A stretch of DNA of 32,325 bases, from NCBI GenBank assembly GCA_014338185.1, contig QUBV01000038.1, forward strand, positions 1 to 32,325, given 5' to 3'. The notes under the pieces are model-generated. The model worked only from the letters and a program-made list of their open reading frames with translations, was not told the origin of the DNA and made no database searches. The translations under genes and the position numbers were made by a program. Position 1 is the first letter of the stretch; each line of letters starts with the position of its first letter. This DNA is from Lysobacterales bacterium. GTDB taxonomy: Bacteria; Pseudomonadota; Gammaproteobacteria; Xanthomonadales; Rhodanobacteraceae. Positions 1 to 32,325 of this stretch are shown piece after piece.

Positions 1-14
1 GGCATCCGCGCTGC

Positions 15-653
15 TCAGCCGCCGCGGTACGCGGCGAGCAGGGCCGGATCGGCCAGCAACGCGTCAGGCACGAGGTAACGTGGCTCGTGGCCCGCGGCGA
101 GCAGTTCGCGGATGCGCGTGGCCGAGATGTCCAATGGCGTGACCATGATCGGCAGCACGCGCCCGCAGGGCGTTTCGCGCAGGCTCGCCGGATCACTGGC
201 GCGACGCGAGGCGATGCGCGTGCGCAGCTCGGTCGGCAGCACGCCGCCGTGGCCCGGACGCGTGAGCACGCCGATGTGGGCGTGGGCGAACAGCTCGCTC
301 CAGCGATGCCAGCCGGGCAGGCCCGCGAACGCATCGGCGCCGACCAGCAGCACCAGCGGCCGCTGCGGACCGACCTCGGCACGCAGTTCGATCAGCGTGT
401 CGATCGTCCACGAAGGTCCGGCGCGCTCAAGCTCGCGCGTGTCGAGCGTGAGGCGGTGCTGCCCCGCGAGCGCGGCGCGTACCGCGGCGACGCGCTGCGA
501 GGCCGAGGCCACGGGCGGATCGCGATGCGGCGGTACCTGCGCCGGGACCAGGCGCACCTCGGCATCGAGGCACTCGGCCGCTTCCCACGCCACCCGCAGG
601 TGCGCGTTGTGGATCGGATCGAAGGTGCCACCGAGCAGGGCCAGCGGTCGCAT
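15..653 (-). CDS. nadD: Nicotinate-nucleotide adenylyltransferase
   Basis: The 212-residue product joins ATP and nicotinate mononucleotide to form deamido-NAD in cytoplasmic NAD synthesis. The nucleotidyltransferase signature GTFDPIHNAH lies at residues 9-18 and a second ATP-contact motif, ISATRIRELL, lies near residue 175; both are typical of bacterial NadD, and the length is normal. The ATG at 653 begins right before the conserved LALLGGTFDP strand. The gene follows holA by 15 bp, the arrangement common in Gammaproteobacteria, so it is probably cotranscribed with lptE-holA. A further ATG (complement of bases 3-5) sits 9 bp past the stop and may start the next gene, which by synteny could be rsfS, but too little sequence remains to say. 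Confidence 0.95.
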   Translation of the reverse strand: MRPLALLGGTFDPIHNAHLRVAWEAAECLDAEVRLVPAQVPPHRDPPVASASQRVAAVRAALAGQHRLTLDTRELERAGPSWTIDTLIELRAEVGPQRPLVLLVGADAFAGLPGWHRWSELFAHAHIGVLTRPGHGGVLPTELRTRIASRRASDPASLRETPCGRVLPIMVTPLDISATRIRELLAAGHEPRYLVPDALLADPALLAAYRGG

Positions 654-668
654 GCGCGTGCTGCCGGC

Positions 669-1694
669 TCAGGCCGCGCCGAGCAGCGCCGCGCTGCGCC
701 GCGGCGCGGCGATCGCGGCGATGAGGCGCTCGAACTCGCGCCACGCATCGCCCTCGGCCCGGCCCTTGCTGATGCGGTCGACCCGCCCCGCCTGCAGCAG
801 GCAGCGTTGCCAGTGGCCACGCGCGCTGCCGCGCAGTGCGCGCTGGAACAGGCCGCCGCGCGACTTGGGCCAGATGTTCTCGGCGACGAGCGCACGCTCG
901 GGATTGGGCGCGGCCTCGACCCGCGCGAGCACGCGCAACTGGGTGAGGATCCAGCCGAGCATCGGGATGAGTTCCTCGCCTTCGGCCTGCAGGCCGGCGA
1001 CGATGTGCAGCGCACGCGCGGCGTCGCCCGCGAGCGCCGCGTCGGCGAGACGGAACACGTCGTAGCGCGCATCGTCGGCGACACTGGCCTCGAGCGCGGC
1101 GAGATCGAGCGTGCGGCCGCCGTGCAGCAGCGCGAGCTTGTCGATCTCCTGCGCGGCCGCGAGCAGGTTGCCCTCGACGCGCTCGGCCAGCAGCGCGATC
1201 GCATCGCTCGTGAGCGTGAGGCCGCGCGTGGCCGAGCGCGTGGCGATCCAGTCGGGCAGTTCCTCGCGCCGCAACGGCCACACCGGCACGAACGCGCCGC
1301 AACGCTCGATCGCGGCGCTCCACGCGCCCTCGTGCTTCTTGCTCCAGTCGTTGGCGGTGACCAGCAGCACGGTGTCCGGCGGCGGCGCCTCGCACCAAGT
1401 GATGAGGGCGGCGGCGCCGTCCTTGCCGGGCTTGCCGCCGGGCAGGCGCAGGTCGATGAGCCGGCGGCTGGCGAACAACGACAGCGACTGGCCGGCCGCG
1501 CCGAGCTGGTTCCAGTCGAAGCCGCTGTCGGCATCGAGCACCTCGCGCTCGGCATAGCCCAGCTCACGCGCGCGCGCGCGCAGCGCGTCGGCCGCTTCGA
1601 TCACCAGCAGGTGCTCGGCGCCCGCGATGAGGTATGCGGGCGCGAGCTCGCCGGCGGCGAGTTGCTTGCGCAGCGTGGGCAGCGATACGGCCAT
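669..1694 (-). CDS. holA: DNA polymerase III delta subunit
   Basis: This 341-residue protein matches HolA, the clamp-loader subunit that opens the beta sliding clamp during replication. The N-terminus has the family pattern (an 'LAPAYLIAGAEHLLV' strand near residues 17-31, where the degenerate AAA+ domain begins), and the C-terminal third is helical and Arg/Ala-rich, as in the collar domain. The family has no catalytic Walker motif and none is seen here. The ATG at 1694 gives the usual N-terminus (MAVSLPTLRKQLAAGELAP). The gene lies 40 bp after lptE and 15 bp before nadD on the same strand, matching the conserved lptE-holA-nadD order, which supports the call as much as the sequence does. Confidence 0.93.
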   Translation of the reverse strand: MAVSLPTLRKQLAAGELAPAYLIAGAEHLLVIEAADALRARARELGYAEREVLDADSGFDWNQLGAAGQSLSLFASRRLIDLRLPGGKPGKDGAAALITWCEAPPPDTVLLVTANDWSKKHEGAWSAAIERCGAFVPVWPLRREELPDWIATRSATRGLTLTSDAIALLAERVEGNLLAAAQEIDKLALLHGGRTLDLAALEASVADDARYDVFRLADAALAGDAARALHIVAGLQAEGEELIPMLGWILTQLRVLARVEAAPNPERALVAENIWPKSRGGLFQRALRGSARGHWQRCLLQAGRVDRISKGRAEGDAWREFERLIAAIAAPRRSAALLGAA

Positions 1695-1734
1695 GGCGGC
1701 ATTGTACGTGGCCGCGCCGGCGGCTGCGGCCGAG

Positions 1735-2238
1735 TCAGGGTGCGGCGCGCGCGATCACCTGCAGGCGGCGCAGCACGGTGGCCACCATGTCCCGTTCCAG
1801 TTCCTGGCGCAGCAGGTCGGTCTCGGCGGCGATGCCCAGCGCCTGGCTGGCATCGAAGGTGAAATCGCGCGTGAGCTCGAGCGCCTGCCGCGCGAGCAGT
1901 TCGCCGCCGGCGGCATCGGTCACGCCGAACTCGACGCGGTAACGCAGCGTGTACTCGGTGGCGCGCGCATTGCCGCCCACCGACAGCACGTCGGTGGCAT
2001 AGGCGTGGCTGTACACCTTGAACGTGGCGACGCCGGCGCCGCCTTGTGCCACCAACTCGGCGCCCGATCGCTGCAGGGCCCTGCCCAGGTCACGCGCAAG
2101 CGCACTCGATGCGTCGTCGATCTCGATGTGCACGCGCTGCATCGCCGCGGGCAGGTGCGCCTCCCTGCGCAACTGGAAGCCGCAGGCGGCCAGCGCCACG
2201 GCGAGGAGGGCGGCAACGGCGGGACGCAACAGGTTCAT
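1735..2238 (-). CDS. lptE: LPS-assembly lipoprotein LptE
   Basis: This 167-residue lipoprotein is the LptE (RlpB) partner of LptD, which together insert lipopolysaccharide into the outer membrane. The N-terminus is a lipoprotein signal with lipobox LAAC (Cys19), followed by the characteristic GFQLR segment of LptE. The rest is an alternating beta pattern with a helical C-terminus (DLLRQELERDMVATVLRRLQ), as in the family. An open frame extends upstream to 2589, but the ATG at 2238 places the signal peptide at the N-terminus and lies 34 bp after a TATCAT -10-like site. It heads lptE-holA-nadD. The usual upstream neighbour leuS is absent; an M1 peptidase gene lies there instead. Confidence 0.92.
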   Translation of the reverse strand: MNLLRPAVAALLAVALAACGFQLRREAHLPAAMQRVHIEIDDASSALARDLGRALQRSGAELVAQGGAGVATFKVYSHAYATDVLSVGGNARATEYTLRYRVEFGVTDAAGGELLARQALELTRDFTFDASQALGIAAETDLLRQELERDMVATVLRRLQVIARAAP

Positions 2239-2272
2239 GCAGGGCTCGGCGGCGGACGACGATGGGCCGTGC

Positions 2273-2278
2273 ATGATA
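2273..2278 (-). promoter_or_regulatory. Putative -10 box for lptE
   Basis: On the minus strand the hexamer reads TATCAT (five of six matches to TATAAT) and ends 34 bp before the lptE ATG. It directly follows the hairpin at 2280-2314, so lptE-holA-nadD probably has its own promoter. No convincing -35 hexamer is visible in this G+C-rich stretch. Confidence 0.45.
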
Positions 2279-2279
2279 C

Positions 2280-2314
2280 GGCGGGCGGCGCCGCGTTCGC
2301 GAGCGCCACCCGCC
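2280..2314 (-). terminator. Hairpin after the M1 peptidase gene
   Basis: Bases 2280-2291 and 2303-2314 are complementary. In minus-strand RNA they form a 12-pair stem (GGCGGG, one G-U pair, GGCGC) around an 11-nt loop. It begins 7 bp past the stop of the M1 peptidase gene and ends just before the lptE -10 box. There is no U-tract, so termination is inferred from position and stem strength. Confidence 0.5.
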
Positions 2315-2321
2315 GGCATGC

Positions 2322-5027
2322 TCAATGCCGCGAACGGGCCACCACCCACTCGTCCAGCGGCCGCGCGTCGGTGTGCTCGCGCAGCGCGCTGCACTGGCGG
2401 ATGCGCTCGACCGTCTGCGCCAGGCCGCGCTCGCCGCCGATGAGGTCCTTGATGCGCGGGGTGAAGAACGCGGCCAGTTCGTCGGCCGCCGCGACGCTGC
2501 AGCGGCCATCGGCGAACATGCCCGGCACGCGCGACTGCGCGAACGGCGGCAGGCGCTTGCGCAGGTCGTCGAAATGCTGACCCAGCCACTGCCAGGTCGC
2601 GGCGCGATTGGCCGGCTCGTTCATCTGCGCGCCGTACAGGAACCCCATCTCGCCGATCTGCACGGCACTGGTCAGGCCGTAGTCGCGCACGCGCGCGGCC
2701 AGCGCCGGATCACGTGTGGAGCCGAGCGCGCCGAGCAGCGCATAGCGATGCACGGTGTTGCGGCTGGCCTCGAACGCGCGCTGGGCCGCTTCGAACACCG
2801 CGGCATCGCCATCCTGCACGGCGATGGCCAGCGCGTCACCGAGCAGGTCGGGATCGGCACGTGCGAGGTCGACCTTGCCGCTGCCGTCGAATCCGAGCGC
2901 GGCGCGGCCCTGCGCGCCCAGGGTCGCGCGTGCCGCGGGCTGCCTGACCGTGACCGCGAGGAAGTCGGCCAGGCGTGTGCGCAAGGCGGTGGTGGTGCTG
3001 TCCTCGCCGTCCTTGCGGTGCCAGCCCAGCTCCTGCATGCGCGGCGCATACAGCGCCGCCGCCCACGCATCCAGCAGCGGGCGGGTCGCCTCGCTCGCCA
3101 CGTGTTCGCGGATCCAGCGATAGCGCATGAGCAGCGCGGTCGCGACCTGCGGCTTGGGCGAACCTGCGAATGCGGGCATCGCATCGAGCAACACGGTCGG
3201 CGCGAGGCTGCCGCGTGCGAACGCCGCGCCCAGTGCGTCGGCGTACACCACCTGTTCGGCCGCGCTCAGCTGCGCGCTGGCCTTGGCCAGCCGCGCGAAG
3301 TCCTCGCCGGACAGCTCGAAGCGGTAGTAGCCGCGCGCATCGGCGTTGGGCATGAACCAGTCGGGACAGGCACCGTCGAGGTCGAAGCGCTGCTGCGCCT
3401 GCTCCAGCAGGAAGCACTGCGTGGCATGGGCCTGGCCGTGCCCGAAGCGCACGCACACCGGCACCGACCACTGCTGGCTGTCCTTGGCCAGCACGCCATA
3501 GGGCAGGTAGCGCGTCTGCGCGAGATGCAGGCCGGCCTTGCCGTCCCTGCATTCGACGCCGGCCTTGACCAGCGGCACGCCGGGCTGGTCGAGGAAGCTG
3601 CGCATCGCGCTCGCGAACACCGCGCCCTTGCCGCCGTGCTCGGCCAGCGTCGCGATGAGGTCGTCGGAGCTGCCGCTGCCGAAGGCATGCGCGGCCAGGT
3701 AGGCGCGCATGCCGGCGCGGAACCGGTCCTCGCCGACCCAGCGCTCGAACATCGCCAGCACCGCCGCGCCCTTCTGGTAGGTGATGCCGTCGAATGCGGT
3801 CTCGATGTCGCCACGGCTGTCGATCGGCTGGCGGATCTTGCGCGTACTGAGCAGGCTGTCGCTCGACATCGCCCACATGCGGCCTTCCAGCGCGCCGAGG
3901 TCGGCCTCGTACTCGGGATGCTGCGCCATCGCCGCCTTGGCCTGGCCCCAGGTGGCGTAGGCCTCGTTGAGCCAGATGTCGTCCCACCACGGCACCGTCA
4001 CGAGGTCGCCGTACCACTGGTGGGCGATTTCGTGTGCATTGATGTTGTACACGCCGCGGTAGCGTTCGGCCGCGGAGTCCTTGTCGATGAGCAGCGCCGC
4101 ATCCTTGTAGATGATGAGGCCCGCGTTCTCCATCGCGCCGGCCGAGAAGTCGGGCGCGCCGAGCAGGTCGAGCTTGTCGAACGGATACGGCTGCGCGGTG
4201 TACTCCTCGAAGAACGGCACGATTTCGGCGGCCGTCTGCAGCGCCCAGCCGAGCTTGCCGCCATTGCCGCGCGCCGCCAGCCCGCGCAGCGGCAACGGTG
4301 TCTTGCGCACCGCATTGGCTGGGATCGGCTTGGCCTCGACCACCTCCCACGGCCCGATCGCGAGCGCGACGAGGTAGGTGGGCAACGGCCGGGTGGTGGC
4401 GAAACGCAGCGTCTTCCAGCGTCCGTCGGCCGACTTCTGCTCGCTGATCTGGCGCGTGTTGGTGACTGCGACGTCAGCCACCGGCACCGTCAGCGAGATG
4501 TCGAACGGCGTCTTGAAGCGCGGCTCGTCGAAACCCGGGAACGCATAGCGTGCGCTCACCGGCTCCATTTGCGTGACGGCGTAGGGATCGTTGCCGAGCT
4601 TGACCTTGTACAGGCCCTGCAATTCGCCATTGAACGGGGCCTCGTAGCGGAAGTCGAGCGTGATCTCCTGCGCGGGCACCGGCGCCGCAAAGCGCACCTC
4701 GAGCACGCCACTGTCGCCATGCACCTGCGCCTGCGCCTTGAGCGGCTTGCCCTTGGCGTCGCTGGCGAGCAGCTCGCGCACCTCGATCTGCTGCGCATGC
4801 AGCCACACGCGCTCGGCCGGCCGATCCAGCCGCACGCGGATGCGCGATTGGCCCTCGAAGCGCTCGGCGCGCGGATCGGCCTTGATGTGCAGGCTGTAGG
4901 CCAGCGGCGTCACGCCCTGCGGCAGCTTGCCGGTCGGAATGGCCTGCCCGGGCGGCGCGGCCGCCAGCGCCGCGCCCGAACCACAACAGGTGAACAACAA
5001 CCACAACATCGAGCGCAGCGCTTGCAT
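2322..5027 (-). CDS. Secreted M1 family zinc aminopeptidase
   Basis: The 901-residue product is an M1 (gluzincin) aminopeptidase that removes N-terminal residues from peptides. The exopeptidase motif GAMEN is at residues 297-301. The zinc site HEIAH is at 332-336, with the third ligand Glu355 in the NEAYATW segment, exactly the HExxH-x18-E spacing. A hydrophobic signal peptide (about residues 1-24, ending ALAAA) implies export, probably to the periplasm. The C-terminal half (about 520-880) is helical, like the ERAP1-type C-domain. I chose the ATG at 5027 because CAGGGAG lies 6 bp upstream of it; the in-frame ATG at 5033 abuts that site. The gene is divergent from oxyR and occupies the position where leuS usually precedes lptE. 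Substrate preference cannot be read from the sequence. Confidence 0.93.
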   Translation of the reverse strand: MQALRSMLWLLFTCCGSGAALAAAPPGQAIPTGKLPQGVTPLAYSLHIKADPRAERFEGQSRIRVRLDRPAERVWLHAQQIEVRELLASDAKGKPLKAQAQVHGDSGVLEVRFAAPVPAQEITLDFRYEAPFNGELQGLYKVKLGNDPYAVTQMEPVSARYAFPGFDEPRFKTPFDISLTVPVADVAVTNTRQISEQKSADGRWKTLRFATTRPLPTYLVALAIGPWEVVEAKPIPANAVRKTPLPLRGLAARGNGGKLGWALQTAAEIVPFFEEYTAQPYPFDKLDLLGAPDFSAGAMENAGLIIYKDAALLIDKDSAAERYRGVYNINAHEIAHQWYGDLVTVPWWDDIWLNEAYATWGQAKAAMAQHPEYEADLGALEGRMWAMSSDSLLSTRKIRQPIDSRGDIETAFDGITYQKGAAVLAMFERWVGEDRFRAGMRAYLAAHAFGSGSSDDLIATLAEHGGKGAVFASAMRSFLDQPGVPLVKAGVECRDGKAGLHLAQTRYLPYGVLAKDSQQWSVPVCVRFGHGQAHATQCFLLEQAQQRFDLDGACPDWFMPNADARGYYRFELSGEDFARLAKASAQLSAAEQVVYADALGAAFARGSLAPTVLLDAMPAFAGSPKPQVATALLMRYRWIREHVASEATRPLLDAWAAALYAPRMQELGWHRKDGEDSTTTALRTRLADFLAVTVRQPAARATLGAQGRAALGFDGSGKVDLARADPDLLGDALAIAVQDGDAAVFEAAQRAFEASRNTVHRYALLGALGSTRDPALAARVRDYGLTSAVQIGEMGFLYGAQMNEPANRAATWQWLGQHFDDLRKRLPPFAQSRVPGMFADGRCSVAAADELAAFFTPRIKDLIGGERGLAQTVERIRQCSALREHTDARPLDEWVVARSRH

Positions 5028-5054
5028 GACCATCTCCCTGGAATGCCGCCGGCG

Positions 5055-5060
5055 ACTGTA
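5055..5060 (-). promoter_or_regulatory. Putative -10 box for the M1 peptidase gene
   Basis: The minus strand reads GCTACAGT here, with TACAGT as the -10-like hexamer. It is about 27 bp before the chosen start at 5027, giving a short leader that still includes the CAGGGAG ribosome site. No clear -35 box is seen. Confidence 0.35.
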
Positions 5061-5124
5061 GCGGCCGCGGCGCCCGTGGCTATGGGCTGGAGGTCATGGT
5101 CGGCTGCGGCGGCGGGCGCCCTGC

Positions 5125-5130
5125 TAGCAT
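5125..5130 (+). promoter_or_regulatory. Putative -10 box for oxyR
   Basis: TAGCAT, preceded by an extended -10-like TGC, lies 39 bp before the oxyR ATG in the 142-bp divergent intergenic region shared with the M1 peptidase gene. I could not find a tetranucleotide ATAG/CTAT array of the kind OxyR binds, so autoregulation is not supported by visible sites. Confidence 0.4.
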
Positions 5131-5169
5131 CGCGCCACCCCTGCCGATGCGGCCGCGACCGCCCTGCCC

Positions 5170-6084
5170 ATGAACCTGCGCGACCTGCGTTACCTCGTCG
5201 CCCTCGCCGAGCACAAGCACTTCGGCCGCGCCGCCGCGGCCAGCTTCGTGAGCCAGCCGACGCTGTCGACGCAGATCCGCAAACTTGAGGAGGAACTGGG
5301 CGTGACCCTGGTCGAGCGCCTGCCGCGCAAGGTGCTGTTCACCAGCGTCGGGCGCGAAGTGGTACAGCACGCGCGTGCGGTGCTGCGCGAGGTCGACGAG
5401 ATCAAGGCCGTGGCGCGGCGCACGCTCGATCCCGAGGCGGGCACGCTGCGCCTGGGCATCTTCCCCACGCTCGGCCCCTACCTGCTGCCGCACATCGTGC
5501 CGCGCATGCGCGAGCGCTTCCCGCATCTGGAACTGCTGCTCACCGAGGAAAAGACCCAGGTCGTGCTCGACCAGCTGCGCGAAGGCCGGCTCGATGCCGG
5601 CATCCTCGCGCTGCCGATCCACGACGAGCAGTTGCACAGCGAGCCGCTGTTCGACGAGCCGTTCCTGCTCGCGGTGCCCGAGGGCCACCCGCTGGCGCGG
5701 CGCAAGTCGCTCAAGCTCGACGAGCTGGCCGACCACAGCCTGCTGCTGCTGGAGGACGGCCACTGCCTGCGCGATCAGGCGCTGGAGGTGTGCCACCACG
5801 CCGGTGCCAGCGAACAGGGCGGCTTCCGCGCCACCAGCCTGGAAACGCTGCGCCAGATGGTCGCCGCCAACGTCGGCATCACCCTGCTGCCGCTGCTCGC
5901 GGTCAAGCCGCCGGTGGCGCCGTCCGAACACCTGCAGCTGGTGCCGTTCCGCGGCACGCCCCCGCGCCGTCACATCGGCCTGGTGTGGCGCAGGAGCTCG
6001 GCGCAGGCCGGCCTGCTCAAGTCGCTGGCGGAGCTGATCCGCGCACTGCCGCGCGACCTGTTCGAATACCACGCGGCGGCCTGA
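5170..6084 (+). CDS. oxyR: LysR-family peroxide-sensing regulator OxyR
   Basis: The 304-residue protein is an OxyR-type LysR regulator that activates peroxide defence genes when oxidised. Residues 1-60 form the winged HTH (SFVSQPTLSTQIRKLEEELG), and the rest is the sensing domain. The redox cysteines fall at Cys199 and Cys208 within DGHCLRDQALEVC, the same numbers and spacing as in E. coli OxyR, followed by the conserved FRATSLETLRQMVAA segment. This makes OxyR much more likely than another LysR member. The gene is divergent from the M1 peptidase gene, and its own targets (katG, ahpC) are not in the window. The ATG at 5170 gives the standard MNLRDLRYLVAL N-terminus. Confidence 0.95.
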   Translation: MNLRDLRYLVALAEHKHFGRAAAASFVSQPTLSTQIRKLEEELGVTLVERLPRKVLFTSVGREVVQHARAVLREVDEIKAVARRTLDPEAGTLRLGIFPTLGPYLLPHIVPRMRERFPHLELLLTEEKTQVVLDQLREGRLDAGILALPIHDEQLHSEPLFDEPFLLAVPEGHPLARRKSLKLDELADHSLLLLEDGHCLRDQALEVCHHAGASEQGGFRATSLETLRQMVAANVGITLLPLLAVKPPVAPSEHLQLVPFRGTPPRRHIGLVWRRSSAQAGLLKSLAELIRALPRDLFEYHAAA

Positions 6085-6100
6085 GGCGCGGCACGCCGAC

Positions 6101-6115
6101 CACGCCCGCGGCGTG
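6101..6115 (+). terminator. Small hairpin after oxyR
   Basis: CACGCC and GGCGTG form a perfect 6-bp stem around CGC, starting 16 bp after the oxyR stop. There is no T-tract, so a terminator role is only suggested by position. Confidence 0.25.
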
Positions 6116-6232
6116 ATCCGCGGCGGCGCACGCACACCCGCGCCGCACCCGCGCGCGCCCGCATCCACGTCCACACGCGCACCAGCACGCACCCGCACGC
6201 GCACCCGCGCGCACGTGCGCGCGGGCCGTCGC
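6116..6232. repeat. Low-complexity CACCCGC / alternating purine-pyrimidine tract
   Basis: This gene-free stretch between oxyR and the his promoter consists of irregular repeats of GCAC, CACCCGC and CGCG units. It ends in a perfect 22-bp palindrome (two 11-bp arms, 6204-6214 and 6215-6225, centred on CACGTG). The alternating purine-pyrimidine composition could adopt Z-DNA, and the palindrome could form a strong hairpin that stops read-through from oxyR. I see no open frame with coding character in it. No function can be assigned. Confidence 0.5.
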
Positions 6233-6246
6233 CGCCCAGCACCGGC

Positions 6247-6276
6247 TTGACGCCGTTCGCACGCGCCCGTTACCAT
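6247..6276 (+). promoter_or_regulatory. Putative his operon promoter
   Basis: TTGACG (6247-6252) matches five of six bases of the -35 consensus. TACCAT (6271-6276) follows after 18 bp as a -10-like hexamer. The predicted start would fall near 6283, the first base of the palindromic operator, which suits repression at the transcription start. An alternative is a TAATAC -10 inside the operator (6295-6300), which would give a leaderless message. Confidence 0.55.
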
Positions 6277-6282
6277 TGCAAC

Positions 6283-6300
6283 GTACTAACGCGTTAATAC
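6283..6300. promoter_or_regulatory. TrpR-box-like operator before the his operon
   Basis: GTACTAACGCGTTAATAC is an 18-bp inverted repeat with only one mismatched pair of positions between its arms. The left arm starts with GTACTA, as in the E. coli TrpR operator GTACTAGTTAACTAGTAC, and the spacing is the same. It ends 6 bp before the start codon of a TrpR/YerC-family gene that leads the his operon. Autoregulation of the operon by that protein is the natural inference; binding itself cannot be seen from sequence. Confidence 0.7.
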
Positions 6301-6306
6301 ATTGAC

Positions 6307-6639
6307 ATGAAGCGCCGCCCCAACCCACCCGCGACCGATTCGCGCCGCACCGAACGCGCGCTGTGCGAGGCCCTGTTGAGCCTGCGCAGCGTGGCCGAGA
6401 TGCAGGCCTTCCTCGACGACCTGTGCACGCCGGCCGAGCGCGAGGCGATGCGCGAGCGCTGGAGCGTGGTGCCGCACCTGCTCGCCGGCGAGCCGTACCG
6501 GCAGATCCACGAGGCCACCGCCGTGAGCATCACCACCATCGGCCGCGTCGCGCGCTGCCTCGAACAGGGCGCCGGCGGCTATGCGCTGGCTGCGGCGCGA
6601 CTGCCACGGCGCCGCACGCGCCGGGAGCCACGCGCATGA
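6307..6639 (+). CDS. TrpR/YerC-family regulator of the his operon
   Basis: The 110-residue protein belongs to the TrpR-related YerC/YecD family of small helical DNA-binding proteins. It has the family core: 'LCTPAEREAMRERW' near residue 39, then an HTH with AVSITTIGRVARCLEQGAGGY near residues 73-93, close to the YerC pattern TIxRVxRCL. The last 15 residues are Arg-rich and probably flexible. It is the first gene of the his operon: its stop overlaps the hisG ATG by 4 bp, and a TrpR-box-like palindrome lies just before its start. It therefore probably represses histidine synthesis, perhaps with histidine or a pathway intermediate as co-repressor, although the ligand is unknown. No good Shine-Dalgarno site precedes the ATG, so a leaderless or weakly translated message is possible. 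Confidence 0.85.
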   Translation: MKRRPNPPATDSRRTERALCEALLSLRSVAEMQAFLDDLCTPAEREAMRERWSVVPHLLAGEPYRQIHEATAVSITTIGRVARCLEQGAGGYALAAARLPRRRTRREPRA

Positions 6640-7529
6640 GCGACCACCGTGACCGCCTGCGCGTGGCCGTGCAGAAGTCTGGCCGGCTCGCGCAGGACTC
6701 GCTCGCGCTGCTGCGCCGCGCCGGGCTCGCGTTCCGCGAAAGCCGCGACCGCCTGTTCCTGTATGGCGAGAACCTGCCGATCGACGTGCTGCTGGTGCGC
6801 GACGACGACATCCCCGGCCTGCTGCAGGAAGGCAGCTGCGAACTGGGCATCGTCGGCCGCAACGTGTACGCCGAGCAGGCGCTGGCCGCGACTGGCGACG
6901 CGTTCCCGCTCGAATCGCGCGCGCTCGGCTTCGGCCACTGCCGGCTCGCGCTCGCGGTGCCCGACGGCGGCGCGCTCGCGAGCGTGGCCGACCTTGCCGG
7001 CCTGCGCATCGCCACCTCGTATCCGCAGCTCACCGCGCGCTGGCTGCGCGAGCAGGGCATCCACGCCGAAGTGGTGCTGCTCAACGGGTCGGTCGAGATC
7101 GCGCCGCGCCTGGGCAAGGCCGACGCGATCTGCGACCTCGTCTCCAGCGGCGCCACGCTGCTTGCCAACCAGTTGCACGAGCTGGCCACCGTACTGCGCA
7201 GCGAGGCGGTGCTGGTGCGCGCCGCGCAGGTGCCCAGCGCCGCGGTTGCGAACCAGATCGAGCGCTTCTGCGGGCGCATCGACGCCGGGCTGTCGGGCCA
7301 CGGCGCGCGCCTGCTCATGTTGCAGGCGCCGCGCAGCGCACTGGCCGCGATCGAGCGCCTGCTGCCGGCGCGCGAGCAGCCGTCGGTGCTCGGCCTCGAC
7401 GGCCGGCCCGACGACATCGCGCTGCAGGCGCTGTGCGATGCGCAGTTGGACTGGCAGCACCTGGAGGAACTCAAGCGCCTGGGCGCACGTGCGCTCATGG
7501 TGCTCAACGTGGAGCGCATGCTCGCATGA
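6636..7529 (+). CDS. hisG: ATP phosphoribosyltransferase (long form)
   Basis: HisG condenses ATP with PRPP in the first, feedback-controlled step of histidine synthesis. The 297-residue length is that of the long, self-sufficient form (HisG-L) with a C-terminal ACT-like regulatory domain, so no HisZ is needed. Recognisable segments are [22 protein letters not shown] at the N-terminus, the [10 protein letters not shown] strand near residue 70, and the loop [18 protein letters not shown], near residue 170, that binds PRPP phosphate. The ATG overlaps the upstream regulator's stop as ATGA, with GGGAG about 9 bp before it. An open frame reaches back to 6363 but only shadows the regulator gene. Confidence 0.96.
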
Positions 7530-8860
7530 ACGCGCTGGCCCAAGCCGCCGCCACGCCGATCGTCGACTGGGGCGCACTGGACGAGGCCGCGCGCGCGGCC
7601 GTGCTCGCGCGCCCCGCGCAGTGCACCGATCCCGCACGCAGCGCCGCGGTGCGCGAGATCATCGCGCGCGTGCGCACGCACGGCGACGCGGCGCTGCGCG
7701 AGTACGGCGCCCGCTTCGACCACTGCCGGCTCGATGCCTTCGAGGTCGACGCCGACGAGTTCGCCGCCGCGCAGGCGCGGGTGACGCGCGAACTGCGCGA
7801 GGCGATGCAACGCGCGATCGCACGCGTGCGCGCGTTCCATGCGGCGCAGCGCGGCGCCGATCTCGCCTGCGACACCGCGCCGGGCCTGCGCTGCGAGCAG
7901 CTGCTGCGGCCGATCCGGCGCGTCGGCCTGTACGTGCCGGCCGGCAGCGCACCGCTGCCATCGACCGTGTGGATGCTCGCGGTACCCGCGCGCGTGGCCG
8001 GCTGCCCCGAGGTGGTGCTGGCGACGCCGCCGCGCGCGGACGGCAGCGCCGACCCGGCCATCCTCGTCGCCGCCCGGCTGTGCGGGGTCGAGCGCGTGTT
8101 CAAGCTGGGTGGCGCGCATGCAATCGCGGCGCTGGCCTGGGGCACCGATTCGGTGCCACGCTGCGACAAGCTGTTCGGCCCGGGCAACGCCTGGGTCACC
8201 GCGGCCAAGCTCGAGGTCGCCGCCGATCCGCAAGGCGTCGCGGTCGACCTGCCGGCCGGGCCATCGGAAGTGCTGGTGATCGCCGACGATGCCGCCGACC
8301 CGCGCTTCATCGCCGCCGACCTGCTCGCGCAGGCCGAGCACGGCAGCGACTCGCAGGTGCTGCTGCTGAGCCCGAGCCGGCCCCTGCTCGCGGCGGTGGC
8401 GGCGGCGCTGCAGGCCCAGCTCGCCACGCTGCCGCGGCGCGCGATCGCGCAGGCCGCGCTCGCGCACGCGCGGCTCATCCTCGTGGCCGACCTCGACATG
8501 GCCATCGCGGTATCGGAGCGATACGCGCCCGAACACCTCATCGTCAACGTGCGCGATGCGCGCGCCCTGCTGCCGCGCCTGTCCAACGCCGGCAGCATCT
8601 TCCTCGGCGCGTGGTCGCCCGAGACCGTGGGCGACTACTGCGCCGGGCCCAACCATGTGCTGCCCACGCTCGGCTACGCGCGCTCGTGCGGCGGCGTCGG
8701 CGTGGACAGCTTCCTGCGCCGCGTGTACGTGCAGGAACTCACGCATGCGGGCCTGCGCGAGGTCGGCGCCGACGCGGCCCTGCTCGCGCGCAGCGAGGGT
8801 CTGGAGGCGCACGCGCGCGCGGTCGACCTGCGCCTGGCCGCACTGGCGGCCACGCCATGA
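7526..8860 (+). CDS. hisD: Histidinol dehydrogenase
   Basis: HisD oxidises L-histidinol in two NAD-dependent steps to L-histidine, the last reaction of the pathway. The 444-residue product has the expected family segments: [35 protein letters not shown], the [13 protein letters not shown] loop, the zinc-region motif AEHGSDSQ, and the catalytic Glu-His pair in ERYAPEHLI. The length is close to the usual 430-445. The ATG at 7526 overlaps the hisG stop by 4 bp (ATGA), implying translational coupling. Second place after hisG is the usual order in proteobacterial his operons. Confidence 0.97.
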
Positions 8861-9915
8861 GCATGCTCGCACGCGCGCGCGCCGAGCTGGTCGCGCTCAC
8901 ACCCTACCCGTCTGCGCGGCGCAGCGGCCTGCTCGCGCCGATCCGCCTCGACGCCAACGAATCGCCCTGGGACGACGACGCCGGCGGCATGCTCAACCGC
9001 TATCCCGATCCGCAACCGCCGCTGCTGCGCGAGCGGCTGGCCGCGCTGTACGGCGTGACCGCGCCGCAGCTGTGGCTCGGCCGCGGCAGCGACGAGGCCA
9101 TCGACCTGCTGCTGCGCGCGTTCTGCCGCGCCGGCTGCGACAACGTGGTCGGCCTCGCGCCGAGCTTTGGCATGTACCGCATCGGCGCCACCGTGCAGGG
9201 CGTGGAGTTTCGCGCGCATGCGCTCGCGGCCGCCGACGGCTTCGCGCTCGATGCGGGCGCGCTGCTCGCGCAGGTGGACGCGGCCACCAAGCTCGTGTTT
9301 CTGTGTTCGCCCAACAACCCTTCCGGCACGCTCTACCACGCGCAGATCGCCGACCTCGCGCGGGCACTGGCCGGGCGCGCCGTGCTCGTGGTCGACGAGG
9401 CCTACATCGAGTTCGCGGACGTGCCCAGCGCCGCCGCGCTGGTGGCCGCGCATGCCAACCTCGCGGTGCTGCGCACGCTGTCCAAGGCGCACGGCCTGGC
9501 CGGTGCGCGCGTCGGCGCGCTCATCGCCCAGGCCGACATCGTCGACCTCGTCGCGCGCATCGCGCCGCCCTACCCGCTGCCCACGCCCAGCGTCGCGGCG
9601 GCGCTGGCCGCGCTCGAACCGCCCGCGCTCGCGCGCACCCGCGAGCGCTGCGCGCTGCTGGTGCGCGAACGCGAGCGCGTGCGCGAGGCGCTGGCCGGCG
9701 GTGACGGCATCGAGCGCGTGTGGCCATCGGCCGGCAACTTCCTGCTGCTGCGCTGCGCCGACGCCGCGGCCGGCTTTGCGCGCCTGCTCGCCGCGGGCAT
9801 CCTCGTGCGCGACTTCTCCAGCCAGCCGGGGCTGGACGCGTGCCTGCGCGTGAGCATCGGCACGCGCGAGCACAACGACGCGCTGCTGGCCGCGCTCGCC
9901 CGGGGACGCCGATGA
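8857..9915 (+). CDS. hisC: Histidinol-phosphate aminotransferase
   Basis: HisC is a PLP enzyme that transfers an amino group from glutamate to imidazole acetol phosphate. The 352-residue class I/II aminotransferase shows LDANESPWD near the N-terminus, [34 protein letters not shown] and the PLP-binding lysine Lys210 in [13 protein letters not shown]. The start chosen, ATG 8857, overlaps the hisD stop as ATGA like its neighbours; a second in-frame ATG is two codons later. The downstream end overlaps hisB in the same way. The protein could also act on aromatic keto acids, as some HisC do, but its position fixes the main role. Confidence 0.96.
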
Positions 9916-11042
9916 GCACGCCGGCCAAGGTCCTGTTTCTCGACCGTGACGGCACGCTGCTGGTCGAGCCGCCCGACCAACAGATCGACGCGCTGGCCAA
10001 GTTCCGCCTGCTGCCGGGCGTGATCGGCGCGCTGCGTCGGCTGGTGGCGGCCGGCTACGAGCTGGTGATGGTGAGCAACCAGGACGGGCTGGGCAGCGCG
10101 AGCTTTCCCGAGGCCGACTTCATCGCACCGCAGCAGCTGCTGCTCGACATCTTCGCGGGCGAAGGCATCGTGTTCCGCGAGGTGCTGATCGACCGCAGCT
10201 TCGCCCACGAGCACCTGCCCACGCGCAAGCCCGGCGTCGGCCTCGTGCGCCACTGGCTGGTCGAGGGCGCGCTCGATCGCGCCCACAGCGTGGTCATCGG
10301 CGATCGCGCCAGCGACCTCGAACTGGCCGCCAACATGGGCCTGCGCGGATTGCGCATCGGCGCCGGGCTGGACTGGGCCGGCATCGCCGCACTGCTGCTG
10401 GACGCGCCGCGCCGCGCCCAGGTCGAACGCGTCACGCGCGAGACGCGCGTCCACGTGCAGCTCGACCTCGATGCCGCGCCCGCCGCGCAGGTCGCCAGCG
10501 GCATCGGCATGCTCGACCACATGCTCGAACAACTGGCCGTGCACGGCGGACTGGCCCTGCGGCTGCGCTGCAGCGGCGACCTGCACGTGGACGAGCACCA
10601 CAGCGTCGAGGATTGCGCACTGGCGCTGGGCCAGGCGCTGCGGCGCGCGCTCGGCGAGCGGCGCGGCATCGCGCGCTACGGCTTCGATCCGGCCACGCTG
10701 CCGTTGCGGGCGAGCGGCGCGATCGGCTTCAGTGCGGCGATGGACGAGGCGCGCGCCGACGTCGCGCTGGACCTGTCCGGCCGCGCCCACTGCGTGTTCA
10801 GCGGCTGCTTCCCGCGCGAGGCGGTCGGCGCGCTGCCGTGCGAGCTGGTGCCGCACTTCTTCGCGAGCCTGGCCGATGCGCTGGGCGCGACCCTGCACCT
10901 GCATGTCGCGGGCAGCAACGCGCACCACATGGTCGAAGCCTGCTTCAAGGCGGTCGGCCGCGCGCTGCGCCAGGCGATCCGGCGCGACGGCGATGCGATC
11001 CCGAGCAGCAAGGGCGTGCTCGCGACGGGCCAGGCGGCATGA
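9912..11042 (+). CDS. hisB: Bifunctional histidinol-phosphatase / imidazoleglycerol-phosphate dehydratase
   Basis: The 376-residue fusion carries two pathway steps. The N-terminal HAD phosphatase (about residues 1-165) has the nucleophile motif FLDRDGTLL with Asp11 and Asp13, and a later GDRASDLELAANMG motif; it hydrolyses histidinol phosphate. The C-terminal domain (about 175-376) is the manganese-dependent IGP dehydratase with its histidine motifs LDHMLEQLAVHG, DEHHSVEDCALALG and SNAHHMVEACFKA. The fused form is typical of Enterobacterales and Xanthomonadales. The start overlaps the hisC stop by 4 bp and the stop overlaps the hisH start by 4 bp. Confidence 0.97.
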   Translation: MSTPAKVLFLDRDGTLLVEPPDQQIDALAKFRLLPGVIGALRRLVAAGYELVMVSNQDGLGSASFPEADFIAPQQLLLDIFAGEGIVFREVLIDRSFAHEHLPTRKPGVGLVRHWLVEGALDRAHSVVIGDRASDLELAANMGLRGLRIGAGLDWAGIAALLLDAPRRAQVERVTRETRVHVQLDLDAAPAAQVASGIGMLDHMLEQLAVHGGLALRLRCSGDLHVDEHHSVEDCALALGQALRRALGERRGIARYGFDPATLPLRASGAIGFSAAMDEARADVALDLSGRAHCVFSGCFPREAVGALPCELVPHFFASLADALGATLHLHVAGSNAHHMVEACFKAVGRALRQAIRRDGDAIPSSKGVLATGQAA

Positions 11043-11632
11043 GCACGCGCGTGGTCATCGTGCGGGCCGGCGGCGCCAATTTCGGCTCGCTGCTGGCCGC
11101 CTGCGCGCGCGTGGGCGTGGCGGCGACGCTGAGCGATGCGCCGGCCACCCTCCGCAGCGCCAGCCACGTGATCCTGCCGGGCGTGGGCGCGGCCGCGCAG
11201 GCGATGCGCACGCTGCGCGCGAGCGGACTGGACCGCGTGCTCGCCAGGCTCAGCCAGCCGCTGCTGGGCATCTGCCTGGGCATGCAGCTGCTGTTCGAAT
11301 CGCTGGCCGAGGGCGAGGTGGAGGGCCTGGGCCTGCTGCGCGGCCGCGTCGAGCGCCTGCCCGCTGCGCCGCGCTGGCCACACATGGGCTGGAACAGGCT
11401 CGACCAGACCCGCCCGCACGCGCTGCTGCACGGCATCGACGCCGCGGACTGGTTCTACTTCGTGCATGGCTACGGCGTGGCCGACAGCGCCGACGCGATC
11501 GCGCTGAGCGGGCACGGCCGGCCGTTCGCGGCCGCGGTGGCGCGCGGCCACATCGCCGGACTGCAGTTCCATCCCGAAAAATCCGCCGCGGCCGGCCGCC
11601 GCTTGCTTGCCAACTTCTTCGCACTGACATGA
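11039..11632 (+). CDS. hisH: Imidazole glycerol phosphate synthase, glutaminase subunit
   Basis: HisH releases ammonia from glutamine and channels it to HisF. The 197-residue class I glutamine amidotransferase has the complete triad: Cys79 in LLGICLGMQLLFE, and His178 and Glu180 in LQFHPEKS. The oxyanion-region segment LPGVGAA is near residue 46. The ATG overlaps the hisB stop as ATGA, and the stop overlaps the hisA start by 4 bp. It is separated from hisF by hisA, which is the standard HAF order. Confidence 0.96.
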   Translation: MSTRVVIVRAGGANFGSLLAACARVGVAATLSDAPATLRSASHVILPGVGAAAQAMRTLRASGLDRVLARLSQPLLGICLGMQLLFESLAEGEVEGLGLLRGRVERLPAAPRWPHMGWNRLDQTRPHALLHGIDAADWFYFVHGYGVADSADAIALSGHGRPFAAAVARGHIAGLQFHPEKSAAAGRRLLANFFALT

Positions 11633-12366
11633 TCGTGATTCCCGCCATCGACCTGCGTGAGGGCCAGGTGGTGCGCCTGCGCCAGGGCGACTTCGCGCAC
11701 GGCCGCAGGTTCGACGCCGAGCCGGTCGCGCTCGCCGCGCGCTACGCGCAGGCCGGTGCGCGCTGGCTGCACTTGGTCGACCTCGACGGCGCGCGCGCGG
11801 GCGCGCCGCGGCAGCTCGACCTCATCACGCGCATCGCCGCGGTGGTGCCGCAGCTGCAATGCGGCGGCGGCGTGCGCAACGCGGCCGACGTGCAGCGCCT
11901 GCTTGATGCGGGCGTGGCGCGGGTCGTGGTGGGCAGCCTCGCCGCGCGTGATCCTGCGCGCGTGGGCCAGTGGCTGGCGCGGTTCGGCAGCGAGCGGCTG
12001 TGCATCGCGCTGGACCTGCGCCTGGGCACGGACGGCCGCTGGCGGCCCGCGGTCGACGCCTGGCAGGCCACCAGCGAGGTCGAGTTCCCCGACCTGGTCG
12101 AGCACCTGCTCGGCGCCGGCCTGCGCCACGTGCTGTGCACCGACATCGAGCACGACGGCATGCGCGCCGGCCCCAACACCACCTTGTACCGCGTGCTCGC
12201 GGCACGCTGGCCCGGCATCGACTGGATCGCCTCGGGCGGCGTGCGCGATCGCGCCGACGTGGCCGCGCTCGCCGCCAGCGCCGTGGCCGCCTGCGTCGCC
12301 GGCACCGCGCTGCTGGAAGGCACGCTCGCACTGGAGGAATTGGCCTCATGCTCGCGCGCCGCCTGA
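11629..12366 (+). CDS. hisA: Phosphoribosyl-formimino-AICAR-phosphate isomerase
   Basis: HisA catalyses the Amadori rearrangement of ProFAR to PRFAR. The 245-residue TIM barrel has its catalytic aspartates at Asp8 (IPAIDLR) and Asp129 (IALDL), plus two phosphate-binding glycine loops, QCGGGVRN and ASGGVRDRAD. The internal half-barrel symmetry with HisF is visible in the repeated V-x-GG-x-R pattern. The start ATG at 11629 overlaps the hisH stop. The 3' end overlaps hisF by 19 bp, the longest overlap in the operon. Confidence 0.96.
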   Translation: MIVIPAIDLREGQVVRLRQGDFAHGRRFDAEPVALAARYAQAGARWLHLVDLDGARAGAPRQLDLITRIAAVVPQLQCGGGVRNAADVQRLLDAGVARVVVGSLAARDPARVGQWLARFGSERLCIALDLRLGTDGRWRPAVDAWQATSEVEFPDLVEHLLGAGLRHVLCTDIEHDGMRAGPNTTLYRVLAARWPGIDWIASGGVRDRADVAALAASAVAACVAGTALLEGTLALEELASCSRAA

Positions 12367-13124
12367 TCCCCTGCCTCGATGTGGCGGACGGCGCCGTGGT
12401 CAAGGGCGTGCGCTTCCGCAACCACCGCGTGGTCGGCGACATCGTCGAACTCACGCGCCGCTACGCCGCCGAGGGCGCCGACGAACTGGTGTTCTACGAC
12501 ATCACCGCCAGCCCCGAGGGGCGCTGCGTGGACGTGGCCTGGGTCGCGCGCGTCGCGCGCGAGCTCGACATCCCGTTCTGCGTCGCCGGCGGCATCCGCA
12601 GCGTCGCCGACGCCGAGGCCGTGCTCGCGGCGGGCGCCGACAAGGTCTCGGTCAACAGCCCGGCGCTGGCGCGGCCCGCGCTGGTCGACGAACTGGCTGC
12701 GCGTTTCGGCAGCCAGTGTGTGGTGGTTGGCATCGATGTCGACGTCCGCGGTGAGGCAAGCCGCGACTGGCGTGTGGTCGCCAACAGCGGCAAGCCCGAG
12801 CAGGCCAGCGACGCGGGCCGCGACCTGCTCGCCTGGGTGCGCGAGGTGGAGGCGCGCGGCGCGGGCGAGATCGTGCTCAACGCCATCCGCCACGACGGTG
12901 TGCGCGGCGGCTATGCCCACGCCCAGCTCGCGGCGGTGCGCGCCGCCACCCGACTGCCGCTGGTGGCCTCCGGCGGCGCCGGCTGCGCCGAGCACTTCGT
13001 CGCGGTGTTCGAGCACTGCGACGTCGATGCGGCGCTCGCGGCCAGCGTGTTCCACAGCGGTGCGCTGCCCATCGACGCGCTCAAGCGCACGCTGGCCGCG
13101 CGCGGCATCGTGGTGCGCAGCTGA
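12348..13124 (+). CDS. hisF: Imidazole glycerol phosphate synthase, cyclase subunit
   Basis: HisF uses ammonia from HisH to convert PRFAR to imidazole glycerol phosphate and AICAR. The 258-residue barrel has the catalytic Asp11 (RLIPCLDV) and Asp130 (VVVGIDVDV), the same positions as in Thermotoga HisF, and phosphate loops VAGGIRS and ASGGAGC. Its ATG at 12348 lies inside the last six codons of hisA, preceded by the strong site GGAGGAA about 9 bp upstream. Ribosomes could therefore reload without full termination on hisA. Confidence 0.97.
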   Translation: MLARRLIPCLDVADGAVVKGVRFRNHRVVGDIVELTRRYAAEGADELVFYDITASPEGRCVDVAWVARVARELDIPFCVAGGIRSVADAEAVLAAGADKVSVNSPALARPALVDELAARFGSQCVVVGIDVDVRGEASRDWRVVANSGKPEQASDAGRDLLAWVREVEARGAGEIVLNAIRHDGVRGGYAHAQLAAVRAATRLPLVASGGAGCAEHFVAVFEHCDVDAALAASVFHSGALPIDALKRTLAARGIVVRS

Positions 13125-13134
13125 GGTCGCCGGC

Positions 13135-13755
13135 GTGAGCATCGACAGCGAACTCCTCGCCACGCTCGACTGGGACAAGGGCGGCGGCCTCGTGCCGGTG
13201 GTGGTGCAGCATGCGCACGATGGCCGCGTGCTCATGCTCGGCCACGCCAACCACCTCGCGCTTGAGCGCACGCTGGCGACGCGGCAGCTGCACCTGTGGT
13301 CACGCTCGCGCCAACGCCTGTGGCGCAAGGGCGAAAGCTCGGGCCACGTGCTCGCCCTGGTGTCGCTCGCGGCCGATTGCGACCGCGACACCGTGCTCGC
13401 GCAGGTGCTGCCGCACGGCCCGACCTGCCATCGCGGCACGCCGACCTGCTTCGATGGCGCGGCCGCGGCGCAGCCATGGCTCAACCAGCTCGAGGCGCTC
13501 ATCGCACAGCGCGCGGGCGCCGACCCCGCGACCAGCTACGTGGCGCGCCTGCTCGCCGCGCCGGTCGCCCGGCGTGCGCAGAAGCTCGGCGAGGAAGGCG
13601 TGGAAACCGCACTCGCCGCGGCCACGGGTGACCGCGACGGCCTGCGCAGCGAGGCCGCCGACCTCGTGTTCCACCTGCTGGTGCTGCTGCGCGGTGCCGA
13701 CCTCACGCTTGCCGACGTGGTCGGCGAACTCGCGCGCCGCCACGCCGCGGCGTAG
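13135..13755 (+). CDS. hisIE: Bifunctional phosphoribosyl-AMP cyclohydrolase / phosphoribosyl-ATP pyrophosphatase
   Basis: This 206-residue fusion performs the second and third steps of the pathway. The N-terminal HisI part (to about residue 105) has the motif WSRSRQRLWRKGESSGH and the metal-binding region with DCDRDTV and GPTCHRG. The C-terminal HisE part has YVARLLAAP, then QKLGEEGVETALAA with its pyrophosphatase Glu residues. The start is the GTG at 13135, with GAGGT 7 bp upstream; no ATG fits the conserved N-terminus. It is 10 bp after hisF, the only gap in the enzyme block. A 12-bp perfect palindrome (13742-13753) covers its last codons and may help end transcription, because a convergent gene stops only 6 bp away. 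Confidence 0.96.
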   Translation: MSIDSELLATLDWDKGGGLVPVVVQHAHDGRVLMLGHANHLALERTLATRQLHLWSRSRQRLWRKGESSGHVLALVSLAADCDRDTVLAQVLPHGPTCHRGTPTCFDGAAAAQPWLNQLEALIAQRAGADPATSYVARLLAAPVARRAQKLGEEGVETALAAATGDRDGLRSEAADLVFHLLVLLRGADLTLADVVGELARRHAAA

Positions 13756-13761
13756 GCGCCC

Positions 13762-14943
13762 TCATCCGTCGAAGCCGTTGGCGAAGATCACATCGCCCAC
13801 GTAGAACCCGTGGCTGTAGGTGACACCTTCGTAGGTGGCGCGGAAGTGCCACAAGCCGCTCGGCGCATTGCCCGGCAACACGAAGTACCAGTACCAGTAC
13901 GCTGCCGCGTAGTACGGATCGCTGGTGGAATCGGCCATCTTGTGCGTCCACGCCGAATACACCGTGCCGTTGGGTCGCAGCAACGCATAGCTGGTGACCT
14001 GCTGCGCGAGCTGGTCGCGATAGTAGGCCACGAAGTAGGCGGTGGCGCCCGGCTGGAAGTGGTCGGAGAAATTGGGCGTCTCGGCCACCGGGTTCGGGCA
14101 GTTCGGGCTCGGGAACAGCGGCGGTGCGCTGTGGGTGGCCAGCTTGTTGATCGCCGAATCGTAGTAGGGCCGCTGCACCGCCCACAGCGAGGCCGGCGCA
14201 TTGCAGCTGCCGTGATAGGGCTCCAGCACCGTGTAGTTGCTCACCGCCGAGTGGTTCTCGAAGTGCAGGTGCGGCCCGGTCGAGAAGCCTGCGCTGCCGA
14301 CCTTGCCGAGGAACTCGCCGACCGCCACGCTCGCACCGACCGGCTTGCTGGTCAGCGAGAACTTCTTCATGTGGCCGTACCAGGCCACGCTGCCGTCGCC
14401 ATGCTGCACGTACACCGCGTTCCAGTCCGCGGAGTAGTGGTCGGGACAACTGCGGTCGTCGTTGCCGTCGGTCTTGCCGATGATCGTGCCGGGCGCGGCC
14501 GCGACGATGTCCACGGCCTGCTGGTCCATGCGCAACCACGCAAACGGCCACAGGAACAAATCGATCCCGCCATGGTTGTAACCATCGTCGAGGTCGTAGG
14601 TGCGCTCGCCGCAATTCCAGTCGAGCAGCGCATCCGGATAGGCCGGATCGAGGTCGACGAAATTGGATATGCCGTGGTAGGCCGGATCGGTCTGGCCCGC
14701 GGCCGCACGCAGCGGCCACTGCAGCCCGCCCTGCAGCGGCAGCGGGAACGGCGCCACCGGCGCGAGCTTGCCTTCGTGCCGCAGGCGCGCCACGTTGCGC
14801 GCCAGTTGCTCATCGATGCGCGCGCGCTGTTGCGGGCTGAGTTGGTCCTGCGGCGGATCAAAGCGTCCACCGCCGGCCGGTGCCTGTGCATGGGCCGCGG
14901 CGAGCGCGCCCGCCAACATCCACGGCAGTGCTGCGATCGGCAT
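13762..14943 (-). CDS. Secreted M23 metallopeptidase with IFxNGFD tail
   Basis: The 393-residue protein is an exported LytM-type (M23) zinc peptidase, a family that usually cuts peptidoglycan peptides or Gly-rich bonds. After a signal peptide (about 1-19, ending AHAQA) and a helical linker, the catalytic core carries His124 and Asp128 (HGGID), His191 (YGHM), and His225/His227 (GPHLHFE), so the active site looks complete. Residues about 245-385 form an extra aromatic-rich, probably beta-sandwich domain of unknown role. The chain ends in IFANGFDG, nearly identical to the tails of the next two genes. I prefer ATG 14943 because GGGGG lies 6 bp before it; ATG 14949 directly abuts that site. The stop is 6 bp from the convergent hisIE stop. 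Confidence 0.88.
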   Translation of the reverse strand: MPIAALPWMLAGALAAAHAQAPAGGGRFDPPQDQLSPQQRARIDEQLARNVARLRHEGKLAPVAPFPLPLQGGLQWPLRAAAGQTDPAYHGISNFVDLDPAYPDALLDWNCGERTYDLDDGYNHGGIDLFLWPFAWLRMDQQAVDIVAAAPGTIIGKTDGNDDRSCPDHYSADWNAVYVQHGDGSVAWYGHMKKFSLTSKPVGASVAVGEFLGKVGSAGFSTGPHLHFENHSAVSNYTVLEPYHGSCNAPASLWAVQRPYYDSAINKLATHSAPPLFPSPNCPNPVAETPNFSDHFQPGATAYFVAYYRDQLAQQVTSYALLRPNGTVYSAWTHKMADSTSDPYYAAAYWYWYFVLPGNAPSGLWHFRATYEGVTYSHGFYVGDVIFANGFDG

Positions 14944-14973
14944 GTCCATCCCCCCGGTGGCTGCGACGCGGCC

Positions 14974-14979
14974 ACGATA
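14974..14979 (-). promoter_or_regulatory. Putative -10 box for the M23 peptidase gene
   Basis: The minus strand reads TATCGT about 31 bp before the start at 14943. The match is moderate and no -35 box is obvious. The site lies in the 185-bp divergent region shared with the HzsA-like gene. Confidence 0.3.
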
Positions 14980-15021
14980 CGCCCGTGCAGGACACGCGGC
15001 AATCGACACCCGATCGGCCCG

Positions 15022-15049
15022 CTGCGACCATCTCGACCAGCGGTCGCAG
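15022..15049. promoter_or_regulatory. Inverted repeat in the divergent M23 / HzsA-like intergenic region
   Basis: CTGCGACC (15022-15029) and GGTCGCAG (15042-15049) are perfect 8-bp inverted arms around a 12-bp centre. A further CTGCGAC copy lies at 14961-14967, beside the M23 start. The placement between divergent genes and about 40 bp upstream of the plus-strand -10 box suits a regulator site, but a hairpin or chance are also possible. Confidence 0.35.
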
Positions 15050-15089
15050 GCGTGTGACCGGCGGCACGCCCGCGTGCGGCCGGCGCCGC

Positions 15090-15095
15090 TACATT
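15090..15095 (+). promoter_or_regulatory. Putative -10 box for the HzsA-like gene
   Basis: TACATT within GCTACATT lies 33 bp before the ATG at 15129. The predicted leader is about 27 nt. No -35 consensus is visible. Confidence 0.4.
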
Positions 15096-15128
15096 GCACG
15101 CCGTCACCCTTACCGTGTCCGGACTCCC

Positions 15129-18098
15129 ATGCCTCGCGACTGCTCGCCATCCGGCCTTGCCCGCTGCCTGCCCCTCCTGCTCGGCCTGCTCGCCGCGCCG
15201 CTGGCCAGCGCACAGGTGCAACGCGACTACGACATCGTCTACGTGCGCCAGGCGCGCTTTGGCGACCAGACCAACACCACCTGGCCCGAGGTCGGCCACC
15301 CGGCACTGATCGATCCGGGCGCCGACCTCATGCTGCTGCACCCCGACGGCAGCGAGGAGGTGCTCGTCGCGGCGGGCAACGGCGCCGTCACCGATCCGGT
15401 GCTGTCCTTCGACGCGCGCCACGTCTACTACAGCTACTTCCCCGACATGCGGGCCGGCGCGATCAACACCCAGCGCGACCTGCCCTACCAGGGCGCCGAC
15501 ATCTACCGGCTCGACCTCGTCACGCGCCAGGTCCAGCGGCTGACCTTCGGTGAGTTCACGCCCAACACCGGCGCCGGCCACTGGGACGAGACCAACCCGG
15601 TCGACCCGCCCAGCGGCTTCAACCGGCTCGGCTACGGCATCCTCAACCTCGGCCCGATGCCGCTGCCGGGCGGCAAGCTCGCCTTCACCAGCAACCGCAA
15701 CGGCTTCATCCCGCCCAAACGCTTCACCAATCCGACGCTGCAGCTGTACGTGATGGATGGCAACGGCGAGAACGTGACCCCGATTGCGCCGATGTCGATT
15801 TCCAGCGCGCTGCATCCGACGGTCCTCGCCGACGGCCGCCTCATGTTCAGCAGCCACGAAAGCCAGGGGCTGCGCGACCGGCGCCTGTGGGGCCTGTGGA
15901 GCATCTGGCCGGATGGCCGGCACTGGCAGCCGCTGGTCAGCGCCTTCCACCAGCCGCAGTCGTTCCATTTCATGACCCAGCTCGGCGGCGGCGACCTCGT
16001 GGTCGTGGACTACTACAACTTCAACAACAACGGCTTCGGCGCGCTGTACCGGCTGCCAGCGCAGCCGCCTGCGGGCCAGCCGGCGTTCCACGACGCGTTC
16101 GCGAGCGACGCTCCGCCCATCGGTCGCACGCTCGGTTCGGGCACCTGGTATCCGTTCACGATGCCGTTCCAGCCGCGCGGCCTGTACTCGCTCACCCCAT
16201 TCACGCTCAGCGACGACGAAGCGGCACCGGTAGGCAGCAACGGCCAGCGCGTGGGCAAGTTCACCCAGCCCTCGGCGGCGCCGCACGACGACCTGCTGGT
16301 GGTGTGGACCCCGGGACCCGCCAACGACCTCAACCGGCCGACGCCGGTGCCGTACTACGACGCCGGCATCTACCTGATTGCCGGCGGCAACGTGATCAAC
16401 TCGCCGCAGCAACTGGTGCTGGTCAAGAACGACCCGAACTGGAACGAAGCCTGGCCGCGCGCGGTGGTGCCCTACGCGACGATCCACGGCATGGCCGAAC
16501 CGGCGCAGTTGCCATGGTTGCCCAACGACGGCAGCGTGCATCCGGCCTTGCCCGAAGGCACGCCCTATGGCCTGGTCGGCAGCTCGAGCTTCTACAAGCG
16601 CGAGAGCTTCCCGGGACTGGTGATCCCGTGGTCCAACAGCTTCGACGGCCTCGACGTGTTCAACACCAGCGAGAACGGCCAGTCGAGCAACTGGGAGGCG
16701 CAGGGCGCCGATGCGGGCAAGTACGACAACGCCGACATCTGGGCGGTGCGCGTCCTCGCCATGGAACCCAACACCCACCGCAGCTACGGTCCCGACGAAG
16801 GCATGCAGTTCTTCAGCCACGCCCACGAGCGCCTGCGCGTGCTGGGTGAAATCCCGCTGCGCAAGACCGGCGCGGGTGGCCAGCCCCTGCTCGATGCCGA
16901 AGGCAATCCCGACACCAGCTTCCTCGCCCGCATCGTGGCCGATACGCCCTTCACCTTCCAGACGCTGGACCGGCACGGCATGGTGCTCAACATGTCGCAG
17001 ACCTGGCACCAGCTGCGGCCGGGTGAAATGCGCGCCGACTGCGGTGGCTGCCATGCCCACAGCCAGCAACCGCTCGCGTTCGAGACCACCGCGGCCGGGC
17101 AGCCCGGTTTCGATGTCATCGACCTCGTCCACACCACGCCGCTGCTCACCGAAGCTGGCGGCGAGCCCGCGCTGCGCGTCGAGGACGCCACCCACGTCGA
17201 CGTCGAGTTCCTGCGCGACATCCGCCCCATCCTGCAGGCCCGCTGCGCCAGCTGCCACCAGGGCAGCAATCCGCCGGGCCAACTCGACCTGGCCGACACC
17301 AGCGAGATCGTGGTCAACATCGAAGGCGGCAACCTGCACTTGCCGCGCGACTACTACCGGCTGGCTGCCGACAGCGCGGGTGATTTCGGCTACCCGTCGC
17401 TGCTGCCCAACGGCAACTGGCGCCAGACCAACGCGAGCCGCTACCTGCGCCCGTTCCAGAGCCGGCGCAGCCTGCTGGTGTGGAAGCTGTTCGGCGCGCG
17501 GCTCGACGGCTGGAGCAACGCCGACCATCCGACCGAATCGGTGCCCGGCAATGCCGCGACGCTGCCCGCCGGCGCCGATCCCAACGCCGCCGACATCGAC
17601 TACACCGGCGCGATCATGCCGCCGCCACCGGCGTTGCCGCTCAGCGCCGAGGAGCGGCTCAAGTTCGTGCGCTGGATCGACCTGGGCGCGCCCATCGACC
17701 ACGGCAATCCGGCGCGTGGCTGGCTGCTCGATGACCTCAAGCCGACGCTCACGATCAGCTCACCGCGCCCCGGCATGAACCCCGCACCGCTGGGCGTGCT
17801 GCGCATCGGCAGCGCCGACGCCAATTCCGGCATCGCGGCCGGTTCGTTGTCGGTCACCGCCGACTTCGCGGTCAACGGGCGCGCCGCCGGCAGCGAGCTG
17901 GCGGATCTCGCCCTCGCCGTGGCCGACGGCGTGCGCGAGATCGTGCTGGATCCGCCGCTCGCGCAGCTCAACCACCGTCACGTCAACGCCCAGGTGTACG
18001 ACCAGCAGGGCAATGTCACGCGCGTGCGGGTGGCCTTCAGCGTCAACGCCCACCTCGATGCGATCTTCACCGACGGCTTCGATCCGCCGGTGCCGTGA
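15129..18098 (+). CDS. Exported dihaem beta-propeller protein resembling hydrazine synthase alpha (HzsA-related)
   Basis: The 989-residue product has a signal peptide (about 1-28, ending ASAQ), then a long region with propeller-like strands such as LAFTSNRNGF and LYVMDGNGENV (TolB/PD40-like repeats), and two c-type haem sites: CGGCH at 638-642 and CASCH at 706-710. The second is followed by the cytochrome-like segment LSAEERLKFVRWIDLGAPI near residue 840. Residues about 870-975 look like an Ig-type beta domain, and the chain ends IFTDGFDPPVP. The N-terminal/propeller/dihaem layout resembles the alpha subunit of anammox hydrazine synthase and its wider family. From memory, that enzyme's first haem is bound by a Tyr four residues after CxxCH; here that position is Gln646, and no hzsB/C-like gene is nearby. 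A periplasmic or surface redox role is likely; hydrazine synthesis is not. Confidence 0.75.
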   Translation: MPRDCSPSGLARCLPLLLGLLAAPLASAQVQRDYDIVYVRQARFGDQTNTTWPEVGHPALIDPGADLMLLHPDGSEEVLVAAGNGAVTDPVLSFDARHVYYSYFPDMRAGAINTQRDLPYQGADIYRLDLVTRQVQRLTFGEFTPNTGAGHWDETNPVDPPSGFNRLGYGILNLGPMPLPGGKLAFTSNRNGFIPPKRFTNPTLQLYVMDGNGENVTPIAPMSISSALHPTVLADGRLMFSSHESQGLRDRRLWGLWSIWPDGRHWQPLVSAFHQPQSFHFMTQLGGGDLVVVDYYNFNNNGFGALYRLPAQPPAGQPAFHDAFASDAPPIGRTLGSGTWYPFTMPFQPRGLYSLTPFTLSDDEAAPVGSNGQRVGKFTQPSAAPHDDLLVVWTPGPANDLNRPTPVPYYDAGIYLIAGGNVINSPQQLVLVKNDPNWNEAWPRAVVPYATIHGMAEPAQLPWLPNDGSVHPALPEGTPYGLVGSSSFYKRESFPGLVIPWSNSFDGLDVFNTSENGQSSNWEAQGADAGKYDNADIWAVRVLAMEPNTHRSYGPDEGMQFFSHAHERLRVLGEIPLRKTGAGGQPLLDAEGNPDTSFLARIVADTPFTFQTLDRHGMVLNMSQTWHQLRPGEMRADCGGCHAHSQQPLAFETTAAGQPGFDVIDLVHTTPLLTEAGGEPALRVEDATHVDVEFLRDIRPILQARCASCHQGSNPPGQLDLADTSEIVVNIEGGNLHLPRDYYRLAADSAGDFGYPSLLPNGNWRQTNASRYLRPFQSRRSLLVWKLFGARLDGWSNADHPTESVPGNAATLPAGADPNAADIDYTGAIMPPPPALPLSAEERLKFVRWIDLGAPIDHGNPARGWLLDDLKPTLTISSPRPGMNPAPLGVLRIGSADANSGIAAGSLSVTADFAVNGRAAGSELADLALAVADGVREIVLDPPLAQLNHRHVNAQVYDQQGNVTRVRVAFSVNAHLDAIFTDGFDPPVP

Positions 18099-18105
18099 GC
18101 GCAGC

Positions 18106-18133
18106 GCGCAGGCCACGACACCGTGGCCTGCGC
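18106..18133. terminator. Strong bidirectional hairpin between convergent genes
   Basis: GCGCAGGCCACG and its exact complement form a perfect 12-bp stem with the tetraloop ACAC. It fills the 36-bp gap between the convergent HzsA-like gene (stop 18098) and the small exported protein gene (stop 18135). It has no T-tract on either strand, but the position and stem argue for a shared terminator. Confidence 0.7.
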
Positions 18134-18134
18134 C

Positions 18135-18749
18135 TCAGGGGTCGAAGCCGTCGACGAAGATCTTGTCCGGATCGCCCGCGGGCGGCGTGAAGTCGCCGGC
18201 CAGCTGCAGCGCGATGCTGTTGCTGTTGCCGGCCAGCGCGGCGTTGATCTGGCTGGCGAAGCCGCCGCAGGCATCGGTGGTGGGCGGTACCGTGAACGCG
18301 CGATCCTCGAGTTCGAGCCCGCCGGGACCGCCGCTGCCGGACAGGTCGAGATCGATCGGCGTGAAGTGGCAGGGATCGGTGCCGATCGGCACCGGCACCG
18401 CGATCCACAGGACCGCCAGCGTCATCGCCACCGGCTCCATCACCGCCACGCCATCACTGGCCACCAGCGCGCCCGCAGGATCAGCCTGCGACAGCTGGTA
18501 GGTGACGGTCGCCATGCCCACGCCGTCGATCGGCACCTGGATGCTCGACTGCGGGAAGGTGAAGCGGCCGGCGCCGAGGATGCCGCTGAGCGGGTCGTAC
18601 ACCGAGTCGCCGAAGCTGCCATTGGGCAGGGCGTAGGCCGTGCCGTTGACGGTGATCGAACCGGTGACCGGGAACTGCACCGCACCGGCGCTGCCGGCAG
18701 CCAGTGCGAGCAGCGCGGCGATGGCAAGCCGCGGGGTGTGTCGAGTCAT
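18135..18749 (-). CDS. Small exported protein of unknown function with IFVDGFD tail
   Basis: I do not recognise this 204-residue protein. It starts with a clear signal peptide (about 1-23, LAIAALLALAAGSAGA then VQFPV), continues with a beta-rich body (SITVNGTAYALPNGSFGDSVYD near 31-52), contains two cysteines (Cys127, Cys161) that could form a disulfide, and ends IFVDGFDP. That tail matches those of the two preceding genes. The ATG at 18749 has AAGGA about 9 bp upstream; an upstream ATG at 18791 would spoil the signal peptide. The gene lies 38 bp after the S9 peptidase gene on the same strand and may be cotranscribed with it. An extracellular or surface location is likely; function is open. 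Confidence 0.75.
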   Translation of the reverse strand: MTRHTPRLAIAALLALAAGSAGAVQFPVTGSITVNGTAYALPNGSFGDSVYDPLSGILGAGRFTFPQSSIQVPIDGVGMATVTYQLSQADPAGALVASDGVAVMEPVAMTLAVLWIAVPVPIGTDPCHFTPIDLDLSGSGGPGGLELEDRAFTVPPTTDACGGFASQINAALAGNSNSIALQLAGDFTPPAGDPDKIFVDGFDP

Positions 18750-18787
18750 GTGCCGCCGTCCTTGCGCAGGGTGGGTGTGCGGGGTCG

Positions 18788-20866
18788 TCATGGCGCGGCC
18801 TTGGCGTCGCGGGCGGTCCAGCGCTTGAGCCAGGCGTTGACCGTGTCGTGCCACAGCACGCTGTTGTGCGGCTTGAGCACCCAGTGGTTCTCGTCGGGGA
18901 AGTGCAGGAACTGGCTCGGGATGCCGCGCCGCTGCAACGCGGTGAACGCGGCCAGGCCCTGTTCGAGCGGGATGCGGAAGTCCTGCTCGCCATGGATCAC
19001 CAGCATGGGCACGCGCCAGTCCGCGACGTGGTTGACCGGGTTGTACTTCTCGTACAGCTCGGGCGCCTCGTACTGGGTCTTGCCCTTGTGCTCCCACTCG
19101 TCGAACCACAGCTCCTCGGTGGAGTAGCTCATCATGCGCGCATCGAACACGCCGTCGTGGCTCACGATGCAGCGCCACGGTTCGTTCCACACGCCGGCCA
19201 TCCAGTACATCATGTAGCCGCCATAGCTCGCTCCGAGCGCACAGGCGCGATCGCCGTCGAGGAACGCGTACTTCTTGAGCGCGGCAGCCCAGCCGAGCTT
19301 GAGGTCCTCCAGCGGCGCGCCGCCCCAGTCGCCCGAGATCGTGTCGGTGAACTGCTGGCCGTAGCCGGTGGAGCCGTGGAAGTTGATCGTGACCACCGCG
19401 AAGCCTTGCCCGGCGTAGGTCTGCGGGTTCCAGCGGTAGTGGAAGTCGTTGGTCATCGCGCCCTGCGGGCCGCCGTGCACGATGAACGCGACCGGATACT
19501 TGCGCCCGGGCCGGTAGTCGGCGGGCTTGACCACGTAACCCTGCACGGTGTCGCCCGCGTAGCCCTTGAAGGTGAAGAACTGCGGTTCGCCGAAACGGAT
19601 GTCGCGCAATGCCTCGGCGTTGACCTGGGTGATCTGCCTGAGGCCCTTGCCGCGCAGGTCGGCGCGATACAGGTCGGTCGGATGGCGCAGGTCCTGGCGG
19701 GCGAGGATCAGGGCCTTGCGGCCCACGGCGAAGCCGGCGACGTTGCCACCGGAGCTGAGCCTGGCGGCCTTGCCGCTGCGCACGTCGATCGCGAACAGCG
19801 CGTGTTCGCCCCAGTCGTCAGTGGCGGTGTACAGCGTCTTGCCGTCGAAGGATTCCTTGAGGCCCGAGGCGGAGCGATCCCAACCCGGGGCGACCTCGCG
19901 GCGCTCGCCGCTGGCCAGGTCCAGCGCCATGATGCCGAAGCGGTCGGCCTCGAAACCGGGGCGCTTCATCGCCAGCCAGTACAGCGTCTTGCCATCGTGC
20001 GACGGCAACGGATAGCCGTCCCAGGCCGGGTTGTCCGCGCTCAGGTTGGTCGGCTCGGCCGACCCGTCGGTGGGCACCGAGTAGATGTCGAAGTTGGTCG
20101 ACCACGGCTCGCTGGTGCCCGCGATGCGCACGTTGAAGTACACGGTCTGGCCATCGGGCGAGAACGCGTACTCGCTGTCGTCGCCGAACGGCTTGGAGGG
20201 CACGTCGCCATCGATGCCCTTGCTGAGCAGGCGCGGCGCGCCAAGCGTGCCATCGTCGTGGATGTCGGCGATGAACAGCTGCGCGCGGCGCCCGTCGGCC
20301 CAGGTGTCCCAGTGGCGCACGAAGATCTTGTCATACACCCTGCCGGTGGCCTTGTCGGCCGCGCGCGCATCGAGCCGGTCCCTGGTGCAGGCCACCACGT
20401 CGGCTTCGGTGCCGCACTCGGGGAACACCTCCAGTGACAACAGCACCTGCTTGCCGTCGGGCGACAGCTTGAAGCTACCCACGTCGAGCTTGAGCGTGCT
20501 TGCCTGCAGCGGCGAACCGCCCTTGGCATCGACGCGCCACAGCTGGCTGCTGCCCTTGTTGGGCGCGAGGAAGTACAGCTGCCCACCATCCGCGGACCAG
20601 CGTGCGCTGGATGCGCTGACCGCCGCCTCGGTGAGGCGGCGCGGCTTGCCGCCATCGGCACCGACCAGCCAGATGCCGTTCTTGCCCTTGTTGGCCTCGT
20701 AGTCGGTCTGGCGCAGCGCAAAGGCGACGGTCCGGCCATCGGGCGACAGCTGCGGATCGCTGACCCGCTGCAGCATCACCAGGTCGTGCGCGGTGAACGG
20801 GTGGCTGGCTGCTTGCGCGAGCAGCGGTGACAACGCGGCAAGCGCCACGGCAAGTGCGGTCTTCAT
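18788..20866 (-). CDS. S9 family prolyl-oligopeptidase-type peptidase, DPP5-like
   Basis: The 692-residue serine peptidase has a signal peptide (about 1-20, ending LLAQAA), a beta-propeller with repeated 'LSPDG' blades (about 40-400), and a C-terminal alpha/beta-hydrolase. The catalytic triad is visible as Ser547 (GASYGGYM), Asp629 (HGEQDFRIP) and His661 (ENHWV), with normal S9 spacing. The FHGSTGYGQ and GDWGGAPLEDL segments resemble dipeptidyl-peptidase 5 and related S9C enzymes, which remove dipeptides from oligopeptides in the periplasm. GGGAG lies about 8 bp before the ATG. The gene is divergent from a POT peptide transporter gene, which suggests one supplies substrate to the other. Confidence 0.93.
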   Translation of the reverse strand: MKTALAVALAALSPLLAQAASHPFTAHDLVMLQRVSDPQLSPDGRTVAFALRQTDYEANKGKNGIWLVGADGGKPRRLTEAAVSASSARWSADGGQLYFLAPNKGSSQLWRVDAKGGSPLQASTLKLDVGSFKLSPDGKQVLLSLEVFPECGTEADVVACTRDRLDARAADKATGRVYDKIFVRHWDTWADGRRAQLFIADIHDDGTLGAPRLLSKGIDGDVPSKPFGDDSEYAFSPDGQTVYFNVRIAGTSEPWSTNFDIYSVPTDGSAEPTNLSADNPAWDGYPLPSHDGKTLYWLAMKRPGFEADRFGIMALDLASGERREVAPGWDRSASGLKESFDGKTLYTATDDWGEHALFAIDVRSGKAARLSSGGNVAGFAVGRKALILARQDLRHPTDLYRADLRGKGLRQITQVNAEALRDIRFGEPQFFTFKGYAGDTVQGYVVKPADYRPGRKYPVAFIVHGGPQGAMTNDFHYRWNPQTYAGQGFAVVTINFHGSTGYGQQFTDTISGDWGGAPLEDLKLGWAAALKKYAFLDGDRACALGASYGGYMMYWMAGVWNEPWRCIVSHDGVFDARMMSYSTEELWFDEWEHKGKTQYEAPELYEKYNPVNHVADWRVPMLVIHGEQDFRIPLEQGLAAFTALQRRGIPSQFLHFPDENHWVLKPHNSVLWHDTVNAWLKRWTARDAKAAP

Positions 20867-20898
20867 CGCGGACTCCCAACACCGAGGATGGACGGCCG

Positions 20899-20904
20899 AT
20901 GGTA
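20899..20904 (-). promoter_or_regulatory. Putative -10 box for the DPP5-like gene
   Basis: The minus strand reads TACCAT within GGTACCAT, 32 bp before the ATG at 20866. The same hexamer appears as the likely -10 of the his operon and of rmlB. Confidence 0.4.
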
Positions 20905-20942
20905 CCTGCGCACCACGGATCCGGCCAAGCACGGTCGGCCGC

Positions 20943-20948
20943 TACACT
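20943..20948 (+). promoter_or_regulatory. Putative -10 box for the POT transporter gene
   Basis: TACACT within GCTACACT lies 31 bp before the ATG at 20980. Together with the divergent -10 at 20899-20904 it places two outward promoters in the 113-bp gap, so shared control is possible. Confidence 0.4.
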
Positions 20949-20979
20949 GCGCCACCGCCACCCAGCACGAGTCCCGCCC

Positions 20980-22566
20980 ATGGCCGTCCCGGTCGTTGCC
21001 GCATCGCCGCGCGAGGAGTTCCTCGGCCATCCCAAGGGCCTGTACGTGTGTTTCTTCACCGAGATGTGGGAGCGCTTTTCGTTCTACGGCATGAAGGCGC
21101 TGCTGCTGCTGTATCTGGTCAAGTACCACCTGTTCAGCGACGAACACGGCTACAACCTGATCGGCGCCTATGGCGGCCTGGTCTACGCGATGCCGGTGAT
21201 CGGCGGGCTGCTGGCCGACCGCTGGCTGGGCATGCGCAAGGCCGTGGTGTTCGGCGGCATCCTGCTCGTGCTCGGCCACCTGGGCATGGCCATCGAAGGC
21301 CATCCGGCCAGCCGCGTCGATGGCGTGGTGGTGCGCGATGCGGCGGCGCTGCAGGTGTTCTACTTCTCGCTGGCGCTGATCATCGTCGGCGTGGGTTTCC
21401 TCAAGCCCAACATCTCGACCATCGTCGGCAAGCTCTACGCCGGCAACGACCCGCGCCGCGACGCCGGCTTCAGCCTGTTCTACGCCGGCATCAACCTCGG
21501 CGCGACGGTGTCGGGGCTGCTGTGCGGCTGGCTTGGCGAGACCTGGGGCTGGGGCTGGGGCTTCGGTGCCGCGGGCATCGGCATGCTGGCGGGCCTGGCC
21601 AACTTCCTGTACGGGCAGAAGCACCTGCACGGCCACGCCGAACCGCCCGACCCGGCACGCCTGCGGGCACGCGCATTGGGCCCGCTCACGCGCGAACACC
21701 TGATCTACCTCGGCACGCTCGCCGGCATCGTGGTGGTGTGGGGCCTGATCCAGTCGCACTCGCTCATCGTCACGCTGATCCCGGGCGTGTTCGAGCCGAG
21801 CCCGGTGCTGCTGGCGATGCACGTGGTCAGCCTGTGCCTGCTCGGCGGCATCGCCTGGTTCATGGCCCGCCACTGCAGCAAGGTCGAGCGCGAGCAGATG
21901 TGCGTGGTGCTCGCCTTCATCGGTTTCTGCCTCGTGTTCTTCACGCTGTACGAGCAGACCTACGGCTCATGGGTGCTGTTCTCCGATCGCGCGATGAACC
22001 ACGCCGCCCTCGGCGTGGAGTGGAGCGCGAGCCAGCTCACTTCGCTGGGCGCGTTCTTCATCCTCGTGCTCGCGCCGGCGTTCGCATGGCTGTGGCCGCG
22101 GCTGGACCGCTGCGGCCGCAATCCCGGCAGCGTGACCAAATCGGCGCTGGGGCTGCTGTTCGCGGGCCTGAGCTTCTTCGTGCTCGCGTGGAGCGCGCGC
22201 CATCCGCAGGCCAATGGCCTCACCGGCATCTGGTGGTTCGTGCTCGCCTACTTCGTGCTCGAGATCGGCGAGATGCTGCTGTCGCCGATCGGACTGTCGG
22301 TGGTCACCGCGTTGTCGGTGCCGCGCGTGGTCGGGCTCATGATGGGGGGCTGGTTCCTCGGCACCTCGTACTCGGAGGTGCTCGCCGCGCAATTGGGCAA
22401 GCTGTCGGCGCTGGAGGTGGCCGAAGGCGAGGTCCTCGACATCGCGCTGGCGCTGGCCAAATACGAGGCGCTGTTCGTGTTCTCGGGCTGGCTTGGAATC
22501 GGCTGCGGCGTGGGCGTGCTGCTGCTGCGGCCGCTGCTGCGGCGCTGGATGCATGGGGTGAAGTGA
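20980..22566 (+). CDS. POT/PTR2 family proton-coupled peptide transporter
   Basis: The 528-residue inner-membrane protein imports di- and tripeptides with protons. The family motif ExxERF is present as Glu28, Glu31, Arg32 in FFTEMWERFSFYG, which couples proton and substrate movement. The PTR2 signature appears as FYAGINLGA in the fifth-helix region (about residue 168). About 12-14 hydrophobic helices are visible, including GGLVYAMPVIGGLLAD and FFILVLAPAFAWLW. The ATG at 20980 has only a weak ribosome site (GAG about 8 bp upstream), but the next conserved segment begins soon after. It stands divergent from the DPP5-like peptidase gene, consistent with uptake of the peptides that enzyme produces. 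Confidence 0.94.
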   Translation: MAVPVVAASPREEFLGHPKGLYVCFFTEMWERFSFYGMKALLLLYLVKYHLFSDEHGYNLIGAYGGLVYAMPVIGGLLADRWLGMRKAVVFGGILLVLGHLGMAIEGHPASRVDGVVVRDAAALQVFYFSLALIIVGVGFLKPNISTIVGKLYAGNDPRRDAGFSLFYAGINLGATVSGLLCGWLGETWGWGWGFGAAGIGMLAGLANFLYGQKHLHGHAEPPDPARLRARALGPLTREHLIYLGTLAGIVVVWGLIQSHSLIVTLIPGVFEPSPVLLAMHVVSLCLLGGIAWFMARHCSKVEREQMCVVLAFIGFCLVFFTLYEQTYGSWVLFSDRAMNHAALGVEWSASQLTSLGAFFILVLAPAFAWLWPRLDRCGRNPGSVTKSALGLLFAGLSFFVLAWSARHPQANGLTGIWWFVLAYFVLEIGEMLLSPIGLSVVTALSVPRVVGLMMGGWFLGTSYSEVLAAQLGKLSALEVAEGEVLDIALALAKYEALFVFSGWLGIGCGVGVLLLRPLLRRWMHGVK

Positions 22567-22622
22567 GGGTGTCCCGGCACGACGCGGCACCCTTGCCGGC
22601 GGCGACCAGGTGCGCGCCGGCA
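22566..22622 (+). terminator. Two hairpins after the POT transporter gene
   Basis: AGGGTG/CACCCT (22566-22571 and 22588-22593) starts at the last base of the stop codon. A second perfect 8-bp stem, TGCCGGCG/CGCCGGCA (22594-22601 and 22615-22622), follows at once. Neither has a T-tract. They separate the transporter gene from the next promoter. Confidence 0.4.
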
Positions 22623-22632
22623 GCGAGACTGC

Positions 22633-22638
22633 TAGCCT
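22633..22638 (+). promoter_or_regulatory. Putative -10 box for the GGDEF-EAL gene
   Basis: TAGCCT within TGCTAGCCT lies 33 bp before the ATG at 22672 and resembles the oxyR site TGCTAGCAT. No -35 box is evident. Confidence 0.35.
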
Positions 22639-22671
22639 GAAACGGCCGCAACGAAACGGACCGGCCCCGGC

Positions 22672-24597
22672 ATGCTGCCAGATCGCGATCCAGGCATCGA
22701 GGCGAGACCGCCTGCCAAGCTGCTTGCGCTGCACCGCAAGCGCCTGCGGCAGATCCTGCTGATCGCCATCGCTGCCTTCGCCGTGGTGGCACTCATGAAC
22801 CTGCTGCGCGAACGGACCCTGTTCCTCGCGCTCAACCTCACACTGGCCGCATTGCTGTGGCTCGGACTGCGCTGGAACCGGCATCGGCCGCTTGAACAGG
22901 TGGTGGCGCTGCTCGTGGTGGTGGCGATGACCGGCGTGAGCGTACTCGGCGCGATCGACCAGGGATTGTTCGACGAGGCCTTCATCGCCTATCCCGCCTT
23001 GCTGCTGCTGGCTGGCATGTACGGCTCGCGCCACCTGCTGGTGTTCCTCACCGGCATCATGATCGCATTCCTCGTATTGCTGTTGCTGCTGGACCAGTAC
23101 GGCATCCTGCACAGCGTCGCGCTTGCGCCTGCGCCCACGCGCGTGATCACGATGTCGATGCTGCTCATGATCATCGCGTTCTTCGTGTGGCTGTTGACCG
23201 ATGACCTGCGCCACGCGGTCCAGGACCTCGAAACCGAAAAGCGCGCCCTGCTCGATTCGCACGCACGCATCGAGGTATTGGCCCAGCGCGACAGCCTGAC
23301 CGGGCTGCCCAACCGCGCGCTCGCGCTCGACCGGCTCGACCGCATGCTCGAAATGGCCCGTCGCGAGCGGCGCCCGGTCGCGGTGATGTTTCTCGACCTG
23401 GACAATTTCAAGACCATCAACGACTCGCTCGGCCATCCGGTCGGCGATGCGCTGCTGCGCCAGGTGGCCAGTCGCCTGCAGGCTTGCGTGCGCGAAGGCG
23501 ATACGGTGGCGCGGGTATCGGGCGACGAGTTCCTGATCCTGCTCGGCGACTTCGAGCACGAGGAAGCGATCAGCGCGGTGGTCGCGCAGATCATGCAGGC
23601 GTTGCAGCACAGCTTCATGCTCGACGGCCTCGAAGTGGGCGTGACCGCCTCGCTCGGCATCACGGTGGCGCCACGCGACGGCAACGAGATCGACGCGCTG
23701 CTCAAAAATGCCGACCTGGCCATGTACCGCGCCAAGGATTCGGGCCGCGCCACTTTCCGCTTCTTCGATCCGAGCATGAACGAGAGCGTGCTCGAACAGA
23801 TGCGCATCGGTTCGGCGCTGCGCAGCGCGCTCGCGCGCGATGAACTGCAGGTGCACTACCAGCCCGAGTTCGACCTGCGCAGCGGCCGCATCGTCGGCGC
23901 CGAGGCGTTGCTGCGCTGGCACTCCCCGGAGCTGGGCACGATCGGTCCCGACCGCTTCGTCCCGGTGGCCGAGCGCAGCGGCCTCATCAATGCGCTCGGC
24001 GCATGGGTGCTGCGCCAGGCCTGCGCCGACGCGCAGCGCTGGCGCAGCGAGGGACTGGGCGAACTGACCGTGGCGGTCAACGTGTCACCGCTGCAGTTCC
24101 ATCGTGACGACATCGAGCGCGACGTGGTGCGCGCGCTCGGCGCCACCCAGCTGCCCGGGGCCAACCTCGTGCTCGAGCTCACCGAGTCACTGCTCATGGC
24201 CGACACGCTGCACCTGGAGCAGCTGCTGCAGCGCGTCTCCGCGGCCGGCGTACGCATCGCGATCGACGACTTCGGCACCGGCTACTCGAACCTGGGCTAC
24301 CTGCGCCGCTTCGCGGTGCACCGGCTCAAGATCGACCGCTCGTTCGTCAAGCGCGTATGTGCGAGCGCACACGATGAAGGGCTGGTGCGCGCGATCATCG
24401 AACTGGGCCACTGCCTGGACCTGCAGATCGTCGCCGAAGGCGTGGAAGAGGCCGCCATGCTTCACAAGCTGCAGGGGTTTGGCTGCGAGTACGGCCAGGG
24501 CCTGTACTGGTCGCCGGCGGTGCCGGCGGACCAGTTCATCACGCTCGTGCGCGAACACCAGGCCATGTTCGCGCGCGGCGCCGCCAACGTCGCCTGA
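22672..24597 (+). CDS. Membrane GGDEF-EAL cyclic-di-GMP protein
   Basis: The 641-residue protein has six predicted N-terminal membrane helices (about 27-44, 49-66, 76-94, 102-117, 121-140, 158-175), a short coiled coil (178-205), a GGDEF domain (about 205-370) and an EAL domain (about 385-635). The cyclase signature is SGDEF at 283-287, with an intact inhibitory I-site REGD at 274-277. The EAL site looks complete: Glu411 in EALLRW, NVSPLQF, LELTES, Asp532-Asp533 in DDFGTGYS, KIDRSFV and AEGVEE. Net c-di-GMP phosphodiesterase activity is therefore likely; the Ser variant may or may not cut cyclase activity. The membrane sensor resembles no domain I can name. No strong Shine-Dalgarno precedes the ATG, so the start is moderately certain. 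Confidence 0.93.
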   Translation: MLPDRDPGIEARPPAKLLALHRKRLRQILLIAIAAFAVVALMNLLRERTLFLALNLTLAALLWLGLRWNRHRPLEQVVALLVVVAMTGVSVLGAIDQGLFDEAFIAYPALLLLAGMYGSRHLLVFLTGIMIAFLVLLLLLDQYGILHSVALAPAPTRVITMSMLLMIIAFFVWLLTDDLRHAVQDLETEKRALLDSHARIEVLAQRDSLTGLPNRALALDRLDRMLEMARRERRPVAVMFLDLDNFKTINDSLGHPVGDALLRQVASRLQACVREGDTVARVSGDEFLILLGDFEHEEAISAVVAQIMQALQHSFMLDGLEVGVTASLGITVAPRDGNEIDALLKNADLAMYRAKDSGRATFRFFDPSMNESVLEQMRIGSALRSALARDELQVHYQPEFDLRSGRIVGAEALLRWHSPELGTIGPDRFVPVAERSGLINALGAWVLRQACADAQRWRSEGLGELTVAVNVSPLQFHRDDIERDVVRALGATQLPGANLVLELTESLLMADTLHLEQLLQRVSAAGVRIAIDDFGTGYSNLGYLRRFAVHRLKIDRSFVKRVCASAHDEGLVRAIIELGHCLDLQIVAEGVEEAAMLHKLQGFGCEYGQGLYWSPAVPADQFITLVREHQAMFARGAANVA

Positions 24598-24626
24598 TGC
24601 GCGCGGCGGCGCCACCCACATCCGCC

Positions 24627-26621
24627 TCAGTGCGCGGCCGGCGCGGCGAGGTTCGCGGTGAGGAACGCCAACAGCCGCGTGTACAGCTCCTGCCGGTTCT
24701 CGGCGCGGTAGAAGCCGTGGCCCTCCGCGTCCTTGAGCAGCCATTCATACGGCTTGCCGGCCTTGTCCAGCGCCGCACGCAAGGCCTTGGCCTGGCTTGG
24801 CGGCACGCGCTCGTCACGCCCGCCGACCGCGATCATGAGCGCGGCCTTGATCTTGTCCACGTTGGCGGCCGGTGAACGCGCGCGCAGGTCGGTGCTGTCG
24901 CGACCGAGCACCATTTCCAGGTAGCGCTTGCCGAACAGGCCGCGCGGAATGTCGCCGTCGCGATACATGAGCTCGAGGTCGTACACGCCCACGTAACCGA
25001 TCGCGCAGCGGTACAGGTCGGGTTCGCGTACCACGCCCTCGAGCGCGGCGTAGCCGCCGTAACTCGCACCGTAGATGCACAGGCGCCGCGGATCGGCATA
25101 TCCCTGCTGCACCGCCCAGCGCGTGGCGTCGGTCAGGTCGTCCTGCATGCGCAGACCCCACTGCCGATAGCCGGCGCGCTGGAAGTCGTTGCCATAGCCA
25201 CCCGAGCCGCGGAAGTTGACCTGCAGCACCGCATAACCGCGACTGGCCAGCAACTGCGCTTCGGGATTGAACTCCCAGTAGTCGCGCGGGCCATGCGGGC
25301 CGCCGTGCGGATTGACGATGAGCGGCAGGTTCTTGCCGTCTCCGCCACGCGGCAGCGTGAGGTAGCCGTTGATCTCAAGCCCGTCGCGCGCCTTGAAGCG
25401 CACCGGCTGCATCGTTGCCATCTGCTCCGGCTCGATCCACTTGCGCGCGCTGGCAAGGTACTCGGCGTTCTTCTTGGTCGTGTCGAACAGGTAGAAGTCA
25501 CCGGGGTTGCGGTCGCTGAACACGTGCACGAGACCGAACTTGCCATCCTCGGCGAAGCTGCCGAACACCGCCACCTGGCCCGGAAATGCCTGTTGCAGCG
25601 ACAGCGCGAGGCGCCCGAACTGCGACGCCGTGTCGAACACGTGGACCGCGGTCTTGCCGTCGTAGGTCATCACGCCATAGGCATCCAGGCGGTCGGGCGT
25701 GAGCAGCAACCGACCGGGGTCGGCGCCGCCCTCGTACAACAGCTCGCGCTTGCCATCGCCGAGGTCGATGCGGTACAGCGCATCGGCCTTGTCGGCGCGC
25801 TCGATCGTGGCGTAGAGGTGGCGGTTGTCGCGCGCAAACAGCAGTGGCGTGATGATCGCGCCGCTTTGGTCGGGGTCGTTGAATACGCCCCATTCATCGC
25901 CCTTGCCCGCACGCAGGTACATGACCGGGTTGAGCCTGTCGTTGGGCGCGACCGCCACGCGGACCTTGCCTTCGTGGTCGGCGACGAACGATGCGCCGGC
26001 CTTGGGTCCGACCGCGACGCGCGTGGTCTTGCCGGTGTACACATCCAATAGTTCCGCGCTCGGCGGGGCCTGCTGGCTGTTGCGCCAATCAAAGGTGGCA
26101 ATGAGGATGTGGCGCTCGTCGCCCGGCAGCACGTCGATGACCTGGGCGCTCGCATAGCGCTGCGCGCCGCCGCGCTTGGTGCGCGTTCCCGTCGCGCCGC
26201 CGGCGGCGCGGGAGCCGAACAGTTGCATCGAGCCGGACCCATCGGCATTGATCGCATACAGCTCGCCGGTGGGCTTGGGCCGGTCGACCCCGCCCAGGCG
26301 TTCGGCGACGCTGGCCACGATGCGCGTGTCGTTGACCCACCAGAACTCATCGACGGTGTTCTCGCCAGCCGCGCGGATCGTCGCGGTGCGCTGGTTGGTG
26401 GTGCGGTCGATCACGTACAGCACGGTCGTCTCGTCGAACGGGATCGTCGCCGCGAGGTAACGCCCGCTCGGCGAGATCGCCATCTGCGCGTAGTCGGCAT
26501 TGCGCGTGAAGTCCTCCAGCGGCGGCGGACCCTTGGCCGCGGTGGCGGCCGGTGTCGCGGGTGCCTGGGCCAGACCCAGTGCCGGCAGCAGGGCCAGCGC
26601 GATCAGCGAAAGCCATTTCAT
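24627..26621 (-). CDS. S9 family prolyl-oligopeptidase-type peptidase (second copy, different subtype)
   Basis: The 664-residue exported serine peptidase has a signal peptide (about 1-19, ALLPALGLAQA), a propeller (about 35-390) and an alpha/beta-hydrolase domain with Ser520 (GASYGGYA), Asp603 (GGRDERVP) and His635 (EGHGFY). The oxyanion segment is NPHGGPHGPRD, and NFRGSGGYG replaces the HGSTGYG of the other S9 protein, so the two are distant paralogues rather than a recent duplication. AAGGAG lies 8 bp before the ATG. The gene follows manC by 61 bp on the same strand and may be read from the sugar operon, although it has no obvious part in that pathway. Its stop is 29 bp from the convergent GGDEF-EAL stop. 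Likely role: periplasmic oligopeptide breakdown. Confidence 0.92.
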   Translation of the reverse strand: MKWLSLIALALLPALGLAQAPATPAATAAKGPPPLEDFTRNADYAQMAISPSGRYLAATIPFDETTVLYVIDRTTNQRTATIRAAGENTVDEFWWVNDTRIVASVAERLGGVDRPKPTGELYAINADGSGSMQLFGSRAAGGATGTRTKRGGAQRYASAQVIDVLPGDERHILIATFDWRNSQQAPPSAELLDVYTGKTTRVAVGPKAGASFVADHEGKVRVAVAPNDRLNPVMYLRAGKGDEWGVFNDPDQSGAIITPLLFARDNRHLYATIERADKADALYRIDLGDGKRELLYEGGADPGRLLLTPDRLDAYGVMTYDGKTAVHVFDTASQFGRLALSLQQAFPGQVAVFGSFAEDGKFGLVHVFSDRNPGDFYLFDTTKKNAEYLASARKWIEPEQMATMQPVRFKARDGLEINGYLTLPRGGDGKNLPLIVNPHGGPHGPRDYWEFNPEAQLLASRGYAVLQVNFRGSGGYGNDFQRAGYRQWGLRMQDDLTDATRWAVQQGYADPRRLCIYGASYGGYAALEGVVREPDLYRCAIGYVGVYDLELMYRDGDIPRGLFGKRYLEMVLGRDSTDLRARSPAANVDKIKAALMIAVGGRDERVPPSQAKALRAALDKAGKPYEWLLKDAEGHGFYRAENRQELYTRLLAFLTANLAAPAAH

Positions 26622-26682
26622 CGATGTGACTCCTTCAGGGGTTGGGACGGGTTCGGATCCGGCAGGGCCGTGCGCTGATGCC

Positions 26683-28215
26683 TCACTTGCCAGCGACCCG
26701 GCCATAGCGATCTTCCAGGCGCTCGATGTCATCTTCGCCGAAGTAATCGCCGCACTGCACCTCGATGAGGTGGATGTCGCTGTCGGTGGGGTTCTCGAGC
26801 CGGTGCACCGTGTGCATCGGGATATAGGCCGATTCGTTGCGGTTGAGCATGAACTCGCGCTCGCCGATGCGCACCTTGGCCACGCCCTCGACCACGGTCC
26901 AATGCTCGCTGCGGCGATGGTGCAACTGCAGCGACAGCACGTGGCCGGGCTTGACCGTGAGGCGCTTGACCTTGCAGTCGGCGGCATCCTCGAGCACGGT
27001 GTAGCTGCCCCACGGCCGATGCACGGTCTGGTGCACGCTGGCCGCCGCGTGGTTGTCGGCGCGCAGGCGTTCCACCACCTGCTTGACCGCCTGCGCGCGT
27101 TCGCGGTGCGATACCAGCACCGCATCGCCGGTGTCGACGATCACGAGGTCCTGCACACCCACCGCGGCCACCACGCGACCCTGCGCCTGGATGTAGCAAT
27201 TGGCGCTTTCCACCACCACGGCCTGGCCGTGCACGCGGTTGCCTTCACCATCGGCGGCGTCGAGATCGCTCATCGCCTTCCACGAACCGATGTCGCTCCA
27301 GTCGAAGCCGGCGGGCACCACCGCCACGCGCGGCGCGCGTTCCATGATTGCGTAGTCGATCGAGATGTCGGGCTGGGCCAGGAATGCCTCGCGCGCATAC
27401 TCGATGGGGCTGTCATGGCTGGTGGCCTGCGCATGGCAGGCCTGTGCCGCCGCCAGCACGTCGGGACAGACCTGCGCGGCGACCTCGAGCAAGGTGTCGG
27501 CACGGAAGCAGAACATGCCCGAGTTCCACACGTACTCACCCGAGGCGACGTAGCCTTCGGCGGTCTGCGTGTTGGGCTTCTCGACGAACGCGCGCACCGC
27601 ACGCCCCAGCGGCGCAGGGGTCGCGCCCCGGTCCTCGGCCGCGCAGCTGCAATCGACGCACTCCTGCACCGCGTCGGCGGCATCCGCCAGCGTGCGTGAG
27701 CGGCGCGGCGCAGGCGCGGCGATCGCCTCGCCCATGCGGATGTAGCCGAAGCCGGTTTCGGGATGGGTCGGACGGATGCCGAAGGTGACGAGCCAGCCAT
27801 CGCGCGCGAGGCGCGCGGCACGCGCGGCATCGGCCACGAATGCGTCGAGGTCGCGGATCAGGTGGTCGGCCGGCAGCACCAGCAAGGTCGCATCCGCTGC
27901 GATGTGGTCGCGCGCGTGCAGCGCGGCGAGCACGACCGCGGGCGCGGTGTTGCGCCCGGCCGGTTCGAGCAGGAACGGCAAGCGCTCGAGCGCGACGCCG
28001 GCCTGCGCGTATTCGTCACGGGTGAGGAAGTAGTAGTCACGCCCGGTCACGGTGAGCACGGGCGCGCCGTCGGCGCAGGCCAGCGCGCGCGCGAGCGTCT
28101 TGCCCAGCAGCGACTGGCCATCGCCCATGCGCATGAACGGCTTGGGATAGGCGCTGCGCGACACCGGCCACAGACGCGTACCGGCACCGCCGGACAGGAT
28201 CACGGGAACGAGCAT
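26683..28215 (-). CDS. manC: Mannose-1-phosphate guanylyltransferase / mannose-6-phosphate isomerase
   Basis: This type II fusion (also called xanB or algA) makes mannose-6-phosphate from fructose-6-phosphate and then GDP-mannose from mannose-1-phosphate. The N-terminal transferase has GGAGTRLWPVSR at 9-20, the lysine region YPKPF, and FVEKP near 210. The C-terminal cupin isomerase has the metal motif HHRRSEHW (from His432) and ENPTDSDIHLIEVQCGDY near the end. At 510 residues it is about 30-40 longer than usual. The extra length falls mainly at about 164-207, before FVEKP, and includes the cysteine cluster CVDCSC (186-191). It lies 39 bp after rmlD, so it probably belongs to the rml transcription unit and supplies mannose or derived sugars for LPS or exopolysaccharide. 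Confidence 0.94.
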   Translation of the reverse strand: MLVPVILSGGAGTRLWPVSRSAYPKPFMRMGDGQSLLGKTLARALACADGAPVLTVTGRDYYFLTRDEYAQAGVALERLPFLLEPAGRNTAPAVVLAALHARDHIAADATLLVLPADHLIRDLDAFVADAARAARLARDGWLVTFGIRPTHPETGFGYIRMGEAIAAPAPRRSRTLADAADAVQECVDCSCAAEDRGATPAPLGRAVRAFVEKPNTQTAEGYVASGEYVWNSGMFCFRADTLLEVAAQVCPDVLAAAQACHAQATSHDSPIEYAREAFLAQPDISIDYAIMERAPRVAVVPAGFDWSDIGSWKAMSDLDAADGEGNRVHGQAVVVESANCYIQAQGRVVAAVGVQDLVIVDTGDAVLVSHRERAQAVKQVVERLRADNHAAASVHQTVHRPWGSYTVLEDAADCKVKRLTVKPGHVLSLQLHHRRSEHWTVVEGVAKVRIGEREFMLNRNESAYIPMHTVHRLENPTDSDIHLIEVQCGDYFGEDDIERLEDRYGRVAGK

Positions 28216-28254
28216 GCATCAACTCCTGCAACGCCCGGCGCCGGCACGGGCGCT

Positions 28255-29163
28255 TCAGGGCTGGGGGTGGAGGGCCAGTTCGGCGAGCACTTCATCCAGC
28301 CCGACCGTCCAATCGGGCAATTCTAGCCCGAACCGGTCCCTGAGCCTTGTGCAGTCGAGCACGGAACAGGCCGGTCGCCGGGCACGCGTGGGGTAGTCGG
28401 CGCTGGCAATCGGCACCACCCGCGGGACACGCGCCAGCAGGCCGCGCGCGTGGGCGCGCGCGACGATCGCGCTCGCGAACCCGTGCCAGCTCGCGCGACC
28501 CGCGGCGACCACATGCAGTGTGTGGCTGTGGTCACGCCAGCGCGCGAGCACGTGCGCGCTGGCCTGCGCGATCCAGTGCGCGGGGGTCGGTGCGCCGACC
28601 TGGTCGGCGACCACGCGCAGCTCGTCGCGCTCGTGTGCCAGGCGCAGCATCGTGCGCAGGAAGTTGTGCCCGCGTGGCGCATACACCCAGGCCGTACGCA
28701 GGATCAGGTGGTCCGCGCCGCTCGCGCGCAGCGCTTGCTCGCCCGCGAGCTTGCTGCGTCCGTACACACCCAGCGGCGCCGTCGCATCCTCCTCGCGGTA
28801 GGGCCGCTGTGCGCTGCCGTCGAACACGTAGTCGGTCGAGTAATGGACCACGCGCGCGCGCTGCGCCGCGGCCCAGGCGCCGAGTTCGGCCAGCGCCTGG
28901 TGGTTGATCCGCTCGGCCTGCTGCGGCTCGTCCTCGGCGCGGTCGACCGCGGTGTACGCGGCGGCGTTGACGATGAGGCGTGGCGCCGCGTGCGCCAGTG
29001 CCTGCGCCAGCGACGCCGGATCGGCCAGGTCGGCGCGCAGGCAGGCCGAGCCATCGGCCGCGACGCCGTCGCGCGTCGCAGCCACGACTTCGCCCAGCGG
29101 CTGCAATGCCGCGCGCAGCGCATGCCCGACCTGACCGTTGGCGCCGAGCAGGAGGATCCTCAC
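28255..29163 (-). CDS. rmlD: dTDP-4-dehydrorhamnose reductase
   Basis: RmlD reduces dTDP-4-keto-L-rhamnose with NAD(P)H to dTDP-L-rhamnose, the final step of the pathway. The 302-residue short-chain dehydrogenase fold has the nucleotide loop GANGQVG at 7-13, YSTDYVFDG near 108-116, and the catalytic Tyr134-xxx-Lys138 (YGRSK). I chose the GTG at 29163 because the conserved VRILLLGANGQVG strand starts there and GGGA lies a suitable distance upstream; a TTG nine codons earlier is the main alternative. It follows rmlC by 57 bp and precedes manC by 39 bp on the same strand. Confidence 0.95.
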   Translation of the reverse strand: MRILLLGANGQVGHALRAALQPLGEVVAATRDGVAADGSACLRADLADPASLAQALAHAAPRLIVNAAAYTAVDRAEDEPQQAERINHQALAELGAWAAAQRARVVHYSTDYVFDGSAQRPYREEDATAPLGVYGRSKLAGEQALRASGADHLILRTAWVYAPRGHNFLRTMLRLAHERDELRVVADQVGAPTPAHWIAQASAHVLARWRDHSHTLHVVAAGRASWHGFASAIVARAHARGLLARVPRVVPIASADYPTRARRPACSVLDCTRLRDRFGLELPDWTVGLDEVLAELALHPQP

Positions 29164-29220
29164 CGACCGGTCCCGATCCGTGCGCGGCAACGCCCTGGCG
29201 TGGACACCGGCACGGCGCGC

Positions 29221-29784
29221 TCAGCCCGGCGCCACGTACGCCGGCAGACGCTCGCGTGGCACCTCGGCGAGGAATGGCGTGCGCTGGTCCTTGTCCGACA
29301 GCAGCGGCTGCGCGAGCGGCCAGTCGATGGCGAGCTGCGCATCGTTCCAGCGGATGCCGGCATCGAACTCGCGTTGGTACAGCGCCGTGCACTGATAGGT
29401 GAAGGTGGCCTGCTCCGACAGCACCACGAAGCCATGCGCGAAGCCTTCCGGGATCCAGAAATGGCGCTTGTTGTCGGCCGACAGGATCGCCGCCACCCAC
29501 TGCCCGAAGGTGGGTGAACCCACGCGGATGTCGACCGCGACGTCGTAGACCTCGCCTTCGAGCACGTTGACGAGCTTGCCTTGCGGCTGCGGCCACTGGT
29601 AGTGCAGGCCGCGCAGCACGCCGTGCGCCGAACGCGACACGTTGCATTGCACGAAGTCGAGATCGAGCCCCGCTGCAGCGAATTTGCCGGCGTGGAAGCT
29701 CTCGTAGAAGAAGCCGCGCGCATCGCCATGCACGACCGGCTCGATCACCACGCAGCCGGGCAGGGCGGTCTGGATCAGCTTCAC
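29221..29784 (-). CDS. rmlC: dTDP-4-dehydrorhamnose 3,5-epimerase
   Basis: RmlC epimerises carbons 3 and 5 of dTDP-4-keto-6-deoxyglucose. The 187-residue cupin has the family motifs GVLRGLHYQ with the catalytic His61, [11 protein letters not shown] near 112-122, and the Tyr130 region TFTYQCT. The length is normal. The start is a GTG at 29784 that overlaps the rmlA stop as GTGA, so the two are translationally coupled; the open frame extends further upstream only as a shadow of rmlA. Ends APG at 29221. Confidence 0.95.
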
Positions 29785-30665
29785 GCGCCGCGCCCCAGCC
29801 GCACCATGCGCTGCAGGTACTGGCCATAGCCGTTCTTGGCCAGCGGCGCGGCCAGCCGCAGCACCTGCTCGGCATCGATCCAGCCACTCTGGAATGCGAT
29901 CTCCTCGGGACAGCACACCTTCAGTCCCTGCCGCTTCTCGATCGTCTCGACGTAGTTCGACGCCTCGACGAGCGATTCGTGGGTGCCGGTGTCGAGCCAG
30001 GCATAGCCGCGACCCAGCTTTTCGAGCATGAGCTTGCCGGCGTCGAGATAACGGCGGTTGAGGTCGGTGATTTCGAGCTCGCCACGCGCGGACGGCTTGA
30101 GCGCGGCTGCGTGCTCGCACACCGCCGCGTCGTAGAAATACAGCCCGGTGACGGCCCAGTTCGAGCGCGGCTGCACAGGCTTTTCCTCGAGACCGACGAC
30201 GCGACCCGAGACATCGAACTCGGCCACGCCGTAGCGCTCGGGATCACGCACCCAGTAGCCGAACACGGTCGCGCCGTCCTCGCGAGCGGCCGCGCGCGCG
30301 AGCTGTTCGGTGAAGCCATGGCCGTAGAAGATGTTGTCGCCGAGCACGAGGCAGCTGGGCCGGCCGGCGACGAACTCACGCCCGATCAGGAACGCCTGGG
30401 CGAGACCGTCGGGCGAGGGTTGCACCGCATAGTGGATCGAGATGCCCCACTGCGAGCCGTCGCCGAGCAGGCGCTGGAACAGGGCCTGCTCGTGGGGTGT
30501 GTTGATGACCAGCACCTCGCGGATGCCGGCCAGCATCAGCGTCGACAGCGGGTAGTAGATCATCGGCTTGTCGTACACCGGCAGCAGTTGCTTGCTCACT
30601 GCCTGCGTCACCGGGTACAGCCGCGTGCCGGAACCACCGGCAAGGATGATGCCGCGACGGGTCAT
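29781..30665 (-). CDS. rmlA: Glucose-1-phosphate thymidylyltransferase
   Basis: RmlA joins dTTP and glucose-1-phosphate to give dTDP-glucose, the first and feedback-inhibited step of dTDP-rhamnose synthesis. The 294-residue protein has [11 protein letters not shown] near 10-20, the lysine segment [29 protein letters not shown] near 110, [20 protein letters not shown] and the C-terminal GYGQYL. I chose ATG 30665, which gives the standard [11 protein letters not shown] start; ATG 30695 would add ten residues and neither start has a strong ribosome site. The promoter probably lies at the palindrome 30726-30739. rmlB, normally adjacent, is about 0.5 kb away beyond an opposing gene. Confidence 0.95.
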
Positions 30666-30725
30666 GCTGGACTCACTGTGCAGGGACGACGCCATGGGTT
30701 GGATTGTGCGGGCGCGGCGAACCGT

Positions 30726-30739
30726 CGATGTTAACATCG
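30726..30739. promoter_or_regulatory. Perfect 14-bp palindrome in the divergent rmlA / lipoprotein region
   Basis: CGATGTTAACATCG is a perfect palindrome and the most A+T-rich patch nearby. On each strand it contains TAACAT, a -10-like hexamer, so it could serve as a two-way promoter or as a regulator site, or both. On the minus strand the hexamer lies 62 bp before the rmlA ATG at 30665 (32 bp before ATG 30695); on the plus strand about 76 bp before the lipoprotein ATG. Confidence 0.45.
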
Positions 30740-30813
30740 TTGCCGCCAGTCCCATGCGCACGCGGCGCTTGCGCGCGTGGCCCGGTCACTGGCGCGACCC
30801 CGGGGGAAGGCAC

Positions 30814-31140
30814 ATGGGCATGATCGGCTGGCAGGTGTGCGTCGTGGCGGCGGCGATGCTGCTGGGCGGCTGCCGCGCCGGGGCCGACGCGCAGGCGCAG
30901 GCACAGGCCTGCATCGACGAGGTGGCGGCGATCCTCGACCAGGCCTATGCCGACCTCGGCTCGCCACCCGTGACCGACCGTGCGGTGTTCGAACGGGTGG
31001 TGCGCCAGGCACGGCCGCGGCTGCTCGAATTCATGCCCGCGCACCCGCAGGGCACGTTCTCGACCAGCATCATGGCCAACGACATCCGCATCTGGGTGCG
31101 CTGCGACGACCAGGAGCTCAGCCACGCCTGGATGCCGTGA
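30814..31140 (+). CDS. Small putative lipoprotein of unknown function
   Basis: I do not recognise this 108-residue protein. Its N-terminus is a short signal (about 1-19) ending in the lipobox-like LGGC, so it is probably lipid-anchored. The mature part is about 88 residues, mostly helical (ACIDEVAAILDQAYADL), with two more cysteines, one in ACIDEV and one in VRCDD, that may form a disulfide. GGGGGAAGG lies just before the ATG at 30814; the ATG at 30820 is an equally good start. It sits alone on the plus strand between rmlA (divergent) and rmlB (convergent, 15 bp between stops, with a 12-bp GC palindrome at 31141-31152). Coding is supported by the ribosome site, signal peptide and lack of a competing gene. 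Confidence 0.7.
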   Translation: MGMIGWQVCVVAAAMLLGGCRAGADAQAQAQACIDEVAAILDQAYADLGSPPVTDRAVFERVVRQARPRLLEFMPAHPQGTFSTSIMANDIRIWVRCDDQELSHAWMP

Positions 31141-31155
31141 GCCGCGCGCGGCCGC

Positions 31156-32211
31156 TCACGCGCCGCCCAGGCGCTCCATGCGGTAGCTGCCGTCGAGCAC
31201 GCGCGCGACCCACGCCTGGTTGTCCAGGTACCAGTCGACGGTGCGGGCCAGGCCGCTGTCGAAGGATTCGGCCGGACGCCAGCCCAGCTCGCGCTTGATC
31301 TTGCCCGCATCGATCGCATAGCGGCGATCGTGGCCGGGGCGGTCCTTGACGTAGGCGATGAGCGATTCGCGCCTGCCGCCATCGGCCAGCGGCCGACGCT
31401 CGTCGAGCAGCGCGCAGATCGTCTTCACCACCGTGATGTTCTCGCGCTCGGCGTCACCGCCGACGTTGTAGACCTCGCCAACGCGGCCGATGTCGAGCAC
31501 GCGCCGGATCGCACTGCAGTGGTCGCCCACGTACAGCCAGTCGCGCACGTTGCGGCCATCACCGTACACGGGCAGCGGCTCGCCCGCGAGCGCCTTCTGG
31601 ATCACCAGCGGAATGAGCTTTTCGGGAAACTGGTAGGGCCCGTAGTTGTTGGAGCAGTTGGTGGTGAGCGTGGGCAGGCCGTAGGTGTGGTGGAACGCAC
31701 GCACGAGGTGGTCGGACGCGGCCTTGGAGGCCGAATACGGCGAGTTGGGCGCGTACGGCGACTGCTCGGTGAAGCGCCCGAGCGGGCCGAGCGAGCCATA
31801 CACCTCGTCGGTGGACACGTGCAGGAAGCGGAAGCCGTCCTGCCGCTCCAGCGGCAAGGCGCGCCAATGCGCCAGCGCGCATTCGAGCAGGTTGAGCGTG
31901 CCCACCACATTGGTCTGCACGAACGCGGCCGGACCGTCGATCGAGCGGTCCACGTGCGACTCGGCCGCGAAATTGACGATCGCATCGGGCTGGTGCTCGG
32001 CGAGCAACTGCCGCACCCGTTCCGCATCACCGATGTCACCATGCACGAAGCGATGCTCGTCACGCCCATTCAGCGACGCCAGCGTGTCGCGGTTGCCGGC
32101 ATAGGTGAGCGCGTCGAGGTTGACGATGCGCACGCCGCCCTGGGCCAGCGCGGCCAGCACGAAATTGCCGCCTATGAAACCGGCGCCACCGGTGACGAGC
32201 AGGGTTTTCAT
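31156..32211 (-). CDS. rmlB: dTDP-glucose 4,6-dehydratase
   Basis: RmlB converts dTDP-glucose to dTDP-4-keto-6-deoxyglucose with bound NAD. The 351-residue extended short-chain dehydrogenase has GGAGFIGG at 8-15, the VSTDEVYGSLG segment with catalytic Asp-Glu near residue 130, and Tyr159-xxx-Lys163 (YSASK). NNYGPYQFPEKLIPL and YVGDHCSAI follow in the expected order. The ATG at 32211 is preceded by a TACCAT -10-like box. It is on the same strand as rmlA-rmlC-rmlD but separated from them by an opposite-strand lipoprotein gene, so it needs its own terminator and rmlACD their own promoter. Confidence 0.96.
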   Translation of the reverse strand: MKTLLVTGGAGFIGGNFVLAALAQGGVRIVNLDALTYAGNRDTLASLNGRDEHRFVHGDIGDAERVRQLLAEHQPDAIVNFAAESHVDRSIDGPAAFVQTNVVGTLNLLECALAHWRALPLERQDGFRFLHVSTDEVYGSLGPLGRFTEQSPYAPNSPYSASKAASDHLVRAFHHTYGLPTLTTNCSNNYGPYQFPEKLIPLVIQKALAGEPLPVYGDGRNVRDWLYVGDHCSAIRRVLDIGRVGEVYNVGGDAERENITVVKTICALLDERRPLADGGRRESLIAYVKDRPGHDRRYAIDAGKIKRELGWRPAESFDSGLARTVDWYLDNQAWVARVLDGSYRMERLGGA

Positions 32212-32249
32212 CGGTCGTAGGTGCTGCCTGGGCGTCGAAACGGGCGCCT

Positions 32250-32255
32250 ATGGTA
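32250..32255 (-). promoter_or_regulatory. Putative -10 box for rmlB
   Basis: The minus strand reads GCTACCAT, with TACCAT ending 38 bp before the rmlB ATG, in the 58-bp gap after ssb. No -35 box is clear, and cotranscription with ssb cannot be excluded. Confidence 0.4.
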
Positions 32256-32269
32256 GCCCGAGCCGATCG

Positions 32270-32325
32270 CTAGAACGGGATGTCGTCGTCGCCGAAACCA
32301 TCGTTGGCCGGCCACGCCGCGGGTG
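32270..32325 (-). CDS. ssb: Single-stranded DNA-binding protein, C-terminal end only
   Basis: Only the last 17 codons are in the window. Read on the minus strand they give PAAWPANDGFGDDDIPF followed by TAG. The acidic tip DDDIPF is the hallmark tail of bacterial SSB, through which it recruits replication and repair proteins. The rest of the gene lies beyond the right edge, so the OB-fold cannot be checked. Confidence 0.9.
   Translation of the reverse strand, partial: PAAWPANDGFGDDDIPF

Follow-up and report, generated by a model that had tools for sequence, protein, structure and literature searches.

In bacteria of the order Lysobacterales, dozens of mostly unrelated proteins carry the same short peptide, usually at their C-terminus. 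This tail is a real, conserved, export-associated tag. As far as sequence comparison can tell, it recurs as an add-on to very different domains, is conserved with lineage variants and co-occurs with the canonical type II secretion system (T2SS), in which GspC ends in a PDZ domain. This PDZ-type T2SS is the most likely reader of the tail, surface retention after export being the main rival. The function that we infer, that of a short linear export tag tied to this system, has in our estimate a probability of about 0.5.

The window, that is, the whole stretch of 32,325 nucleotides analysed here, corresponds to a single contig of a draft genome of 3.17 Mb in 118 contigs. Three of its genes carry the tail. 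They occupy an ordinary chromosomal place, with histidine biosynthesis genes on one side and an S9 peptidase gene on the other:

13762..14943, minus strand: M23 peptidase gene P0001 (Peptidase_M23, E 2.5e-14; start codon picked by eye)
13765..13794, minus strand: P0001 tail, DVIFANGFDG, exact or variant in eight of nine relatives in the order, predicted to be disordered
15129..18098, plus strand: gene of the HzsA-like protein P0003, tail-bearing
18057..18095, plus strand: P0003 tail, DAIFTDGFDPPVP; the L219 relative (89% identity) ends in DAIFTDGFDPLAR
18135..18749, minus strand: P0002, small exported protein of unassigned function, tail-bearing
18138..18167, minus strand: P0002 tail, DKIFVDGFDP, from the pattern match and the translated ending

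In translation, P0001 ends in ...GDVIFANGFDG* (motif codons 13768-13788, minus strand), P0003 in ...LDAIFTDGFDPPVP (18063-18083, plus strand) and P0002 in ...PDKIFVDGFDP (18141-18161, minus strand), with one, four and one residues, respectively, between the motif and the stop. The initial annotation had read these endings correctly, as IF-x-[DN]-G-F-D at 1-4 residues from the stop. It had also given all three proteins an N-terminal signal peptide. By eye, P0002 and P0003 indeed start with ordinary signal peptides, whereas P0001 has a hydrophobic start without basic residue at the chosen ATG, which makes its true start less sure. The closest named relative of the peptidase is found in Dokdonella (81% identity; Rhodanobacteraceae, Lysobacterales). 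Relatives of P0002 end in DKIFVDGFDG (L219), DIIFANGFDGG (L221) and VDLIFADGFD (L224). One of 54 tail proteins scanned, which one being unspecified, gave a hydrazine synthase alpha match (E 1.1e-19). Convergent gene pairs with two tails facing each other within about 50-120 bases are observed in the window (18063-18161) and at C32:20761/20878 (L075), C62:34043/34163 (L036) and G042:C13:8176/8227 (L248).

The recurrence of the motif was assessed over the whole 3.17 Mb genome with the degenerate DNA pattern NTNTTYNNNRAYGGNTTYGAN, the reversed pattern serving as a control. The peptide [x]F-x-[DN]-G-F-[DE] was matched 71 times, against a single match for the control, and this recurrence is not due to chance. 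The flanks were read for each of the 71 matches. Fifty-seven are in frame and at most 25 residues from the stop, which gives 56 distinct copies after removal of a duplicated contig end. Contigs C87 and C118 of this genome (G000; L045, L057) share one tail-bearing gene end, which implies that the break in the assembly falls within a repeat or a tail gene. From the 56 copies, a fuller consensus is D-x-[IVL]-F-x-[DN]-G-F-[DE], where the Asp at position -2 is present in 52 copies although the pattern did not demand it. At the other positions, I, V and L are found 47, 5 and 4 times, D and N 31 and 25 times, and the final D and E 35 and 21 times, the search pattern having imposed F, G and F as well as the alternatives D/N and D/E. 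Sixteen of the 56 proteins stop exactly at the final D/E of the motif and 12 more stop one residue later, with 0-16 residues after the motif over all copies. When 54 of the 57 ORFs are aligned with MAFFT (three truncated or very short ones being left out), the only invariant columns are the start Met and the F, G, F of the tail, and mean column identity is 8%. At the DNA level, the closeness of the three window tails pointed out in the initial annotation is visible. Codon bias yields that much: in 55 tails, the two Phe are encoded by TTC 51 and 53 times and Gly by GGC 44 times, compared to 90% and 73%, respectively, in these proteins outside the tail.

The 14 other matches lie more than 25 residues from the stop, one of them at 28 residues. 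By eye, four are directly behind a signal peptide and others between domains; the one found in a cytidylate kinase looks like a chance match. Weak M36 family matches (best E 1e-10 to 1e-12) were obtained among these 14 proteins, rhombosortase-dependent in two cases, myxosortase-dependent in one and T9SS-dependent in one. Motifs right behind the signal peptide were noted by eye at L035 (minus strand), L038, L068, L071 and L148. Some internal copies are followed by at least 100 residues of other sequence, and in L076 (minus, 4418) and L077 (minus, 4467) the motif appears, again by eye, to precede a common C-terminal stretch of ~120 residues.

In the own genome, the tail is carried by mostly unrelated proteins. 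Pfam and NCBIfam families among 54 of them (the 25 commonest, for NCBIfam out of 43) include beta-helix, RCC1, LRR, GH5, GH44, pectate lyase and endonuclease I, as well as M14, M23, reprolysin, sugar dehydrogenase and plastocyanin. Choice-of-anchor families are represented by Q in nine of the 54 and J in one. A crude predictor assigns a signal-peptide-like start to 27 of the 40 tail ORFs that pass a GC3 filter (hence 40 rather than 56) and to 77 of the 262 remaining coding-like ORFs that pass it in the same loci; the other 13 tail ORFs have no such start. By this crude measure, the tail is enriched on proteins with signal-peptide-like starts, so that one of the two refuting conditions named in the initial annotation, a motif no commoner on exported proteins than elsewhere, does not apply. 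A laxer predictor, used with no control, gave 47 of 57 tail ORFs.

Comparison of relatives presents the tail as an add-on to domains, conserved with lineage variants. Relatives of the M23 peptidase were read at 25 loci, nine labelled Lysobacterales or Xanthomonadales and 14 Bacteroidota or Ignavibacteria. Within the order, eight of nine end in the tail, four in its strict form and four in variants (IFADNFE twice, IFADGYD and IFASSFD); in the ninth, L242 (uncultured Xanthomonadales, 39% identity), no tail is seen, the contig ending first. In Bacteroidota and Ignavibacteria, the T9SS sorting domain TIGR04183 is found in eight of the nine relatives scanned (of 14), L238 being without it. A Granulosicoccaceae relative has a 3-coathanger stack domain, and L228 is cut. 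At E 1e-3, 119 of the 151 genomes have a relative of the sugar dehydrogenase, and 30 loci were read. In most of these PQQ sugar dehydrogenase orthologues, the common end of the enzyme is followed by a variable linker and by variants of the tail. Four of the 30 have no tail (L094, L104, L107 and L113), L106 runs on into a different sequence, and L089 and L112 have degenerate tails. The tail-less L094 belongs to G117, which otherwise has 11 strict tails as well as a canonical T2SS. GH5 cellulases of the tail-free genomes G061, G101 and G141 (46-52% identity) end at the domain boundary with no motif in nine of nine copies. In an AlphaFold model of P0001 made from 22 sequences (mean pLDDT 80.6), residues 375-383 form a confident strand and residues 389-394, with pLDDT <50, are predicted as a disordered tail. 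Ten exact tails compared with Pfam gave no match beyond one at E 0.14.

Across the order, the strict pattern is present in 86 of 151 genomes, 32 of which have at least 20 copies, with a maximum of 80 per genome. The impression conveyed by the initial annotation, that such endings recur in exported proteins of Lysobacterales, is thus borne out, both by the 71 matches of the own genome and by these counts elsewhere. Presence of the tail is largely on or off by genus. Within a sample of 274 genomes of the class, the highest count in the 271 that lie outside the order is three copies; by these counts, the tail is abundant in Lysobacterales and restricted to them at more than three copies. In G098, G041 and G005, 51 of the 55 matches read are within 25 residues of the stop and two more within 28; in the remaining two, the motif precedes a further domain (L126) or stands right behind a signal-peptide-like start (L148). 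Tandem double tails, such as DLIFRDGFDNSDLIFFNGFEES and DLIFSNGFESDVIFKDGFE, are seen in five proteins of G098 (L115, L128, L129, L133 and L110), one of which is the sugar dehydrogenase.

Lineages differ in the wording of the tail. AT-rich relatives (family f9) encode the same peptide with other codons. An Arg dialect, D-R-F-E, was searched in all 151 genomes. Of the 16 genomes in genera g23 and g62 of family f10, 15 hold 10-89 copies of it; outside f10 it stays at six copies or fewer, except for 11 in G150. In f10, genomes G037, G099, G124, G009, G134 and G139 have 39-89 copies each. The sugar dehydrogenases of G064 and G143 end in A-H-G-F-E, and tails of the form L-F-x-[DN]-G-F-E occur in family f7, at three of three loci in G006 and two of three in G017. 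G019 (f9, genus g29) is an odd member of its family: its RpsA is 45% identical to the query, against at least 64% for the other full-length matches, and it has neither a GspG match nor a strict tail.

The own genome encodes GspG (E 5.7e-54) and GspC (E 6.8e-23) of a T2SS. Across the order, GspG (TIGR01710) falls into score classes. In the canonical-class loci read, the operon starts with gspG, with K, L, M and N assigned by model match and H-J by position, and mostly adjoins rsmE, often also Chp genes. All five GspC scanned give a T2SSC + PDZ match, two of them above the Pfam cut-off. In family f1, taking the own GspG as query, five of five tail genomes are canonical (the own one and others at 69-74% identity); among the 20 tail-free ones, 16 have a GspG at no more than 46% identity, two give weaker matches and two none. 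At the tail-free f1 loci L175 and L176, the T2SS genes are arranged otherwise, and XpsI is matched below its cut-off. In family f2, the one tail genome has a GspG at 69%, nine others are at 42-58% and fourteen have none at E 1e-25.

Among the 104 genomes that are at least 97% complete, GspC (TIGR01713) is found in 49 of 50 tail genomes and in three of 54 tail-free ones. For all 151 genomes, the counts are 78 of 83 tail-labelled and seven of 68 others, given author-chosen thresholds: at least three strict or eight R-variant copies for the tail label and E 1e-7 for GspC, a cut that the partial matches of G097 and G114 pass. In the first test, based on the GspG score alone, 28 of 83 tail-free genomes were T2SS-positive. 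Most of them were either f2 genomes that have another T2SS (nine) or f10 genomes whose tail is of the DRFE type. Three of these f2 systems, read at L165-L167, have other neighbourhoods, and the remaining six were judged by identity (no more than 58%). Genus g23 of f10, which has a T2SS but few strict tails, was an apparent exception that the search for the DRFE variant resolved. Since both corrections were made after the exceptions had been seen, the final tables are partly post hoc. Tail-labelled genomes without GspC are G048, G059, G063, G118 and G122. Conversely, G006, G017, G061, G064, G082, G089 and G127 have GspC and no tail label, although reading revealed variant tails in G006, G017 and G064. 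In family f8, C-terminal tails occur without a canonical T2SS match in G042 (two, L248 and L260), G097 (L262) and G122 (L253); these may be remnants or have another reader.

An RpsA tree, which holds 110 of the 151 genomes (five have no RpsA match and 36 were left out), shows 12 changes of tail and six of T2SS. With the variant tails of f7 and G064 counted as absent, eight independent pairs on supported branches differ in tail: the T2SS differs in the same way in about three, in the opposite way in none, and does not differ in five (sign test, p 0.25). In the reverse test, the tail follows in about 2.5 of four pairs that differ in T2SS. The genome-level tables are thus pseudoreplicated, since there are only about three independent co-losses. 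Secretion genes co-occurring with the tail, which the initial annotation had proposed to look for, do exist; the correlation is striking in extent but rests on few events, and it would be shared by any other gene whose losses fell on these branches.

The tail does not serve T2SS in general. Systems of the PDZ type are described outside the order in V. cholerae and D. dadantii (excerpts of the T2SS papers cited below), yet the 271 genomes sampled from the rest of the class, which may not include the genera of these two species, show no tail enrichment. In Xanthomonas, XpsC has a single helix where the PDZ fold would be (excerpts of PMC11981180).

Considering these data, the following sequence of events may be envisaged. 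Tail proteins would cross the inner membrane via their N-terminal signal peptide and would fold in the periplasm, leaving the tail flexible and exposed. The tag would usually sit at the C-terminus, sometimes behind the signal peptide or between domains, and would sometimes be doubled. The canonical T2SS, whose GspC ends in a PDZ domain, would then recruit the protein via the tail, directly or through an adaptor, and export it, the PDZ domain being the candidate docking site. One substrate, in which the signal resides in an Ig-fold, depends on the EpsC PDZ domain (excerpts of PMC12369372). A bolder formulation, which we hold tentatively and at somewhat less than even odds, would see a portable seven-residue T2SS signal, read at either end or internally and spoken in DGFE, DRFE and AHGFE dialects; these dialects should then co-vary with the reader. 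The proposal of a tag for a dedicated machine, made from the window, survives in part: the tail is best read as a tag for secretion or for the surface, but the system that it follows is a specific, ordinary T2SS.

The main competing explanation, which we regard as unlikely though worth serious attention, is surface retention. Export by the T2SS would depend on other features, and the tail would then dock non-covalently to a receptor of the outer membrane or matrix. In favour of this reading, GlyGly-CTERM gives membrane association in V. cholerae and export needs a second signal (excerpts of PMC13393428). The same comparative data apply: the T2SS correlation would follow since the tag is of use to exported proteins alone, the exchange for T9SS sorting domains in the M23 family fits attachment as well as export, and doubled tails fit avidity. 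However, no receptor candidate emerged from a search confined to T2SS parts and adjacent genes (Chp chemosensory, rsmE, aminotransferase, inositol monophosphatase and MazG), and many payloads resemble enzymes that are normally released.

It is less probable still that the tail serves another machine, such as a processing protease, a chaperone or a transpeptidase, whose losses fell on the branches where the canonical T2SS disappeared too. The small number of independent co-losses that back the T2SS leaves room for such a machine, as do the few tails retained in f8 genomes without a canonical T2SS. Nevertheless, the T2SS is the expected route of folded signal-peptide proteins, the tail split is seen with two T2SS genes, GspG and GspC, and an intramembrane sortase would find neither a transmembrane helix nor a basic cluster in the tail.

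Many beta-sandwich domains start with a D-G-F-E-like strand, and it might be imagined that the tail is a structural cap or the degenerate remnant of such a domain start, with no role of its own. The internal copies that are followed by at least 100 residues of other sequence would suit this idea. It is nonetheless very doubtful: in 16 of the 56 proteins nothing follows the D/E of the motif, LRR, RCC1, beta-helix, GH5, reprolysin and plastocyanin folds carry the tail alike, tails are doubled in tandem and disordered in the single model made, and the ten exact tails have no Pfam match except the one at E 0.14. Finally, the idea that recombination has recently carried a DNA segment from gene to gene, the other origin considered in the initial annotation, was rejected on codon usage and on the coding of relatives and is highly improbable: the close DNA of the three window copies and BLAST matches of the M23 tail DNA elsewhere in the genome would agree with it, but the likeness is confined to tail codons and accounted for by codon bias, the flanks are unrelated, AT-rich relatives code the same peptide differently and orthologues keep their own tails across families.

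An export tag read by the canonical T2SS would bear on an old open question, that of cargo choice by the T2SS. According to a 2025 paper, a conserved signal for T2S outer-membrane transport 'has not yet been identified' (excerpt of PMC11981180). No shared linear T2SS signal is known in the literature searched, and no earlier description of the motif was found in the open-licence PMC literature, preprints being outside its scope. Carriers of the tail are soil and water bacteria, and the tail is nearly confined to species that have this one type of outer-membrane secretion machine. A short tag on dozens of proteins, with natural dialects and losses, makes cargo choice testable through deletion or grafting of a few residues. 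If the reading is true, secretomes of poorly known environmental genera could be listed from sequence, and a portable export tag would be at hand.

As far as tested, the tail is not a known CTERM or T9SS signal. No hydrophobic helix follows the motif in the listed extensions of the 56 copies, in line with the view, taken in the initial annotation, that neither helix nor basic cluster is present and that the tail is no LPXTG- or PEP-CTERM-like anchor. Among the 25 of 43 NCBIfam families shown for the 54 proteins, there is neither a CTERM model nor TIGR04183. Ten tail peptides compared with NCBIfam (peptides 4 and 6 with inexact upstream letters) gave only one weak choice_anch_Q match. The T9SS type A domain of Bacteroidota, TIGR04183, resembles the tail in being C-terminal, in having many payloads and in occupying the position that the tail has in the M23 family. 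However, it is a 72-position domain that goes with T9SS machinery, whereas the tail has 7-9 residues, is predicted to be disordered and belongs to Gammaproteobacteria. The GlyGly-CTERM/rhombosortase, MYXO-CTERM/myxosortase and PEP-CTERM/exosortase systems also place a short C-terminal signature on exported proteins, with related payload families. In all three signals, the motif is followed by a helix and a basic cluster. These additional parts set them apart, no such parts following the Lysobacterales tail. MYXO-CTERM, which occurs on dozens of proteins per genome, is tripartite, with further parts after the motif (excerpts of PMC11980579). It is handled by an intramembrane protease. GlyGly-CTERM proteins are T2SS substrates (excerpts of PMC13393428). 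Among T2SS determinants, the Pel3 loops and the Ig-fold of VesB are, like the tail, flexible segments on folded periplasmic proteins, and the GspC PDZ domain has been implicated for VesB and PelI (excerpts of PMC7949064 and PMC12369372). These determinants are composite or structural, whereas the Lysobacterales tail is one fixed peptide on dozens of proteins.
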